Assembly (NCBI RefSeq): GCF_008831045.1
Contig: NZ_WAJS01000001.1
Span: 1 to 64,000, forward strand
Origin: Adlercreutzia muris
GTDB lineage: Bacteria; Actinomycetota; Coriobacteriia; Coriobacteriales; Eggerthellaceae
Length of the DNA stretch: 64,000 nt
Direction of reading: 5' to 3'
Part shown: positions 1 to 64,000 of the stretch, piece by piece
Numbering within the stretch: position 1 is the stretch's first letter
Layout of the letters: every line of letters begins with the position of its first letter
The notes under the pieces: model-generated
The model's input: the letters and a program-made list of their open reading frames with translations, nothing else
Databases searched by the model: none
Told to the model about the DNA's origin: nothing
Program-made: the position numbers and the translations under genes

Positions 1-103
1 CATGGAGTGGGGGATCACCCGATCCCATTCCGAACTCGGCAGTTAAGCCCCACCTCGCCGAAAGTACTGCGGCGCGAGGCCGCGGGAGGACAGGTCGTTC
101 CGC
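1..103 (+). rRNA. rrf: 5S ribosomal RNA, 3' part
   Basis: The first ~100 bases carry conserved 5S rRNA signatures: GATCCCATTCCGAACTCGGC followed by AGTTAAGCCC, then the helix IV/V region with a GGGAGGAC stretch. The 5' end of the molecule lies outside the window, so the gene is partial, and the 3' boundary is approximate because the closing helix I cannot be checked. No 23S sequence is visible. The position implies that an rRNA operon ends here. Confidence 0.9.
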
Positions 104-194
104 TCGCAGGGGGCGCTTTCCCATCGCGCCCCGGGCCCGCTCCGGCCCTGCGCCGGCGCTGACGCCCCCGGCGAACGGGGCCGATGCCGTCTTC

Positions 195-220
195 GGCACC
201 CTGCGGGGTGCCTTTTGCTT
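195..220 (+). terminator. Rho-independent terminator after the rRNA operon
   Basis: Arms GGCACCC (195-201) and GGGTGCC (206-212) pair perfectly around a 4-base loop and are followed by TTTTGCTT. It is the first of three terminator-like hairpins behind the 5S gene. Confidence 0.75.
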
Positions 221-272
221 TCTGGGCCCCTCTGGTCCTCCGGGCGCGGCCAGGGCAACGCCATCGCCGCCG

Positions 273-296
273 GCGCCCGTGCGGGGCGCTTTTTTG
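273..296 (+). terminator. Second tandem terminator after the rRNA operon
   Basis: Arms GCGCCC (273-278) and GGGCGC (284-289) enclose a 5-base loop and are followed by six T residues. It backs up the hairpin at 195-220. Confidence 0.7.
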
Positions 297-400
297 TTCT
301 CGGGCCGGTTTGCCGGATGGGCCGCGCGCCGCCGCGGCGCCGGGACTCCCGGGCGGCCGGTTCCGCGGGAGGGCCCTTCCCGAAATGCATTAGAATGAGA

Positions 401-426
401 GACGCCGCATAGGGTGTCTTTTTTTG
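401..426 (+). terminator. Third terminator-like hairpin before the PAP2 gene
   Basis: Arms GACGCC (401-406) and GGTGTC (413-418) pair with one G-U around GCATAG and are followed by seven T residues. The stretch 104-558 otherwise shows no gene; besides the three hairpins there is only a weak TAGAAT (391-396) that could be a -10 element. Confidence 0.55.
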
Positions 427-558
427 TTTTTGGGGCCGGTTCCCCGGGGCCGTGCTGTGCGCGATCTCCGCTTCGTCGTCCCGGATTGCAGCCTTTGCGG
501 GCAGTGGCGGGAGGTGAGGCGTCGTGGGGCGGACTTGTCGGAAGAAAGGCGTTTTCGA

Positions 559-1092
559 GTGGTAGGACAGAACGAGCGAGTTGCGGCCTATGCCGAGCGC
601 TATGAGTGTCGCGCGATGGTTCTGCGGGAGCATCCTCGATGCCTGCGGGCCCTTGTGATTGCCAATCGACTGCTGACGCTGCTGTTCTATGGGGCCTATG
701 GGGCTTTGCTGCTGGTGGAGGCCCTCCATGCTCCGCTGCGGCTGGTGCCTCTTGCGGGGATCCCGGCCGTGGCCTTCGGGCTCATAAGCCTTTTCCGGCG
801 CCGTTTCAATGCGCCTCGGCCTTATGAGCGCTGCGCATTCACGCCGCTCATTCCCCGCGAGGGAGTGGGGCGGTCATTTCCCTCGCGTCATGCCTTCTCG
901 GCCTTCGCCATTGCGACGTGCTGGTTCGTTGCGAGCGCTTCCGTTGCCGTTGCTCTTATGACCTGTGCGGGTGCCTTGGGATGGTGCCGCGTATTAGGGG
1001 GCGTGCACTTTCCTCGGGATATCGTGGCCGGGGCATTGGCTGGTATCCTTACCGGGGCTGCGACCTTCGCCGCGGCTCTGCTTATGGCTTAG
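559..1092 (+). CDS. PAP2-family membrane phosphatase
   Basis: Type 2 phosphatidic acid phosphatases dephosphorylate lipid phosphates (phosphatidate, undecaprenyl pyrophosphate and similar) at the membrane. The three family signatures occur in order: RRRFNAPRPYE (the K/RxxxxxxRP type), PSRHAFS, and GGVHFPRDIVAG with the catalytic His/Asp. Several hydrophobic segments surround them. GTG at 559 is chosen because GAAGAAAGG lies about 9 bases upstream and the N-terminus then matches the short cytoplasmic start usual in the family; the open frame extends back to 424 without such support, and ATG 616 is also possible. The 3' end overlaps the convergent regulator gene by 11 bp. The exact substrate is not predictable. 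Confidence 0.8.
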   Translation: MVGQNERVAAYAERYECRAMVLREHPRCLRALVIANRLLTLLFYGAYGALLLVEALHAPLRLVPLAGIPAVAFGLISLFRRRFNAPRPYERCAFTPLIPREGVGRSFPSRHAFSAFAIATCWFVASASVAVALMTCAGALGWCRVLGGVHFPRDIVAGALAGILTGAATFAAALLMA

Positions 1093-2707
1093 GGACCGGA
1101 CTGAAGGGTGCTCCGCGATGGCGGGTCGCCTCGACGAGATCGATGACTTCCTGTTTCCCGTGGACTCCGAGCTTGGCGTAGACATTGCGGATGTGCATCT
1201 TCACGGTGTTGCGCGAGAGTGTGAACCGCTCTTCCATAAAGGCGAGATCGCGCCCTTGAGCCAGCTGCACGAGCACCTCCTGTTCCCGGCGCGTCAGACC
1301 CCACGTGCGGGCAAGCTCGGCGCAGGGATCTTCCCAAAAGTGCTGCGTGCTAGGGGCCTCCGCAGCAGCGTCTTCCACCGGAGCGGATGAGGGGTCGCTG
1401 CGGCTGCCGTCAGCGGGGATGGCGCTATCAAGAACGGCAGCGCTGGCTCCGATCGGTGCGGCGGCGGGTGTTTCTGGAATGCTGCTCTCGGTGGTGCTCA
1501 CGATGGCTTCGGCTTGAGGGTCCGCGTGATCCTCCTCTTCGAGGGCTGCATCGCTTTTGGCGACGAAGAGCAGCATGAGCACGAAGAGGAAGACGATAAT
1601 GAGCCCCGCTCCTTCGGTGGCCTGGGGAATGACGGTGCTTGCCCAGATCGCTCCGACGGCCATGAGGGCTCCCAGGCCGTGACCTGCGACGGCGAGAAGG
1701 CGAACGGCCGCCGCCGCTCGGAGGGGTCTCAGTTGCGAGCGGACGACGACGGCGGAGATGACCCAGATGAGCATCTCGAAGAGGGCGGTGCCGATACCGA
1801 CGAGTAGGGCGCTGCCGTCGAAGGGCAACAGCGCGAGAAGGGGCCCGAAGAGCAATCCTGCCGCCACGCAGATGGTCGCGATGCGAAAGCAGCCGTTGAG
1901 ATCGAACGCGGGGAAGCGCCGCACGGCCAGGAGCACCCCGGTGAGAACTACCAGGGCGGCCAGCGTTCCCACGGAATTGCTCGGGGTTTCGCCGCTGCGC
2001 ATGAAGCCCAGCATGAGGGAGGTTACGGCGATGCACAGTATGACGGAGGCGAGCTGGGGCCGCGAGAGGGGCACCGTCTCGCGGGTCTCATGATCGGCAT
2101 CCGCGGCAGTGCGGGTGCTGTCGAGCAGGGCGAGGCTGACGCTTCCAGCTCCGATGAGGGCCGCAGCTCCGAGAGCCAGGAAGGTCACGGGGCTTGCGCC
2201 GACGGTCTCGCCGACCGATTTCGCCAAAGCCTCGAAAGCGAAGGCCCCGGCCATGGCCACGGCGGTGGTTCGCATAACGAGGAGGTGGGGAAGGGCTGCG
2301 AATTCAAAGAGGAGGACGACGCTGAGAAGCGGCCCCACGCATTTCATGAGCAGGGCTCCCCCGATGGCCAGGGGGTTTCGCGGGTCGCCGATTGCGAGGA
2401 TGAGGGCTACGACTCCGATGGCGAACAGAACGCCGCCCGCGATGACGAACTCCACAAGAAGCGTCTTCTTGCGACGATCGGCCCGGGGGCCCGCAATGGG
2501 AAAGGAGCCGATGCGCCAGGCGAAGGCGAGGGCCAAGCCGTAGGTGATGAGGGAGAAGAAGCGGATGGAGAGGTAACCTCCGGGCAGATCCGCCAGAGCC
2601 AGGGTGGCATTGTCGCACGTCCACACGCCGGCGAACATGAGCGCGAGACCGCAGCCGGCGCCGAGGACGCTTCGGCGCTCCCTCGATGACGTGGGCGACG
2701 GGTTCAC
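1082..2707 (-). CDS. Membrane-bound LuxR-type transcriptional regulator
   Basis: A 541-residue protein with a long N-terminal half made of about a dozen hydrophobic segments and a C-terminal LuxR/FixJ helix-turn-helix (LTRREQEVLVQLAQGR ... SRNTVKMHIRNVYAKLGVH, near residues 465-525). The region between (residues ~390-460) is Ala/Glu/Ser-rich and likely a linker. Membrane LuxR proteins of this build are multiplied in Eggerthellaceae and commonly sit beside flavoprotein reductases, as here: the gene is divergent from the flavoprotein at 2899. The GTG start at 2707 is backed by GAGGAGG 7 bases upstream. A role in sensing the neighbour's substrate is inferred from context only. Confidence 0.85.
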   Translation of the reverse strand: MNPSPTSSRERRSVLGAGCGLALMFAGVWTCDNATLALADLPGGYLSIRFFSLITYGLALAFAWRIGSFPIAGPRADRRKKTLLVEFVIAGGVLFAIGVVALILAIGDPRNPLAIGGALLMKCVGPLLSVVLLFEFAALPHLLVMRTTAVAMAGAFAFEALAKSVGETVGASPVTFLALGAAALIGAGSVSLALLDSTRTAADADHETRETVPLSRPQLASVILCIAVTSLMLGFMRSGETPSNSVGTLAALVVLTGVLLAVRRFPAFDLNGCFRIATICVAAGLLFGPLLALLPFDGSALLVGIGTALFEMLIWVISAVVVRSQLRPLRAAAAVRLLAVAGHGLGALMAVGAIWASTVIPQATEGAGLIIVFLFVLMLLFVAKSDAALEEEDHADPQAEAIVSTTESSIPETPAAAPIGASAAVLDSAIPADGSRSDPSSAPVEDAAAEAPSTQHFWEDPCAELARTWGLTRREQEVLVQLAQGRDLAFMEERFTLSRNTVKMHIRNVYAKLGVHGKQEVIDLVEATRHRGAPFSPVPKP

Positions 2708-2772
2708 GGGCTGCCTCCTCTCGGCCGGTTCCGATGCAGATACGGTGCCCCAGTATAGCCTATTCGGGAAAA

Positions 2773-2791
2773 TACACCCATGGTGGGTGTA
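2773..2791. promoter_or_regulatory. Palindrome in the luxR/flavoprotein divergent promoter region
   Basis: TACACCCA (2773-2780) and TGGGTGTA (2784-2791) form an 8+8 bp inverted repeat with a 3-bp spacer, midway in the 191-bp region between the divergent LuxR gene and the flavoprotein gene. It is the obvious candidate operator for the LuxR protein. That assignment is inference. Confidence 0.5.
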
Positions 2792-2898
2792 GCTCTCACC
2801 CGGCGTTTTTCCGATGATGCAGGGGCACTGCGGGAGGGCCCGGCTCAGGCTGGCGCCGGGCCCCTTCTCAATCCATTCTCATTTCGGAGGGAGCAATC

Positions 2899-4410
2899 AT
2901 GAACGGATTCATCAACGGCATCGCAAGCCCGTCGGGCATGGAGGCATCGCGGCTGCTGAGCCGCCGCGGCTTTGTCGCCGGGATGGGGGCCACGGCGGCG
3001 CTGGTGGCTCTCGGCGGTTTCGGTCTGACGGGCTGCACGCCGTCGAAGGCGGCCAGCGAGAGCCCGGCGGAGAGCGAGGACTACGATGCGGTGATCGTGG
3101 GCACGGGCGGCGCGGGCCTGTCGGCCGCCATTGCCGCCTACGACCGCGGCCTCACGAATATCGTGATTCTGGAGAAGATGGCCGTGAACGGCGGTAATAC
3201 CAACTACTCCTCGAGCGGCATGAACGCCTCGGAGACGACGTTCCAGAAGGATCAGGGCATCGAGGACAGCAACGATGCCTTCGCCGCGGAGACGCTGGAG
3301 GGCGGCCATGACACCGGCGATCCCGAGCTGGTGCAGTTCATGTGCGACAACTCGGCCGGCGCCATCGACTGGCTGGACGGCCTCGGCATCAAGCTGGACA
3401 ACATCACCATGACCGGCGGCATGTCCACGAAGCGCTGCCATCGTCCCACGGACGGCTCGGCCGTGGGCCTGACCCTGGTTCCCGGCCTCATGGCCGCCGT
3501 GGAGGAGCGCGGGATTCCGGTGAAGATGAGCTGCGAGGCCAAGGAGCTGCTGAAGGACGGCGACGCCGTGGTGGGCATCGCCGTGGATGACAAGGGCAAG
3601 GCGAAGAACCTCAACGCCCGCGCCGTTATTCTCGCGACGGGCGGCCTCGGCGCGAACCAGGATATGGTGACGAAGTATCGCCCCGATCTGGCGGGCTATG
3701 TGACCACCAACCAGCCGGGGGCCACGGGCGATGGCTACGTCATGGCAGAGAACGCCGGCGCCGAGCTTATTCAGATGGATCAGATTCAGATTCATCCCAC
3801 CGTTGAGCAGGAGACGTCCACCCTGGTAGCCGAGGGCGTGCGCGGCGGCGGAGCCATTCTCGTGAACACCGAGGGCAACCGTTTCTTCGACGAGATGTCC
3901 ACGCGCGACAAGGTGTCGGCAGCCGAGCTGGAGCAGCCCGGCGGATTCGCCTGGTGCGTGTTCGACCAGCAGGTCTATGACGCCAACAAGGCCATCAGCA
4001 AGTACGACGACGCCGGCATTGTGCAGCAGGGCGCCAGCGTGGCGGAGCTTGCCAGCGCCATCGGCGTGGACGCCGCGGCCCTGGCCGACACCATCGCCGC
4101 CTACAACGCCATCACCACCGACGGCGCCGCCGACGAATTCGGGCGCACCGAGGGCTGCATCGCCTTCGTCGATGGCAATATGTACGCCATCAAGGTGGCG
4201 CCGGGCATTCACCACGCCATGGGCGGCATTCGCATCAACACGAAGAACGAGGCCCTCGATGCGAGCGGGAACCCGATTCCCGGGCTGTACGCGGCCGGCG
4301 AAGTGACCGGCGGCATTCACGGCAACAACCGCATCGGCGGCAATGCGGTGTGCGATATCGAGGTGTTCGGCAAGAACGTCGGCGAAGTGGTGGCCGAGGC
4401 CTTGGCGTAA
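2899..4410 (+). CDS. Tat-exported FAD-dependent reductase (fumarate/urocanate reductase-like)
   Basis: FAD_binding_2 flavoprotein of 503 residues. The N-terminus has a twin-arginine signal (LSRRGFVAG, residues ~20-28) followed by a hydrophobic stretch ending in LTGC, so it is probably a Tat-exported lipoprotein. The dinucleotide motif VGTGGAGLSAA follows near residue 69. The C-terminus keeps the GGIHGNNRIGGNA block typical of fumarate reductase-like enzymes. There is no FMN-binding domain, so electrons must come from a separate carrier. ATG 2899 has GGAGGGAG upstream. Such enzymes reduce C=C bonds of fumarate, urocanate or plant-derived acids in anaerobic respiration; the substrate here is unknown and the divergent LuxR gene is the likely regulator. 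Confidence 0.88.
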   Translation: MNGFINGIASPSGMEASRLLSRRGFVAGMGATAALVALGGFGLTGCTPSKAASESPAESEDYDAVIVGTGGAGLSAAIAAYDRGLTNIVILEKMAVNGGNTNYSSSGMNASETTFQKDQGIEDSNDAFAAETLEGGHDTGDPELVQFMCDNSAGAIDWLDGLGIKLDNITMTGGMSTKRCHRPTDGSAVGLTLVPGLMAAVEERGIPVKMSCEAKELLKDGDAVVGIAVDDKGKAKNLNARAVILATGGLGANQDMVTKYRPDLAGYVTTNQPGATGDGYVMAENAGAELIQMDQIQIHPTVEQETSTLVAEGVRGGGAILVNTEGNRFFDEMSTRDKVSAAELEQPGGFAWCVFDQQVYDANKAISKYDDAGIVQQGASVAELASAIGVDAAALADTIAAYNAITTDGAADEFGRTEGCIAFVDGNMYAIKVAPGIHHAMGGIRINTKNEALDASGNPIPGLYAAGEVTGGIHGNNRIGGNAVCDIEVFGKNVGEVVAEALA

Positions 4411-4416
4411 GGTGGG

Positions 4417-4453
4417 CGATCCCGGCCCCGCCGTTGGTGGCCGGGATCGTTTG
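4417..4453 (+). terminator. Terminator of the flavoprotein gene
   Basis: Arms CGATCCCGGCC (4417-4427) and GGCCGGGATCG (4439-4449) form an 11-bp stem with an 11-base loop and a short TTT tail, 7 bp after the stop codon. Confidence 0.7.
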
Positions 4454-4502
4454 GACCCTCCCCGCGGCGCTGTGCCCTCGGGCGCCGCCTGATCCCTCAT
4501 AG

Positions 4503-4534
4503 GCGAGCCCCGGCTCCTCCCCGCCGGGGCTCGC
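4503..4534. terminator. GC-rich hairpin between convergent genes
   Basis: Arms GCGAGCCCCGGC (4503-4514) and GCCGGGGCTCGC (4523-4534), 12 bp, lie just past the end of the XRE gene at 4550. There is no T run on either side, so it is a terminator-like or blocking structure rather than a classical terminator. Confidence 0.4.
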
Positions 4535-4549
4535 CCGTTGCTGGAGGGG

Positions 4550-4849
4550 CTAAGGACGCAGGGCGCCCCCGATGGGACCGGTCGCTCCTCTGCCGAATTC
4601 CTCGGCCACGCGTCGCCGTCGGCCACTCAACTCGGCGGCCATGGCCTTGGTGAGGAAGCATTGGGTGCCGAGGCCCAGTACGAAGCACAGGCGCATGAAC
4701 TCATCGGTGCGCATGGGGCGATTCTTCCGCAGTACGTACCAGAGGCGCTTGCCGTCGATGTCGGCGCGACGCCCCAGCTCCGCGATGCTCATGCCGCGTT
4801 CTTGGCGGGCAAACTCGATTCTTTGGGTGATGAGGTCTGCATAATCCAT
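4550..4849 (-). CDS. Small XRE-type helix-turn-helix protein
   Basis: A 99-residue protein whose first ~65 residues read as an XRE/Cro-type DNA-binding fold: FARQERGMSIAELGRRADID followed by a recognition helix around GKRLWYVLRKNRPMRTDEFM. The rest is a short basic tail. ATG 4849 has GAAAGGA about 6 bases upstream. It is monocistronic and convergent with the flavoprotein gene. Its target is unknown; a toxin-antitoxin role was considered, but no partner gene is adjacent. Confidence 0.75.
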   Translation of the reverse strand: MDYADLITQRIEFARQERGMSIAELGRRADIDGKRLWYVLRKNRPMRTDEFMRLCFVLGLGTQCFLTKAMAAELSGRRRRVAEEFGRGATGPIGGALRP

Positions 4850-5207
4850 GGGATTCCTTTCTCCTACCAGCCCTGCAAATATGCCGAAATCCCATTATGC
4901 CGCCAGACGCGTGATCTTCTCGGGCCTAGAAGCGCGCGGCCCAGGCAGCCTCAGGGGAAGGGGCTCGTCTGGGGCTCTGCGGGGAAGGAGAGAGGGTCGT
5001 CTTGCCGGACGGTTCTCGCCGCACGAGGCTCTCAGTCGCCCATGCGGTAGCCGAATCTCATCACGGTCTGGATGTAGCGGGGGTCGGCGGAACCCGCTGT
5101 CGTGCGTGTTCCCGCCCCACTTCGGCGCGTTGGCAAAAAACTGGGGTAAGCGAGGGGCGGTTCGTGGAACAATGGTAGGGAGAGTTCCCAGCGAGCGGAG
5201 GCAACCT
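4850..5207. other. Intergenic region between XRE and aminotransferase genes
   Basis: This 358-bp stretch holds no intact gene. It contains the response-regulator remnant at 5032-5097 and, nearer the aminotransferase, the sequence TTGGCAAAAAACTGGGG, which may include a promoter -35; no convincing -10 was found. Confidence 0.5.
5032..5097 (-). pseudogene. 3' remnant of an OmpR-type response regulator gene
   Basis: Read on the minus strand, this stretch ends in a TGA and encodes ADPRYIQTVMRFGYRMGD, the hallmark last strand-turn-strand of an OmpR/PhoB winged helix (compare the ends of the intact regulators at 24252 and 35196 in this window). Nothing upstream continues the reading frame into a receiver domain, so only about 20 codons survive. 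A deletion has removed the rest. Confidence 0.6.
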
Positions 5208-6419
5208 ATGACCACGACTGAAACTGCAACGGAGTTCGCCATCGACGAGCTGCTGTCCGACGGCATCACCAACACCCCGCCGTCGTTCGTGCGCGCCATT
5301 CTGAAGGCGGCGTCCGATCCGGCTATCACGTCCTTTGCGGGCGGCCTGCCCAATCCTATTTCCTTTCCCCAGGAAAAGCTCATGGAGTCGATGCAGCGCG
5401 TGGTGGCCGAGCGTGGGCCTGAGGCCTTCCAGTACTCGATGACCGCGGGCATTCCCGAGCTGCGGGAATGGATCGCCGAGCGCTACAACCACCGCTTCGG
5501 CACCGACTACACCGCCGATGACGTGCTGGTGACCACCGGCTCGCAGCAGGTGCTCGATTTGCTGGGCAAGGTGCTGCTGGACAAGGGCGACGGTGTCATC
5601 GTGGAAAAGCCCACCTACCTCGCCGCTATCCAGGCCTTCGCGCTACAGCAGCCGGTGTTCCGCGAGGTGGAGCTGACCGAGGAGGGCCTGAACACCGACG
5701 AGTTGACCGCGGCGCTCGAAGCCGGCGCGAAGATGATCTACCTCATTCCCAACTTCCAGAATCCCACGGGCCTGACCTACACGGCCGAGAACCGCGCGAA
5801 GGTGCGGGAGATTCTGGCTGATCGCAACATCGTGGTGGTGGAAGACGACCCCTATGGCGAGCTGCGCTTCGAAGGAGAATCCCTGCCCTATATCGGGGCC
5901 ACGGCGCTGCCCCACGGGGTGGTCATGGGCTCGTTCTCGAAGACGGTGACGCCGGGCTTCCGCATGGGCTATCTGCTGACGAAGGATCATGAGCTGCTGC
6001 GTCGCCTGAACACGGCCAAGGAGGCCGCCGATTTGCACACCAACGTGTTCTCCCAGTTCGTGGTGTTGGACTATCTGCGCCACAACGACTTGGACGAGCA
6101 TCTGGTGAAGATTCGCGACCTGTACCGCGACCAGGCACAGGCCATGACCGATGCCATGGCGGAGTTCTTCCCGGCCGAGGTTGCGTTCACCAAGCCCCAG
6201 GGCGGTATGTTCCTGTGGGCGACGCTTCCGGCGGGCATCAACACCATGGATCTATTCCCGAAGGCGCTCGCGCGCTGCGTGGCCTTCGTGCCCGGTGAGC
6301 CCTTCTACGCCGAGCCGGGGAGCTATTCCACTATGCGTCTGAACTTCACCAATGCCGATGCCGACACCATTCGCGATGGCATCCGTCGCTTGGGCGAGGT
6401 AATTGCCGAGGCGCTATAG
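5208..6419 (+). CDS. PLP-dependent aminotransferase (class I/II, LysN/MocR-like core)
   Basis: A 403-residue fold-type I aminotransferase. The pyridoxal lysine is K245 in SFSKTVTPGFRMGY. Other family marks are TTGSQQVLDLLGKVLLDKGD, NFQNPTG (substrate/PLP-binding Asn) and EDDPYGELRFEG. It resembles 2-aminoadipate or branched/aromatic aminotransferases related to the MocR catalytic domain, but has no N-terminal GntR domain. ATG 5208 is preferred over upstream in-frame codons because GGAG lies 7 bases before it and the N-terminus then matches the family. It stands alone with its own terminator. Amino-acid specificity cannot be read from sequence. Confidence 0.88.
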   Translation: MTTTETATEFAIDELLSDGITNTPPSFVRAILKAASDPAITSFAGGLPNPISFPQEKLMESMQRVVAERGPEAFQYSMTAGIPELREWIAERYNHRFGTDYTADDVLVTTGSQQVLDLLGKVLLDKGDGVIVEKPTYLAAIQAFALQQPVFREVELTEEGLNTDELTAALEAGAKMIYLIPNFQNPTGLTYTAENRAKVREILADRNIVVVEDDPYGELRFEGESLPYIGATALPHGVVMGSFSKTVTPGFRMGYLLTKDHELLRRLNTAKEAADLHTNVFSQFVVLDYLRHNDLDEHLVKIRDLYRDQAQAMTDAMAEFFPAEVAFTKPQGGMFLWATLPAGINTMDLFPKALARCVAFVPGEPFYAEPGSYSTMRLNFTNADADTIRDGIRRLGEVIAEAL

Positions 6420-6451
6420 GGCTCTGGGGTCTTTCGGGCCTATTGACGAGG

Positions 6452-6497
6452 AGCAGCCCGCTCGCGCGTTTCGGCGCCGGGCGGGCTGCTTTGGTTT
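6452..6497 (+). terminator. Terminator of the aminotransferase gene
   Basis: Arms AGCAGCCCGC (6452-6461) and GCGGGCTGCT (6481-6490) pair over 10 bp and are followed by TTGGTTT. The rest of 6420-6650 shows no gene. Confidence 0.7.
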
Positions 6498-6650
6498 CGG
6501 GGTGCTGTGGACGCGCACGATGACGAGTTCCCGGGGGTGACGTGCTCGGCCCGAGCCTGAGCCTATGGAAGCAGCGGCGAATGACCGCGCCGTTCATGGG
6601 CATCCTTTCTGGGAGGAGTCGCTCGGGTGGCGCCAACCGGGCCCGAAATG

Positions 6651-6679
6651 CAAAACGGCCCCGTCGAGGGACGGGGCCG
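6651..6679 (-). terminator. Terminator of tRNA-Gly
   Basis: On the minus strand the arms CGGCCCCGT (6679-6671 complement) and ACGGGGCCG (6664-6656 complement) are followed by TTTTG. It lies 11 bp beyond the tRNA 3' end. Confidence 0.75.
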
Positions 6680-6689
6680 GAGGGTTCGC

Positions 6690-6763
6690 TGGAGCGGGCG
6701 ACGGGAATCGAACCCGCGTGGTCAGCTTGGGAAGCTGAAATTCTACCATTGAATCACGCCCGC
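6690..6763 (-). tRNA. tRNA-Gly (anticodon CCC)
   Basis: The minus strand folds into a 74-nt cloverleaf: acceptor GCGGGCG pairs with CGCCCGC, the D arm contains TTCAATGGTAGAA, the anticodon stem TCAGC/GCTGA frames the loop TTCCCAA, and the T arm is GCGGGTTCGATTCCCGT. CCA is encoded. The anticodon CCC reads GGG. An integrase remnant lies 71 bp from its 5' end and a terminator follows its 3' end. Confidence 0.95.
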
Positions 6764-6834
6764 AGTGGGAAAACATTATACTCTAACCTCCTTAACACCC
6801 TTAGGTATTTCAGCAAATCATCACGAGCGTGCGC

Positions 6835-7062
6835 CTAGGCGGCGGCTCGAAGGAAGCTCATGTAGCGCTTGCCGATCCCTATGCCTGTGTTGGGCGCGTA
6901 GGCCGCATAGAGGTCGAGCGTGTAAGCGGAGCTCGCATGCCCCATAAGGACTGAGACGGTTTTGATGTTCTCGCCATAGGTTTCCTTCATAGTCGCTTCC
7001 TCTCGAATGTGAGGCGGCCAGCGTCGCTGACCGCGATGATGGGGTGTTTGGATAAACGTCAC
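6835..7062 (-). pseudogene. C-terminal remnant of a tyrosine recombinase (integrase)
   Basis: The residual frame ends with NIKTVSVLMGHASSAYTLDLY, then YAPNTGIGIGKRYM. GHASxAxTLDxY is the His-box and catalytic Tyr segment of phage-type integrases. About 50 integrase-like codons remain; the first ~20 codons of the open frame are unrelated, and the Arg-containing catalytic core is absent. A second, more decayed copy of the same segment lies at 22765-22866 in the same orientation, marking the probable other side of the accessory island. Confidence 0.7.
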
Positions 7063-7409
7063 AACGATGCGAACGCCCCAAGCGCATGCTTGCGCAGAGC
7101 GCGCAGTTGTGACACAACTCGAAATGAGTATTCGATGCGGTTATCAAGGTGCCTGCATTCCGTATATATCACCGATAGTTCCGGGGATGCACATTTCACG
7201 AGCAAGGCTAAAACTCTGCGATTCATCCGAGAAAAAGATGTTCCAAATTGAGAAGAAGGTGTCCCGTTTCGATTTGCTCTGCCGTGAAACTTTGCAAAGA
7301 CTTTACGGGCCTCTGACAAGGCGCACTTACAGCTTGGCCATACTTGAGCAGAGCCTCCTCTTAGGCTCCCTCCTGTGAGAGGAGGCGTCTTTCAGAGAAA
7401 GGAATCGAC
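7063..7409. other. Intergenic region ahead of pstS with a perfect palindrome
   Basis: This 347-bp region has lower GC than its surroundings and no credible gene. It contains a perfect 15-bp palindrome, AGTTGTGACACAACT (7105-7119), and a hairpin formed by GCCTCCTC and GAGGAGGC shortly before pstS (about 7350-7385). No Pho box could be recognised by eye. Confidence 0.45.
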
Positions 7410-8330
7410 ATGACCAAAAACATGACAAGAAAAGTACTCACTATCGCTGCGGCGGCGATTCTCACGCTCGGAATGATGAGCGCCTTCGGCTGTTCTTCAC
7501 CCGAAACCCAATCGGGGAGTCCCAGCGCATCCGAGGCGCAGACGAGCAATCAGATATCGGTTTACTCGCGTGAAGATGGCTCGGGCACGCGCGGTGCGTT
7601 CATAGAGCTTTTCGGCTTGGAAGAGAAGGACGCGAGCGGCAACAAGATTGACATGACGACGGATGCAGCCGCCATCACTAACTCTACTTCCGTGATGATG
7701 ACGTCGGTAGCGAGCGACCCCGACGGTATCGGATACATTTCTCTCGGCTCGCTCAACGATACTGTCAAGGCCGTCAAGATCGACGGCATCGAGGCAACGG
7801 CGCAGAACGTGAAGAGCGGCGACTACAAGGTGTCCAGGCCATTCAACATCGTGTTCGCCGAGAACCTCAGCGCACCGGCACAGGACTTCGTGGACTTCAT
7901 CATGAGCTCCGATGGTCAGGCGATCATCGAGGATAACGGCTACATAGGCGTTGACGAGAATGCGGCTCCCTTTACTGCTACTGGCGCAAGTGGCAAAGTT
8001 GTGATCGCGGGGTCCTCCTCGGTCACCCCCATCATGGAGAAGCTCGCCGAAGCGTATAAGGCCGTGAATCCTGACGTAACCATCGAGGTTCAGCAATCCG
8101 ACTCCACCACCGGCGTCAACATGGCCATCGAGGGCACGTGCGACATCGGTATGGCATCGCGTGACCTGAAGGATTCGGAGGCTTCGTCCGGGGTCAGCGC
8201 CACGGCTATCGCCAAGGACGGAATCGCCGTGATCGTCGCCCCCGCATCTGTCGTCGACGGCCTCACCAGCGACCAAGTGAAGGCGATCTTTTCTGGCGAA
8301 GCGCTCACGTGGGCAGAAGTGATCGGCTAA
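7410..8330 (+). CDS. pstS: Phosphate ABC transporter substrate-binding lipoprotein
   Basis: Periplasmic-type phosphate-binding protein of 306 residues, anchored through a lipobox (SAFGC near residue 27). Two PstS-type lobes are visible: REDGSGTRGAFIELFG (~50-65) and GSSSVTPIMEKLAEAY with QQSDSTTG and CDIGMASRDLK (~195-260). The TRGAF block comes before the GSSSVTP block, the order seen in many Firmicutes/Coriobacterial PstS proteins and the reverse of E. coli. GAGAAAGG precedes ATG 7410. It leads pstSCAB with 4-bp or smaller junctions. No phoU is present in this cluster. Confidence 0.9.
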   Translation: MTKNMTRKVLTIAAAAILTLGMMSAFGCSSPETQSGSPSASEAQTSNQISVYSREDGSGTRGAFIELFGLEEKDASGNKIDMTTDAAAITNSTSVMMTSVASDPDGIGYISLGSLNDTVKAVKIDGIEATAQNVKSGDYKVSRPFNIVFAENLSAPAQDFVDFIMSSDGQAIIEDNGYIGVDENAAPFTATGASGKVVIAGSSSVTPIMEKLAEAYKAVNPDVTIEVQQSDSTTGVNMAIEGTCDIGMASRDLKDSEASSGVSATAIAKDGIAVIVAPASVVDGLTSDQVKAIFSGEALTWAEVIG

Positions 8331-8334
8331 CTAT

Positions 8335-9195
8335 ATGTCGAAGTCTGCAAGGAAAGAAGGCTTTGCAAGGGTGCTGTTCACCCTCGCTGCCGCGATTTCG
8401 ATCTTGGCAGTTGCCCTGATATGCGTGTTCCTCTTCGCCAACGGGCTTCCGGCGATGTTCCAGATCGGCATCCCCGAGTTCCTGCTGGGCACCACCTGGA
8501 AGCCGGGAAGCGACATGTACGGCATCTTTCCCATGATCGTGGGGAGCATCTACGTGACCGCCGGTGCCATCCTCGTCGGTGTTCCGGCGGGCATCCTGAC
8601 GGCGATATACCTGTCGCGCTTTGCGGGCAGCAGGGTCGCATCCGTTCTGCGGCCGGGCATCGAGCTGCTCGCCGGCATCCCCTCTGTCGTGTATGGCTTC
8701 TTCGGGTTGATGGTGCTCGTCCCCTTCATCAGGATGACGATGCCTGGCAGGGGCCTTTCGCTTCTGGCAGCATCCCTGCTGCTGGGGATCATGATCCTTC
8801 CCACCATCATCACCGTGGCGAAGAACGCCCTCGATGCCGTTCCGAGAAGCTACTACGAGGGGGCCCTTGCCCTGGGCGCAACCCATGAGCGGGCCGTGTT
8901 CCGCATCCTCGTGCCTGCTGCGTTCTCGGGAATCATGGCGGCTGTCGTGCTAGGAGTCGGGCGTGCGATCGGCGAGACCATGGCGGTCGTTATGGTCGCG
9001 GGAAACCAGCCCGTCATACCGAACTCCATCTTCGACGGCGTTCGCACGATGACCGCAAATATTGTTCTGGAGATGGGCTATGCCGCCGACCTCCACAGGG
9101 GCGCTCTCATAGCAACCGGCGTCGTGCTGTTCGTCTTCATCATGCTCATCAGCCTCCTGTTCAGCGCCATCAAGAAGCGGGGTGAGGAGCGATGA
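8335..9195 (+). CDS. pstC: Phosphate ABC transporter permease PstC
   Basis: A 286-residue inner-membrane permease with about six hydrophobic segments and the EAA-loop sequence YEGALALGATHERAVFRILVPAA (binding site for the PstB ATPase) near residues 180-202. A periplasmic insertion FLLGTTWKPGSDMYGI is typical of PstC. It begins 4 bp after pstS and overlaps pstA by 4 bp (ATGA), indicating translational coupling. With PstA it forms the phosphate channel. Confidence 0.92.
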   Translation: MSKSARKEGFARVLFTLAAAISILAVALICVFLFANGLPAMFQIGIPEFLLGTTWKPGSDMYGIFPMIVGSIYVTAGAILVGVPAGILTAIYLSRFAGSRVASVLRPGIELLAGIPSVVYGFFGLMVLVPFIRMTMPGRGLSLLAASLLLGIMILPTIITVAKNALDAVPRSYYEGALALGATHERAVFRILVPAAFSGIMAAVVLGVGRAIGETMAVVMVAGNQPVIPNSIFDGVRTMTANIVLEMGYAADLHRGALIATGVVLFVFIMLISLLFSAIKKRGEER

Positions 9196-10025
9196 CATCG
9201 AAGATTCTGCGCGCTCTCGTGTACGTGGGAGCCATCCTCACGGCTCTGGTCCTGGCGGGGATCGTGGGATACATCCTTATAAACGGCATCCCTCATCTCA
9301 AGCCCTCCCTGTTCGAGTGGACCTACACTTCCGAGAACGTCTCGCTCATGCCCGCTCTCATCGATACCATCCTGATGGCCCTGCTTGCTTTGGCGCTATC
9401 TGTGCCGACGGGCGTTGGCGCGGCAATCTATCTGGTGGAGTACGCGCGCTCATCGAGCCGCTTCGTGAGGGCAGTCCGCATGACAGCAGAGACGCTCCAG
9501 GGCATCCCCTCAATCATCTACGGTCTGTTCGGCTTGCTCTTCTTCACGACCATGCTCGGATGGGGGCTTTCCCTCATTTCCGGCGCATGCACGCTCGCCA
9601 TCATGGTGCTCCCCGTCGTGATGCGCACTACCGAAGAGGCGCTTCTCGCTGTCCCCGAATCCTACAAGCAGGGCGGCTTCGCATTGGGGGCGGGCCATGT
9701 CAGGACGATCTTTCGCTGTGTGCTGCCAAGCGCGCTTCCTGGCATCGTGGGCGGCGTGCTGCTTGCCCTTGGCCGCTGCGTTGGAGAGGTGGCCGCGCTC
9801 CTCTTCACCGCTGGCACCGTGGCGCAGATCCCCGATTTCGGTGGACAGGGCATCTTCGCAATCTTCGATTCGTGCAGGACGCTTGCCGTCCACATGTACG
9901 TGCTCGCAAGCGAGGGCCTTCACATGGACGAGACCTATGCAACAGCCGTCGTGCTCCTGATCCTCATCGTGATTCTGAACATGGGAGCGAACTTCGCGGC
10001 AAAGAGACTTAAGAGAGGAATGTAG
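9192..10025 (+). CDS. pstA: Phosphate ABC transporter permease PstA
   Basis: A 277-residue permease paralogous to PstC, with the N-terminal element FEWTYTSENVSLMPALIDT characteristic of PstA and the EAA loop YKQGGFALGAGHVRTIFRCVLP. It overlaps pstC by four bases, and its stop codon directly abuts the start of pstB, so the four genes form one operon. Confidence 0.92.
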   Translation: MTSKILRALVYVGAILTALVLAGIVGYILINGIPHLKPSLFEWTYTSENVSLMPALIDTILMALLALALSVPTGVGAAIYLVEYARSSSRFVRAVRMTAETLQGIPSIIYGLFGLLFFTTMLGWGLSLISGACTLAIMVLPVVMRTTEEALLAVPESYKQGGFALGAGHVRTIFRCVLPSALPGIVGGVLLALGRCVGEVAALLFTAGTVAQIPDFGGQGIFAIFDSCRTLAVHMYVLASEGLHMDETYATAVVLLILIVILNMGANFAAKRLKRGM

Positions 10026-10868
10026 ATGATGGACGCAGTCACAGCACCCGAAAAGAGAATCATGGAACCTGAGAAGGAGCAAAGCATGCAGAGCGCGCGG
10101 GCGGAAGCTGCCGGCGCTGAAGCGAAGATGGGCGTTGAGGGACTCGACCTTTACTACGGAGAGTTCCATGCTCTCAAAGACGTCACGCTCGATTTTCCGA
10201 AGAACGAGGTGACGGCCCTGATCGGGCCTTCGGGATGCGGCAAGTCGACGTTGCTCAAGACCTTGAACCGGATGAATGACCTGGTGGACGGCTGCCGCGT
10301 GGACGGGTGCGTCTCCTTGGATGGCGACGACATCTATGGTGGCCTGCCGGTCAATGACCTCCGCCGCCGCGTGGGCATGGTGTTCCAGCAGCCCAATCCC
10401 TTCCCCATGAGTATCTACGACAACATCGCCTTCGGCCCGCGTACTCACGGGATCAAGGGCAAAGAAGAGCTCAACGTGATTGTGGAACAGTCGCTCCGTG
10501 ATGCCGCCATCTGGGATGAGGTCAAGGATCGCCTGAAGAAGAGTGCCCTTGGGCTCTCGGGTGGCCAGCAGCAGCGTCTGTGTATCGCACGTGCGCTTGC
10601 CGTTCAGCCTGAAGTGTTGCTGCTTGACGAGTCCACGAGCGCACTCGACCCGATATCCACGGCGAAGATCGAGGATCTGGTCACCGAGCTCGCATCGAAA
10701 TACACCGTGATCATGGTCACGCACAATATGCTGCAAGCCATTCGCGTATCTACCAAGACCGCGTTCTTTCTCCTAGGGGAGATGGTTGAGGCAGGTGACA
10801 CGGATGCGTTGTTCACGCATCCGAAAGACAGCCGAACAGCCGACTATGTGTCAGGTCGCTTCGGCTAA
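10026..10868 (+). CDS. pstB: Phosphate ABC transporter ATPase PstB
   Basis: A 280-residue ATPase with Walker [10 protein letters not shown], signature LSGGQQQRL, Walker B VLLLDES and a downstream switch histidine in MVTHN. The PstB-specific stretch NRMNDLV(D) follows Walker A. The extra N-terminal ~35 residues before [17 protein letters not shown] are unusual; internal ATG codons (10062, 10086, 10128) could serve as starts. ATG 10026 immediately follows the pstA stop. Downstream the operon runs into gene debris with no phoU or terminator. Confidence 0.92.
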
Positions 10869-10941
10869 GCAGAGCGAAATAGCGGCACTCCAGGCGATGA
10901 CGCTTGCGATGATGCCAGATTGCAGATTCGGAGCGTATCAC

Positions 10942-11083
10942 ATGAAGAACCTTAGATCGAGAATTGCCATCATCGTCACGTGAATCGCGGCTTTAGGAAT
11001 CGTCTGCGCCATGCTCTTCGTCTACTCGCAGTTCGTCAACGAGAAGTTCTATGAAGAGGCGAAGCGCAACTTCTCGGAGGTCT
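10942..11083 (+). pseudogene. 5' remnant of a membrane sensor gene with an internal stop
   Basis: Starting at ATG 10942 the frame reads MKNLRSRIAIIVT, then TGA (10981-10983), then continues as IAALGIVCAMLFVYSQFVNEKFYEEAKRNFSEV in the same frame. A positively charged start, one transmembrane helix and an amphipathic follow-on are the usual N-terminus of a histidine kinase or diguanylate cyclase sensor. A TGG-to-TGA change would explain the stop. Homology changes to an Abi gene end at about 11084, so the rest of the sensor has been replaced. Confidence 0.55.
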
Positions 11084-11407
11084 ATGAGCTGCATCATCAA
11101 CGGACTGAAGGACGAAGCGAGGACATCAACGGGTGTCTCCAGCATCGTCTACAGATGGCTTGACGAGATTGGCATACCTAAGGGGAGGGGCCGTAAATCG
11201 AAGTTAAGGAACGGGCGCATCCAGCAGTTGACGGAGACGCTTGCCATGTTCGACAGGATGGGCTGCCGCCCGACCTCGAAGGAGTCTATCGCAAGGCTCT
11301 CGGATCTGAGGGAGCGGTTAGATGACGCCTGCGGCAGATACGGCAACCAAAACGCTTTCGTGTTGTATCTCGGCTTTCTCTCCCGACTCACTGACAAAGC
11401 CACGTGA
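11084..11407 (+). pseudogene. 3' fragment of an Abi_2-family gene
   Basis: From SCIINGLKD to LTDKAT the frame aligns end to end with the C-terminal ~107 residues of the intact Abi protein at 21208-22218 (SCILNGMD ... LIDKAT), roughly half the residues being identical by eye. The fragment starts just two residues after the position of the RNxxxH motif, so the whole catalytic part is missing. No start codon or ribosome site of its own is convincing. It is followed at identical spacing by the same small-RNA element as the intact gene. Confidence 0.75.
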
Positions 11408-11416
11408 GCCTGTCAC

Positions 11417-11490
11417 TATACTCGTACATGTCAAAGCCTTCGAGGCTTTGTAAGGGCCGGTTCCACCGGGACTGGCTCTAGTTTTATTTA
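11417..11490 (+). ncRNA. Abi-associated two-hairpin RNA, copy 1
   Basis: A -10-like TATACT (11417-11422) lies 9 bp after the Abi fragment stop. Ten bases later comes hairpin 1, CAAAGCCT/AGGCTTTG (11432-11439/11443-11450). Three bases further is hairpin 2, GGGCCGGTTCC/GGGACTGGCTC (11454-11464/11468-11478), an 11-bp stem with a 3-base loop, and then a TAGTTTTATTT tail. Copy 2 at 22228-22300 has the same order and spacing. The upstream hexamer CTGACA is 20 bp from the -10, longer than ideal, so the promoter is plausible rather than certain. Function unknown. Confidence 0.6.
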
Positions 11491-11576
11491 GGCGCACGAT
11501 CGGGCCACATTCAAGTTGGCGATACGGCGTACATCTAGGCCGCTGCTCTCCCTGGCCGCTTGTTGAGGAGGCGCCT

Positions 11577-11689
11577 CTAGGCTCCGATGAGTCCGATCAT
11601 CTCCGCGATGTCCTCGGTGATCATCTGGACTTTGGGGACGGGATCGTGTTTTACCTTCGCGGAGATTATGGCGTACGAGAAAGCTGCCT
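11577..11689 (-). pseudogene. Possible C-terminal remnant of an unknown gene
   Basis: The frame ends in KVQMITEDIAEMIGLIGA and a TAG stop and looks coding in composition, but it has no start and runs upstream into the non-coding frame of the XRE gene. No family is recognised. It may be debris from the same rearrangement that truncated the neighbouring Abi gene. Confidence 0.25.
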
Positions 11690-12061
11690 CTACGCGAACA
11701 GCACGGCGTAGCAGACGATGCCGGCGAAGAATGCCAGGATCGCCGCGCCGATGCCCAGCAGCACGCGGATGTACTTGCGCATGGCGGCCTTGCCTCCCTC
11801 CACGTCGGCGTAGATGGACGACAGCTGCTTCTCCGACTCGTTCAGGGCGCGCACGTCGCCCACGTCCAGGCCGCGCACCAGCTCGTCGAGGCTGATGTCG
11901 AAGTAGTCGGCCAGCAGCACCAGGCGCTGGAAGTCGGGATAGGACTGCCCCGATTCCCACTTCGATACCGTCTGCCGCGATACCCCCAGCTCGAAGCCGA
12001 GCTCTTCCTGGGAGAGGCCCCGCTTCTTGCGCAGGGCCATGAGCCGCTCGTTGAATTTCAT
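11690..12061 (-). CDS. XRE-family regulator with C-terminal membrane helix
   Basis: A 123-residue protein. Residues ~1-60 form an XRE helix-turn-helix (LRKKRGLSQEELGFELGVSR, QTVSKWESGQSYPDFQRL), a linker with DISLDELVRG follows, and the C-terminus is one hydrophobic helix (VLLGIGAAILAFFAGIVCYA). DNA-binding proteins of this build are common near transporters in Actinobacteria and Firmicutes. ATG 12061 is preferred over the upstream in-frame codon at 12154 because AGGAAAGGAAG precedes it. The target is unknown. Confidence 0.82.
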   Translation of the reverse strand: MKFNERLMALRKKRGLSQEELGFELGVSRQTVSKWESGQSYPDFQRLVLLADYFDISLDELVRGLDVGDVRALNESEKQLSSIYADVEGGKAAMRKYIRVLLGIGAAILAFFAGIVCYAVLFA

Positions 12062-12244
12062 GGCGCTTCCTTTCCTCGATGCCAGTATGAGCACACTTCG
12101 ATTCAATCGGAAGGGCCGCCGCGCATCTACCAACCATGGTTGGAAATCTGTCAACCAAAGCTGCCATCTGCAGTGGGTTAGCCGGGAGGTCTGCGCGATT
12201 TACCCCGTGCCGCCCCTCTTCGGTGGGAAGAAGATGCCGGCGGG

Positions 12245-12604
12245 ATGTCAAGGGAACCGCCCCCTCGACATCTGTTCATCACCGTGAACATCTACTACCA
12301 CGGCGCCGACGGAAGCGCCCGGCGGTTCGCCGAGGAGATGACGGCCTCGGGCACGGTGGATGCCATCCGCGCCGAGCCGGGCAACCTCCGCTACGAGTAC
12401 TTCGTCCCCCTGGCCGGCGGCGAGACCGTGCTGCTCATCGACAGTTGGGAGGACCAGCAGGCCCTCGACGCGCATCATGCGTCCCCGATGATGAGCGCCA
12501 TTGCCGCGCTGCGCGAGATGCACGACGTGCGCATGACCGTCGAGCGCTACGTGACCGACGAGGCCCACGACGCCGCGGCCGACCGTGCCTTCGTGCGCGA
12601 GTAG
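12245..12604 (+). CDS. Antibiotic biosynthesis monooxygenase-like (quinol monooxygenase, YgiN-type) protein
   Basis: A small dimeric ferredoxin-like fold (ABM domain): VNIYYHGADGSARRF, then NLRYEYFVPL, VLLIDSWEDQQALDAHHASP and MTVERY. Family members oxidise quinols or bind small aromatics. The start is uncertain: the ATG at 12245 lies inside a REP-like repeat, so the first ~9 codons would be repeat-encoded. GTG 12284 gives a start close to where homologous proteins begin. The repeat appears to have inserted at the original 5' end. Confidence 0.7.
   Translation: MSREPPPRHLFITVNIYYHGADGSARRFAEEMTASGTVDAIRAEPGNLRYEYFVPLAGGETVLLIDSWEDQQALDAHHASPMMSAIAALREMHDVRMTVERYVTDEAHDAAADRAFVRE
12246..12270. 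repeat. REP-like palindromic repeat, imperfect copy
   Basis: Half-sites TGTCAAGGG and CCCTCGACA flank a short centre. It belongs to the same family as the elements at 12634, 12670 and 14987. It overlaps the start of the monooxygenase-like gene. Confidence 0.6.
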
Positions 12605-12633
12605 CCGGCGGCCGCCCCGAACCTGTCTTTCTC

Positions 12634-12664
12634 GGGTGTCAGGGGAATCGTCCCCCTGACACCC
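12634..12664. repeat. REP-like palindromic repeat
   Basis: GGGTGTCAGGGG (12634-12645) pairs perfectly with CCCCTGACACCC (12653-12664) around a 7-base loop. It is in direct series with the next element at 12670 and lies between the ends of the monooxygenase-like gene and the MATE gene. Confidence 0.75.
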
Positions 12665-12669
12665 CGCCC

Positions 12670-12692
12670 GTCAAGGGAACTGTTCCCTTGGC
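12670..12692. repeat. REP-like palindromic repeat
   Basis: GTCAAGGGAA (12670-12679) pairs with TTCCCTTGGC (12683-12692) with one G-U, loop CTG. Together with 12634-12664 it forms a pair of stable hairpins in a 121-bp intergenic gap. Confidence 0.7.
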
Positions 12693-12725
12693 ACCTAACG
12701 ATTGCGGTCAGCTCAAGAGTATGTA

Positions 12726-14108
12726 TTAGGCAGAGGTTTCTGCATGCTCGGCATTTGCCATCTCGCTATCAGATAGAACTCCTTTCGATTTAGCGACAAG
12801 GACAAGAACCAGAAGGAACGAGAGCAGGTCTCCGATGGGCTGCGCGGCTATGATGCCCAGAAGACCAAAGGCCCAAGAGCCGATGAGAAGCGCGGGTATG
12901 AAGAAGATGCCCTGCCGTCCGATGGCTATGAGCGCTCCCTGCTTCGCCTTGCCAAGTGCCAGGAAGAAAGCGGAATAGACAGCCTGCACACCGAAGGTGG
13001 CGAAGCTCAATGCGTTCCAGAACAGGGCGGTCGCACCGATGGAGACAATAGTGGCGTCTTCCTGACTGAATGCCGATAGCAGAGGTTCCGCGAAGATGAT
13101 GAGCGTCACGGCAGTGATGCAAGCGAAAGCCGTCTCCCAGATGCACGCCGTCTTCGTGGCCTCCCGCACCCGATCGAACCTGCGGGCCCCGTAGTTGAAG
13201 CCCGCGAAGGGCTGATAGCCCTTGACGAAGCCGAAAGCCACCATGCTCGCCAGGTTCATAATGCGCGCCACAATACCGAGCGCCGCCACGGCGGCATCCC
13301 CGTAAGCTGCGGCGAAGACGTTGGTGAGCCAGAGCGCCACCGAGACGAGCAACTGATAGGTCAGGCTGGGAACACCGATCTTGAGCACCTGCGCGTACAT
13401 CCCCGCCGTGGGCTTGAGATTTCGCGGCGACAGGGCGAGGCTGCTCTTGCCGCGCAGGAAGTACGAGAGGTAGACGCAGGTGGTCAGAAGGGTTCCCACA
13501 AGCGTCGCGACGGCGGCTCCTGTCACGCCCCATCCGAGGGCGAAAATCATGATGGGGTCGAGCACGATGTTGGATATGCCACCGAGCAGCATGGCTACCA
13601 TGCTCACGGTCGTCGCACCCTCGGAGACGATGAGGTTGTTGGCGGTGGCGTTGAAGGCGTAGAACGTCATGGCGATGAAGAAGGGGACGGCGTAGGCCGC
13701 CGCATACGGCATCATGGTGTCCGTCGCGCCTAGAGCACGAAGGAACGGCTCCGCGAACGCGACGAACCCGGCCATCAGCAGGACCGCCACGGCCATCGAG
13801 GTCGCCAGCGACGTGGAGGCGCACTCGTTCGCCTCGCTACGCTTTCCCGCGCCGAGTAAACGGGATATGTAGGATGCCGCGCCACCGCCGAACAGGAGGG
13901 CCAGTCCGAGCATGGCGGTGGCTATGGGGGCGAACAGCGACACAGCGGCCATCTGGGACCCGCCGAGATGCCTGACGAAGAAGGCGTCCACGACGTTGTA
14001 GAGGGCCGACACGCTCATGCCTATCAGCGTCGGTGTTCCGAGCTTCAAAAGCGCGCTCTTCACCGGAGCCGATCTCAAGAGCTCTGTTCTGTCTTGACTT
14101 TTCTGCAT
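12726..14108 (-). CDS. MATE-family efflux transporter
   Basis: A 460-residue polytopic protein with about 12 hydrophobic segments. The start (LKLGTPTLIGMSVSALYNVVDAFFV) and the repeat-2 equivalent (VLKIGVPSLTYQLLVSVALW) are typical of the NorM/MepA multidrug and toxin extrusion family, which exports cationic drugs by Na+ or H+ antiport. ATG 14108 has AAAGGAAG upstream. A MarR gene lies 90 bp upstream in the same direction, and both promoters carry TATAGTA-type palindromes, so MarR control is likely. Confidence 0.9.
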   Translation of the reverse strand: MQKSQDRTELLRSAPVKSALLKLGTPTLIGMSVSALYNVVDAFFVRHLGGSQMAAVSLFAPIATAMLGLALLFGGGAASYISRLLGAGKRSEANECASTSLATSMAVAVLLMAGFVAFAEPFLRALGATDTMMPYAAAYAVPFFIAMTFYAFNATANNLIVSEGATTVSMVAMLLGGISNIVLDPIMIFALGWGVTGAAVATLVGTLLTTCVYLSYFLRGKSSLALSPRNLKPTAGMYAQVLKIGVPSLTYQLLVSVALWLTNVFAAAYGDAAVAALGIVARIMNLASMVAFGFVKGYQPFAGFNYGARRFDRVREATKTACIWETAFACITAVTLIIFAEPLLSAFSQEDATIVSIGATALFWNALSFATFGVQAVYSAFFLALGKAKQGALIAIGRQGIFFIPALLIGSWAFGLLGIIAAQPIGDLLSFLLVLVLVAKSKGVLSDSEMANAEHAETSA

Positions 14109-14121
14109 ATGCTTCCTTTCG

Positions 14122-14145
14122 TATAGTAACTATACTATATAGTAT
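14122..14145. promoter_or_regulatory. Overlapping palindromes upstream of the MATE gene
   Basis: TATAGTAACTATA (14122-14134) is a perfect 13-bp palindrome that overlaps a second perfect one, ATACTATATAGTAT (14132-14145). They lie directly upstream of the MATE ribosome site and share ATAGT/ACTAT half-sites with the marR upstream region, so they are the candidate MarR operator. Confidence 0.65.
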
Positions 14146-14198
14146 CTAAACTATTAGGGTCGAAGAAAGGGCACCCTGGGGTGCCCGAGGCGGACGCT

Positions 14199-14660
14199 TT
14201 AGTTGGAGGCTTCTTCTAGCGCATCGTCTACCATGGCCTCAAATGAGGCGAGAACCTGCTGCAGGACGGCGAACTCGGCCGCTTTCATGCTGCCGAGGAA
14301 GTCCATGAAGTCGCCCGACCTTTTCGCATGGTATTCCCTGTGGGCTTTGTATGCCGCGTGACCGCTCTGGGTGAGCAGTATCCGAACCTCGCGATCGTCC
14401 TCGGGGGCGGGCACCTTCTCCACATATCCCTTGTCGAGCAGTCGGCAGATCATCTGCGATACGGCACCTTTCGTTATGCCGTGCATCTCGGCGAGCTGGG
14501 TCATGTTGATATCGGGGTTCGTCCCGATGGTATCTATGACGTGAATCTCGCGCTGGGTGAGCCTAATGCCATCCCCATAAGTGAACGGCATCTCTTCGAG
14601 CCGCATGTACTTGTGCAGCACGCGCTCGATGGCCTTCGCCTCTTTCACCCCCTTGCGCAT
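14199..14660 (-). CDS. MarR-family transcriptional regulator
   Basis: A 153-residue winged-helix repressor. The DNA-binding core is LTQREIHVIDTIGTNPDINMTQLAEMHGITKGAVSQMICRLLDKGYVEK, followed by the wing VPAPEDDREVRILLT. N- and C-terminal helices provide dimerisation. ATG 14660 has GAAAGGAG 8 bases upstream. It precedes the MATE gene in the same orientation, and its own promoter carries an inverted repeat like that of the MATE gene, suggesting autoregulation plus control of the pump. Confidence 0.88.
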   Translation of the reverse strand: MRKGVKEAKAIERVLHKYMRLEEMPFTYGDGIRLTQREIHVIDTIGTNPDINMTQLAEMHGITKGAVSQMICRLLDKGYVEKVPAPEDDREVRILLTQSGHAAYKAHREYHAKRSGDFMDFLGSMKAAEFAVLQQVLASFEAMVDDALEEASN

Positions 14661-14675
14661 GTCTCCGCTCCTTTC

Positions 14676-14702
14676 AAAATAGTTTATATGCTATACTATT
14701 TT
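14676..14702. promoter_or_regulatory. Inverted repeat upstream of marR
   Basis: AAAATAGT (14676-14683) and ACTATTTT (14695-14702) form an 8-bp inverted repeat with 11-bp spacing. The ATAGT/ACTAT half-sites match those at 14122-14145, consistent with a shared MarR operator. Confidence 0.6.
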
Positions 14703-15095
14703 AGGATGGACTTCGCTTCTGTCAAGAGCGCTGTCTGTAAACTTCATTTCTCCACAGCGCAAGCGAGCGGAACATGTGCAAGGCTAGTTTGCTATTTGGA
14801 TGGCACTAGAATCTAGGTCGCTGGTCTCTTTCCCGTTCGCTAGATGACGCGATCTCCGGCAAGATAGTTGCAGGTATGCCGAGGTCTTCGACTCTCTGCG
14901 CCCCACTTGATTCCAAAAGACGATTGAACTGCGCGCTCCCCGGTGTCTTCGAGCCTCCTCACTCCGCCCGATCGCAACAACGGCTCCAGCCGCTCGCGTG
15001 TCAAGGGAGCCGTCCCCTTGACACGCGAGCGGCTGCGGGGGCCTGCCACCCATGTCGCGCATCGTCGGCGTAAACAACCTATTGGCACACGACAC
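14703..15095. other. Intergenic region between marR and yjdF
   Basis: This 393-bp region has no credible gene. Its one distinct element is the long hairpin at 14987-15035. Confidence 0.5.
14987..15035. repeat. Long REP-like hairpin
   Basis: The left arm starts CAGCCGCTCG and ends TGTCAAGGG (14987-15007). It pairs without mismatch over 21 bp with the right arm that starts CCCTTGACA (15015-15035), loop AGCCGTC. The core TGTCAAGGG/CCCTTGACA is the same as in the three repeats near 12.2-12.7 kb. It lies downstream of yjdF and may end its transcript, though no T run follows. Confidence 0.75.
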
Positions 15096-15512
15096 CTAGT
15101 GCCCGCGGTGCTTCTGCTTGCGCTTCTCCGTCCGCTTGGCGAACTGCTCGCGCTCGCGCCCTTCCTTCTGCTGCCGGGAAAGCGCCTCGCCGGATTCTAT
15201 CGCCATGGCGCGCTGCTCTGCGAGCGTCTGCTGCGCCTTGGTCCCGCGCCAGGCGTCCGATCGCATCTCCTTCTCGATCATGCGGCGGAGCCTCTTGGGG
15301 TTGATGCGCTTGGACTCCTTGGCCTCGACCTGGACCTCGTGCGTGAAGCGCAGGTCGTTCCAGCGGTCGCGGATGAAGTCGAACACCTCGGGCGTGGTGG
15401 GCTCTGCCCCGAAGACGTGCTTCGCCACGCTGTAGCCGTCACCGTCCTCCGTCTCGACGAGGCCGACCCAGAACGGCTCCTCGAAGCGCACGGTGAGTTT
15501 GCACAGGCTCAT
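15096..15512 (-). CDS. yjdF: YjdF-family protein (DUF2992)
   Basis: A 138-residue protein beginning LCKLTVRFEEPFWVGLVE, with the conserved HVFGAEPTTPEVFDFI block and a strongly basic C-terminus (RMIEKEMRSDAWRGTKAQQTLAEQ...). This matches the YjdF family, whose biochemical role is not established; in Firmicutes it is controlled by a riboswitch that binds azaaromatic compounds. ATG 15512 has AAAGGAGG upstream, and the in-frame extension further upstream is the structured leader, not coding. It sits among multidrug pumps, in keeping with a response to aromatic xenobiotics. Confidence 0.85.
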   Translation of the reverse strand: MSLCKLTVRFEEPFWVGLVETEDGDGYSVAKHVFGAEPTTPEVFDFIRDRWNDLRFTHEVQVEAKESKRINPKRLRRMIEKEMRSDAWRGTKAQQTLAEQRAMAIESGEALSRQQKEGREREQFAKRTEKRKQKHRGH

Positions 15513-15640
15513 CGTTGTTCCTCCTTTATGTCGATGACGAACCTGAAGGAGGGACAACCAAGGAGGCAGGTTACTGACGGCTCGTCGCAAGAGGGCGGCC
15601 GCACCCCGACTACCCGACGGGGTCGTGTTTTTACCTTCTG
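15513..15640 (-). promoter_or_regulatory. Structured 5' leader of yjdF, candidate yjdF riboswitch
   Basis: On the minus strand a TATACT (about 15645-15650) precedes a leader beginning AAAAACACGACCCCGTCGGG, followed by a GC-rich hairpin region (GACCCCG/CGGGGTG) and then the AGGAGG ribosome site. An ACACGA stretch and a compact fold directly ahead of yjdF are what I recall of the Rfam yjdF motif. This rests on memory of the motif, without a covariance search. Confidence 0.45.
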
Positions 15641-15660
15641 GGGAAAGTATACCGCAGGAG

Positions 15661-15695
15661 AAACGAAAAACCCTCCGCCTGAAGATGGAGGGTTT
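15661..15695 (-). terminator. Terminator of the second MATE gene
   Basis: On the minus strand AAACCCTCC and GGAGGGTTT (15687-15695 and 15668-15676) form a 9-bp stem with a 10-base loop, followed by a T-rich stretch. It separates the MATE gene ending at 15746 from yjdF. Confidence 0.75.
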
Positions 15696-15745
15696 CGGCG
15701 AGCATGTTTCTGACTGCCCGTCATGGGCATGGGGCAAGACGGTCG

Positions 15746-17122
15746 CTACCTTGACAGATTCCTTCGCTCCCACAGCTGGAGGTAGACGAAGCCGACGAGC
15801 GCGGGAAGAACCGGTGCCGCCGCCTGCGCCGTGTAGATTCCGATGAAGCCGCAACCCAGGGGGACGGACAGGAGCCAGGCCAGCCCTGCCCTCATGGCGA
15901 ATGCGTCGATGAGGGAGTTCGCCAGGGCCAGCTTCGGCGCGCCCGAGGCCAGGGCGAATGAGTCGAGGGCGTACATTGCCGCGTAGAAGATTCCGTTCAC
16001 GCTGCAGGTGATGCGAAGGTAGAGGACTGCTGCGTCGATGAGCTCCCGGCTCGAATCCCCGAAGAGCGAGACGAGCCATCCCGCGCCCAGCTGCACGGCG
16101 ATCTGGATGCCCACAGTGACGGCAATGGCCATGAGGCAGCCCGACTTGGCGAATGCGACCGCCCGCTCGGGCATCCTAGCTCCGATGCTCTGCGAGACTG
16201 CGGCGGAGACGGCCTGGCCGACGCCCCAGCAGGGCAGCCCCGCGATGGTGCTTATCTTGAGGCCGACTCCGGAGGCGGCGGCGATGGTCGGGCCGTAGGA
16301 GTTGAGCCACGCGGTCACGAGGACGTAGGAGAGGTTGATGACGGCCTGCTGCACGGCCATGGGGGCGCCCACGCGGAGGACATCCCGTGCGGCCGCGATC
16401 GCTTTCCCCCGCTCCCGGGCTTCGCGCATGGAGCGGAGCACGCTCCGGGCAGAGGCGTACCTGCGCCGCGCGAGCCACAGGGCGAAGACCGCCCCCGCGC
16501 CCTGGGCGGCCACGGTGGCGATGGCGGCGCCGACCACGCCGAGGCCGGCGCCCGCGATGAGGATGAGGTCGAGGGCTACGTTCGCTGCGGCAGAGACGGC
16601 CATGATGGCGAGGGGGCCGGCGGAGTCCCCCTGCGCCCGCAGGAATGCGCACGCCGCGTTGAGCAGGAAGAGGCCGGCTGTGCCCAGAGAGACGACCTCG
16701 AGATAGGCGGCTGTTTGGGCGAGCGAGGCGTCGGGAACGCCCATGAGGGTGAAAATGGGCTTCGCGAACGCGCAGCCTGCCAGCGTGATCGCCGCAGCCC
16801 CCAGAAGGGCGACCCCGAGAGATGCGGCGAAGGCGCGGCGCTGCCCCTGCTCGTCGCGAGCACCCACGCGGTTGCCCACCGCGACGGTGCAGCCCGACAT
16901 GAGCCCTATGGCTATCGAGCTGATGATGAAGACGATGGCGGAGGCGTTGCTGATTGCGACAAGCCCCGTCTCGCCGACGACGTTGCCAACAATGCCCATA
17001 TCGACGAACTGGTAGACGTATTGGAGGAGGTTCGCCGCGACGAGCGGGGCGGAGAACGCTGCCAGGCGCTTCGGGGCGCTTCCCTCCAGAAGGGATGACG
17101 TGTGATCTGCAGATGCTGACAT
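15746..17122 (-). CDS. MATE-family efflux transporter (second)
   Basis: A 458-residue, 12-segment transporter with two homologous halves, the first starting APKRLAAFSAPLVAANLLQYVYQFVDMGIVG and the second VLRVGAPMAVQQAVINLSYVLV, typical of MATE pumps. ATG 17122 is chosen because GAAAGG lies 7-9 bases upstream; the longer open frame runs through a terminator hairpin in the leader. It is only distantly similar to the MATE protein at 12726. The leader (17148-17390) looks like an attenuator, so ligand-controlled expression is likely. Confidence 0.88.
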   Translation of the reverse strand: MSASADHTSSLLEGSAPKRLAAFSAPLVAANLLQYVYQFVDMGIVGNVVGETGLVAISNASAIVFIISSIAIGLMSGCTVAVGNRVGARDEQGQRRAFAASLGVALLGAAAITLAGCAFAKPIFTLMGVPDASLAQTAAYLEVVSLGTAGLFLLNAACAFLRAQGDSAGPLAIMAVSAAANVALDLILIAGAGLGVVGAAIATVAAQGAGAVFALWLARRRYASARSVLRSMREARERGKAIAAARDVLRVGAPMAVQQAVINLSYVLVTAWLNSYGPTIAAASGVGLKISTIAGLPCWGVGQAVSAAVSQSIGARMPERAVAFAKSGCLMAIAVTVGIQIAVQLGAGWLVSLFGDSSRELIDAAVLYLRITCSVNGIFYAAMYALDSFALASGAPKLALANSLIDAFAMRAGLAWLLSVPLGCGFIGIYTAQAAAPVLPALVGFVYLQLWERRNLSR

Positions 17123-17147
17123 GGAAAGCCTTTCGATGGGGTGAGAA

Positions 17148-17390
17148 CAAAAAGGAACGGACGCATGCCCGTTCCCGTGCCCATCGTTCGTCTGCGCAAG
17201 CCGAAGCAACCCGTAGCGGGTTGCGGGAGCCGACGATTTATCAGGCTTCGCTCCGGTCAGCGTCTCGTCTGTGTGCTTCCGGAGCCGCCCCAATGCAGAG
17301 CTTCATGGCTGTTCCTGTCGATGCGATTACTCAAGCACATGGATTATCTCACCGGGCGCATGGGCTGGCAAGGGACGCTCGCACGCTAGC
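17148..17390 (-). promoter_or_regulatory. Riboswitch-like attenuator leader of the second MATE gene
   Basis: Just upstream of the MATE start the minus strand carries GGAACGG/CCGTTCC followed by TTTTTG (17175-17148), a terminator placed within the untranslated leader. Upstream of it are a GCAACCCG/CGGGTTGC hairpin and a longer pairing of GGCTCCGG with CCGGAGC plus ATCGT/ACGAT. A structured domain followed by a terminator ahead of a pump gene is the layout of a transcription-attenuating riboswitch. The terminator could instead end the aldo-keto reductase transcript. I do not recognise the class. Confidence 0.45.
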
Positions 17391-17391
17391 G

Positions 17392-18579
17392 CTAGCGGCT
17401 CATCAGTTTCACGCCGAGCCTGACCAGGGCCGGGAGGCCGGGAACCTGAAGGCGCCGCTTCACCGATGTCAGCTCGCTGGGGATCCGAATATGCTGGGGG
17501 CACTTCTCAAGGCAGGCTCCGCACTTGACGCAATCGCTCGCGAAGCGAGCATCGCCCACCATGGCCCCCGATGCCGTGATGTACTGGTGCATGCCCTGGT
17601 ACCAGCCGTGAGCGAAAGACGTGTTGTAGGCAGCGAAGCACATGGGGATGTTGATTCCTTTGGGACACGGCATGCAGTACCCGCACCCCGTGCAAGGAAT
17701 CCGGTAGTTTTGCGCGATGTGCTCACGGGCTTTTTCGACCGCATCCGCCTCAGCACCTTCGAGCGGGCCAGGGAGTGCCGATTCGGCCGTCTCGATATTC
17801 TGCGACAGTTGGTCCTGCGTGTTCATGCCCGAAAGCACCACCGTCGCTTCCGGGTGGTTCCATACCCAGCGAAGGGCGAGCCGTACCGGATCGTCGCTCA
17901 GGCCGGCATCGGAAAGGGCGCGCCGCGCGCCCGCTGGCAATTCGCCTGCCAGCTTGCCTCCGAGAAGCGGCTCCATGACGATGACGGGCAGGCCACGCTC
18001 TGCCGCTGCCATGAGGCCCGCCGTTCCCGCCTGATAGTCCTCGTTCATGTAGTTGTACTGAATCTGGCAGAAATCCCAGCCGAAGGAATCGAGCAGCGCA
18101 GGAAAATCTGCCTTGGGGCCATGGTATGAGAAGCCTATGTTGGCGATCCGGCTCGACCTCTTCTGCTCCGCTACCCAATCCTCGAAACCCAGAGAGCTCA
18201 AGCGATCCCATGCCGAAGCGCTCGTTACGTTGTGGACAAGATAATAATCAACATGGTCGGTGCGAAGCCTCTCAAGGGAGCGCTCCAGATACGTATCGAA
18301 ATCGCCTGACGCCTCGCATCGCGCTATCGGCAGCTTGGTGGCGATATAGACCCTCTCCCTCAGGCCGGGGTTGCGAGCGAATATCTCGCCCAGAGCAGCC
18401 TCGTTCCCGTTGTACAGATAAGCCGTGTCGAGGTAGTTGATGCCGCGCTCGACAGCTTCCACGATGAGCCGCTCAGACGCGTCAATATCGATGCGTCCTC
18501 CAGAAGAAGGGAACCTCATGCAACCGAAGCCGAGCGCCGACAACTCGTTGCCATTCTTGGGATCGGTCCTGAATTGCAT
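17392..18579 (-). CDS. Aldo/keto reductase with C-terminal 4Fe-4S domain
   Basis: A 395-residue two-domain oxidoreductase. Residues ~1-290 form an AKR barrel with the catalytic set visible as DTAYLYNG (Asp/Tyr), ATKLP (Lys) and YYLVHN (His). The C-terminal ~90 residues hold two clusters of ferredoxin-type cysteines, CTGCGYCMPCP and CVKCGACLEKCP. This architecture is common in anaerobes and reduces carbonyls, perhaps with ferredoxin electrons. ATG 18579 has AAGGAG 9 bases upstream and is preferred over the upstream codon at 18618, which lies inside the operator region. It is divergent from the TetR gene. Confidence 0.88.
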   Translation of the reverse strand: MQFRTDPKNGNELSALGFGCMRFPSSGGRIDIDASERLIVEAVERGINYLDTAYLYNGNEAALGEIFARNPGLRERVYIATKLPIARCEASGDFDTYLERSLERLRTDHVDYYLVHNVTSASAWDRLSSLGFEDWVAEQKRSSRIANIGFSYHGPKADFPALLDSFGWDFCQIQYNYMNEDYQAGTAGLMAAAERGLPVIVMEPLLGGKLAGELPAGARRALSDAGLSDDPVRLALRWVWNHPEATVVLSGMNTQDQLSQNIETAESALPGPLEGAEADAVEKAREHIAQNYRIPCTGCGYCMPCPKGINIPMCFAAYNTSFAHGWYQGMHQYITASGAMVGDARFASDCVKCGACLEKCPQHIRIPSELTSVKRRLQVPGLPALVRLGVKLMSR

Positions 18580-18605
18580 CGCGAGCACTCCTTGCGTAAA
18601 ATTAG

Positions 18606-18645
18606 TTGCACAATGCAATTAACTATAAGTTGCGATGTGCAACTT
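18606..18645. promoter_or_regulatory. Two palindromic operators between AKR and TetR genes
   Basis: TTGCA-CAA-TGCAA (18606-18618) and AAGTTGC-GATGT-GCAACTT (18627-18645) share TTGC/GCAA half-sites and lie in the short divergent region. They are placed to be bound by the TetR protein and to control both genes. Confidence 0.65.
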
Positions 18646-18668
18646 GTCAAGGAGGCGGTAGAGCTACC

Positions 18669-19355
18669 GTGACTGAAGAAGATCGGACGTACCAACGCGC
18701 GCGGACGCGTGAGCAGAAGAGCCAAAGGCTCGATGGCATCCTGGATGCCACACGATCGATACTGGATGAAGGCTCGTACCACGATGTCACCTTGAGCGCC
18801 ATAGCCGAAAGGGTCGGGTGCTCGCGCGCCAATCTCTCGCACTATGTCGGTTCTAAAGAGGAGATACTCCTGCTCCTGTACATCCGGTCATTGCGGGAGA
18901 TCTTGGAAGCTATGAAAGAGATCGACCCCGGTTCTTTGGACGTGTCCTCCATAACAGGTCTCGAGGCCGCTTCGGACACTCTAGCGGCGATGCTTGCCTC
19001 ACACAGGGACTTCGGAAGACTTGGGGCGCTTTTGACGAGCATCATAGAGACCAATGTGCGCCTGGAATGCCTCGTCGAATGCAAGCGCGAGATCATCGGA
19101 ATGATGGCAGATGGATCGAGTCTGCTCGTTGAACGCGGCCTCTTCGACGAGCTGGCTGACTCCACCAGGTTTCTCATGGACCTGTCGGACTATGTCGCTG
19201 GGCTCTACCCTGCGACCCACCCGCTCCCCATTCAGCGAGCCGCCTGCAAGGAGACGGGGTATCCGATCCTGTCGTATGAGGAGTCGTTGCGTGACTTTCT
19301 GACCGTTCAGCTTGTCGGCTATAAAGTGTTGAAGGAGAAACGGGACGACTCGTGA
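18669..19355 (+). CDS. TetR-family transcriptional regulator
   Basis: A 228-residue repressor. The N-terminal helix-turn-helix reads ILDATRSILDEGSYHDVTLSAIAERVGCSRANLSHYVGSKEEILLLLY, the rest is the helical ligand domain. GTG 18669 is preferred over ATG 18606 because the latter sits inside the operator palindrome; AAGGAGG lies ~14 bases before the GTG, a little far. Divergent from the aldo/keto reductase, which it most likely represses. Confidence 0.85.
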   Translation: MTEEDRTYQRARTREQKSQRLDGILDATRSILDEGSYHDVTLSAIAERVGCSRANLSHYVGSKEEILLLLYIRSLREILEAMKEIDPGSLDVSSITGLEAASDTLAAMLASHRDFGRLGALLTSIIETNVRLECLVECKREIIGMMADGSSLLVERGLFDELADSTRFLMDLSDYVAGLYPATHPLPIQRAACKETGYPILSYEESLRDFLTVQLVGYKVLKEKRDDS

Positions 19356-19406
19356 CCCCGCAGGCGGAAGGCCCGCCGACCCGAAGGCCGACGGGCTTGC
19401 GAGCTG

Positions 19407-20129
19407 CTATGCGGCAACCTGCTGGCCGCGCGGCTTGATGCGCGCCGTGCCGCCGTGGACGTAGTTGGTGCAGTTCCACGAGTAGTCGCCGTCGTGGTCG
19501 CACTTGGCGACGTATGGCAGGTCGGGGTACGTGACCTCCCTCCTGCCGTTCAGGGCATCGACCTCGACCGCGATGCGATTACCGCTCGGCTGTCCGAAGC
19601 CGACGACCGGGAAGACTTCCCACTTGCCGCGAATACTGTCGAACATCCACACCTCATCGCCAACCTCAAGCTCGCTTGCGGGCACGTCCACCGAGTTTAG
19701 GAACTCGCCGAGACGAAGCTCTTCGGGCATGGACGCGTCGAAGCTGCGGAGCATATCGTCGAACTTGTGCCAGTCGTGCTCCTCGCCGGGCTCGAACGCG
19801 CGCATCCCGACAGCGTTCCAGTCCTCGTCGTACTCGATCCGCAGATGCTCGGAGATCCGCCAGCCGTCGATGACGTAGACGCCGTTGTCGCCGGGGTCCA
19901 TCTGGCGGTCGGTGGTGTAGGGGTCGATGCCGAGGGACGTGCTTCCCCCGAAGAAGTTTCCCATGACCTGGCACATGCGCGCCCAGCCATACGCGTCTTG
20001 GCTCGGCGGCCGGTAGCCCTGCAGCTCGCAGTACTTGAGAAGCGGCTCCACGGTGTCGCGCCCTCCGTTCCAGTGAAGGTAGAGCCCGACCTTGCGCTCG
20101 GGCGTGGTGATGACTGCGCAGTTTCCCAT
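19407..20129 (-). CDS. Hypothetical mobile-element protein
   Basis: A 240-residue soluble acidic protein starting MGNCAVITTPERKVGLYLHWNGGRD, rich in Trp/Asp/Glu, with no transmembrane segment. AGGAGG precedes ATG 20129. I do not assign a function; similar proteins (an opening ITTPERKVGLYLHWNGG-type motif) occur, as far as I recall, in integrative elements of Actinobacteria and Firmicutes. It lies immediately downstream of the ParB-like gene in the same direction, so the two probably belong to one decayed conjugative or phage module. Confidence 0.65.
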   Translation of the reverse strand: MGNCAVITTPERKVGLYLHWNGGRDTVEPLLKYCELQGYRPPSQDAYGWARMCQVMGNFFGGSTSLGIDPYTTDRQMDPGDNGVYVIDGWRISEHLRIEYDEDWNAVGMRAFEPGEEHDWHKFDDMLRSFDASMPEELRLGEFLNSVDVPASELEVGDEVWMFDSIRGKWEVFPVVGFGQPSGNRIAVEVDALNGRREVTYPDLPYVAKCDHDGDYSWNCTNYVHGGTARIKPRGQQVAA

Positions 20130-20167
20130 GATGACCTCCTGGTGTTCGCGGCGCTCATTAGCTACGC

Positions 20168-20994
20168 CTATCGGTGGCGGGCTGACAGACGGATGCGGAG
20201 GACTTCCAGGTCGCGCGACCACGGCTCGTAGCCGCGCTTGAGGACGCGCTCCGGGAGGCCGGGCACGCAGGCCGGGATGGTGCGCATCAGGATGAACTGG
20301 TCGAGGGCCTTAGCCTTCGGCTCCTTGAAGCCCTCCCAGGCGTCGTCGGGCTCGCACTCGTAGCAGGCCTCGAAGGCCTCGTGCGCCCACCGGCGCAGCT
20401 TCGTCTGGCCTTTGGCGGGGAACTTCGGGTAGATGGACTTGGCGAACTCCGCGATGCGGCCGCCCATGGCATCGAGCGTCGCCTTGCGCCCCAGGAAGGC
20501 CTCCGTCTCCGCGACCTCCTCCGGCGTGGGCTGGTAGACGTGGGACTCGTCGTCGCAGTAGAAGGTGACGTCCGCCCCCTCGCCCCAGGGCTGGGGCCTC
20601 ACGACGGCCACGAGACCGGGGCGCCCGCAGTCGCCGCTGCATCGGAGACGGGCACGCCCAGCGAGAGCATGGTCTGGATGCTGCGCCCGCGCTCGGCCTC
20701 GGTCTGCTCGCGGCGGTGGTTGTTCTCCGCGTTGAGGATCTGCGCGATCCGGGCGTCGTCCCAGCCGTCCATCACGTAGGCGTCGGCCTCTTCGAGTCCG
20801 AGCGACTTCATGGCGGCGGTCCTGCGGTGTCCTGCGACGAGCTGGTAGGCCTCGCCGTCGGCCACCGCGATGAGCGGCGTGATCTGCCCGTTCACCTCGA
20901 TGCTCCGCGCGAGCCCCGAGACGTCGCCCAGCTCCTTGCGGTTCTGGTAGCTGCTCTCGACGCATCGGGAGAGCGGGATCTTGGTCGTTTCCAT
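20168..20994 (-). pseudogene. ParB/Srx-like nuclease-domain protein, frameshifted
   Basis: The 5' part (20994 down to ~20625) encodes a ParB N-terminal domain: IPLSRCVESSYQNRKELGDV, SIEVNGQITPLIAV, LVAGHRRTAAMKSLG and NAENNHRREQTEAERGRSIQ. The frame then runs into a stop at 20599 (…GAPVSWPS). The neighbouring frame continues sensibly as GLVAVVRPQPWGEGADVTFYCDDESHVY to 20168. One base missing in the CCCC run near 20620-20630 would join them into a ~275-residue protein. ATG 20994 follows a GGAGG site. It could be a true lesion or a sequence error in the homopolymer. Confidence 0.7.
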
Positions 20995-21207
20995 CTTTCA
21001 GACCTCCTTTAGCCTTGTCGGCTCGCCCCCTTCGGGCTCGCCTTGCGGCCGGGCTGGCGCCGTGCGAACGTGCGGGCTCAAGGCGACCGGGGGCCGAGGC
21101 GTAGGCGGGAGGCCTGATGGCGCGGCCCGGGTCCCGCCATTGCGTCGATGGTCCGCTTTCGGGAATGCACGGTTCCAAGGCGATGACGCGGCGGGTAGAA
21201 TGGAAGC

Positions 21208-22218
21208 ATGGAGAAAACGGACAGAACATATATCGCGTGGGGCCTGAACGACGGCGCCCACGAGGCGCGGAACCTCAAGCCTATGCTCACGCCCGAGGAG
21301 CAGGTGGAGCTCTTGAAGGCCAAGGGCGTCACGTTCGAGCGTTGCGACGAGGCGAAGGCTACGGAGGCGTTGGCTCGCAGAGGAATGTTCCTGCATCTGA
21401 CAGCTTGCAGGAGGCTGTTCCAGAGGTTCGCGGACGGTCCGGATGAAGGGCGCTATGTTGGCCTGGACTTCGCGGACCTGTTGGACATGGATGAGCTGGA
21501 CGCAGCGCTTCGGCGTACCTTCCTGCTTGTGTCCCAGGACGTGGAGCGTCTGGCAAAGACCGCCATCATAACCCGCGTATCCGAGAGCGAGAATGAGGAC
21601 GGCTACGGCATCGTCGCCGATTTCATGGAGTCACAAGAGCCGCGTTACCGCGGCTACATCGTGCGCGATTTGCGCCTCCGCAGGAGCGAAGAGAGCGAGG
21701 GGGACGTTTATTCGGGCCGCATCATCGACCACTATGGAGAGGCCATGCCCGTGTGGGCATTCCTAGAAGTCGTGACGTTCGGCACGCTGCTCGCCTTCTA
21801 CCTTTTTTGCTCAATGCGCTGGGATGACAACCTGATGAGGGAGGAGCACTACATCCTCAAAGGCGTCAAGACGGTGCGGAACTGCTGCTCCCACGGAAGC
21901 TGCATCCTGAACGGGATGGACAGAAGCTATGAGTCTGATTACGCATTGTCGAGCGTCATCTACAATTGGCTCAAAGAAAAAGGTGTGCCGAATAGCAAGA
22001 CGCGCCGGACGAAGCTGAAGAATCGTCGCGTGCAACAACTCCTCGAAGTGCTGGTGATGTTCGATCGGCTGGACGGGTCGACGCTCTGTGCCGATACCGA
22101 CGCTATGCTGAAGCGGTTAAAAGGGCGACTTCTCGATGCGTGCGACGGCTACGGGGAGCAAAACGGCTTCGTGTCATATCTGCGCTTCCTGGCGAACCTC
22201 ATTGACAAGGCGACCTGA
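21208..22218 (+). CDS. Abi_2-family (AbiD/AbiF-like) HEPN protein, probable abortive-infection RNase
   Basis: A 336-residue protein. It carries the Abi_2 landmarks: FADLLDMDELDAALRRTFLL (helix after the FxDL-type start), MPVWAFLEVVTFGTLLAFY (the W-E-FG helix) and VRNCCSHG. The last contains the HEPN RNxxxH motif as R224-N-C-C-S-H229, expected to cut RNA. Lactococcal AbiD and AbiF of this family stop phage by killing or arresting the infected cell. ATG 21208 has only a weak ribosome site (GAATGGAAG). A TATAAT and a two-hairpin RNA follow 9 bp after the stop, and a truncated second copy with the same RNA lies at 11084. Function is inferred from family. Confidence 0.82.
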   Translation: MEKTDRTYIAWGLNDGAHEARNLKPMLTPEEQVELLKAKGVTFERCDEAKATEALARRGMFLHLTACRRLFQRFADGPDEGRYVGLDFADLLDMDELDAALRRTFLLVSQDVERLAKTAIITRVSESENEDGYGIVADFMESQEPRYRGYIVRDLRLRRSEESEGDVYSGRIIDHYGEAMPVWAFLEVVTFGTLLAFYLFCSMRWDDNLMREEHYILKGVKTVRNCCSHGSCILNGMDRSYESDYALSSVIYNWLKEKGVPNSKTRRTKLKNRRVQQLLEVLVMFDRLDGSTLCADTDAMLKRLKGRLLDACDGYGEQNGFVSYLRFLANLIDKAT

Positions 22219-22227
22219 GGCTGGCAT

Positions 22228-22300
22228 TATAATCGCAGATTCAAAAACCTTCGGGTTTTGCATGGGCCGGTCCCACTGGGACTGGCTCTAGTTTTATCTA
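22228..22300 (+). ncRNA. Abi-associated two-hairpin RNA, copy 2
   Basis: A perfect TATAAT (22228-22233) lies 9 bp after the Abi stop codon. Then come hairpin 1 with arms AAAACC and GGTTTT closed by a TTCG loop (22242-22260), hairpin 2, GGGCCGGTCCC/GGGACTGGCTC (22264-22274/22278-22288), and the tail TAGTTTTATCTAGG. Compared with copy 1, position 9 of the hairpin 2 left arm changes U-G to C-G, and a G-C pair in hairpin 1 becomes A-U. TTGACA occurs 20 bp upstream of the -10, which is too far for a standard promoter. It may be an independent small RNA or a processed 3' end. Confidence 0.65.
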
Positions 22301-22590
22301 GGCCTGTTCCAAGACCGCATCGAGATCGCTTGCGCAGGCTTCCACGATGCAGCGGACGGCGGAAAGCTCGGAGGCGGTTATCTGCTCGCTGTCGGCCTTG
22401 TCTTCGAGCATCTTCATGAGGGATGCCGCCCCTTCCAGCCTCTCGGACGGCTGGACCGCGGCGTTGACCATCTCTTTGGTTGGGGAGCAACCTTGACTTG
22501 CTTGAAGAGGTCGAAATCTTGAGGTAGCGCTTTCTCGGGGCCGCCGTTGCGTTTCCTTCTGCGGTTGTCCGCATCGGGAGGCCAGGCGGC
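22298..22590 (-). pseudogene. Frameshifted remnant of an unknown gene
   Basis: The minus strand reads PEKALPQDFDLFKQVKVAPQPK in one frame and, after one base, KEMVNAAVQPSERLEGAASL ... ACASDLDAVLEQA to a stop at 22298. The two parts join naturally near 22478, implying a frameshifted gene. No family is recognised. Its stop codon overlaps the tail of the small RNA on the other strand. A 57-codon intact small gene starting at ATG 22471 is an alternative reading. Confidence 0.35.
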
Positions 22591-22764
22591 CCTCGCGCAA
22601 TGTGCGATGGGCGTGCGTTTCGCGGGCGCTTGCCTCGCTAGCAGCTTGGGAAGCTTGGGCCTTACCACTTGGCGACGCCCGCGTGCTGTTGAGTTATACG
22701 CTATTGATCTTTGTCGGCCCCGACTAACAGATAAAACCACAATTTTGCTCGGCGGAACGGATGT

Positions 22765-22866
22765 AGTCGATGCACCTTCCCCTATGCCCATGACCGTGTT
22801 CGGGGCGTATCCTGTATAGCGGCCGAGCGTGTACGACGGGCTCTCGTGCCTCATGAGCACCGAGGC
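22765..22866 (-). pseudogene. Second integrase C-terminal remnant
   Basis: The minus strand encodes SVLMRHESPSYTLGRYTGYAPNTVMGIGEG, which aligns with SVLMGHASSAYTLDLYAAYAPNTGIGIGKR of the remnant at 6835. The box residue G has become R and D has become G, so it is more decayed. The remaining 22303-22885 region holds only this and the frameshifted fragment at 22298-22590. Confidence 0.6.
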
Positions 22867-22885
22867 AGCAGGCCTCGCAGCCGGA

Positions 22886-24247
22886 TTAACACCTGGAAAG
22901 CTGCACTACAGTTTTGAAGCCGCCTTCGACGGGAGCTGAGAAGGAGAGATTTCCCTGGTGCGCCCTTATCACCCGTGACGCGATTTGCAAGCCGAGCCCG
23001 TGGCGAAGGTCGAGGTTTTCGTCGGTGCTGCTCGCGTGTTCCTGAGATTTAAGAAGGGCGAGCAGGCCTTCTCCGGCCGCCCCCGCCCCGTCATCTTCAA
23101 TGGTGATGAGCACATGCTCATCGGTCGCATTCAGCCCTATGCGTATGCGGCAGCCTTGCGGGTTGTGCGTGACGCTGTTCTGCAGGATATTCCCTATCGC
23201 CCGCCCGAGCAGGCGCTCATCGCACTCAACGGCCGCCTTTTCGGCCTCCTGTTCGATTTCCATCTCATAGGAATACCTCGTTTCCGGGCATGCGTTGATC
23301 GCATCTGCCACCGCCTTGCGGACGATTTTCGAGGGCTTCGCTTTCGCCTTATGCAAGGGCTGCATGTCGTATTCTAGCTGGGAGGCAAGATTCAGGTCGT
23401 TGATCAGGTTGCTGATCTTGGCGCTCTGCGCGCTGATAAGGGCAGCACGGCCAGACACATCCAATGGGGCAGAGGGGTCGCTGGCGATGCGCTCCGCATT
23501 TCCCATGATGAGGGTGAGCGGGGTGCGGATGTCATGGGATATGCCGGCGATCCAGTTCGCGCGCGCCTCATTCTGCTTGGCGATGAGGTCGGACGCGCGA
23601 GTCACGCTCTCCGAAAGGTTCGTAAGCGTCCCCTTCGGCAGGGAATGCGCCGCCTTGCCCGTTCCCAGTGCCTCGATGGCATCCTCGATGGGCTCCAATC
23701 CAGACAGAGTGCGCCTCTTTGAGAGCCAGTAGGCTAGAAAGAGGCAGCCGACATCGAGGAACGCCATCACCACGAGGAAAGACGGGAGAGCTTGCACCGC
23801 CCGCATGGGGATATAGTTGCCCGTGATCTTCATGTAGCTGTCCTTGGGATAGCCCAAGACCAGCAGGCCGGCGTCAGTGACGCGCGTGAAAACAGGATAG
23901 TCGGAGATATATCCCTTCGAGAAGCGCGCGACGTCCTGCAGAGTGTAGTGGAGGGGGACGCCCTCGGGAGCGTCGACCGACCACGAGCAGTCCCCATCCG
24001 GCTTTATGAACAGCGCCCATAGGCCGTTTTCCCGTAGCTTGCTGTTCGCCTCCGGAGACGCCTCCGATGCGCTTGTTGTGTCCTCAATGGCATGAAGCAT
24101 GGCCACGGGCGAGGCGTCTCCGGCCTCACGGGCGACTGCTCCGGAGAAGAAGATGCCGAATGCTGCCGCATTGAACGCCAGCAAAGCGACCATCAGGGCG
24201 GCGAAGAACGCGAGATTTCTCGCGATATAGGGGCGCAGGGACTTCAC
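22886..24247 (-). CDS. Sensor histidine kinase
   Basis: A 453-residue membrane kinase. An N-terminal helix (FFAALMVALLAFNAAAFGIFF), an extracellular sensor of ~120 residues and a second helix (LPSFLVVMAFLDVGCLFLAYWL) are followed by a linker, then the H box GISHDIRTPLTLI, the N box GNILQNSVTHN, the G1 box EDDGAGA and the G2 box RHGLGLQIA. It follows the response regulator by 4 bp and is divergent from an ABC exporter, the arrangement of peptide-antibiotic sensing and immunity modules. Confidence 0.9.
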   Translation of the reverse strand: MKSLRPYIARNLAFFAALMVALLAFNAAAFGIFFSGAVAREAGDASPVAMLHAIEDTTSASEASPEANSKLRENGLWALFIKPDGDCSWSVDAPEGVPLHYTLQDVARFSKGYISDYPVFTRVTDAGLLVLGYPKDSYMKITGNYIPMRAVQALPSFLVVMAFLDVGCLFLAYWLSKRRTLSGLEPIEDAIEALGTGKAAHSLPKGTLTNLSESVTRASDLIAKQNEARANWIAGISHDIRTPLTLIMGNAERIASDPSAPLDVSGRAALISAQSAKISNLINDLNLASQLEYDMQPLHKAKAKPSKIVRKAVADAINACPETRYSYEMEIEQEAEKAAVECDERLLGRAIGNILQNSVTHNPQGCRIRIGLNATDEHVLITIEDDGAGAAGEGLLALLKSQEHASSTDENLDLRHGLGLQIASRVIRAHQGNLSFSAPVEGGFKTVVQLSRC

Positions 24248-24251
24248 GGCA

Positions 24252-24953
24252 TCACCTGCAAACCATCAGCTTGTACCCGAGCCCCTTGCAGGTGATGAGC
24301 GACACAGGATGCGAGGGATCGCGCTCGATCTTCTCCCGCACGCGCCTGATGTGGGCATTGAGGGGGTTCTCGTACCCGAATGCGTCCCCGCCCCACAAGG
24401 CATTGCAAATGGCATCGGTTGTGACCACCTTGCCCTGATTGCGGGAAAGGATCTCCAGCAGCGCGAACTCCTTTGCCGTGAGCGAGACCGGGCCGTCTTC
24501 GCGCACGGCTTCGGCCCTGTCGAAATCGATCACGCAATAATCAAGTTGGACCTTTGGCTCAACCGCGGGGTATGACCTCCTGAGTACTGCATAGACGCGC
24601 AGCAAGAGCTCCTGGGGAAGGAATGGCTTGGGAATGTAGTCGTCGGCTCCCAGGCCCAGGCCCGATATCCTGTCGATGGGCTCGTCTTTCGCCGTGAGGA
24701 ATATCACAGGGATGTCGGACGACTTGCGCACCTGCCGCATGAGCGAGAACCCGTCGCCATCGGGAAGCATCACGTCCAAGATTGCCAGCTCCGGATTAAC
24801 TTCATCGAAGCGCTCAAGCGCGTCCTTTGCATTTGCTGCGGTGAATATCTCCCCGAACCCCGCGTCGGTCAGGATATCTGACACGAGGGCAAGAAGCTCC
24901 GGCTCGTCGTCCACGAGCAAGATCCTTTTGCTGTGCAAGAGAGCGTAATCCAC
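24252..24953 (-). CDS. OmpR-family response regulator
   Basis: A 233-residue regulator: receiver domain with DDE acid pocket (LLVDDEPELL), phosphoacceptor Asp in LAILDVMLPDGDG, FLTAKDE and KPF lysine, then an OmpR winged helix (VSLTAKEFALLEILSRNQGKVVT ... LITCKGLGYKL). It pairs with the kinase immediately downstream and likely activates the divergent ABC genes at 25096 through sites in the 142-bp gap between them, where no clear direct repeats were recognised. Confidence 0.9.
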   Translation of the reverse strand: MDYALLHSKRILLVDDEPELLALVSDILTDAGFGEIFTAANAKDALERFDEVNPELAILDVMLPDGDGFSLMRQVRKSSDIPVIFLTAKDEPIDRISGLGLGADDYIPKPFLPQELLLRVYAVLRRSYPAVEPKVQLDYCVIDFDRAEAVREDGPVSLTAKEFALLEILSRNQGKVVTTDAICNALWGGDAFGYENPLNAHIRRVREKIERDPSHPVSLITCKGLGYKLMVCR

Positions 24954-25095
24954 GAGGTGCCTTTCTCAAACCTATCCACTGTACAGAATACAGTCCCGCG
25001 CCTGGGCCGTACGCGAAAGTAAGGAAAAAGTCAGGTGCGCAATCGAGGAATGTCAGGCGGGGCGAATACCTTGATCTCCGTCGAAAGGAGCAACG

Positions 25096-25893
25096 ATGAA
25101 ACATGCGCAACCAGGGCGTTCGGGGCGCCATCCTCTCAGCATCGAGACCCGCAATCTGACGAAGCGCTACAAGGACTTCGTCGCCGTCAACGATGTCTCA
25201 ATGCATGTGCGGAAGGGGAGCATCTACGGGTTCCTCGGGCCCAACGGAGCGGGAAAGTCAACGACCATGAAGATGCTGCTCGGCCTCACGGCGCCCACAT
25301 CGGGCACCTTCGAGATCGGCGGTATGCGCTTTCCGGACAGCCGGGTGGCGATCCTCAAGGAGGTCGGCTCCTTCATCGAGTCCCCCTCTTACTACGCCAA
25401 CCTCACCGGAAGGGAGAACCTCGATATCATCCGGAGGATACTGGGCCTGCCTGCGAGCTCCGTGGACGAGGCCCTGGAACTCGTGGGCCTGTCGGAGTTC
25501 GGCGGCCGCCTCGCGAAGAAGTACTCGCTTGGCATGAAGCAGCGGCTGGGGCTTGCCGAGGCCCTTCTTGGAAGGCCTCCGATCCTCATCCTCGACGAGC
25601 CGACGAACGGCCTGGACCCTGCCGGAATACACGAGATCAGAAACCTCGTCAAATCGCTGCCGAAGGCCTTCGACTGCACGGTGCTCGTCTCTTCCCACAT
25701 GCTGTCGGAGATCGAGCTTGTGGCTGACGATATCGGCATCTTGAACCATGGGACGATGCTCTACGAGGGAAGCCTCGACAACCTGCGCGCCCAGGCGCTT
25801 GCCTCGGGCTACGCCGCCGAGAACCTGGAAGAGCTGTTCTTGGCGATGATAGAGCAGGACAACCTCTTGCGGAAGCAGAGGGCCGTCCTATGA
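25096..25893 (+). CDS. ABC transporter ATP-binding protein (BcrA/lantibiotic-immunity type)
   Basis: A 265-residue ATPase: LTKRYKDFVAVNDVS, Walker A GPNGAGKST, Q-loop KEVGSFIESPSYYANLTGREN, signature YSLGMKQRLGLAEAL, Walker B ILILDEPTNGLDPAG and switch SSHMLSEIE. The IESPSYYxxLTGxENL stretch is characteristic of BcrA/SpaF/NukF-like immunity ATPases. AAGGAG precedes ATG 25096. It overlaps the first permease gene by 4 bp. It likely removes a membrane-active peptide under control of the divergent two-component system. Confidence 0.9.
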   Translation: MKHAQPGRSGRHPLSIETRNLTKRYKDFVAVNDVSMHVRKGSIYGFLGPNGAGKSTTMKMLLGLTAPTSGTFEIGGMRFPDSRVAILKEVGSFIESPSYYANLTGRENLDIIRRILGLPASSVDEALELVGLSEFGGRLAKKYSLGMKQRLGLAEALLGRPPILILDEPTNGLDPAGIHEIRNLVKSLPKAFDCTVLVSSHMLSEIELVADDIGILNHGTMLYEGSLDNLRAQALASGYAAENLEELFLAMIEQDNLLRKQRAVL

Positions 25894-26615
25894 GCGCGCT
25901 GTCGATCGAGCTGCGCAAAGAGCGCAGGACGGGCATCGTTTTCGTGCTCTTGGCGATCGGCGTCTTGGGAGCCCTTTACGCATGCGCGAACTTCCTCGTC
26001 CGCGGAGAGGCGCTGCTCGGCATGCCGCTCGACCCGATGGACATCCTGCTCACGCAGCTCTACGGGATGATCGTCGTCATCAACATGTTCGGGGTCATCG
26101 TGGCGGCGTGCATGATCTACGGCATGGAGTTCAGGGGCGATGCCATCAAGAAGATGCTCGTGATGCCCATGAAGATGCCTTCGATGTACGTGAGCAAGTT
26201 CCTCATCCTCGCTGTTGGGCTGCTCACAGCGGTCGCGATGCAGAACGGAGTGCTCGCCCTGATCGGAGCGAGCAGCCTGCCCGAAGGGGCGTACGATCCT
26301 GGCGCTGTGATCGCCTTCGCCGGCTACTCGCTCATCACCAGCATGCCCGTTCTCACCCTCATGCTGCTCGTGTCGTCGCGCATCGAGAACATGTGGATAC
26401 CCCTCGGCATAGGCGTGGCGGGCTTCTTGAGCGCCATGGCGCTCGCCAGCGTCGACTCGCCCCTCGTCCTAGCCCACCCCTTTGTCCTGATGCTGAAGCC
26501 GGCGATCGCCATGAGCGCCCAGCCGGACTTCCTGGCCATCGCGGTTTCGGCGGCGCAGACGGTCATCTTCCTTGCGGCCGGGCTCTGGCTTTCCGGCCGC
26601 GAGCGCTACGAGTAG
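25890..26615 (+). CDS. ABC-2 permease, first subunit
   Basis: A 241-residue protein with about six hydrophobic segments, starting LSIELRKERRTGIVFVLLAIGVLGALY, similar in size and layout to lantibiotic-immunity permeases (SpaE/G, MutE/G, BcrB). ATGA overlap with the ATPase gene. It would form a heterodimeric membrane domain with the next protein. Confidence 0.82.
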   Translation: MSALSIELRKERRTGIVFVLLAIGVLGALYACANFLVRGEALLGMPLDPMDILLTQLYGMIVVINMFGVIVAACMIYGMEFRGDAIKKMLVMPMKMPSMYVSKFLILAVGLLTAVAMQNGVLALIGASSLPEGAYDPGAVIAFAGYSLITSMPVLTLMLLVSSRIENMWIPLGIGVAGFLSAMALASVDSPLVLAHPFVLMLKPAIAMSAQPDFLAIAVSAAQTVIFLAAGLWLSGRERYE

Positions 26616-26624
26616 GAGGCAGTT

Positions 26625-27389
26625 ATGGGATTTACAAGCCTTATCGGAATCGAGTTCATGAAGGTGCGCAGGTCGAAGATCGTCCCGCTCATCTTCATCG
26701 CGCCCATCCTCGTGGTCGTATCGGGGGTGGCGAACTTGAGCCGCTACTTCACCCCCGAGTACACAAACGCATGGCCCGCGATGTTCGTCCAGAGCGCGCT
26801 CGTGTACGCGTATTACCTGCTCCCGCTCAGCATGATCGTCGTGTGCGTGATGATTGCGGGCAGGGAGACGTCGCACAACGGCATCCTGAAGATGCTCGCG
26901 CTCCCCGTCAGCCGCTACAAGCTCTCCCTGGCGAAGTTCGTGGTCGTCGCGTTCTTCCTTCTCATGGAGATCGCCGTGTTCTTCGCGGTCTTCGTGATCG
27001 TCGGGCTCATCGCCACCCAGATGATGGGGGTGCAGGAGACATTGCCCATCGGCTACCTGCTGAAGTCCTGCGCGGGCCTTTTCCTGACCATGCTGCCCGC
27101 CGTTGCCGCCATGTGGGCGATAACGGTGGTCTTCGAGAAGCCCCTCATCACCGTCGGGCTCAACCTGCTTCTCGTCATCCCGGGCGTTCTCGTCGCGAAC
27201 ACCCCCGCCTGGATAGCTTATCCGTACTGCTATAGCGGCTACCTCGTCTCGTGCTCGCTCCATGACTTCACGGCCGGAATGGCATCGACCGCGTTCCAGC
27301 CGTTCCCGTTCGTCCTCTTCGCGGCGCTGCTCTTCGCGGCGTTCCTCTCATTGTCGGTGCTTCGATTCGGAAAAAAGGAAATGAGGTAA
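26625..27389 (+). CDS. ABC-2 permease, second subunit
   Basis: A 254-residue permease with about six hydrophobic segments; FMKVRRSKIVPLIFIAPILVVV starts it, and ETSHNGILKMLALPVSRYKLSLAKF is the conserved cytoplasmic loop of this class. It begins 9 bp after the first permease with AGGAGG upstream. It completes an ATPase/permease/permease exporter. Confidence 0.85.
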   Translation: MGFTSLIGIEFMKVRRSKIVPLIFIAPILVVVSGVANLSRYFTPEYTNAWPAMFVQSALVYAYYLLPLSMIVVCVMIAGRETSHNGILKMLALPVSRYKLSLAKFVVVAFFLLMEIAVFFAVFVIVGLIATQMMGVQETLPIGYLLKSCAGLFLTMLPAVAAMWAITVVFEKPLITVGLNLLLVIPGVLVANTPAWIAYPYCYSGYLVSCSLHDFTAGMASTAFQPFPFVLFAALLFAAFLSLSVLRFGKKEMR

Positions 27390-27392
27390 GAA

Positions 27393-27475
27393 ATGAACAC
27401 GAAGATCGTTTCACCCTCGGGGCGCAAGAGAGGGCAGGCAGCACGCGTTGGGTCAGTTGCGCATAGGGAAACCGC
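27393..27475 (+). pseudogene. 5' remnant of a fourth gene in the exporter operon
   Basis: Four bases after the second permease stop an ATG opens MNTKIVSPSGRKRGQAARVGSVA, a basic start such as precedes a membrane helix, but by about 27470 the sequence has become the 3' end of the opposite-strand gene at 27479 and the reading frame is meaningless. The remainder of the gene appears to have been deleted at the junction between two modules. Identity of the lost gene is unknown. Confidence 0.4.
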
Positions 27476-27478
27476 TCG

Positions 27479-29491
27479 TCATAACTCAACTGGAACCGTT
27501 CGACCATCCGATTTCAGAGTGGCGGAGAGCTCGCCGCCTTCATAATCGACCGACAGGGCAGGCCCTTCCAACACCATCACAGCATCGGAGCCGTCTTTGG
27601 CGCAGGCGCAGACTGCATCGCCGTCCAGGCGGTTGACGAAGCAAAGGCCGTCCTCGGTGAGACAGAAGCTGCGGGCGACGATGTTTCCCACGGGAGCAAC
27701 TTCCCGGGTTTGGGTGTCGTAGGCTTGGAGCCGAGAATCCTCGTCTACAAAGTAAATGGCGCGACCGTCGAAGGCTATGTTGCCGCTGGCGGGGATGGCG
27801 AGCGTCTGCACCGACCGCGTGGCTCGATCCACCTCGACGATCTTATCGTTCACCACGAAAAAGAAACTGCGGTCGTTCAGGAAAAAACTGCGGCAATCCG
27901 GAAGAAACGCCCAGGTATCGCCGACCGTGTAGTCGATTCCCAGCAGGGAGCGGTCGCTGTCGGCGATCTGCTCGAAAATCACGTGGCGCTCCAGCGTGTC
28001 CGCATTAAGGCGCACGATGCTGAACTGCGTGAACGTGCTGTTGTAATTACCAACCCGGTCGATGTATTGTTGGGTTCGCGAAGTGAGGTAGTAAATGCAA
28101 GAGCCGGCCACATAGGCGCCCGTCACGGACTCCCCGTCCGAAAAGGCGCCGAAAAGCGGCGATGTTTCCACGGCCATCGTTGCGGCACCTTCGCGTTCTA
28201 AGGTGTAGGTTCGGGTTTCGTCGTCGAGCGCCACGGCAAAGCCGTCGCCTGCCACGCTTTGGGCGGCAGAGTTGTAGACCACGGTTTCGGCGGCTTCGGA
28301 AGAGCATCCAGTTACGGGCAGCAGAAGAGCGACGGCAAGCAGAAGGGCGGCCGCGGGCTTTGCCTTGCTGCCGAAGCGGGGCCTTCTCTCCAAGAGCCAG
28401 CAGTTCGTGCTGCGCCGCACCGTTCCGTACAGCGCGAGCATCGTAAGCGCCGCCGAAATTCCCGTCACCAGCGCGAATTCCCACGGGGACACTTCGGCAA
28501 ACACGGCGATTGCCTCCCCTCCGTCGCCCTGAGCAAAGCGGCCGCCCTCCAAGAATCCCGTCGCCAGCAAGAACGGCAGGGGAAGGGGCAGGCGGAAGAT
28601 GAATTGCTCCGGTAGTCCGATGAGGGGGATGAGGGTGGCAGCGGCGCCGATAAGAGCCGTCAGTGCGTACTTCCTCACTATAACCGAGGCGAAGAGGAGC
28701 AAGGCCGCGAGCATCACCGCGCCGAAGCAACGGAGGGCGGCGGCCGCTACGAACGCCTCTGCAAGGGAGAGGCTCTTCTCGCTGGTGCCGAAAAGCGGAA
28801 CGCTCTGGAGGGGATAGTCCCCGTGGGGCAGCCCGTATTTCACCGCGAAGAACGCGAGCTGGAGAAGGGAGAGCGCGACACAAAGGGCAACGGCGGAACC
28901 GATGACGATGAGCACCTTGCACCGGGCGCTTGTGCGGCCCTCGGGGGTCGTGCGCAAAAGCGCGTCCATCTGGCAGGCGTATTCCGAGCAGAAAGCCGCG
29001 GCGGCCAGATACAAGACGGCCAGCAGCACCGCGAAATCCAGCGTCTGGACAGAGAGAAGCCCGGCCCAGCCGTTCGTCTCAAGGAAGTATCGGTTGGTCG
29101 GGTTCTCCGATACATAGAGGTACTGCTGGAAGGCGGCGTCGAAGCCCCGCTCGTGGGCCAGCACCTCCCCGGCCTGGGCCGCCGTACTTTCGTAATCTTC
29201 AGCCGAGGTGAGGCCGCTGTAGTAGCTTTCCTGCGCTTCGGCACGGGCGGCTTTCGCTTCCGTGATGGCCTCGCTCTCGTCTTGAAGCCAGGCCTCCTTC
29301 TGGTCGTTCAACGCCCCGTCCAGCCTTTCCAGGCACCAGACGTAATCGGATCGGTGCTCTTGCATGGCGATGTTCTGGGGCTGTTCGGTCGCCGCCAGCC
29401 AGACCCCGCTGACCACCAGGGCCGCCAGCAGACAGGCTAGCCCTCGCTGCCCGATCATGAGCTTCTTCCATTCGTAGGCGAGCACCATCAT
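27479..29491 (-). CDS. ABC-2 permease domain fused to a beta-propeller-like extracellular domain
   Basis: A 670-residue protein. Residues ~1-370 form an ABC-2-type membrane domain: an N-terminal helix, a long extracellular helical region (ALNDQKEAWLQDESEAITEA...) and then about five helices. At ~375-395 a last hydrophobic segment ends in LLPVTGCSS, which resembles a lipobox inside the chain. The C-terminal ~275 residues show repeated strand patterns with aromatic/Asp turns (GSCIYYLTSRTQQYIDRVG, DGRAIYFVDEDSRLQAYD, DGLCFVNRLDG) like a beta-propeller. It overlaps the preceding permease by 4 bp. A permease/sensor or substrate-gating fusion is inferred. Confidence 0.7.
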   Translation of the reverse strand: MMVLAYEWKKLMIGQRGLACLLAALVVSGVWLAATEQPQNIAMQEHRSDYVWCLERLDGALNDQKEAWLQDESEAITEAKAARAEAQESYYSGLTSAEDYESTAAQAGEVLAHERGFDAAFQQYLYVSENPTNRYFLETNGWAGLLSVQTLDFAVLLAVLYLAAAAFCSEYACQMDALLRTTPEGRTSARCKVLIVIGSAVALCVALSLLQLAFFAVKYGLPHGDYPLQSVPLFGTSEKSLSLAEAFVAAAALRCFGAVMLAALLLFASVIVRKYALTALIGAAATLIPLIGLPEQFIFRLPLPLPFLLATGFLEGGRFAQGDGGEAIAVFAEVSPWEFALVTGISAALTMLALYGTVRRSTNCWLLERRPRFGSKAKPAAALLLAVALLLPVTGCSSEAAETVVYNSAAQSVAGDGFAVALDDETRTYTLEREGAATMAVETSPLFGAFSDGESVTGAYVAGSCIYYLTSRTQQYIDRVGNYNSTFTQFSIVRLNADTLERHVIFEQIADSDRSLLGIDYTVGDTWAFLPDCRSFFLNDRSFFFVVNDKIVEVDRATRSVQTLAIPASGNIAFDGRAIYFVDEDSRLQAYDTQTREVAPVGNIVARSFCLTEDGLCFVNRLDGDAVCACAKDGSDAVMVLEGPALSVDYEGGELSATLKSDGRTVPVEL

Positions 29492-30705
29492 TGCAACCTC
29501 CTTATGGGGCAGTAGGTGTTTCGCGGCGAAAGCAGATAGATGGCTGCGGCAACGACGAGCCCCGCAACCAGGGAGATTGCGAGCGCTGCCTGCCAGGACA
29601 GGACGGGGAAGCCGCCGATGTCCAGAAACTCCGTTTGGGCCAGGAGGGGGCGGCCCGCCAGCAGTGAATAGGGATCGAGCGCTTTCGCCCAGACAAAGTG
29701 GGAATAGGCCGCGCTCGCGCCGCCGATGACGAGCACGGCGGTGAGCGCGAAGTTAACGACAAGGGGAATGAGGGCGTTTCTGCCCCGCAGCGACACTGCA
29801 AGCCAGACCATGCCCAAAGCCCAGAGTCCGACGCTTCGCAGCGCCGCCGCCAGCACCGCGAATTGGAGGACGCTGAGGTCGATAGGTGCCTCGGCGAAGC
29901 TGGGGATGGCGTACACCGGCAAATCCAAGCCCTCTAAGGTGCCGAAGGCGGCCCCGAAGCCCGCCAGGTCAAGCAGCGAGAACCACATGGTCACCAGCAG
30001 CAAAAACCCGCTGGCTGCCATCAGCTTCGCGAGAGCGGTGCGGCTGCCGCCATTGGGATTCGTGAGCAGCAACCGGTCCATCTGCGTTTCCCGCTCCTCC
30101 ACGAAGGTGCCGGCCACGCCGTAGAGTCCCAGAAGCAGCACGAGAACGAGGGAGAAGTCGTAGTTCAGGTAGTAGTTGGCCATCTCCGTGTAGGCGAAGT
30201 CGGGCACGGTGCGACCGGCGTAGATCTGGTACAGGGCGGCGCTTTCCCGCTGTTGGTACAAGGCCCCGGCCTGAGCTGCGGCCTCGGCGTTCTGGCGCGC
30301 CTTTTCCGCCACCGATGCAGCACGGTCACCATATTCGTAGCAATACTGCATGGGATCGACGAAATACTTCTCCAGTAGATTCCGATCGCTGTAGAGGTTT
30401 CCCGTCAGGGAGTTGGCGTCGTCGGTGGCGGTGCTGGCGGTCATGTCCGCCGTGGCCTGGGCCAAAGGCTGCCACGTCGCCAGCAGCTGCTGCACCTTTT
30501 CGGGCGTAATGGGGCCTTGATACTGGTCGTAGAGCTGCCAGTGGACGGTGTGCCAGCTGCGCTCGCCGCTTCCGTCGGCCAGAAACGAATAGGCATCCCA
30601 CTCGCTGTAGATCTTGGCCAGGTTTATAACGCTGAACAGGACGAAGAGCACGAGAACTGATCGCCGACAGAAAAGCTTGGCGAATTCGTACCAGACTAGG
30701 CGCAT
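29488..30705 (-). CDS. ABC-2 permease
   Basis: A 405-residue permease starting MRLVWYEFAKLFCRRSVLVLFVLFSV. It has one N-terminal helix, a ~170-residue extracellular helical insertion, then five helices (LVLVLLLGLYGVAGTFVEERETQMDRLLLTNPNGG is the conserved cytoplasmic connection). The build parallels the first half of the fused protein downstream, so the two are likely paralogous halves of one transporter. ATG 30705 overlaps the ATPase gene by 10 bp and matches the family start. Confidence 0.8.
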   Translation of the reverse strand: MRLVWYEFAKLFCRRSVLVLFVLFSVINLAKIYSEWDAYSFLADGSGERSWHTVHWQLYDQYQGPITPEKVQQLLATWQPLAQATADMTASTATDDANSLTGNLYSDRNLLEKYFVDPMQYCYEYGDRAASVAEKARQNAEAAAQAGALYQQRESAALYQIYAGRTVPDFAYTEMANYYLNYDFSLVLVLLLGLYGVAGTFVEERETQMDRLLLTNPNGGSRTALAKLMAASGFLLLVTMWFSLLDLAGFGAAFGTLEGLDLPVYAIPSFAEAPIDLSVLQFAVLAAALRSVGLWALGMVWLAVSLRGRNALIPLVVNFALTAVLVIGGASAAYSHFVWAKALDPYSLLAGRPLLAQTEFLDIGGFPVLSWQAALAISLVAGLVVAAAIYLLSPRNTYCPIRRLQ

Positions 30706-31574
30706 GGTGCATCGCCGTCCTGGCAGAAATACAGGAACACGTCTTCCAGGTTCGGTCGCGCTGGCCGAGCCCCCGCACAGGGGCACTCGTCGCTGACGAT
30801 ACGAAGCGAGAAGAGGGCACCGTCCTGTTTCATGTTGCCGATGCAGCAGCGTTCGGCCAGCCGCCGGGATTGTTCCAGGTCCGCCGTTACCTCCCACACT
30901 TTGCCCGCGATGCTCTGCTCCAGTGCGCTCGGGGCTCCCTGCATGAGCAGCTTGCCGCGGCGCAGCAGCAGGATTTCCGTGGCAATGCACTCAACGTCGG
31001 GCACGATGTGGGTGGCTAGAAGGATGGTGCGCCCAGGGGCGAAGCGGGAGATAAGGTTGCGAAAGCGGATGCGCTCGCCCGGGTCCAGGCCGGCGGTGGG
31101 CTCGTCCAGCACCAGGACCTTCGGGTCGGATAGCATGGCCTGGGCAATGCCGAGCCTTTGGCGCATGCCCCCCGAAAGGGCGCCGATCTTCTTGTCCCGC
31201 GCGTCGGACAGATTCACGGTGTCCAGCAATTCCGCCGCGCGGCTTCGCGCCAAAGCCGGGGACAGGCTCTTCAGCGCTCCCATGTAGAGGAGGAAATCCC
31301 CCACGGTGAAGTCGCGGTAGAAGACCGGGTACTGCGGCATATAGCCCAAATCGGCCAGAAACGCGCGGCCCTGCGCCCCAACGTCGCGCCCATCGGCTCT
31401 CACTGTCCCGCCGTCGGCGCGCAAGATGCCCACGAGGATGCTGATGAGCGTCGTCTTCCCGGCGCCGTTTTCGCCCAGCAGCCCGAAGACGCCTTCGCCC
31501 AGCGTGGCACTAAAGTCTTTGAGGGCGTACTTGCCCTTGTAGCATTTCGCTACGTTATCGAACCGAATCTCCAT
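30696..31574 (-). CDS. ABC transporter ATP-binding protein
   Basis: A 292-residue ATPase: Walker A GENGAGKTT, signature LSGGMRQRLGIAQAM, Walker B VLVLDEPTAGLDPGE, switch LATHIVPDVE. The C-terminal ~70 residues are an accessory region with several cysteines (ERCCIGN, ECPCAG). It serves the two permeases downstream and follows a lipoprotein gene by one base. Confidence 0.9.
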   Translation of the reverse strand: MEIRFDNVAKCYKGKYALKDFSATLGEGVFGLLGENGAGKTTLISILVGILRADGGTVRADGRDVGAQGRAFLADLGYMPQYPVFYRDFTVGDFLLYMGALKSLSPALARSRAAELLDTVNLSDARDKKIGALSGGMRQRLGIAQAMLSDPKVLVLDEPTAGLDPGERIRFRNLISRFAPGRTILLATHIVPDVECIATEILLLRRGKLLMQGAPSALEQSIAGKVWEVTADLEQSRRLAERCCIGNMKQDGALFSLRIVSDECPCAGARPARPNLEDVFLYFCQDGDAPCA

Positions 31575-31575
31575 G

Positions 31576-32748
31576 CTAGGCTCCGAAGCTGAACGTGGCG
31601 ACTGCCGTGTCGATTTCCTCTATGCCGCAGCCCAGAAGCACGATGGCGGCCTGCGCATCGTCTAGAAGGATCACCTGGGGAATGCGCCCCACATAGCGGG
31701 AGTCGTCCACCTCGATAGTCTCGGTGGCCACAAGCTCGCCGGAGTCAACGGCATAGACCCGCACGACGAGCGCGTCGCCCAGTTCGGCGGTGGCGACGTA
31801 TTTGCCCTGTTCGGACACGTAGACGCCGTCGCCTCCCTCGTCGCTCGCGGAAAAGGCGAGCCGATGCGCGGCGCCGCTTGCCGCATCGACCCAGGGAAGG
31901 CTCCCGTCGACATGGGAAATCGCCGGGGGAAAGAACAGCCGGCCGTCGGCTCGCAGCATTTCCTCCACGCCCTCCGATTCCAGCCAGTCAAGCTCAAGCT
32001 CGCTGCCGTCGGTGCCTATGGTTCCCCATACCGGCGCGCTGTCTTCGCCATTTCCGCTTTCGGAGGAAAAGCCGTCGCCGAAGAAGGCCACGCGGTCGTC
32101 GTCGGGGGTGAATGCGGCGCCGTTCAGCGAGGTCGCCATGCAGCTGGAGCCGCCGATACCTTGGGCAGTGTCGAGCAGGGTAGTCAGCTGGCCGGCCGGG
32201 CGGTCGTAAAGGTAGAGGGCGCTAAGGCCTGCGATGGCCAGCCGATTCCCGTCGCTCGACGCCGCCACACAGCCGGGATCGACCACCGGATCGCCGGACA
32301 GAAGCTCTTCCAGCGCCAGAGTTTCTTCCAGCTTCAACTCGCTGTCGTAGATGTACGCGATCGCCCCCGCATCGCCCATAACCGTGAGGACGATGCCGTC
32401 TTTGAACGGTGCTGCGCCGAAGTCTCGCATCGGTGCCGGAGCCGGGCAGTGGGCCAGCACCGTGCCGGAGGCGGTATCGTAGAGGTACAGCTCATCAGCG
32501 CAGACGAGCAACGTGCCCGCCTGGGCATAGGAACAGCCCGTCAGCTTTCCCTGGAAAAGAGCGCTGTCGAAAGCGAAGGAGCCTGACGTTTGGGCGGGGT
32601 CATCGTCCTTCATGACATCGGAGGCCGGCAGCGGGGCGGCCGGTGTTTCCGGCGTCGCCTTTTCGGAGTTGTCCGTTGGTGCAGGCGCGCTGCAGGCTCC
32701 CAGGACAAGCAGCGACAGGGCCAGTGCGGCGCAAAGTACTTTTCTCAT
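31576..32748 (-). CDS. Lipoprotein with beta-propeller-like repeats
   Basis: A 390-residue protein with a clear lipoprotein signal (ALALSLLVLGAC, Cys ~19) and an Asp/Ala/Gly-rich body of repeated short strands (LYLYDTASGTVLAHC, IAYIYDSELKLEETLAL, LYLYDRPAGQLTTLL, VRVYAVDSGELVATETI) that looks like a six- or seven-bladed propeller. It resembles the C-terminal part of the fused permease at 27479. Binding of an extracellular ligand or peptide for the ABC system is inferred. Confidence 0.75.
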   Translation of the reverse strand: MRKVLCAALALSLLVLGACSAPAPTDNSEKATPETPAAPLPASDVMKDDDPAQTSGSFAFDSALFQGKLTGCSYAQAGTLLVCADELYLYDTASGTVLAHCPAPAPMRDFGAAPFKDGIVLTVMGDAGAIAYIYDSELKLEETLALEELLSGDPVVDPGCVAASSDGNRLAIAGLSALYLYDRPAGQLTTLLDTAQGIGGSSCMATSLNGAAFTPDDDRVAFFGDGFSSESGNGEDSAPVWGTIGTDGSELELDWLESEGVEEMLRADGRLFFPPAISHVDGSLPWVDAASGAAHRLAFSASDEGGDGVYVSEQGKYVATAELGDALVVRVYAVDSGELVATETIEVDDSRYVGRIPQVILLDDAQAAIVLLGCGIEEIDTAVATFSFGA

Positions 32749-32751
32749 GAT

Positions 32752-33786
32752 CTAGGCCTCCTGGAAGAGCAGTATCGAGTTGGTTTTGAAGAAGGGTGTG
32801 CCCGCGTTGTCGGCAGGCACCGCCACGCAGTAGAACGTGCTGAGCTTCCCTAACAGGGACGGGTCGATGACGCCCTCCACCACGGCCACGCCCCCTTTGC
32901 TCAGCTCTACGGCGCTCGATGCCTCTCCGTTCATCGCCGTCGGCTGGTGATCGAGGAAAAAGGAGATGTGGTAACGCGCGCCGGGAGTGCCGCACAGGGT
33001 GAAGCGCACGGCTACCGGTTCGGTAAGGGGAAGGTTGTCGAACACCGTGTCGCCATCGAGGGTGAGCGTGTAATAGATCCCGTCGTCCAGCGTGTCCATG
33101 GTTATATCCGGCCATCCCGCCTGGGCCAGGTCGTTCTCCAGGTACCGGGCCGTGACCTTTTCCTCGTGCACGCTGCAGGAGGAAAGAGCCTCCACCGGGT
33201 TCGGCGCCGTGGCGGCAGACGAAGGGGGGTCGGCGTTGAAGCGCATCTCCACACTGGCGGAAAGTGCGTTGTGATACCACCCGTAGCTGGACGTGCTTTC
33301 CATGTCCGGCTGGAAGTCGGGGTTCGTGATGCTGACGATAGTCAGGTTCAGCGTGTCGCCGCCGTGCCCGGCCACTGGCTCGAAGAGGAAGGCAATGTCT
33401 TGATCCTCTGCCGCATCGAATGTATGGCAAAAGGCATAATCGGACGATTGGCCGTCGATGCGGTAGGGCTGGGGTTTCCCGTCCAAGAACAGGAGAAACC
33501 CTACACTTTCCAGGTCTCCGCTGACAGAAAAGCGATAGTCCAGGCGAAACTCTCCGCCATCGTAGGGAAACGGCTCCCGCTCACCGCTGTCGGACAGGGG
33601 CGGATTGGCGGCCTCGTGGCTGAGCATGGCCATAAGGCTCGCGTCGTCCTGGGCTTCCTCGAAGGGGTTCGACGCATCGCTTTGCGCAGGTGCGGGAACT
33701 TCTTCCGGAATGTCGTAACCGCTGCAGGCGGAGATAGGCAGAAGAGCCGCCCCCAGCAGCATGGCCAAAATAGGTTTCATTCGCAT
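32752..33786 (-). CDS. Hypothetical lipoprotein of the ABC operon
   Basis: A 344-residue protein. The signal AMLLGAALLPISAC gives a lipidated Cys at ~20, then an acidic low-complexity linker and a beta-rich body (GGEFRLDYRFSVSGDLESVGFLLFLDGK). No family recognised. ATG 33786 has AAAGGAGG upstream and is preferred over the frame start at 33828. It is the first gene after the kinase and lies 3 bp before the next lipoprotein gene. Confidence 0.72.
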   Translation of the reverse strand: MRMKPILAMLLGAALLPISACSGYDIPEEVPAPAQSDASNPFEEAQDDASLMAMLSHEAANPPLSDSGEREPFPYDGGEFRLDYRFSVSGDLESVGFLLFLDGKPQPYRIDGQSSDYAFCHTFDAAEDQDIAFLFEPVAGHGGDTLNLTIVSITNPDFQPDMESTSSYGWYHNALSASVEMRFNADPPSSAATAPNPVEALSSCSVHEEKVTARYLENDLAQAGWPDITMDTLDDGIYYTLTLDGDTVFDNLPLTEPVAVRFTLCGTPGARYHISFFLDHQPTAMNGEASSAVELSKGGVAVVEGVIDPSLLGKLSTFYCVAVPADNAGTPFFKTNSILLFQEA

Positions 33787-33909
33787 ACAGGACCTCCTTT
33801 GCATCTTCTGCTCCAGCCTAGGGCGCAAAAGTCAAAAACCGGTCAAGCGGCGAAAAATTTCAGCGATGCTGAAGGAGCGCTGGTGAAGATCGACGGCGGC
33901 GGTTTTGCG

Positions 33910-35199
33910 CTAGCTTTTCCCAACGCTTCCTTGGGGGCGATTGACGGCAATCAGCGCCTTTGCGCAGGCGCCCGTATCGCCGTTCGACAGCTCCAAGGAT
34001 CCTCCCAGCTTCCTGCAGAATATCCGGCTCATGGTAAGCCCCAGCCCCAAATGGCCGCCGGAGGCATCCTCGGTGAAGAACAAGGCGTCCCTCTTTCGGA
34101 GCGCTGTCTCTGAGAAGCCGGGGCCGTCGTCGGTTACCGTGGCCGCTAGCAGTTCCCCTTCCAGGTGGAACTCAAGGACGATCTCGCGGTGGGCGAAGCG
34201 CTGGGCGTTGCCCACGAGGTTTTCGAGAATGCGGCACAGAAGTTCGCCGTCGAAGACAGCTGTGCGCTCCGGCACGGAGATGCGGCAGGTCAGCTGCGCG
34301 GAACTGCCGCGGCACAGCACGGCCAAAGAATCGCCCAGCCCCTCCAGAAACCCCGGAAGGCTTACCTCTTCGGGGCGAACCTCCACCTCCTCGATGGCTC
34401 CCACCTCGCGCATGGCTTCGGTGTAGCGCCCCATGCGGTCGGCGGCGGATTCCAGGTTGGCAAGTGCTCGGTCGAGTTCCTCCTCGGTCAGAAGGCCCGC
34501 CTTGCGGCTTTCTTGCAAGTGCTCCACATAGCCTCCCATGATGGCGATGGGGTTGCGCAGATCGTGGGCCACGGATGCCTGGAGGGCTTGGCGCTCTTCC
34601 AGCATGTCCCACAGAAGGCGGTTGTTGTCGACGAGGGCCTGGCGCATGCTCTCGAAGGCAACGCAGAGCTGGCCCAACTCATCGGCGGAAGCGCAGCGCA
34701 CCCGAAAGTCGAGGTCTTGGCGGCGGACGTGGGCGGTCGCGTCGGCGAGCGCGCGGATGGGAGGCTCCAGCTTCTTCCGGTAGAACCATTGCCCCGCCAG
34801 GGCGATGCCGAGGATGGCGAAGAGAAGCGGCAGCCCGACCATGGCCACCTGCGAGGCGCGGTAGGAGGCCTTCGCCTTATCCGTGAGCATCGAGAAGCTC
34901 GAGTCTATGCGGTCGATGGTGTAACTCGCCGTTTGGTCGGGATCGCCTTCCGCGCCGTCCTGGACAAGACGGCCGAGCGACTGCGCCTGTCCGCCGATCT
35001 CAACTCGGGTGGTCGCTTCCGAGACCGTGCCGTCGGCAGCAGTGATCCTTTGGGTGAGCCACGCCTCGTTGGAATCTGGCAGGATGGATTTCTGCAGCTG
35101 GCTGCAGCCGAAGATCGCGAGGCCGCTGGCCAGAGCAACGGCGAGCATGGTCACCGCCACGGTTCGGGCGAACTCGCCTTTGAGGGACTTCTTCTTCAT
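33910..35199 (-). CDS. Sensor histidine kinase with HAMP domain
   Basis: A 429-residue kinase. Helix 1 (VAVTMLAVALASGLAIFGCS), an extracellular domain of ~90 residues, helix 2 (VAMVGLPLLFAILGIALAGQWF), a HAMP linker (PPIRALADATAHVRRQDLDFRV), H box SVAHDLRNPIAIMGG, N box ENLVGNAQRFA, G1 TDDGPGFS and G2 GGHLGLGLTMS. ATG 35199 overlaps the regulator gene (ATGA). Together they head the lipoprotein/ABC operon. Confidence 0.9.
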   Translation of the reverse strand: MKKKSLKGEFARTVAVTMLAVALASGLAIFGCSQLQKSILPDSNEAWLTQRITAADGTVSEATTRVEIGGQAQSLGRLVQDGAEGDPDQTASYTIDRIDSSFSMLTDKAKASYRASQVAMVGLPLLFAILGIALAGQWFYRKKLEPPIRALADATAHVRRQDLDFRVRCASADELGQLCVAFESMRQALVDNNRLLWDMLEERQALQASVAHDLRNPIAIMGGYVEHLQESRKAGLLTEEELDRALANLESAADRMGRYTEAMREVGAIEEVEVRPEEVSLPGFLEGLGDSLAVLCRGSSAQLTCRISVPERTAVFDGELLCRILENLVGNAQRFAHREIVLEFHLEGELLAATVTDDGPGFSETALRKRDALFFTEDASGGHLGLGLTMSRIFCRKLGGSLELSNGDTGACAKALIAVNRPQGSVGKS

Positions 35200-35870
35200 G
35201 CCTTCCACCGGTACCCCATTCCCCAAACCGTCTCAATGGGCTCGCTGCCGCAGGCCTCCGAGAGCTTCTGGCGTATTTTGCGCACGTGCTCTTTGACGAC
35301 GCTGGCATCCCCTTGGCCGTCGATACCCCATACCGCCGCGTAAATGCGCTCGCGGTCGAAAACCTGGTTGGGATGGGATGCCAGGAAATCCAAGATGTCG
35401 AACTCGCGCTTCGAGAAGGCTATTTCCCGATCCCCGGCGAACACCTTCCGCTGGGACCGATTAATGAGAAGGCCCTGCGCGGCCACCACTTCCGATGTCT
35501 GGCGTCCCCGGGCCTCCCGGCGCAGGTGCGCCTCGATGCGCGCCGTCAGCTCTCGCAGGCTGAAGGGCTTCGTGATGTAGTCGTCTCCGCCGACTGCAAG
35601 GCCGTCAATCTTGTCCTGCTCGGCGATACGCGCCGTAAGAAACAAAATGGGGCAGCCTATGTGGTTCCTGATGGTCTGGCACAGTTGCAGCCCGTCTGTC
35701 CCCGGCATGCCGATGTCCAGCAAGATAAGGTCGGGCTTCAAGCCCAGCTTCGCCAGGGCCTCTTCTGCGTTGTTAGCCTTGCAAACCAAATATCCGCGCT
35801 GGGTCAGGTGCGCGTCCAGCAGGTCGGTGAGCATGGGCTCGTCATCAACCACGAGAATCTTTTGGGTCAT
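35196..35870 (-). CDS. OmpR-family response regulator
   Basis: A 224-residue regulator with VVDDEP, phosphoacceptor Asp in LILLDIGMPGTDG, FLTARI and KPFSLREL, then the winged helix (AFSKREFDILDFLASHPNQVFD ... ETVWGMGYRWKA). GGAGG lies 7 bases before ATG 35870; the codon at 35897 has no such site. It starts a seven-gene run to 27479 with gaps under 125 bp, so one operon is likely, probably autoregulated. Confidence 0.9.
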   Translation of the reverse strand: MTQKILVVDDEPMLTDLLDAHLTQRGYLVCKANNAEEALAKLGLKPDLILLDIGMPGTDGLQLCQTIRNHIGCPILFLTARIAEQDKIDGLAVGGDDYITKPFSLRELTARIEAHLRREARGRQTSEVVAAQGLLINRSQRKVFAGDREIAFSKREFDILDFLASHPNQVFDRERIYAAVWGIDGQGDASVVKEHVRKIRQKLSEACGSEPIETVWGMGYRWKA

Positions 35871-36058
35871 GCTGTCGCCTCCAATCTTACGAATCATAAG
35901 ACGGGAAAGTCAAAAAACTGTCAAGCCCGAGCACTTCACTTCCCCGCCGAAGGGCTGTCGGGGAACCTTGCAAAATCGTTAGGCGCGCGTAAGGCGAATC
36001 GATGGCGGGAGGAAGTCCCCTCCCTTAGGCTGGTTCCACCCTTGGATTGGAGCCGCCC

Positions 36059-37474
36059 ATGATCTTGAAGCTTGCCATGCGCAACGTGCTGCGCTCGGTG
36101 CACGACTACTCGGTATACTTCGCCACGCTGGCCTTCGCGGCCTGCCTGCTGTACTCCTTCACGGCTTCGGGCGACTACCTCCTGTCCCTCGACCTCACCG
36201 CCGACCAGCGCGACATCTACGGGTCCGCCTCCATGGTCACCCAGGCGTTCTCGGTGTTCTCAGCGCTTGTTTTTGCCTTTTTGGTAACCTACGCCAACCG
36301 TTTCATCCTGCGGCGGCGCTCCCGAGAGTTCGCCACCTACGGGATCATGGGAATGGAGCCGGCGACCATGGCTCGCATCCTGGTCTACGAGGGATGCGCC
36401 GCCGCTGTGGTCGCGCTTGGGGTCGGCGTGCTTGCCGGAGCGCTCGCCTCTCCCCTCTTCGGCGCTATCGCCGCATTTGTCTTCGATGCTGCCTGGCAGC
36501 CCCTGCTCGTCTTCTCGGCCGACGCCGCCCTCTGGACTGCGGCATGCTTCGCCGGCATTATGGCGCTCGCCCTGGTCTTGGAGGTTCGGAGCCTGCGCAA
36601 GCATTCGCTGGTCGAACTGCTGGATGCCGACAGCGCGCCCGAACAGCCGAAGGGGGCCGCCCGGCTTTCCATGGGCCTCCAGACGTCGCTTGCGGCAGTC
36701 CTGCTTGCCGTCGTCTGGGGCTCCTGCCTGTTCCAGCCGACGCAGTTCATCGTGTGGATTCTGCCCATGGGGGTCGCCGCCGTGCTGGCCACCGGCATGC
36801 TCTTCCGGGTTTGGGCCATCAGGCGGCCGGCCCGCGCGTACCGTCGGCCCGAGCGGCTTCTAGCGGGCCTGCGCCTCTTCGACCTGCGCCAGCTGCAGGC
36901 CCGCATGTCCCTCAACGCGAACGCGATGGCATGCACCTGCGCACTTGTGGCCGTGGCGGTCTGCATGATGGTCGCCGGGCTCGCGTTCAGCGTCGGCATG
37001 CGGGACGGATCTGGGCGGCTGAGCGATCTGACGCTGGCCCCCATCGGCTACATCGGCATCTTCTACGGGATCACGTTCCTGATCGCGGCCGCCGCCGTGT
37101 TGGCCCTGCAGCAACTTGCCGGCGCCGCCGACGACCGGAAGGCCTACCAACTGCTCGGGAATTTGGGCTGCGATGCGTCCGCGATGCGGAAGAGCATCCG
37201 GTCCCAGGTCGGCACCTGCTTCGCGGCGCCGCTGGTCTTTGCGCTCGTCCACGACATCTTCGGCCTGGCCCTGGTGGCGTTTGTGGCCTCCGTGCTGGGC
37301 AGCGCGCAGTTTCCCCTCATTGTGGCGGGAGTCGTGGGGGTTACCGTCGCGCTTTTGGGCGCGTACTATCTCATCACCTGCAGGGAGTGCAGCCGCATGC
37401 TCCTGCCGTCAGCTCTTCTCGAAGGCCACCGCGCCGCCAGCTGTGATTGTGCTATCCTGCGGAAAAACCGTTGA
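36059..37474 (+). CDS. FtsX-like ABC permease (BceB-type), orphan
   Basis: A 471-residue membrane protein starting MILKLAMRNVLRSVHDYSVYF, with FtsX/MacB-type regions near residues 55-190 (SALVFAFLVTYANRFILRRRSREFATYGIMGME) and 290-440. BceB-type permeases of peptide-antibiotic detoxification are ~620-660 residues; this one is shorter and lacks a large extracellular domain. No ATPase gene adjoins it. GGAG lies 7 bases before ATG 36059; an in-frame TTG at 36047 is less likely. It may work with the two-component system that is divergent from it. Confidence 0.75.
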   Translation: MILKLAMRNVLRSVHDYSVYFATLAFAACLLYSFTASGDYLLSLDLTADQRDIYGSASMVTQAFSVFSALVFAFLVTYANRFILRRRSREFATYGIMGMEPATMARILVYEGCAAAVVALGVGVLAGALASPLFGAIAAFVFDAAWQPLLVFSADAALWTAACFAGIMALALVLEVRSLRKHSLVELLDADSAPEQPKGAARLSMGLQTSLAAVLLAVVWGSCLFQPTQFIVWILPMGVAAVLATGMLFRVWAIRRPARAYRRPERLLAGLRLFDLRQLQARMSLNANAMACTCALVAVAVCMMVAGLAFSVGMRDGSGRLSDLTLAPIGYIGIFYGITFLIAAAAVLALQQLAGAADDRKAYQLLGNLGCDASAMRKSIRSQVGTCFAAPLVFALVHDIFGLALVAFVASVLGSAQFPLIVAGVVGVTVALLGAYYLITCRECSRMLLPSALLEGHRAASCDCAILRKNR

Positions 37475-37485
37475 AAGGGTGAGCT

Positions 37486-38232
37486 ATGGGCGTTGGGATG
37501 CTGAGTGAAGACGTGCGCGGAGTCGACCTTTGGTGGGCGGGGCAGCTCACGCCGATGGAGGCTATCGAGGCGCGGCATTCGGTGCGCAGCTACACGGAGA
37601 AGCCCCTCGACGGGGCAGCCGTCGAAACTCTGCGGGCGGCCATTGATGCCGTGAGCGAGGAAGCGAACCTGAATATCCAACTGGTGCTGAACGAGCCGCG
37701 AGCCTTTTCCGGCTTCAAAGCGCGTCTCGTGAATTTCACAGGGGTGCGCAACTACCTGGCGCTTATCGGACCTGAATGCAAGGAGCTGGACGGTATTCTG
37801 GGGTATTACGGCGAGCGCCTGGTGCTACTGGCCCAATCGCTCGGCCTGAACAGCTGCTGGGTGGGCGGCACCTACAAGGTGGTGAATCGCGCTTACAACG
37901 TGGATCTGGGGGAGAGGCTGGCTGCCGTGGTGGCCTTGGGCTATGGTGCGACCCAGGGCGCGCCCCGCAAGTCCAAGGCTCCTCAGGAGGTGGCCGCGGG
38001 CCACAGCGATGCCCCCGACTGGTTTAAGCGCGGGGTGGATGCGGCTCTGCTGGCACCCACGGCGCTAAACCAGCAGAAGTTCTCCTTTGCCCTGGCCGGC
38101 GAGACGGAGGCGGGCGCGCCTTTGGTGAGGGCGACGACGCGGCGCGGGCCGTTCACCCAAATGGACCTCGGTATCGCCCAGTGCCATTTCGAGATCGGCG
38201 CCGGGGATGCCCTGTTTGCCTGGGCCGATTAG
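37486..38232 (+). CDS. Nitroreductase-family protein
   Basis: A 248-residue flavin oxidoreductase of the nitroreductase superfamily. MEAIEARHSVRSYTEKPLD is the FMN phosphate-binding start, LNSCWVGGTYK follows mid-chain, and APTALNQQKFSFAL plus GIAQCHFEIGAG form the C-terminal half typical of the TM1586-like subgroup. AAAGGGTGAGC precedes ATG 37486. It follows the permease gene by 11 bp and could be cotranscribed. Substrate unknown. Confidence 0.82.
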   Translation: MGVGMLSEDVRGVDLWWAGQLTPMEAIEARHSVRSYTEKPLDGAAVETLRAAIDAVSEEANLNIQLVLNEPRAFSGFKARLVNFTGVRNYLALIGPECKELDGILGYYGERLVLLAQSLGLNSCWVGGTYKVVNRAYNVDLGERLAAVVALGYGATQGAPRKSKAPQEVAAGHSDAPDWFKRGVDAALLAPTALNQQKFSFALAGETEAGAPLVRATTRRGPFTQMDLGIAQCHFEIGAGDALFAWAD

Positions 38233-38246
38233 GCTCCTCTGGGCAT

Positions 38247-38745
38247 CTAGAGGCGCCGCAGGAGGTTCCATCCTGCCATGGTGATGCAGCTGGGCACGAC
38301 TTTTCCGATGAGGCGCAGGGCCGCTGCCTGAGGACTCGCGCAGGCGACGTCCACCAGGGCCCGGCAGTTCAGGTCGACCATGGCGTCCACGGCATGATCG
38401 GAAATGGCCTGCCAGTCGCCGAACTTGCCGAAGCCGGCGGCGTTCACGAGGAAGGTGACCCGGGGGCCGCTCGGTGGCCAGAAGGGTGCGCAGGCGCTCT
38501 ATGGCCTCCGGATCGGTGAGGTCTGCGGCGAGGGGACGAGCCGGTGTGTCAAGGGAGGACGCCACGGCGTTCAGGGCCGTTTGATCCCGGGCTACGAGCC
38601 ACAGTTCGTCGGCCACTTGCAGGTTGTCCAGCTGACGGGCGAACTCGCGTCCGAGGCCGGAGGAGGCACCCGTGATGAGGGCGACGCGCTTGGAAGCGGC
38701 TGGCATGGTCGGTGCGGGTGCGTGTTCCGGTTTCGGGGATTCCAT
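38247..38745 (-). pseudogene. Short-chain dehydrogenase/reductase, frameshifted and internally deleted
   Basis: The 5' part has the SDR cofactor motif VALITGASSGLGREFARQL and ARDQTALNAVASSL. In the CCCCC run near 38462 the frame shifts, and the sequence resumes in the next frame as VTFLVNAAGFGKFGDWQAISDHAVDAMVDLNCRALVDVA. It then jumps to IGKVVPSCITMAGWNLLRR, which is like the extreme C-terminus of this SDR group. The middle ~100 residues with the catalytic Tyr-x-x-x-Lys are missing. Two independent lesions argue for a genuine pseudogene. Confidence 0.8.
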
Positions 38746-38936
38746 GAGGGCACTCCTCTTCGTCAGTGGATGGACTCACGCTACCAGCCGAGGAGGCTTG
38801 GGGCCAGAGGGCTGGGGAAACCGTTACAATTATGTGGCCCCGATAACAGTTTGGAGGGCACGGTGGAGGCCTCGGCCCGTTCGTGGTTTCCTAGGGAGGA
38901 TGACTGCACGACCCCACGCAAAGGAGCCCCATTCCC

Positions 38937-39641
38937 ATGGCTGCTGAAGAAATGAAGACCCTGGCCCTCGAGCCGCCCTTTGATACGTTCATCTTCGACT
39001 TGGACGGCACCCTGCTCGACACCCTCGACGACCTCATGGTGCTCACCAACGATGTGCTCGCCGAGTTCGACATGCCCACGCATACTCGCGAGGAGATCAA
39101 CTCCTACGTGGGCAGCGGCGCGGCGGCCCTGATCTATCAGGCGGTGCCCGCCGACACGCCGCCGGCAGTGGCCGATGCGTGCCTCGCGCGGTGGAAAGAG
39201 GCCTACGACGCCTATCCCAACGACCTCACGAAGCCCTACCCGGGCGTTGTCGCCCTGCTGGCTGCCCTGCGTGAGCGCGGTTGCAAGCTGGGCATTCTCT
39301 CGAACAAGTTCGACCGGGGCGTGACGTTCATTGTGGACAAGTGCTTGCCGGGCGCAGTGGACACGGCCCACGGCGAGGGCGGTGTGCGGAACTTCCCGCG
39401 CAAGCCCGCGCCGGAGGGTCTGCTGGCGACCATCGAGGAGCTGGGGAGCACGCCTGCGCGCACGGTGTACGTGGGCGATTCGCCGGGAGATATTCACGTG
39501 GCCCGCAACGCCGGGTGCTATGCCGTGGGCGTGGCCTGGGGCTACCACGATCCGGCCGACTTCGCTGCCGAGGGCTGGGCACCCGACCGACTGGTGAGCG
39601 AACCCGCGCAGATTGCCGCATTGGCTCCTGGGGTCGCATAG
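38937..39641 (+). CDS. gph: HAD-superfamily phosphatase (phosphoglycolate phosphatase-like)
   Basis: A 234-residue HAD hydrolase: motif I FDLDGTLLDT (nucleophile Asp), an alpha-helical cap (TREEINSYVGSGAAALIYQAV), motif II GILSNK, motif III lysine in RKPAPEG and motif IV VYVGDSPGDI. Length and cap type fit the Gph/PGP group, which clears 2-phosphoglycolate, but other sugar phosphates are possible. It is followed by vanZ-like 39644 with a 2-bp gap. Confidence 0.82.
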   Translation: MAAEEMKTLALEPPFDTFIFDLDGTLLDTLDDLMVLTNDVLAEFDMPTHTREEINSYVGSGAAALIYQAVPADTPPAVADACLARWKEAYDAYPNDLTKPYPGVVALLAALRERGCKLGILSNKFDRGVTFIVDKCLPGAVDTAHGEGGVRNFPRKPAPEGLLATIEELGSTPARTVYVGDSPGDIHVARNAGCYAVGVAWGYHDPADFAAEGWAPDRLVSEPAQIAALAPGVA

Positions 39642-39643
39642 CC

Positions 39644-40120
39644 GTGACCCCGCGAGGAAAGCTCATACTCTCCTGGGCGCTCGTCGCCCTGTGGGCGGCG
39701 CTCATCTTCTTCATGTCGGCCCATGCGGGCAGCGATTTCTCGGGCACGGGCCCCTTGGCTGCGGTCAAGGGCTGGCTGGTGAGTTTGGCAGCTCCCGCGT
39801 TCGGGGAAGATTCCGACATCGTGAACGTTGCGGCGCATTTCTGCGAGTACCTCGTGTTTGGGATGCTGTTGTTTCGGGCCGTGAGGCTGACGGTTCCGGG
39901 TCGTCCCCACTGGTGGGGGGTCCTGGCGGCCATGGCCTTGGCCAGCGCCTACGGCATCACCGATGAGCTGCACCAAGCTTTCGTTCCCGGCCGCCTGTGC
40001 GATCCCGCTGACTGGCTCACCGACACCCTGGGGGCCAGCTTGGGCGCAACTTTGGCGGCGATCCTTGTCCGTGGAGACGGGAGGAGAGAAAAGAGGGACG
40101 GCCGAGGACCGTCCCAATAG
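39644..40120 (+). CDS. VanZ-family membrane protein
   Basis: A 158-residue protein with four hydrophobic segments and the VanZ signatures FFMSAHAGSDFS, NVAAHFCEYLVFGMLL (His/Glu in a helix) and ASAYGITDELHQAFVPGR. VanZ homologues have been linked to teicoplanin resistance and to envelope metabolism, with no fixed activity. GTG 39644 follows the HAD stop by 2 bp, giving translational coupling. The tail is charged and overlaps a small hairpin (GGGACGG/CCGTCCC, 40095-40115) that may help end transcription. Confidence 0.82.
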   Translation: MTPRGKLILSWALVALWAALIFFMSAHAGSDFSGTGPLAAVKGWLVSLAAPAFGEDSDIVNVAAHFCEYLVFGMLLFRAVRLTVPGRPHWWGVLAAMALASAYGITDELHQAFVPGRLCDPADWLTDTLGASLGATLAAILVRGDGRREKRDGRGPSQ

Positions 40121-40145
40121 GGTGAGAGGAGCGGGCTTCGGTTGC

Positions 40146-41318
40146 TCAAGAGGCATCCCCGTATCCGTCGGGGTTCTGGGACTGCCAGCGCCAGCCGTCC
40201 TCGCACATACGGGCCATGTCGTACTCGGCTACCCAGCCTAGCTCGTCGCGGGCCTTGGAGGCGTCGGCATAGCACGCGGCGATATCGCCGGGGCGCCGGG
40301 CCATGATGCGGTAGGGAATCTCGTGACCGCAGGCCTTCTCGAAGGCGCGGATGACATCGAGCACCGAGGAGCCGGTGCCCGTGCCGAGGTTGAATATGCC
40401 CACGCCCCGACGGCTGCCGTCTTCGGCCGGCTTGCCGGCCACGGAGCCCACACCCGCCGCCTCGCCGGTGCCCACGCGCCCGGCCATCCAGTCCAGGGCA
40501 GCGACGTGGCCCCGGGCCAGATCGACCACGTGGATGTAGTCGCGCACGCCGGTGCCGTCGGGGGTGGGGTAGTCGTCGCCGAACACGCCCACGGATTCCA
40601 GTTTTCCCACGGCTACCTGCGCCACGTAGGGCAGCAGGTTGTTCGGAATGCCCTTGGGATCCTCTCCGATGCGGCCGCTCTCGTGGGCGCCGATGGGGTT
40701 GAAGTAGCGCAGAAGCACGATATTCCACTCGTTGTCCCCCGTGTACAGGTCGGACAGGATCTGCTCGAGCATGGACTTGGTCCAGCCGTAGGGATTGGTG
40801 GCATCGTGCTTCGGGCAGCTCTCGGTGATGGGGATGAACTCCGGCTCGCCATACACCGTGGCGCTCGACGAGAACACGATGTTCTTGCAGCCGTGTTCGC
40901 GGGCCACATCGGCCAGCACTAGAGTGCCCGTGATGTTGTTCCAGTAGTACTCCAGCGGCTTGGCCACACTCTCGCCCACGGCTTTGAAGCCGGCGAAATG
41001 GATGATGACGTCTACGGCATGGGCCGCGAAGATGGCCTCCAGAGCCGCACGGTTGAGAATGCTCGCCTCGTAGAACGTGAGCGAGGGTCCAGCGGTGTTG
41101 GCGACGGTGCCCTCATCGGCGAATACGGGGGCAATGCCGGTGATCTCCCCCACGCGCCGCACGGCCTCGCGGCTGGAATTGCTCAGGTCGTCTACGATGA
41201 CAACCTGGTAGCCTTGCTCTAGCAGCTCAACGACGGTGTGGCTGCCGATGAACCCGGCACCTCCCGTCACCAGGACGCAGGTGTCGGCGGCGTCTTTTGC
41301 AAGCAGGGCATTGGCCAT
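40146..41318 (-). CDS. galE: UDP-glucose 4-epimerase
   Basis: A 390-residue NAD-dependent epimerase interconverting UDP-glucose and UDP-galactose. [13 protein letters not shown] is the NAD motif, SSSATVYG and [10 protein letters not shown] hold the catalytic Ser/Tyr-x-x-x-Lys, and [12 protein letters not shown] with [12 protein letters not shown] are GalE-specific. It is longer than the usual ~338 residues because of an insertion around residues 290-315 (a Gly/Glu-rich loop). It probably supplies sugars for envelope polysaccharides together with the phosphohexomutase at 43195. Confidence 0.93.
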
Positions 41319-41686
41319 GGGAACCTTCTTTCTCGCGTTGAAGCGCCGGGCGCTTCCTTTGTACGGCCACCATGGTATCAGGAGCGAGGCCCCCTTCGGT
41401 CGTTTTCAAGAGAAAAGCGCGAGGAGGGGTCTCAGGCGACTCCCGTTGCCTCTGCGGCCGACACGTCGATCAACGAGGCGAGAAGGGAACGGTCGGCTGC
41501 GGCGAAGGTCTCGATCTGATCGACGAGCAATTGGGGTTGCGAGGGCGCGCCTCGGCTGGCTTCGGGTGTTCGCTTCTCCTGCGAAGGTCGTCTGCCGATC
41601 TGCGGGGACGACCGCGTCAGAAAGCGTATAATGGGCCGGAACGACAAGCCCCAGGGGCTATGCGCGGCAATGGGGAAGGAGCGGCC
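41319..41686. other. Intergenic region between galE and the CapA gene
   Basis: This 368-bp stretch has no intact gene. On the minus strand 41432-41535 a frame ends QLLVDQIETFAAADRSLLAS ... ATGVA at a stop. It looks like a gene's C-terminus but has no start. A TATAAT at 41627-41632 may drive the CapA gene. Confidence 0.35.
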
Positions 41687-43126
41687 GTGGAGCGACATCA
41701 TCGGCGGCCGGGTCCGACGCGGCGCCGCAGTATCTACGTGGGAGGCCGGGGCCACTCATCTCTGGGAAGCATGGGGCCCTTCGGCGTGCCCGGGGCCATC
41801 GGCGGGGCTCCGGCGGGGAAGAGCGGCCTGGGCCCGCGCCTCGTCGTTTTTGCCGTCGCGGCCCTGCTGCTGTGGTGGGTCGTGTCCTCCGTCGCCTCGT
41901 GCGCCGCTCGGCCCGCAGCCTTGTCTGACACGGGGCTGTCCGGCGAGATGGCGAGCGAGCCCCTCGGCCCGACCGTGTCCTTCGTGGCCGTGGGAGACAA
42001 CCTGCCCGAGAAGACCCTGGGGGCCTACGCCGACAGCCTGGCCGGCGAGACCGGCGATGGCACCTACGACTACCGGCCCATCTACGCGCCGGTGCGCTCC
42101 TATATCGAGGGGGCCGACCTGGCTTTCGTGAGCCAGGAGGTACACCTCGGCGGCGACGATTTGGGCGTGCAGGGCTACCCCTCGTTCAACGCCCCCGACG
42201 ACTTGGCCGATGCTCTGGTGGACACTGGATTCGACCTGGTGGCTTCCGCATCAAACCACTGCTACGACTGGGGTAACTTCGGGGCCGTGGAGCATTCCCG
42301 CGAGCTGTGGAACACCAAGCCCGTGGCTTTCACCGGCACCGCCACCTCCCAGGAGGAGGCCGACTCCATTCCCGTGGTGGAGCGCGAGGGCATCACCTTC
42401 GCCCTGCTCGACTACACCTATGGGCTGAATGGCTTCGAGCCCGACGATATTCCCTCTTACGCCGTGAGCTTCCTGGACGAGGACCGCATCCGCTCTCAGG
42501 TGGCCCAGGCCCATGAGCTGGCCGATGTGGTCGTCGTCGCAGCCCATTGGGGCACCGAGAAGCAGATGGAGCCCGACGAGCAGCAGCTGGCCTACGCCCA
42601 GCTGTTCGCCGACTTGGGCGTCGATATCGTGCTGGGGTCGCACCCCCATGTCATCGGCCCCGTGGAATGGGTGGAAGGGTCGGGCGGCCACAAGACGCTG
42701 GTGGCCTACGCTCTCGGCGACTTCAAGAGCACCCATGATACGCCGCATCTGGAAAGCGAGCTGGCCGGTATGCTTGCCTGCGATTTCGTGCGCGAGCCCC
42801 CTGCGGGCGCCGAGGCAGCGGAAGGCGCGGGGCCGGACGAGGAGGGGGCTGAGGCGCCGCCCGATGCCGGCGCGACCGGCGACGGAGTGGGTGATGACGG
42901 GGCCGCCGAGCAGGGGCCGGTCACCATTCAGAATGTGCGGTGGATTCCCCTCGTGAACCATATTGAGGACGGGGCCCATGCGGTGTACGCCCTGGAGAAC
43001 TACAGCGACGAGCTGGTGGCGCGCCACACGTTCCTCAGCACCCAGGACAACCCGCTCCAGTGGATGCGCGATACCACCGAACAGGTCGTTCACTCCCGCG
43101 GTGCCGATATTCCCATTGAAATCTGA
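41687..43126 (+). CDS. CapA/PgsA-family putative poly-gamma-glutamate or capsule protein
   Basis: A 479-residue protein with a cytoplasmic basic start, one transmembrane helix (LVVFAVAALLLWWVVSSVAS) and a large extracytoplasmic PGA_cap metallophosphoesterase-like domain: SFVAVGDNLPE, FVSQEVHLGG, SASNHCYDWG, VVVAAHWGTE and DIVLGSHPHVIGPVE. The stretch ~365-405 is an acidic Gly/Ala-rich insertion (AEAAEGAGPDEEGAEAPPDA). GTG 41687 is selected for its GGAAGGAG site 5 bases upstream; ATG 41658 has none. Members act in capsule or gamma-glutamate polymer formation; the specific role is open. Confidence 0.8.
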   Translation: MERHHRRPGPTRRRSIYVGGRGHSSLGSMGPFGVPGAIGGAPAGKSGLGPRLVVFAVAALLLWWVVSSVASCAARPAALSDTGLSGEMASEPLGPTVSFVAVGDNLPEKTLGAYADSLAGETGDGTYDYRPIYAPVRSYIEGADLAFVSQEVHLGGDDLGVQGYPSFNAPDDLADALVDTGFDLVASASNHCYDWGNFGAVEHSRELWNTKPVAFTGTATSQEEADSIPVVEREGITFALLDYTYGLNGFEPDDIPSYAVSFLDEDRIRSQVAQAHELADVVVVAAHWGTEKQMEPDEQQLAYAQLFADLGVDIVLGSHPHVIGPVEWVEGSGGHKTLVAYALGDFKSTHDTPHLESELAGMLACDFVREPPAGAEAAEGAGPDEEGAEAPPDAGATGDGVGDDGAAEQGPVTIQNVRWIPLVNHIEDGAHAVYALENYSDELVARHTFLSTQDNPLQWMRDTTEQVVHSRGADIPIEI

Positions 43127-43194
43127 CGCAACGGGGCGGCCTTCCACTATAATCAACGGCACTGTGCATTACCCGCCTAACCAGGAGGCATTTC

Positions 43195-44607
43195 ATGGCT
43201 GATATTCATTTCGGAACCGATGGCTGGCGCGCCATTATCGGGGAGGATTTCACGCCCGATAACCTGATTCGCGTCATCGATGCGGCGGCCCGCATCTTCA
43301 AGGAGGAGGCGGTGGCGGCCGGCCGCGATGCCGATGCCCCGGGCACACTCATCGTCGGCCACGATTGCCGCCAGGATGCCCACGGCTATGCCGAGCTGGC
43401 GGCCCAGGTGGCTGCGGGCCACGGCTTCACCGTGCTGCTCACCGAGGACTACTGCCCCACCCCCACGCTCTGCTGGTCGGTGGCCCACAACGACGACGCC
43501 GTGGGCGGCATCATGCTCACGAGCTCCCATAATCCCGCCGAGTACCTGGGCGTGAAGCTGCGCATGGCCGATGGCGGTGCGAGCCCCGCCGAGTTCACCG
43601 ACCGGGTGGAGGCGGTGCTGCCCGCCGAACCCACCGATGTGCTGGGCCCCTTCCAGACCGCCGACCTCATGACCGACTACCTCGCCGCCCTGCGCTCGTT
43701 GGTGGACGTGGAAGCCATTCGCGACGCGGGCCTGCGCGTGGTATGCGACCCCCTCTACGGCGCCGGTCGTCACTACCTGGCCGACCTTCTGCGCGATATG
43801 GGCGTGGAAGTGGTGGAAATCCACAACGGCGAGGATCCCACGTTCGCCGGCTTGCATCCCGAGCCCATCCAGCCCTGGGTTGACGAGGGTCTGGCGAAGG
43901 GGGCCGAGCTGGGCTACGATGCGCTGTTCATCAACGACGGCGACGCCGACCGCATTGCCGCCGGCGACGCTCAGGGCAACTACGTGAACGCCCATCGCAT
44001 CATCACGCTGCTCACCAAGCATATGGTCGACCGCGGCGAGACGGGCCGCGTGGTGTCCACTATCACGGCCTCGGCCATGCTCGACCGCATGTGCCGCAAG
44101 CTGGGGGTTGAGCTGGTCAGCACGCCCGTGGGCTTCAAGTGGATCTACGGCGAGATGGAGAAGGGCGGTGTGATGATCGGCGGCGAGGAGTCCGGCGGCA
44201 TCGGCCTGCCCGGCCATGTGAAGGAGCGCGATGGCCTGCTCATGGCCCTGCTGCTCACCGAATGCATGGCCCAGTCCGGCAAGGACCTAGGCACGCTGGT
44301 GGACGAGATGCTCGCCGACATCGGCCGCTTGGAATTCGCTCGCCGCGGGCTTTCCATCACCGACGAGCAGATGGCCCGCTTCCGTGCCGAGATGGTGCCC
44401 TCCTACACGGCCGACGAGGTGGCCGGCAAGCGCGTGATCGACGTGGATCGCCGCGACGGTGTGAAGCTCTTGCTGGAAGGGGATGCCTGGGTCATGATGC
44501 GCCCGAGCGGCACCGAGCCCTTGGTGCGCGTGTACGCCGAGGCTGCTACCACCGAGGAGGTGGAGGCGCTGCTCGACGCCGCCGAGGCTGTGGTCACGAG
44601 CCTGTAG
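43195..44607 (+). CDS. Phosphoglucomutase/phosphomannomutase
   Basis: A 470-residue alpha-D-phosphohexomutase. FGTDGWRAIIGE starts it, catalytic serine 111 lies in TSSHNPAEYLG, the Mg site is DGDADR (248-253), the sugar loop is GGEESGGIG and the phosphate loop RPSGTEPLVR near the C-terminus. It interconverts hexose-1- and hexose-6-phosphate for UDP-sugar or glycan precursor synthesis. AGGAGG precedes ATG 43195. Whether glucose, mannose or glucosamine is preferred is not decidable here. Confidence 0.92.
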   Translation: MADIHFGTDGWRAIIGEDFTPDNLIRVIDAAARIFKEEAVAAGRDADAPGTLIVGHDCRQDAHGYAELAAQVAAGHGFTVLLTEDYCPTPTLCWSVAHNDDAVGGIMLTSSHNPAEYLGVKLRMADGGASPAEFTDRVEAVLPAEPTDVLGPFQTADLMTDYLAALRSLVDVEAIRDAGLRVVCDPLYGAGRHYLADLLRDMGVEVVEIHNGEDPTFAGLHPEPIQPWVDEGLAKGAELGYDALFINDGDADRIAAGDAQGNYVNAHRIITLLTKHMVDRGETGRVVSTITASAMLDRMCRKLGVELVSTPVGFKWIYGEMEKGGVMIGGEESGGIGLPGHVKERDGLLMALLLTECMAQSGKDLGTLVDEMLADIGRLEFARRGLSITDEQMARFRAEMVPSYTADEVAGKRVIDVDRRDGVKLLLEGDAWVMMRPSGTEPLVRVYAEAATTEEVEALLDAAEAVVTSL

Positions 44608-44627
44608 GCCGAGTATTTCGCGTTTGC

Positions 44628-44661
44628 GCGGGCGGCTGCCTTCTGAGGGGCGGCCGCCCGC
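44628..44661. terminator. Hairpin between convergent genes
   Basis: GCGGGCGGC (44628-44636) pairs with GCCGCCCGC (44653-44661), with further partial pairing inside. It lies between the phosphohexomutase and the convergent hypothetical gene. No T run, so it is at best a weak bidirectional terminator. Confidence 0.45.
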
Positions 44662-44666
44662 TGTCG

Positions 44667-45122
44667 TTACCGCAGCTTCTTCAGGAGGGCCCAGGCGCAC
44701 TGCTTGCCGTTGTCGGAGGTCAGGAGCCCTTCGAAGTATTCGAAGATGACGGCGGTGCGCCCGAGCAGACGGTTGGGGGCATCGAGGGTCACGGGGGTGC
44801 GGTAGGCGGCCGACAGCAGTTCGGCGGCGAAGGCGTCAGTGGCCACCAGGGCCACGGGATCGAGCCCCTCCACGATGGTGCGGGCGTCTTCGGCGCCTAG
44901 CTTGCCCTCCTCGGTTTCGGCGACGACCACGGCCAGGGGCGCACTGCCGAACTCCAGGGACGCAGCCGATTTCTCCAGGGCTGCTCGGGCGGGGGCGCCC
45001 AAGGGCGTTTCGCTGACCACCATGAGGGCGGATGTGGGCGCACCCGTAAGGTGAGAACCGTAGAGGGTGAGCACCGACTCGCCCGTTACCTCGAACATGT
45101 TACTGCTCACGGAATAATTCAC
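44667..45122 (-). CDS. Hypothetical protein
   Basis: A 151-residue soluble protein of mixed alpha/beta character (TPLGAPARAALEKSAASLEFG, VAVVVAETEEGKL-like strands, NRLLGRTAVIFEYFEGLLTSDNGKQCAWALLKKL). No motif is recognised. The start is uncertain: GTG 45122, GTG 45110 or ATG 45098 (MFEVTGE), none with an ideal ribosome site. The C-terminal FEYFEGLLxxxxGKQxAWxLL stretch looks conserved-type rather than random, so I accept it as coding. Confidence 0.6.
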   Translation of the reverse strand: MNYSVSSNMFEVTGESVLTLYGSHLTGAPTSALMVVSETPLGAPARAALEKSAASLEFGSAPLAVVVAETEEGKLGAEDARTIVEGLDPVALVATDAFAAELLSAAYRTPVTLDAPNRLLGRTAVIFEYFEGLLTSDNGKQCAWALLKKLR

Positions 45123-45298
45123 ACTCCATCTTGCGCTTCGGGGCCGTTCGCGATAAAAATAATCCTACCTATATAGTAGCAAAGCACTGCGATCCCGGGG
45201 CTGGCGGATTGCGCTCGCAAGGGCCGGATGCGGCTCGTCTGGACGCAGCGAAGCCCCGCGACTGCACGGCGCTTACGCTCGGTTCCAAGGAGGAAGCC

Positions 45299-45553
45299 AT
45301 GTGCACCAACGGAGTAAACACCGGTCAGCTGGAGATGATGATCGACCAGATCGACGACCACATTAAGCTGGAGCGCCGCCACGCGCACGATCTGGGCCAC
45401 TTGGCCTCCGATGCCGGCTTTACCACCGTGGGCGAGAAGCTGCACAACGTCATGCACCTGCTCGACGAGGTTCGTGCGGCGTTGGACGAGGCCAAGGAGG
45501 CCATGGAGGATGACGCGGAAGACGCCGCCGGCTTCACGGTGCAGCTCGTCTAG
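45299..45553 (+). CDS. Small helical protein upstream of nikR
   Basis: An 84-residue acidic, helical protein (LEMMIDQIDDHIKLERRHAHDLGHLASDAGF ... LHNVMHLLDEVRAALDEAKEAM) containing several His residues. AAGGAGG precedes ATG 45299. It ends 11 bp before nikR, so the two are likely cotranscribed. His-rich helices next to a nickel regulator invite a metal-binding guess, but no known family is recognised. Confidence 0.7.
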   Translation: MCTNGVNTGQLEMMIDQIDDHIKLERRHAHDLGHLASDAGFTTVGEKLHNVMHLLDEVRAALDEAKEAMEDDAEDAAGFTVQLV

Positions 45554-45564
45554 GCGGCTCATCC

Positions 45565-45987
45565 ATGAGCAACGATCTGGTTCGGTTCTCCGTTGCGATG
45601 CCCGAGGATCTGCTGATCGAGTTCGACCAGCTGGTGGCCCGGCGCGGCCTGGCGAAGAACCGCAGTGAAGTAGTGCGCGATCTGGTGCGTGATGCCCTGG
45701 TGGAGGAGGAGTGCTCCACGCCGGGGTCGGTGGTCATGGGCACGCTCACCATCATCTACAATCACCACTCCAACGACTTGCAGGAGAAGCTGCACACCAT
45801 CCAGCACGACTATTTCGATGCCATCATTTCCACCATGCACGTACATGTTGACCAGCACATGTGCCTGGAGGTTATTGTAATGCGCGGTGAAACGGGCCTC
45901 GTGCAGTCGGTGGCGAACCTCATTCTGGGCACCAAGGGCGTGAAGAACGGCAAGCTGGTGCTCACCACAACTGGCAGGCATTTATAA
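45565..45987 (+). CDS. nikR: Nickel-responsive regulator NikR
   Basis: A 140-residue regulator. The N-terminal ribbon-helix-helix (VRFSVAMPEDLLIEFDQLVARRG ... NRSEVVRDLVRDAL) binds DNA; the C-terminal ACT-like domain carries the high-affinity Ni site as H81, H92, H94 and C100, the same spacing as E. coli H76/H87/H89/C95. It represses nickel uptake genes when nickel is plentiful. No nickel transporter is in the window; the neighbouring hypE fits a Ni-Fe hydrogenase context. Confidence 0.93.
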   Translation: MSNDLVRFSVAMPEDLLIEFDQLVARRGLAKNRSEVVRDLVRDALVEEECSTPGSVVMGTLTIIYNHHSNDLQEKLHTIQHDYFDAIISTMHVHVDQHMCLEVIVMRGETGLVQSVANLILGTKGVKNGKLVLTTTGRHL

Positions 45988-46030
45988 GCGGTGCCCCTGC
46001 CTGCGCAGCTGAGGTTGAGTGTAGAGGAGG

Positions 46031-46130
46031 CGTCGGGTGTTCTGACCGAGCGAGTTCCGCAGCGACTGGAACAGCCCAGTGGGCTGTTCCACAAAGCGAG
46101 GACTGTCTGAGCGAATCAGAATACCCGATG
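46031..46130 (+). repeat. Structured intergenic repeat, copy A
   Basis: Outer stem GGGTGTTCTGA/TCAGAATACCC (46035-46045/46116-46126), extended by four more pairs, encloses CCGAGCGAGTTCCGCAGCGAC, the central hairpin GGAACAGCCC/GGGCTGTTCC (46068-46077/46081-46090) and ACAAAGCGAGGACTGTCTGAG. Internal loops carry AGCGA four times. Copies B (54282) and C (54134, reverse) have the same plan with different but complementary stem sequences. It lies between nikR and hypE. Confidence 0.75.
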
Positions 46131-46164
46131 GCTCCGACCAGCGATAACGCACGAGAGGAACGAT

Positions 46165-47190
46165 ATGGCAGACGAGAAGGTAATGCTGGGGCATGGCTCT
46201 GGCGGCTCTATGATGAAGCGCATCATCGACGAGGTGTTCTTTGCGGCCTACGGGAGCGACGAGCTGCTCGTTGGCGACGATGCGGCGGTGCTGCCGGCCC
46301 TGGAGCCGGGAGAGCGCCTGGCCTATTCCACGGACAGCTTCGTGGTGACGCCCCACTTCTTCCCCGGTGGCGACATCGGGCGCTTGGCCGTGTGCGGCAC
46401 GGTGAACGATGTGGCCACCTCGGGCGCCCGGCCCCTGTATCTGTCCTGCGCCTTCATTCTGGAAGAGGGCTTTCCCATGGACGATCTGCGCCGCATCTGC
46501 GCCTCTATGGCGGCCTGCGCCAAGGAGGCCGGCGTGCGCATTGTGACCGGCGATACCAAGGTGGTCAACCGTGGCCACGGCGATGGTATCTACATCAACA
46601 CGAGCGGCGTGGGCGCGCTGCCGACTGACCGGCACCTCGGCGGCGCGCAGATTCGCCCCGGCGACGTGGTGCTCGTGAGCGGCACCCTGGGCGACCACGG
46701 CATCACCATCATGAGCTGCCGCGAGGGCCTGAACTTCTCGGCAGATATCGAAAGCGACGCCGCCCCGCTGAACCACCTCATCGCCGATGTGCTGGCCGCC
46801 GCTCCTGCCACCCGCTGCTTCCGCGATCCCACCCGGGGTGGTTTAGCCTCTACCTTAAACGAGCTCGCCGAGCAGTCGGGCACCGACATCACCGTGGACG
46901 AGGGTGCCGTTCCCGTGAAGGACGCCGTGCTCGGTGCCTGCGAGATGCTCGGTTACGACGTGCTGCAGGTGGCCAACGAGGGGAAGATGGTGTGCGTGGT
47001 GCCGGCCGACGAGGCGGAGGCGGCCCTGGCCGCCATGCAGGCGAGCCCCTACGGCCGCGACGGTGCCATCATCGGTACGGTGGCCGCCGCCGATGCGACC
47101 CGGGGTCCGAAGGTGTTCCTGCGCACCGCCTTCGGCAGCACCCGCATTCTGGATATGCTCGTCGGCGAGCAGCTTCCCCGCATCTGCTAG
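46165..47190 (+). CDS. hypE: Hydrogenase maturation protein HypE
   Basis: A 341-residue PurM-like protein that dehydrates the carbamoyl group on its C-terminal cysteine to a thiocyanate, the CN source for the Fe of [NiFe] hydrogenase. GHGSGG, VGDDAAVLPAL, GDTKVVNRGHGDG, SGTLGDHGITIM and RDPTRGG are the AIRS-family motifs, and the chain ends in PRIC with the required terminal Cys. AGAGGAACGAT precedes ATG 46165. No other hyp or hydrogenase gene is nearby, so hypE is detached from its usual cluster. Confidence 0.93.
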   Translation: MADEKVMLGHGSGGSMMKRIIDEVFFAAYGSDELLVGDDAAVLPALEPGERLAYSTDSFVVTPHFFPGGDIGRLAVCGTVNDVATSGARPLYLSCAFILEEGFPMDDLRRICASMAACAKEAGVRIVTGDTKVVNRGHGDGIYINTSGVGALPTDRHLGGAQIRPGDVVLVSGTLGDHGITIMSCREGLNFSADIESDAAPLNHLIADVLAAAPATRCFRDPTRGGLASTLNELAEQSGTDITVDEGAVPVKDAVLGACEMLGYDVLQVANEGKMVCVVPADEAEAALAAMQASPYGRDGAIIGTVAAADATRGPKVFLRTAFGSTRILDMLVGEQLPRIC

Positions 47191-47397
47191 GGCGCGCGCT
47201 GGCTCAGTGCCGCGCGGCGCCGCTCGCCGGACAAAAAAAGGGTGGTTTGGGGTGTCCTAAACCGCCCCCTGAAAAGTTCCCTATTCCTACTTGCGCTCGG
47301 CTGCTTTCATGGTATCTTGCGCAATGTGGTTGGGGCCCTCAAAGGGCTTTGGCCCCTACGACGAGGAATTAATGAACTGAACACGAAGGAGCTTCCC

Positions 47398-47586
47398 ATG
47401 TCTCATCCGGTTATTGAAGCTGACGAGTGCATCGGCTGCGGCATCTGCGTTGACGCGTGCCCCCAGGAAGTGCTCGAGGTCGTCAACGGCGTCGCCGACG
47501 CCGTGAATGAGGATGCCTGCATCGCTTGCGGCGACTGCGTCGAGGAGTGCCCCATGGGCGCCATCCCCGAGATCGTCGAGGACTAG
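47398..47586 (+). CDS. 2[4Fe-4S] ferredoxin
   Basis: A 62-residue ferredoxin with two full cysteine motifs, CIGCGICVDACP and CIACGDCVEECP, typical of clostridial-type two-cluster carriers for low-potential electrons. GAAGGAG precedes ATG 47398; the longer upstream frame is not supported. It has its own terminator. A hairpin flanked by seven A residues at ~47224-47270 upstream could terminate antisense transcription. Confidence 0.92.
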   Translation: MSHPVIEADECIGCGICVDACPQEVLEVVNGVADAVNEDACIACGDCVEECPMGAIPEIVED

Positions 47587-47646
47587 GCAACGACTCTTTC
47601 GGTAGGCATCGGCCCTCGGGTTGCGATGCTCCCAGCGTAGTGCGAG

Positions 47647-47688
47647 AACCCGCCGTGGCCCCCATTCAAGGGCTGCGGCGGGTTTTTT
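47647..47688 (+). terminator. Terminator of the ferredoxin gene
   Basis: AACCCGCCG (47647-47655) pairs with CGGCGGGTT (47676-47684), partly continued inside, and is followed by a six-T run. Confidence 0.8.
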
Positions 47689-47801
47689 CACGCTTTAGCA
47701 GGGAAAGTTCGCTTTTATGATATATTGAATCTCCAAGGTGTCCTCCCGGCTTCAGCTACGGGAGGGAGCCGACACGCAAGGGAAGCGCGGAGAATGAATT
47801 C

Positions 47802-48302
47802 ATGAGGAAGAGCAACGGGATCATCATAGCCATCTTCGCGGCTGCATCGGTCGCGTTTCTCTGGCTGTGGCATACTCTCCGGTTCGACCTTGTGGACAAT
47901 CCCCTCGATTTGGTGATCGCCCTTGTGTGGTGGGCGGTCATCGCAGGGGTCTGTATCGCCATTCATCTGGTCGAGAAGCGTCGCCAAGAGCGTATTCGCA
48001 CCATGTTTCTGGCGCCGGGGCTCATCTACAACAGCGAAGCCGGTGTCATGCGCATTGAGCCCGATGCCCCTATGGCCGGCGAGCTGCAGCGCGTGCTCGG
48101 CAGCCTCACCTATGGCTTCGAAGTGGCCGAACTGCCCTCAAACTCTCGCGTGCGCTTCCAGCGCATCGTGCGCACCTCGAAGTTCGCCGACCAAGGAGAT
48201 GTGTGGGAAGGGGAGGTCGTTGAGATGGCCACGCCCGACCGCTCCCAGCCTTTCCATAGCCGCCGTGAGCTGGCGGCGCTCTTGGAGCCCGGGCGCTCCT
48301 AG
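47802..48302 (+). CDS. Hypothetical membrane protein
   Basis: A 166-residue protein with two N-terminal helices (IIIAIFAAASVAFLWLWHTL and LDLVIALVWWAVIAGVCIAIHL) and a cytoplasmic soluble domain of ~100 residues (TMFLAPGLIYNSEAGVMRI, FQRIVRTSKFADQGDVWEGEVVEM). No family is named with confidence. The upstream TATATT near 47720 may be its promoter. It is convergent with the next gene. Confidence 0.72.
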   Translation: MRKSNGIIIAIFAAASVAFLWLWHTLRFDLVDNPLDLVIALVWWAVIAGVCIAIHLVEKRRQERIRTMFLAPGLIYNSEAGVMRIEPDAPMAGELQRVLGSLTYGFEVAELPSNSRVRFQRIVRTSKFADQGDVWEGEVVEMATPDRSQPFHSRRELAALLEPGRS

Positions 48303-48310
48303 GTCATTGC

Positions 48311-49747
48311 TCAGTTCACCTGCCAGAAGCCAGACTTATCGGAGCCGATGCGCGTAATGAGCCCCAGCTCGCGCAGGCGCCTGAACGAGCGCCGCACGGT
48401 GCTCTCGGAGACCCCCAGATTGCGGGCAATGCGCGGCGCGGTCAGCCTTCCGTCGATGTCGATGAGGGCGAGGACCCGCTCGTCGCTGAACGTGAGGCTC
48501 GTCTCGTGTTGCATGGCCGCGGCTCGGGCCGCGACCTGCACGGCGGCCAGCTCCGTTCGGGGCACGGGCGCGGGAGCCAGATGGGGGGACGGTGCCATGG
48601 AGGCGGCCAGCAGGCTGTCGTTGTCGGTGGGGAAGCACACCATAGTCTCATCATCGCGCAGCGAGAAGAGGGGCTCGGGCACGCCGGCTTCCATGCAGTG
48701 CATGCGGATGGCGCCGATGCCGTTGCCCCACCCGTCGATGATACCGAGGGAGCGCAGGGCGGCCACGAGGCTTGGATTGTTCGGCCGCGAGGTATGGCGC
48801 CCCAGCAAGGTTCCCGCATCCCAGGTGCGGGGCGGCCGGCCCACGTTGTCGATGCAGAGGCGATCGGAGAACACGCTGACTTGCACGGGGGTTCCGCTCC
48901 CGTAGTTCTTGTGGGCAAGGGCGTTCAGGATAGCCTCGTGGATTGCGTCGCGCGGCGGCAGGGCGCCGTGGGGGCCGGTCGCCGGCGAGCCTGCAAAGGG
49001 GTTCATACGGGGCAGGTATTTCTCGAAGAGCAGCTCCACGGTGCCGTGCAGCTGCTCGATAAGCGATCCGCGCACCTCGTCCTCAAAGATGGGGGTGATG
49101 CCGCGGGCTCCGAAGAAACCGATGCGCACCGTGGCTCCCGGGATGAAGCGCTGGGGCTGGTCGTGCAGCAGGAGGATGCCGGCGTTGGTGGGGGTGCCCA
49201 CGCCGGTCATGAGCCCTTCGTGGCGCAGGGCCTCTTCGATAGCGGCTGTCTCGTCGAGATCGGTGGTGAGGTCGGTGTCCCGCGCCGCCCCGGTGAAGCG
49301 GGTGACGAGCCCGAGGTTCAGATCGTCCATGCTCGCCTGCACTACGGGGAGCAGCTCCCATTTGATGTCCGGCTCCAAGTCCCGCTGGAGCAGGCGGTCG
49401 AGGGCCTCGTCATCGAGCACATGGTTCGCGCCATCCTGGTAAAAGTAGAACACGCCGCGGTAGCTAAGGGGCTCGCTGGCAGGTGGGATCACCACCTCGA
49501 GGCAGAAACGACCGCCGTCGAGCACCAGTTCCACGGCGCAGACGAGACCGAGGGCCTGATCGACCGCCGGCGGAATGGACTTCATGATGCGATTGGTGCG
49601 GCGCTTGACCGAGCCGCGACTGTCCACATCGGCATTGAGGATGAGCCGACCGCCACCGGCGTTGGCGATGCCGCAGACAACCTCCAGGCAGTCGTCCCGC
49701 CACGCCGAGCGCCGGGCGATAGGGAGCATCCTGTCGGAAGCGACCAT
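48311..49747 (-). CDS. RecG-like ATP-binding protein with C-terminal winged helix (putative regulator)
   Basis: A 478-residue protein. The first ~130 residues match the AlbA_2 (Schlafen-like) domain seen in such regulators (GGGRLILNADVDSRG). The middle holds a GHKL-type ATPase segment: RDAIHEAILNALAHKNYGSG (N box), LCIDNVGRPP and WGNGIGAIRMHC. The C-terminus is a winged helix (LIDIDGRLTAPRIARNLGVSESTVRRSFRRLRELGLI). Proteins with this order are annotated as putative transcriptional regulators or RecG C-terminal-like; the function is not established. GTG or ATG near 49747 with AAGG upstream. Confidence 0.75.
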   Translation of the reverse strand: MVASDRMLPIARRSAWRDDCLEVVCGIANAGGGRLILNADVDSRGSVKRRTNRIMKSIPPAVDQALGLVCAVELVLDGGRFCLEVVIPPASEPLSYRGVFYFYQDGANHVLDDEALDRLLQRDLEPDIKWELLPVVQASMDDLNLGLVTRFTGAARDTDLTTDLDETAAIEEALRHEGLMTGVGTPTNAGILLLHDQPQRFIPGATVRIGFFGARGITPIFEDEVRGSLIEQLHGTVELLFEKYLPRMNPFAGSPATGPHGALPPRDAIHEAILNALAHKNYGSGTPVQVSVFSDRLCIDNVGRPPRTWDAGTLLGRHTSRPNNPSLVAALRSLGIIDGWGNGIGAIRMHCMEAGVPEPLFSLRDDETMVCFPTDNDSLLAASMAPSPHLAPAPVPRTELAAVQVAARAAAMQHETSLTFSDERVLALIDIDGRLTAPRIARNLGVSESTVRRSFRRLRELGLITRIGSDKSGFWQVN

Positions 49748-50132
49748 GGGCTGCCTTTCTCCTTACCCTGTCAATACCCGTGCATCATTATTATAAGAAA
49801 GAACTCCACGCAAGGGAACGGGCCTCATCTAAGCTTTCCTAGCTCAGGTTTCGTACAAGTGTTCACATAACCTTCATAGAGGAAGGAAGCGCTCCATGAC
49901 GGGGATTGGGTGAGGGAGATTCTTATATTCTCCCTGATGACGGCATTGTTTTGGTTCGGTAACAAAGTTTTTCTGATCGGTGACTTCCCGCATCGGGGGG
50001 CGTATTGTGCGGAGAAGTGAGCTTTGCTTACTGAATGACGTTGAGGAAACTTGACAGCAGTAGACTAAGGTTTTATACTGCACCCCAATATCATTCATCT
50101 GTACCAGAACTGTGAAAGCGAGGCAGTACACA
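49748..50132. other. Intergenic region upstream of dnaK
   Basis: This 385-bp region has no gene. It holds divergent promoters: on the minus side for the ATPase/winged-helix gene and on the plus side the dnaK promoter with its HspR-type operator at 50050-50079. Confidence 0.6.
50050..50079 (+). promoter_or_regulatory. dnaK promoter overlapped by a HAIR-like HspR operator
   Basis: TTGACA (50051-50056) and TATACT (50074-50079) are separated by exactly 17 bp. CTTGACA-N7-ACTAAGG (50050-50070) overlaps the -35 and spacer and is a degenerate match to the HAIR inverted repeat CTTGAGT-N7-ACTCAAG bound by HspR. HspR is encoded at the end of this operon, so feedback repression is expected. Confidence 0.7.
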
Positions 50133-52037
<1,905 letters not shown>

Positions 52038-52042
52038 GACCG

Positions 52043-52726
52043 ATGACGACGCCCGATAAGGACCAAGTCACCTCTTCTACCCCTGAACCCGAGGAAGCCG
52101 CCCCCGCGGCGGCTTCCCCCGCCGATGGCACCGCGCCGGCGGAGGTTATCGCCGATGCCGAGGTGATCGAGGCCAACGAGGCCGGCCAGCTGGACGAAGA
52201 ACTCGAGAAGGCCGCCGCGGAAGCCGTGGCCGGCGTAATCGAGGAGTCCGAGGCCGTGGCCGCCGCCAAGGCCGAAGCGGCCGACTGGCAGGACAAGTAC
52301 GTGCGCCTGCATGCCGAGTGGGACACCTACCGCCGCCGCATGGCCGAGCAGCGCGAGGCCGAGAAGGCCCGGGCCACGGAGAAGCTCGTGGAGAGCCTCC
52401 TGCCGGTGCTGGACGATTTCGTGCGTACGGTGGACTACGCCGAGACCAACGGCGAGGCCGGGCTGCTCGGCGGTGTGAAAGCCGTGCAGGCCAAGTTGAC
52501 CGACACGCTTGCCAAGGGCGGTTTGGAGGTCATCAACCCCGAGGGGGAGGCCTTCGACGCCCTGGCCTGCCAGGCCGTGGGCACGGTGGACGACCCCAGC
52601 GTTCCCGACGAGACCGTCGCCCAGGTATACCAACTCGGATACCGCATGGGCGACAAGGTGCTCAGGCCCGCCATGGTGACCATCACCACAGGAGGCCCCA
52701 AGCGGGAGAAGCCGGAAGAAGAGTAA
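52043..52726 (+). CDS. grpE: Nucleotide exchange factor GrpE
   Basis: A 227-residue GrpE. A disordered acidic N-terminus (~75 residues) precedes a long helix (DKYVRLHAEWDTYRRRMAEQREAEKARATE) and the beta domain with EAFDALACQAVGTV and QLGYRMGDKVLRPAMVTI. It releases ADP from DnaK. ATG 52043 follows the dnaK stop by 5 bp. Confidence 0.95.
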   Translation: MTTPDKDQVTSSTPEPEEAAPAAASPADGTAPAEVIADAEVIEANEAGQLDEELEKAAAEAVAGVIEESEAVAAAKAEAADWQDKYVRLHAEWDTYRRRMAEQREAEKARATEKLVESLLPVLDDFVRTVDYAETNGEAGLLGGVKAVQAKLTDTLAKGGLEVINPEGEAFDALACQAVGTVDDPSVPDETVAQVYQLGYRMGDKVLRPAMVTITTGGPKREKPEEE

Positions 52727-52795
52727 GACTGATCGGGGGCGGACTTGCGGGTCCGCTCTCGCGTTCAAGAGACAAAAGTAACGGAGGTGGAACGA

Positions 52796-53761
52796 ATGGC
52801 GTCCACGCCTGATTATTACCAAACGCTAGGCGTTCCGCGCACTGCCACGGCCGACGAGATCAAGAAGGCGTTCCGCAAGCTCGCCCGCAAGCATCATCCC
52901 GATGCCGGCGGCGACGAGGCCAAGTTCAAGGAGTTGAACGAGGCCTACGAGGTGCTGAGCGACGAGAAGAAGCGCAATCTCTACGACCAGTACGGAACCG
53001 CGAACGAGAACCAGATTCCCCACGGATGGGGCGGCGGTCAGGGATTCAACGTCGAGGACATCTTCGGCGGCGGGGGCGGCTCCTACTCGTCCGGCGGCGG
53101 CTTCGGCGGCAGCTGGGCCGACATTCTGGAGAGCATTCGCAGCGGTGAAGGTGCGTTTGGAAGCAACTGGGACTTCGGTGGCGGCTTCGGTGGGCAGCCC
53201 CAGCCCCGCCGCGGCCAGGATATGAACGTCACGTTGAATGTGACTTTCGACGAGGCCATGCAGGGCACCGAGAAGCGCATCACCGTGCGCATTCCCGGCA
53301 AGAGCGAATCCGACACCCACACGGTGAAGGTGCCCGCCGGCGCCGTAGACGGCGGTCGCGTGCGATTGCGCGGCCAGGGTGCCCTCGGCGAGAACGGCGG
53401 CTCGGCCGGCGACTTGCTCATCACCACGAAGATCGACGAGCATCCCTACTTCGGCCGCGACAAGGCCGACGTGACGGTGACGCTGCCGGTCACGGTGGCC
53501 GAGGCGGCCCTGGGCGCCTCCATCGTGGTGCCCACGCCCGACGGCAAGAAGATCAAGGTGAAGGTGCCCGCCGGCACCCAAGACGGCAAGGTGCTCACCA
53601 TCAAGGGCAAGGGCGCGCCCGACGTGAAGAACAAGGGCCAGTTCGGCAACTTGAAGATTCGCGTGGCGGTGGAAGTGCCCACCGAGATGAACGAGGCCCA
53701 AACCAAGGCCATGGAAGATTTCCAAGCGGCAACGGATAAGGAGATCAGACCATGGGATTAG
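52796..53761 (+). CDS. dnaJ: DnaJ-type co-chaperone lacking the zinc domain (CbpA-like)
   Basis: A 321-residue J protein. The J domain ([33 protein letters not shown]) has the HPD tripeptide. It is followed by a Gly/Phe/Ser-rich linker (~residues 75-140) and two beta-barrel substrate domains ([44 protein letters not shown]). The four CxxCxGxG repeats of type I DnaJ are absent, so it is a type II/CbpA-like J protein. ATG 52796 is preferred for its GGAGG. It overlaps hspR by 10 bp. Confidence 0.92.
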
Positions 53762-54126
53762 ACGATAGGAACCGGCCGCTGTACATGATCAGCATTGCCG
53801 CCGAGCTAGCGGGGGTGCACCCCCAGACCCTGCGCTCCTACGAGCAAAAGGGCCTGGTGACGCCCTGTCGCACGAGCGGCAATACGCGCATGTACTCCCA
53901 GGCCGACATCGACCGGCTCAACCTCATCAACGAGCTGACGAGCGAGGGCATCAACCTCGCCGGTGTCACGCGCATCCTTGATCTGCAGAGCCGGCTCGAC
54001 GAGCGCGAAGGCGAAGTGGAGGACTTGCACGGCCGCGTGCGACGCCTCGCTGATCGCGTGCGAGAACTGGAGAACCGCGCAACCGTCGGCGCCATCGTCC
54101 GCGTGACGCCCCGACGACTTCCGTAG
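53752..54126 (+). CDS. hspR: Heat-shock repressor HspR (MerR family)
   Basis: A 124-residue MerR-type regulator. The winged helix-turn-helix [47 protein letters not shown] matches HspR (ISVAAELAGMHPQTLRxYE type). A short coiled coil ([30 protein letters not shown]) mediates dimerisation. In Actinobacteria HspR with DnaK as corepressor binds HAIR sites ahead of dnaK and clpB. The first residues overlap dnaJ, so it is cotranslated. Confidence 0.93.
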
Positions 54127-54133
54127 CTGCTCG

Positions 54134-54250
54134 GCGGGAGCAGGGGGTATACCTCCATGCTCAGACAGTCCTCGCTCGGCGGAAATGTCCAGTGGACATT
54201 TCCGTTCGCTGCGGAACTGCGCGTGGAGGCACACCCCCTGCTCCCCGCCT
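54134..54250 (-). repeat. Structured intergenic repeat, copy C
   Basis: On the minus strand the plan of copies A and B recurs. The plus-strand outer arms CAGGGGGTATACCTCCA (54141-54157) and TGGAGGCACACCCCCTG (54224-54240) pair over 17 bp with G-U. The central hairpin is GGAAATGTCC/GGACATTTCC (54181-54190/54194-54203). The conserved GCAGTTCCGCAGCGA and GAGCGAGGACTGTCTGAGC are retained. It starts just after hspR and may end the heat-shock transcript. Confidence 0.72.
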
Positions 54251-54281
54251 GCTCAACCAAGATTGGGCGTAGAGGAAACGG

Positions 54282-54377
54282 CGGGTGTTCCAACCGAGCG
54301 AGTTCCGCAGCGACTGAAACAGGACTTAACGTCCTGTTTCACAAAGCGAGGACTGTTTGAGCGAATTGGAATACCCG
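54282..54377 (+). repeat. Structured intergenic repeat, copy B
   Basis: Outer stem GGGTGTTCCAA/TTGGAATACCC (54283-54293/54366-54376) encloses CCGAGCGAGTTCCGCAGCGAC, central hairpin GAAACAGGAC/GTCCTGTTTC (54316-54325/54331-54340) and ACAAAGCGAGGACTGTTTGAG. It lies 42 bp upstream of clpB, in head-to-head arrangement with copy C. Confidence 0.75.
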
Positions 54378-54418
54378 GCGGTTCCGACCGACAGAGAGAT
54401 ACAAACAAGGAGATTTCC

Positions 54419-57232
54419 ATGAGACTAGATAAACTGGCGGTGACGGCGCAGGAGGCCTTCCAGAGCGCCATGGGCGTGGCCGGCGAGGCCGATGCCGCTG
54501 TCATCGAGCCCATTCACTTGCTGAAGGCGCTGCTCGATTCCGACGAGAACAACCTCGCCGCCATCGTGAAGCGCATCGGCGCCGACCCGGTCTGGCTGTC
54601 CCAGAACGTGGCCGACGAGATCGCCAAGATGCCCAAGCAGACCGGCGCCGCCCCCATGGCCATTCCCGGCCAGGACCTCATCAAGGTCATCGACAACTCG
54701 GTGAAGATCGCCGAGAAGTTGGGCGACAGCTACGCCACGAGCGAGCACTTGCTCATCGCCCTGTCCGAGGACAAGGGCGCGGCCGGCCGTATCCTCACCA
54801 CGGCGGGCATCACCCGCAAGAACATCGAGGCGGCCTACGAGAGCCTGCGCGGCGACACCCGCGTGACTTCTCAGACCGACAAGACCCAGTTCGAGGCCTT
54901 GGAGCAGTTCGGCCAGAACCTCACCCAACAGGCTCGCGAGGGCAAGCTGGACCCGGTCATCGGCCGCAACGAGGAGATTCGCCGCACCATTCAGGTGCTC
55001 TCGCGCCGCACGAAGAACAACCCGGTGCTTATCGGCGAGCCGGGCACCGGCAAGACCGCCATCGTGGAGGGTCTGGCCCAGCGCATCGTGGCCGGCGATG
55101 TGCCCTCTTCCCTGAAGGACCGCGAGATCGTGTCGCTCGACCTGGGTGCCATGATGGCCGGTGCGAAGTACCGCGGCGAGTTCGAGGACCGCTTGAAGAA
55201 TGTGCTGCGCGAGGTGAAGGAAGCCGACGGCAACATCATCCTGTTCATCGATGAGCTGCACACCATCGTCGGAGCCGGTGCCGGCGGCGATTCCTCCCTG
55301 GATGCGGGCAACATGCTGAAGCCGGCGCTCGCCCGCGGCGAGCTGCGCGCCATCGGCGCCACCACGCTGGACGAGTACCGCAAGTACATCGAGAAGGACG
55401 CCGCCCTGGAGCGTCGTTTCCAAACGGTGCTCGTAAGCGAGCCCACGGTGGAGGATACCATCGCCATCCTGCGCGGTCTGAAGGAGAAGTACGAGATCCA
55501 TCACGGCGTGCGCATCACCGACGGCGCCATCGTGAGCGCGGCGGAGCTGTCCGACCGCTACATCACCGACCGCTTCCTGCCCGATAAGGCTATCGACCTC
55601 ATGGACGAGGCGGCCAGCCGCCTGCGCATCGAGATCGACTCCATGCCCGAGGAGGTGGACGCCGCCGAGCGCAAGCTCATCCAGATGCAGATCGAGGAAC
55701 AGGCCCTCATGAAGGAGTCCGACATGGCCTCCCAGGAGCGCCTGGAGAAGCTGCGCCACGATATCGCCGCCGCCCGCGAGGCGCTGGATGCCCAAAAGGC
55801 CGAGTGGCAGAACGAGAAGGACGCCATCGTGGGCGTGCAGAACCTGAAGGCCGAGTTGGAAAGCGCCCAGCTTGATGAGGAGCGCGCCACCCGCGAGGGC
55901 AACCTGCAGCTGGCCTCCGAGATTCGCTACTCGCGCATTCCCCAGCTGCAGCAACAATTGCACGTGGCCGAGGAAGCCGTGAAGACGAAGCAGCAGGACG
56001 GCGCCATCCTGAAGGAAGAGGTCTCCGAGGAGGAGATCGCCTCGGTGGTGGCCGCTTGGACGGGCATTCCCGTGGCCAAGATGATGCAGGGCGAGATGGA
56101 GAAGCTCGTTGACCTGGAGGAAGTGCTGAAGGGCCGCGTTATCGGCCAAGACGAGGCCGTGGGCGTGGTGGCCGGCGCCATCCGCCGCAACCGCGCGGGC
56201 CTGTCCGACCCGAACCGTCCCATCGGCAGCTTTTTGTTCCTCGGCCCCACCGGCGTGGGCAAGACCGAGCTGGCCAAGACGCTCGCCGAGTACCTGTTCG
56301 ATTCCGAGAAGGCCATGGTGCGCATCGACATGTCCGAGTACATGGAGAAGTTCTCCGTGCAGCGGCTCATCGGGGCGCCTCCGGGATACGTGGGCTACGA
56401 CGAGGGCGGCCAGCTGACCGAGGCCGTGCGCCGCAACCCCTACTGCGTGGTGCTGCTGGACGAGATGGAGAAGGCGCATCCCGATGTGTTCAACATCCTC
56501 TTACAGGTGCTCGATGACGGCCGCCTGACCGACGGCCAGGGCCGCGTGGTGAACTTCAAGAACTGCATCATCATCATGACCTCCAACGTGGGTTCGCAGA
56601 TCATCCGCGAGCACGCCGCCGAGGGCCGTGCCTTCGACGAGGCCCAGGCCACGGGCGGCGAGACCATGGGCGAGATGGCCGAGAAGATGATGTCCATGAC
56701 GCCCGAGCAGGCCGCCAAGCGTATGCAGGAGTTCGCGAACAAGATCCAGGACGCCCTGTCCTCCACGTTCCGCCCCGAGTTTTTGAACCGCATCGACGAC
56801 GTCATCACCTTCAACGAGCTGTCCATCTCGGCCATCGAGCCTATCGTGGATTTGCAGTTGGAGGAGGTGCGCGACCGCTTGCAGGCGCGCCACATCACCC
56901 TGGACGTCACGCCGGCGGCCATGGAGCACTTGGCCATCGACGGCTACGACCCGGTGTACGGCGCCCGCCCGCTCAAGCGCCTCATCCAGCGCGAGGTGGT
57001 GGACCGCATCGCCGAGAAGGTCATTTCCGGCGAGCTGCGCGACCGCAGCCACGTGCTCATCGATCTGGATGCCGAGGGCAACTACGCCTGCCGCATTGAG
57101 GGCCCCATGGACCTGGACGGCCTGAACCTGGACGATCCCAGCTTCCTCACCGCCGGGGCCGACCCGAAGGAGGCCCTGCAGGATCTGGACACCCTGTCGG
57201 GCGGCGACCTCGGCGAGGATCCCATCGCCTAG
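54419..57232 (+). CDS. clpB: Disaggregase ClpB (Hsp100)
   Basis: A 937-residue double AAA+ ATPase. Domains in order: N domain (residues ~1-150), AAA-1 with Walker A GEPGTGKT and Walker B ILFIDELH, middle coiled-coil domain (~410-525), AAA-2 with GPTGVGKT and [13 protein letters not shown], and the C-terminal domain with [16 protein letters not shown]. It is longer than the usual ~860-880 because of an insertion after [10 protein letters not shown] ([23 protein letters not shown]...) and a C-terminal tail. It resolubilises aggregates with DnaK. AAGGAG precedes ATG 54419. No HAIR site was seen upstream. Confidence 0.96.
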
Positions 57233-57442
57233 TAAAAGGAGGGGCGACCTCGCCCCTCCGCGCACCGGTTTCCGGCATTATCGCCCGAACCCCCGCTCCG
57301 CTGTTCTCCTTCGGCTCAGGCGCTTCGCTCCTTCATGCTTTCATGGAGCGACTTGGGGTCGCGGACGGACAGCGTTCAGAGGTCTCGGTCAGCGACACCG
57401 GAAGCCGGCGCGCTACTCAACCGCATACCCCTTTCACAGCAA
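57233..57442 (+). other. Possible structured 3' region of clpB
   Basis: After clpB a hairpin GGAGGGGCGA/TCGCCCCTCC (57238-57259) is followed by a region whose ends CCGGTTTCCGG (~57264) and CCGGAAGCCGG (~57396) can pair over 11 bp with G-U, enclosing CGCTCC/GGAGCG and other small stems. No gene is visible between 57233 and 57567. Transcribed with clpB up to the terminator at 57443, it may be a structured 3' UTR. Confidence 0.3.
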
Positions 57443-57476
57443 GCGCCCCGGGCAGCCAAGACCCGGGGCGCTTTTG
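57443..57476 (+). terminator. Terminator downstream of clpB
   Basis: GCGCCCCGGG (57443-57452) pairs perfectly with CCCGGGGCGC (57462-57471) and is followed by TTTT. It separates clpB from the convergent LuxR gene. Confidence 0.8.
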
Positions 57477-57567
57477 GTCACGAAGGTCCTTCCGTCCGTG
57501 TGGATAGCGACATCGTGACCGCGGTGACGATGAAAGCCTCCGTGCTGCGAAGCTGGGGGGTTGGCGC

Positions 57568-58977
57568 TTACGACAGCGATTCGAGCATATCCAGGAGCTC
57601 CTCGCGTGAATGGACGCCCAGCTTCAGGTAGATACTGCGCACCTGGGAGCGCACGGTGTGGAAGGAGACGGTGAATTGCTCGGCGATGGACTTTACCGTG
57701 TGCCCCTTGGCCAGGGGAACGAGAACGGCCGCTTCCCGCTCGGTGAGGTCGTGCTCCTTTGCGAGGCGAGCGCATTTGTCCTCGAGCGGCGAGGCGCTGG
57801 CGGCCGGCGATCGATGGGGAAGGCCAGTGTAGAAGAACCCGAATATCAGCACGAGCAGGGAGATCACAAGAAAGATCAGGGCGAGCACCAAAGACGAGGG
57901 AGGATCGAGGGCAAAGACCGTAACCAGAATCTCGCTTGCGAGGCGCGATGCGAAGAACAGAAACGCGGCCAGGCGAAAGCCGAGGCAGGCGGGTTTTCCG
58001 ACGGTCCTCGCCAACATGCCCGGCAAAAAGAACATGAGTCCTCCCAGGAGGAACGCCGCCGTGTTGAGGAGAAAGGCGATGAGGTATAAGCCGCTTTCGG
58101 GAAACAGGATGACAAGCAGAGCGCTCAGGCAGATAAGCAGCACGAAGCCCGAGGCAAGCCAGAGGCCCGTGCGCAGCGCAAAGGGCCTTCTCTGGAAGTA
58201 GAGCACGAAAGCCCCCGTGACCACGACGCCCGCAAACGATGTAGTGGCAATCGAAATACCTGCCGAGGGCGTGAACACGGTGCGAAAGGCAAAGCTGAGC
58301 AAACTGTAGGCGCAGATAGCCAGGGGCACGAGCGCCGAGAACTCGGGTCGATCTTCCGGCGCCGCCGGAGGCTCCTCTTCCGGGGGCAGCGGGGCAAGGA
58401 GAACGTCAAGGGCGACGGCGACGAGCATCAGCACGAGAAGCCCGAAGCGTGCGGGGACGGCCAGCGCCATGTAGACGGTGAGCGCAAGCACGGCCACTAT
58501 CCCCGCGCAAAGCATTTGGAGGGATCCTCGCCGAGCCGAAAGGGGTCGGGCCATGCGCGACCAGAGGCAGAGGAGCGAGGCGCAGGCCGCGCCCATGAGC
58601 ACCTGGCGAAGAACGAGGTATTGGAGGAGCTCGCCGGAAGGAACGAGAGGCTGGGCAACCAAGAGCGTCGCAGTTGCAAGGCCGAACGCGAGGGACGCGA
58701 ACAGCGAGGGCGCGGGTCGGCCTTTTTTGGCGAGAGGGAGAGAGATGGCGAGCAGGGCGATAAAAGCTATCTGCCACGAGAAGGAAAGCATTGCCGGCGA
58801 AGCGTCCGAGCCGGCCCCCGCGATCGCCGTCTGCCCCATGGATATGAGCAGCCAGCCCCAAATGAGGCCGGGCAGCAAGGCGAGCCGAACCGTAGCGGGC
58901 AAGATCGACTCCTTCGGAGAATCCTGTTCGCGCAAGTAGCCTTTTTCGCGTCGCGTCATCAAATAACCTGTCCCCAC
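57568..58977 (-). CDS. Membrane-bound LuxR-type transcriptional regulator (second)
   Basis: A 469-residue protein (463 if ATG 58959 is used) with about twelve hydrophobic segments, then a C-terminal LuxR helix-turn-helix: LTEREAAVLVPLAKGHTVKSIAEQFTVSFHTVRSQVRSIYLKLGVHSREEL. It has the same build as the regulator at 1082. GTG 58977 and ATG 58959 are both possible; AGGTGGGG lies upstream. It is divergent from the FMN/FAD flavoprotein at 59126, its likely target. Confidence 0.85.
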   Translation of the reverse strand: MGTGYLMTRREKGYLREQDSPKESILPATVRLALLPGLIWGWLLISMGQTAIAGAGSDASPAMLSFSWQIAFIALLAISLPLAKKGRPAPSLFASLAFGLATATLLVAQPLVPSGELLQYLVLRQVLMGAACASLLCLWSRMARPLSARRGSLQMLCAGIVAVLALTVYMALAVPARFGLLVLMLVAVALDVLLAPLPPEEEPPAAPEDRPEFSALVPLAICAYSLLSFAFRTVFTPSAGISIATTSFAGVVVTGAFVLYFQRRPFALRTGLWLASGFVLLICLSALLVILFPESGLYLIAFLLNTAAFLLGGLMFFLPGMLARTVGKPACLGFRLAAFLFFASRLASEILVTVFALDPPSSLVLALIFLVISLLVLIFGFFYTGLPHRSPAASASPLEDKCARLAKEHDLTEREAAVLVPLAKGHTVKSIAEQFTVSFHTVRSQVRSIYLKLGVHSREELLDMLESLS

Positions 58978-59125
58978 CTGCCATTTAACACAAAATGAAC
59001 GAGTGAATCGCGGGCATTTAGCTCATCGGGGGCGATGAACTGCCACCCCTTTTCCCCGATTCTCTTCGCGGCGGAATTATACCGCTGCGTAAAGGAAAAG
59101 GAAGTATGGATCGAGGAGGGCAAGA

Positions 59126-61096
59126 ATGAAGGAAATTAACACTGCTGAGGTTTTCCCCACGCTGCGCAACATCTCACTTTCGCGTAGGACGTTTGTCGCC
59201 TGCGCGGCCATTGCCGCCGCCCAGGCTGCTCTCGTGTCTGCGGGGTGCGCTCCCGAGGTGCAATCGTCGGGAGATGGACTTGCCTCGACCGCGGCGTTTG
59301 CCCCGGGGACGTATACGGCGTCCGCGCCCGGCAAGAAGGGCCCGGTGACTGTCGAGGTGCGCATGTCCGAAAGCGCCATCGAGAGCGTCGAGATCGTGGA
59401 GTTCGAAGACACCGAGCGCATCAGCGCCCCGGCTCGCGAGCGGGTGCCGCAGCAGATCGTGGAGCTGCAGAGCCTGAACGTAGACACCGTGACGGGCGCC
59501 ACGCTGACGAGTATGGCCATCATCGAGAGCGTGGCTGATTGCGTCAACCAGGCGAATGGAGACGCTTCGGCGCTGAAGAAGGCCGCATCGCCGGAGAAGT
59601 CGGATGAGACCAAGGAGATCCAGGCAGATCTCGTGGTGTGCGGCGCCGGTGGTGCCGGCATGGCCGCCGCCGTCGCCGCGGCCCAGCAGGGCTTGGATGT
59701 GGTGGTGTTCGAGAAAACCGCCTATGCTGGCGGCAACGCGCTGGTCAGCGGTGGCTGGCTCGAGGTGTTCGAAGGCGTCGACGACATGAAGCCCGATATG
59801 ACGGACGGCAACCGCGACATGTTCCACGCGACGCTCCAGAAGAGCCTGGACAATGGCGTTCCCAAGGACTTCGTCGATGCCGTGCAGGCCGACTTCGATG
59901 CGTATTTCGCCGCGGGCAACACGAAGGTGTACGACTCCATGGAGTACTACGCCCTGGACTACGCCTCGCGCAATGGCGGTCCGGCGAAGGAGTACTGGCT
60001 CCCCTATGCCCACAAGGTGAACGATCTGAACAACTGGCTCTTCGATCAGGGCTACACCGTGAGTGGCACGCTGGTCGGCATCGTCGGGTTCCCGTGGCCG
60101 CGCAAGGCCCATGCGGTGGACAAGGAGAACGGCGAGGGCTTCTTCAGCGTGTTCGACAACACGGTGGAGACCCAGAGTCTCCCGATCACCTTCCTCTTCG
60201 AGACGCCCGTTTCCGAGCTGATCGTGGATGGCAAGGCCGTGGTGGGGGCCTCTGGCCAGTGCGCCGACGGCACCACCTACCGTGTCATGGCGGACCGTGG
60301 CGTCATTCTGGCTACTGGCGGTTATTCCGGCAATCCCGATCTGCTGAAGAAGTACAACGAGATGTGGCCCTGGGATGAGTCCACGGTTATCCCGACGACC
60401 AACAGCTACGGCCACACGGGCGATGGTCACGTGCTTGCCGAGGGCCTGGGAGCCGAGCTGAAGAACATGGGGCGCCAGATGGTGTTCCCCATTGCCGACT
60501 CCATCGATTACTCGACGGAGACCATCGTCGGCGGTAACGGCCTGGGGCTCTTCGTCAACGTGAACGGCGAGCGCTTCATCAACGAGTCGCTCGATCGCTT
60601 CGCCCTGTCCGCCGCTGTGATGAAGCAGCCCGAGGAGAAGCTGTTCATCATCAGCGACGCGCTCACCTCCGGTCTTGTGAACGGCTACAACGAGCAGGGC
60701 TACAGCGAGGACAAGCTCATCGAGGAGAGCAAGCTCTTCCGGGCGGACAGCCTTGAGGAGCTGGCCCAGATGATCGGCGCCGACCCCTCGGTGTTTGCGA
60801 AGGCAGTTGACGATTACAACGCCATTGCGCGTGGAGACGTGGCGGACACGGTGTTCGGCCGCGAGAACATGAGCGAGAAAGACGCTATCGTCGAGGCTCC
60901 CTTCTACGCCTCCCCGCGTACCTGGGCCGCCCATGTGACCATCGGCGGCGTTGCCATCGGTCCCGATTACCAGGCCCTCACGGCCGACGGTGCGGGTATT
61001 GAGGGCCTCTATGTCGTGGGCGAATGCTCCGACGGCAACAGCGGTGTCTCCAGCATGAGCACAGGCCTTTCCTGCGTCAACCAGATGCTCGCCTAA
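59126..61096 (+). CDS. Tat-exported FMN- and FAD-binding reductase (urocanate/fumarate reductase-like)
   Basis: A 656-residue exported flavoprotein. SRRTFVACAAIA near residue 19 is a twin-arginine signal ending in SAGC (lipobox). An FMN_bind domain (residues ~55-145) contains DTVTGATLTS, whose threonine is the expected covalent FMN site. An FAD_binding_2 domain follows (VVCGAGGAGMAAAVAAAQQG). Unlike the protein at 2899, the C-terminus reads VVGECSDGNSGVSSMSTGL and lacks the HGxNR block, so its substrate may differ from fumarate. GAGGAGGG precedes ATG 59126. It probably takes electrons through FMN for anaerobic respiration. Confidence 0.9.
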   Translation: MKEINTAEVFPTLRNISLSRRTFVACAAIAAAQAALVSAGCAPEVQSSGDGLASTAAFAPGTYTASAPGKKGPVTVEVRMSESAIESVEIVEFEDTERISAPARERVPQQIVELQSLNVDTVTGATLTSMAIIESVADCVNQANGDASALKKAASPEKSDETKEIQADLVVCGAGGAGMAAAVAAAQQGLDVVVFEKTAYAGGNALVSGGWLEVFEGVDDMKPDMTDGNRDMFHATLQKSLDNGVPKDFVDAVQADFDAYFAAGNTKVYDSMEYYALDYASRNGGPAKEYWLPYAHKVNDLNNWLFDQGYTVSGTLVGIVGFPWPRKAHAVDKENGEGFFSVFDNTVETQSLPITFLFETPVSELIVDGKAVVGASGQCADGTTYRVMADRGVILATGGYSGNPDLLKKYNEMWPWDESTVIPTTNSYGHTGDGHVLAEGLGAELKNMGRQMVFPIADSIDYSTETIVGGNGLGLFVNVNGERFINESLDRFALSAAVMKQPEEKLFIISDALTSGLVNGYNEQGYSEDKLIEESKLFRADSLEELAQMIGADPSVFAKAVDDYNAIARGDVADTVFGRENMSEKDAIVEAPFYASPRTWAAHVTIGGVAIGPDYQALTADGAGIEGLYVVGECSDGNSGVSSMSTGLSCVNQMLA

Positions 61097-61114
61097 TCAG
61101 CCCCTCCCCATGGA

Positions 61115-61148
61115 CGAGGCCCTTGCCGAACGGTCGGGGGCCTCGTTT
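61115..61148 (+). terminator. Terminator of the second flavoprotein gene
   Basis: CGAGGCCC (61115-61122) pairs with GGGCCTCG (61138-61145) and is followed by TTTG. Confidence 0.65.
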
Positions 61149-61170
61149 GTGCTTGGTGGCCCTATGCCGG

Positions 61171-61197
61171 TTACGCAGCCACCTTCTCGGCGTTGCG
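61171..61197 (-). repeat. Near-duplicate of the symporter gene 3' end
   Basis: The minus strand reads RNAEKVAA and a stop, closely matching the true C-terminus RKAEKAAA and stop of the symporter about 70 bp away (61240-61266), with flanking bases also alike. It looks like a short duplication or a leftover of recombination between paralogous gene ends. Confidence 0.4.
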
Positions 61198-61239
61198 ACC
61201 TTGATCCAGTCCGCCGAAACGACTTTGGAGCTGTGCCGG

Positions 61240-62562
61240 CTATGCCGCGGCCTTCTCGGCTTTGCGAGCCTTGCGGGCAGCAGCGCGCTTCTCCATGGCG
61301 TCCACGCAGGTGGCCACGGCGGCATCGCCGGTGACGTTCACAGTGGTGCGCATCATGTCGAGGATGCGGTCCACGCCGGCCACGAGCGCCACGCCCTCCA
61401 CGGGCAGGCCCACCGATTGCAGCACCATGGCCAGCATGATCATGCCGCTGCCAGGTACGCCGGCGGTGCCAATGGAGGCCAGCACGGCGGTCATCACGAT
61501 GGTCAGCTGCTGGCCCACGGTAAGATCGATGCCGAACACCTGGGCGATGAAGATAGCGCACACACCCTGGTAGATAGCGGTGCCATCCATGTTGATAGTG
61601 GCGCCGAGCGGCAGCACGAACGAGGTGACCTCCTTCGACACGCCCATCTTCTCGGTGCATTCCATGTTGATGGGCAGCGTGCCCACCGACGAGGCCGAGG
61701 CGAAGGCGAAGCCCATCACGGGCATCTCACCCTTCAGGAACTTGAGCGGGCTCATGCGGGCAAACACCTTGATGATGCCCGAGTACACGAGCGCGATCTG
61801 GCAGATCATGGCCACGTAGGCCACCACAATGAGCCACAGCAGGGGCCGCAGCACGTCGATGCCGTTGTTGGCGATGACCGGGCAGATGAGCCCGAACACG
61901 CCGAAGGGGGCCACCAGGATGATGCCGCGCATGATGGCGATGCACACGTCCGACAGGGCGTTGCAGATGTCGATGACCGGCTTGGCCTTCTTCCCCGCGG
62001 CGATCATGCCGAAGCCGAATACCACGGCGATGACGATCACCTGCAGCATGGTGGCATCAGCCATGGGCTGGAAGAAGTTGCTCGGGAAGATGTTCACGAT
62101 GGTGTCGATGAACGACGGCGGGTCAGTGGCCTCGTAGGACAAATCGCCGGTGTCCATCACATAGCCTGCGCCTACGTTCATCACGTTGGCGAAGATGAGG
62201 CCAAGGGTGACGGCGAAAGCAGTGGTAACCAGGTAGAACAGGATGGTCTTACCGCCGATGGCCCCCACCTTCTTCACGTCGTCGAGCGATACGACGCCGG
62301 CGATGATGGAGAACAACACCAAAGGCACGACGATCATCTTGATGAGGTTCAAAAAGATGGTGCCGAAGGGCTTGATGTAGGTGTCGGCGATATCCGGCGC
62401 ACCCTGGAGGGCGACGCCGGCGAACACGCCCAGGATGAGCGCGATGAAGATCCAGGTAGTCAGCGACAGGCGCTTGAACCAGGGCTTGTCCTTCTTGTCG
62501 CGAGGCGCGCCGTCTCCGAGGGCGGGATCGACGGCGGGCTGCACGGTGGCATCGTCGGCCAT
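61240..62562 (-). CDS. Dicarboxylate/amino acid:cation symporter (DAACS family)
   Basis: A 440-residue carrier of the GltP/DctA family with eight or more helices and re-entrant loops. Key stretches are FVLPLGATINMDGTAIYQGVCAIF, TAVLASIGTAGVPGSGMIMLAMVL and SVGTLPINME. An N-terminal charged extension and an Ala/Lys-rich tail (KARKAEKAAA) are present. AAAGGACT precedes ATG 62562. It probably imports C4-dicarboxylates or glutamate/serine with Na+ or H+. The convergent flavoprotein could use such an import substrate, but this is speculation. Confidence 0.9.
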   Translation of the reverse strand: MADDATVQPAVDPALGDGAPRDKKDKPWFKRLSLTTWIFIALILGVFAGVALQGAPDIADTYIKPFGTIFLNLIKMIVVPLVLFSIIAGVVSLDDVKKVGAIGGKTILFYLVTTAFAVTLGLIFANVMNVGAGYVMDTGDLSYEATDPPSFIDTIVNIFPSNFFQPMADATMLQVIVIAVVFGFGMIAAGKKAKPVIDICNALSDVCIAIMRGIILVAPFGVFGLICPVIANNGIDVLRPLLWLIVVAYVAMICQIALVYSGIIKVFARMSPLKFLKGEMPVMGFAFASASSVGTLPINMECTEKMGVSKEVTSFVLPLGATINMDGTAIYQGVCAIFIAQVFGIDLTVGQQLTIVMTAVLASIGTAGVPGSGMIMLAMVLQSVGLPVEGVALVAGVDRILDMMRTTVNVTGDAAVATCVDAMEKRAAARKARKAEKAAA

Positions 62563-62800
62563 AACGGTGAGTCCTTTCCCCTATGAATGCACGAGTGCCC
62601 TCATTATAAGCAAATTGCCGAGGAAAACCAGGTGGCAGCCGCAGCGATCTAACGGCCCCGCAACAAAACGGGGAACGTGACGCGTTGGTGTCGGGGAAGG
62701 GCCATAATGGCAACGATGCTATCTTGGGGACGTTTGCCCCGAAGCTGTGTGGAACTGCAATTGCGGCTCCGCGCGGGCCTCCATCGTGCTATGGTGTCCC

Positions 62801-62819
62801 GCGTTTCCAGGGGAAACGC
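62801..62819. promoter_or_regulatory. Palindrome upstream of the M20 dipeptidase gene
   Basis: GCGTTTCC (62801-62808) and GGAAACGC (62812-62819) form a perfect 8-bp inverted repeat with a 3-base spacer, 20 bp before the start codon. It may be an operator or a 5' UTR hairpin. Confidence 0.45.
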
Positions 62820-62839
62820 AGATATGAAAGGAGCGACCT

Positions 62840-64000
62840 ATGGATCGCAAGGAAATTGTGGCCGCCGCCGGCGCCTATTGGGATGCGAACCGCGACGCCA
62901 TCGTGGCCGACATCGCCAAGCTCGTGGAGATTCCCTCGGTAGAGGATCTGGCTGCGGCCGCTCCCGGGGCGCCCTATGGTCCCGGCCCCGCCGCCGCTTT
63001 GGCTGCGGCGCTGGAAATCGCCGAGGGCATGGGCATGGCCGCCACCAACTGCGAGGGTCATATCGGATTTGCCGACCTGCCGGGCGAGACCGATGCGCAG
63101 CTGGGGATCATCGGGCACGTGGATGTGGTGCCGGCCGGCCCCGGTTGGAGCTTCGAGCCCTTTAAGGTGACAGAAAAGGACGGCTATCTCATGGGCCGCG
63201 GTTGCCTGGACGACAAGGGCCCCTCGGTAGTGGCCCTCCATGCGGTGAAGTGCCTGGCCGGCCTGGACGTGCCGCGTCCTTACACCATGCGCTTCATCTT
63301 CGGTGCCAATGAGGAAACGGGCATGCGCGACGTGGCCTGGTACCTCGAGAACTACGACAGCCCGGCCTTCCTGTTCACTCCCGACGCCGACTTCCCCGTG
63401 TGCTATGGCGAGAAGGGCGGCTATGACGGCCTCATTACGAGCGCGCCCATTGCCGATCCGGTGATTCTGGACATCTCCGGCGGCGTGGTCTCCAACGCGG
63501 TGCCCGGCGAGGCTTGGGCCGTCGTGCGCGGCAATGCGGACGTGTTGCCCGCGGCCGAGCGCATTGCCGTGGCCGATGCCGGCGATGGCACCGTGCGCAT
63601 CGACGCCAAGGGGCAGAACGCCCATGCGGCGTGGCCCGAGCGCGGCATTTCCGCCATTCTGCTGCTGGTGAATTACCTGCTGGAGAACGACCTGTGCAAC
63701 CAGCAGGAGCGCGAGTTTTTGGAGCTGGTGCGCAGCCTGACGAGCGATACCACCGGTGCCGGCGTGGGTATCGCCACGGCCGACGAGTACTTCGGCCCCC
63801 TCACGGTGGTGGGCGGCACCATCCGCAAGGAGGGCGATCGCCTGGTGCAGACCATGGACAGCCGCTGGCCCACGTCCATCACCGCCGAGGAGATCACGGC
63901 GGCGCTCACGAAGCTGACCGACGACATCGGCGCTACCTTCGAGAACACCCTGCTCATGGTGCCCTTCCTCGTGAAGCCGGAGGATCCCGAGATCCAGGTG
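62840..64000 (+). CDS. M20-family dipeptidase (Sapep/PepV-like), 5' part
   Basis: The first 387 codons of a zinc peptidase; the gene continues beyond the window. GHVDVVPAG (first metal His/Asp), GRGCLDDKGP (bridging Asp) and ANEETGMRD (catalytic Glu) are in order, followed by the lid/dimerisation region with the conserved AHAAWPERG-type segment. Such enzymes cleave dipeptides in the cytoplasm. AGGAG lies 6 bases before ATG 62840. Confidence 0.92.
   Translation, partial: MDRKEIVAAAGAYWDANRDAIVADIAKLVEIPSVEDLAAAAPGAPYGPGPAAALAAALEIAEGMGMAATNCEGHIGFADLPGETDAQLGIIGHVDVVPAGPGWSFEPFKVTEKDGYLMGRGCLDDKGPSVVALHAVKCLAGLDVPRPYTMRFIFGANEETGMRDVAWYLENYDSPAFLFTPDADFPVCYGEKGGYDGLITSAPIADPVILDISGGVVSNAVPGEAWAVVRGNADVLPAAERIAVADAGDGTVRIDAKGQNAHAAWPERGISAILLLVNYLLENDLCNQQEREFLELVRSLTSDTTGAGVGIATADEYFGPLTVVGGTIRKEGDRLVQTMDSRWPTSITAEEITAALTKLTDDIGATFENTLLMVPFLVKPEDPEIQV

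What the first reader, a model, noticed from the sequence alone, without database searches (positions are those of the whole stretch)
21208..22300. Abi_2/HEPN gene coupled to a compact two-hairpin RNA with its own -10 element
Seen: the stop codon of the intact Abi_2 gene is followed after 9 bp by TATAAT, then a UUCG-capped hairpin, an 11-bp hairpin and a U-rich tail, giving a potential ~60-nt RNA. The protein has R224-N-C-C-S-H229. Known: Abi_2 proteins (AbiD/AbiF) are HEPN proteins used in phage abortive infection, and a structured RNA motif named abiF has been reported near such genes. Inferred: the RNA is a guide, inhibitor or activator of the HEPN protein, forming an RNA-controlled defence unit. 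I cannot tell whether it is the known abiF RNA or a new class.
Basis: partly seen in the sequence, partly recalled or inferred. Interest (0 to 1): 0.85.

Follow-up and report, generated by a model that had tools for sequence, protein, structure and literature searches.

The report
Two-hairpin RNA paired with Abi_2 toxin
Directly behind a bacterial phage-defence gene of the RNA-cutting Abi_2 family lies a tiny, separately transcribed two-hairpin RNA that recurs beside one branch of this gene family in many gut bacteria and phages; it is most likely the RNA antidote to the toxin, and it differs from the one catalogued antidote RNA (abiF).

Summary
Behind the intact Abi_2 gene (21208-22218) lies a predicted ~60-nt RNA gene: sigma-70-type promoter, two hairpins, U-rich tail. 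A second copy (11431-11493) follows an Abi_2 remnant. A covariance model built here hits 103 of 400 Coriobacteriia genomes and almost nothing outside that class. Covariation is strong. In a protein-chosen sample, 22 of 22 intact genes of the main branch carry the RNA 3' of the stop. RNAs often occur without the toxin (52 of 118 hits), with structure and mostly promoter intact. This asymmetry suggests an RNA antitoxin. Rfam abiF does not match here; it marks a single hairpin 5' of genes of the other, deeply separated Abi_2 branch, also present in this genome. Bacillota phages and plasmids show the same 3' arrangement. Best explanation: an AbiF-like, type III-like toxin-antitoxin pair with a distinct RNA class and gene order, not a guide-RNA system. 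Transcription, binding and toxicity were not tested. One subscription paper with its own AbiF RNA models could not be read, so RNA novelty is provisional.

The parts
21208..22218 (+). Abi_2 (HEPN) gene, 336 aa, putative RNase toxin
   Evidence: PF07751 E=1.2e-17; PADLOC AbiD E=1.2e-20; profile of its branch matches PbAbiF 8VZ6, E=5.9e-6
21877..21894 (+). HEPN catalytic motif R224-N-C-C-S-H229
   Evidence: R224, N225, H229 invariant in 12 Abi_2 proteins
22202..22207 (+). -35 box TTGACA of the RNA promoter, inside the last codons of the toxin gene (LIDKAT)
   Evidence: promoter scan; same arrangement in relatives
22237..22297 (+). predicted two-hairpin RNA, about 60 nt (ends inferred from the -10 box and the U tract)
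   Evidence: R1 match 22238-22299, 74.1 bits; fold z=-4.1
22244..22259 (+). hairpin 1, AAAACC-UUCG-GGUUUU
22264..22288 (+). hairpin 2, 11 bp, followed by UAGUUUUAUC; terminator-like
   Evidence: covariation
11084..11407 (+). remnant of a second Abi_2 gene (C-terminal third)
   Evidence: 47% identity to residues 230-336
11428..11489 (+). second copy of the two-hairpin RNA, intact, beside the remnant
   Evidence: R1 63.6 bits; repeat D2; fold z=-5.0

Best explanation
The locus is a toxin-antitoxin-like pair: an Abi_2 HEPN ribonuclease toxin followed by a separately transcribed ~60-nt two-hairpin RNA that binds the protein and holds it inactive (type III-like, as in AbiF). The RNA gene has its own promoter, whose -35 box lies in the toxin's last codons, and its second hairpin may also end the toxin mRNA, so free RNA could be made in excess over the toxin. 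When host transcription is shut off, or the locus is lost, the RNA would decay and the nuclease be released. Shown here: the RNA element, its conserved fold, its promoter pattern, its coupling to this Abi_2 branch, the HEPN motif, and the asymmetry that RNAs occur without the toxin while intact toxins of the main branch were not found without the RNA. Inferred by homology: transcription, direct binding, neutralisation, RNase toxicity, and release by phage.
For: Recurrence in 103/400 Coriobacteriia genomes and near absence outside the class; 66 of 118 RNA hits directly behind Abi_2 on the same strand, none in front of it; 22 of 22 intact branch members chosen by protein carry it; covariation; promoter with at least 9/12 matches in 87% of gene-linked copies against 0.7% of controls; RNA and protein distances correlate, rho 0.56, 0 of 999 permutations; orphan RNAs keep their pairing; HEPN motif invariant; solved relative PbAbiF 8VZ6; in C. 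difficile the associated RNA binds and neutralises AbiF, and the matching R and H are needed for toxicity (PMC12373285).
Against: No transcript, binding or toxicity data for this branch. The RNA has no detectable similarity to abiF RNA, so function is carried over from the protein only. The correlation of RNA and protein distances would also follow from plain shared descent. 52 of 118 hits lack Abi_2 nearby, some beside unrelated genes. About ten of the 66 gene-linked hits belong to the model's seed set.
Confidence: 0.75

Rival explanations
1. The element is only the intrinsic terminator of the Abi_2 gene, with a chance hairpin before it.
For: Hairpin 2 plus the U tract scores as a terminator and sits just behind the stop.
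Against: Hairpin 1, the linker and the UAG of the tail are conserved; a promoter precedes the hairpins at fixed spacing; copies persist without the gene.
Confidence: 0.06
2. The RNA activates or guides the HEPN protein (effector RNA, Cas13-like) instead of inhibiting it.
For: Cas13 is reported to derive from AbiF-like proteins, and the crRNA of Cas13e both inhibits and guides (PMC12737573).
Against: No variable spacer-like segment: loops are short and the unpaired parts are conserved. Orphan RNAs without toxin, but no intact main-branch toxin without RNA, fit an antidote better.
Confidence: 0.1
3. The RNA is a general RNA module of defence loci, not specific to Abi_2; its present neighbours are interchangeable.
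For: 44% of the hits examined have no Abi_2 within about 1.7 kb; at least nine lie 3' of AbiEii toxin genes, and others behind SLFN_AlbA_2, Abi_C, YhcG, Trypsin_2 or endonuclease genes.
Against: No single alternative partner; several orphans follow what reads like an Abi_2 C-terminus; some lie beside ordinary metabolic genes; RNA and protein distances correlate for Abi_2.
Confidence: 0.06
4. The element is a DNA recombination or insertion site (attC-like or MITE-like) that folds as single strand.
For: Multiple dispersed copies per genome, up to ten in one, next to changing genes.
Against: G-U pairs are frequent and even the commonest type at one position, as expected for RNA rather than DNA; promoter at fixed spacing; always 3' and same strand when Abi_2 is present.
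Confidence: 0.03

Closest known systems
AbiFCd-RCd22 of Clostridioides difficile, with Rfam abiF RNA RF03085 (PMC12373285)
   Same: Abi_2/HEPN protein with an RN-x3-H motif; small structured RNA beside the gene, with its own sigma-70 promoter and a terminator-like end
   Different: RCd22 lies 5' of the gene, is co-transcribed with it and holds two copies of a single hairpin with an internal loop; here the RNA lies 3', has a promoter embedded in the toxin gene, two simple hairpins of other sequence, and no RF03085 match
PbAbiF-AbiFr complex (PDB 8VZ6; Zilberzwige-Tal et al. 2025, known here through PMC12373285 and PMC12737573)
   Same: Protein homology (profile E=5.9e-6); RNA-bound Abi_2 homodimer described as a type III-like pair
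   Different: Its RNA sequence could not be compared here (paper not held)
ToxIN and other type III toxin-antitoxin systems
   Same: Proposed logic: RNase toxin held by a small structured RNA; tandem RNA copies occur at some loci here
   Different: From my own knowledge: ToxN is not a HEPN protein, and ToxI is a repeat array 5' of the toxin that the toxin cuts into units; no such array is seen here

Membership tests
Abi_2 protein family (PF07751) | match over the curated cut-off | tested here: met
   65.2 bits against 25.6
HEPN ribonucleases | R-N-x3-H motif | tested here: met
   RNCCSH 224-229, invariant R, N and H in 12 proteins
HEPN ribonucleases | RNase activity | not testable with these tools
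   needs biochemistry
Rfam abiF RNA (RF03085) | match over the gathering score | tested here: not met
   no match at E<=10 in 21000-22600, none in 18 relatives; the model does find phiC2, L159 and L161
Rfam abiF RNA (RF03085) | single hairpin with internal loop, 5' of the gene | tested here: not met
   two hairpins, 3' of the gene
Type III toxin-antitoxin (RNA antitoxin) | structured RNA gene beside an RNase toxin gene | tested here: met
   the toxin is an RNase by motif only
Type III toxin-antitoxin (RNA antitoxin) | RNA binds the toxin and neutralises it | not testable with these tools
   needs co-purification and toxicity rescue
AbiF RNAs modelled by Zilberzwige-Tal et al. | match to their covariance models | not tested
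   paper and models not held; that models exist is known from PMC12804078

The most novel reading that the evidence does not exclude
Abi_2 toxins consist of two anciently separated lineages with unrelated RNA antitoxins in opposite gene orders, and the uncatalogued two-hairpin RNA of the second lineage also persists as a stand-alone immunity RNA, expressed next to other defence systems such as AbiE, protecting its bearer from Abi_2 toxins of incoming elements.
Probability: 0.25. Interest if true: 0.8.

Novelty: new variant of a known kind. Interest (0 to 1): 0.62.

Why it matters
HEPN-RNA pairs of the AbiF kind are proposed as the root of CRISPR-Cas13. A second Abi_2 branch with a different RNA, in the opposite gene order and with a promoter embedded in the toxin's coding sequence, would show that RNA control of these nucleases arose or was replaced more than once, and would give a compact natural inhibitor to study. 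It also supplies a covariance model that finds the RNA across Coriobacteriia, where Rfam has no model for it, and makes the antitoxin role and the orphan copies directly testable.

Tried and rejected
Rfam abiF search of the genome and locus: none. AlphaFold2 on a three-sequence alignment gave mean pLDDT 44, so no fold search was run. Consensus folding of the first MAFFT alignment of 29 RNAs failed because hairpins were misaligned; a smaller alignment with a hand-set structure was used instead. Scans with single proteins found two genome loci and no viral loci; the alignment-based scan found 15 viral loci. A loose pattern for abiF-like hairpins upstream of genes proved unspecific (29 of 30 in one branch, but also 7 of 20 in the other), so the abiF-like hairpins without an Rfam match are judged by eye only. 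NCBIfam gave no match. The 2017 motif paper and the 2025 Cell paper are not held. Considered and rejected: terminator only, recombination site, guide RNA (see rivals).

Full report
OBSERVATION. The sequence at 21208-22300 is as described. The ORF is Abi_2 (PF07751, E=1.2e-17) with RNCCSH at residues 224-229. Nine bp after the stop lies TATAAT, then a UUCG-capped 6-bp hairpin (22244-22259), an 11-bp hairpin (22264-22288) and UAGUUUUAUC. The 61-nt RNA folds at -26.2 kcal/mol, z=-4.1. A second copy at 11431-11493 is 81% identical and follows a C-terminal Abi_2 remnant.

RECURRENCE. Relatives of the protein were collected by protein alone and the DNA behind them was read: the same two-hairpin element follows the stop in nearly all. 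A covariance model (R1) built from 14 of them hits 103 of 400 Coriobacteriia genomes at E<=0.001. In a draw of 297 genomes of the phylum the only hit outside the class is weak (E=0.0052). The genome lies near Adlercreutzia (61% protein match in an uncultured Adlercreutzia genome); that the 400 genomes are Coriobacteriia rests on this placement and on my knowledge of the taxonomy, since the tool names no genomes.

STRUCTURE. On 92 distinct sequences 94.7% of cells pair, against 80.0% in shuffles; 14 of 17 pairs have changes on both sides; sliding the partners destroys the signal. That alignment was fitted to the model, so the MAFFT alignment A2 was also counted: 92.9% against 79.2%, covariation score 0.463 against 0.219. 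Conserved sequence features are the A-U base of hairpin 1, the GUAA linker, a mid-stem G-U in hairpin 2 and the UAGUU tail.

PROMOTER. Upstream of the RNA, 87% of gene-linked copies have TTGACA-N16-18-TATAAT with at least 9 of 12 matches, against 0.7% of control windows, with the -10 ending within a 2-3 nt range of distances from the RNA. Where the RNA is close to the gene, the -35 lies inside the toxin's last codons (window: LIDKAT). Of the orphan copies 56% reach the same score.

ASSOCIATION. Of 118 RNA hits in fetched loci, 66 have Abi_2 directly upstream on the same strand (stop to RNA start -7 to 159 bp), none has it downstream, and 52 have no Abi_2 within the fetched flank. About ten of the 66 belong to the seed set, and a few orphans are cut by contig ends. 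In the protein-chosen sample, my count is 22 of 22 intact members of the main branch with the RNA; L024 (two stops) and L034 (one stop, truncated) lack it. L028 and L035, a distant subfamily (23-24% identity), are intact and have no such RNA 3', but a two-hairpin element 5'; counting them it is 22 of 24. Orphans pair as well as the others (0.939 against 0.941 of pairs). Orphan neighbours include AbiEii, SLFN_AlbA_2, Abi_C, YhcG, Trypsin_2 and endonuclease genes, but also transporters and metabolic genes. Several orphans follow what reads like an Abi_2 C-terminus, and tblastn finds short stretches similar to Abi_2 in four loci (one of these is an N-terminal stretch).

TWO BRANCHES, TWO RNAS. 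A maximum-likelihood tree of 97 Abi_2 proteins splits at a 100/100 branch. One side holds all 59 rows labelled two-hairpin; the other holds all six rows labelled abiF (five with Rfam matches, two of them over the cut-off, and phiC2). The window's own gene appears as L007 and was labelled NA by a naming rule of my script; it carries the RNA. On the abiF side the matches lie 5' of the gene, and most unlabelled rows show a hairpin of the CCCGCC..GCCTCT..GGCGGG kind by eye. R1 finds only one weak hit there, E=0.027, not behind the gene. This genome has both kinds: L001 on another contig with the abiF-like hairpin, and the locus here. Long branches make the deep joins unsure.

OTHER PHYLA. Evtepia and another gut phage (L039, L046), a Kurthia plasmid (L040) and a Campylobacter plasmid (L044) show the same 3' arrangement. 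Of 15 viral loci found by protein profile, R1 finds the RNA behind the gene in eight at E<=0.1; by eye L196, L203 and L209 also have it, and L204, L205 and L207 have a different RNA at the same place. A hairpin-pair scan scores 11 of 15 against 0 of 150 shuffles, though three of the 11 are those last loci, where the match may be spurious.

MECHANISM. Close literature: AbiFCd is toxic, its RNA RCd22 binds and neutralises it, and R202/H207 are needed (PMC12373285). The profile of the two-hairpin branch alone matches PbAbiF 8VZ6 (E=5.9e-6). RNA and protein distances correlate (rho 0.56, 0 of 999 permutations; 0.50 for pairs under 55% identity), which fits a cognate pair but would also follow from shared descent. 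With the loss asymmetry this favours an RNA antitoxin. Transcription, binding, neutralisation, toxicity and release by phage are inferred.

NOVELTY. The kind (HEPN Abi_2 toxin with an RNA partner) is known. The RNA class is absent from Rfam 15 and the gene order differs. Zilberzwige-Tal et al. had at least two AbiF-related covariance models (PMC12804078); neither paper nor models could be read, so the RNA may already be known to them.

Noticed in passing
L069, L080, L115, L117, L118, L136, L144, L145, L148: Solitary two-hairpin RNAs lie about 60-145 bp behind AbiEii (type IV toxin) genes, with a conserved promoter, in several genera and two families.
   Followed up: partly
L043, L204, L205, L207: Streptococcal-type Abi_2 genes have a different conserved RNA-like element at the same place behind the gene, with the -35 TTGACA again in the last codons.
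   Followed up: no
L028, L035, L036: A distant Abi_2 subfamily has a two-hairpin element in front of the gene instead of behind it.
   Followed up: no
L017, L021, L098, L101, L140, L153-L156: Two copies of the RNA stand in tandem behind one gene.
   Followed up: no
window 22298-22600 (-); L086, L099, L106, L127, L130, L131: A small convergent gene starts 2 bp beyond the RNA match and stays with the RNA even where Abi_2 is replaced by other genes.
   Followed up: partly
window 10950-11407: The Abi_2 remnant abuts what reads like the broken start of a sensor kinase gene, behind a pstB-like gene.
   Followed up: no
window 15534-15644 (-): Azaaromatic (yjdF) riboswitch, RF01764, 68.5 bits; another lies near the Abi_2 locus L017.
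   Followed up: no
window 45995-46139 and 54243-54389: Two direct repeats of about 145 bp, 83-88% identical, and a 71% inverted match at 54129-54218; nature unknown.
   Followed up: no
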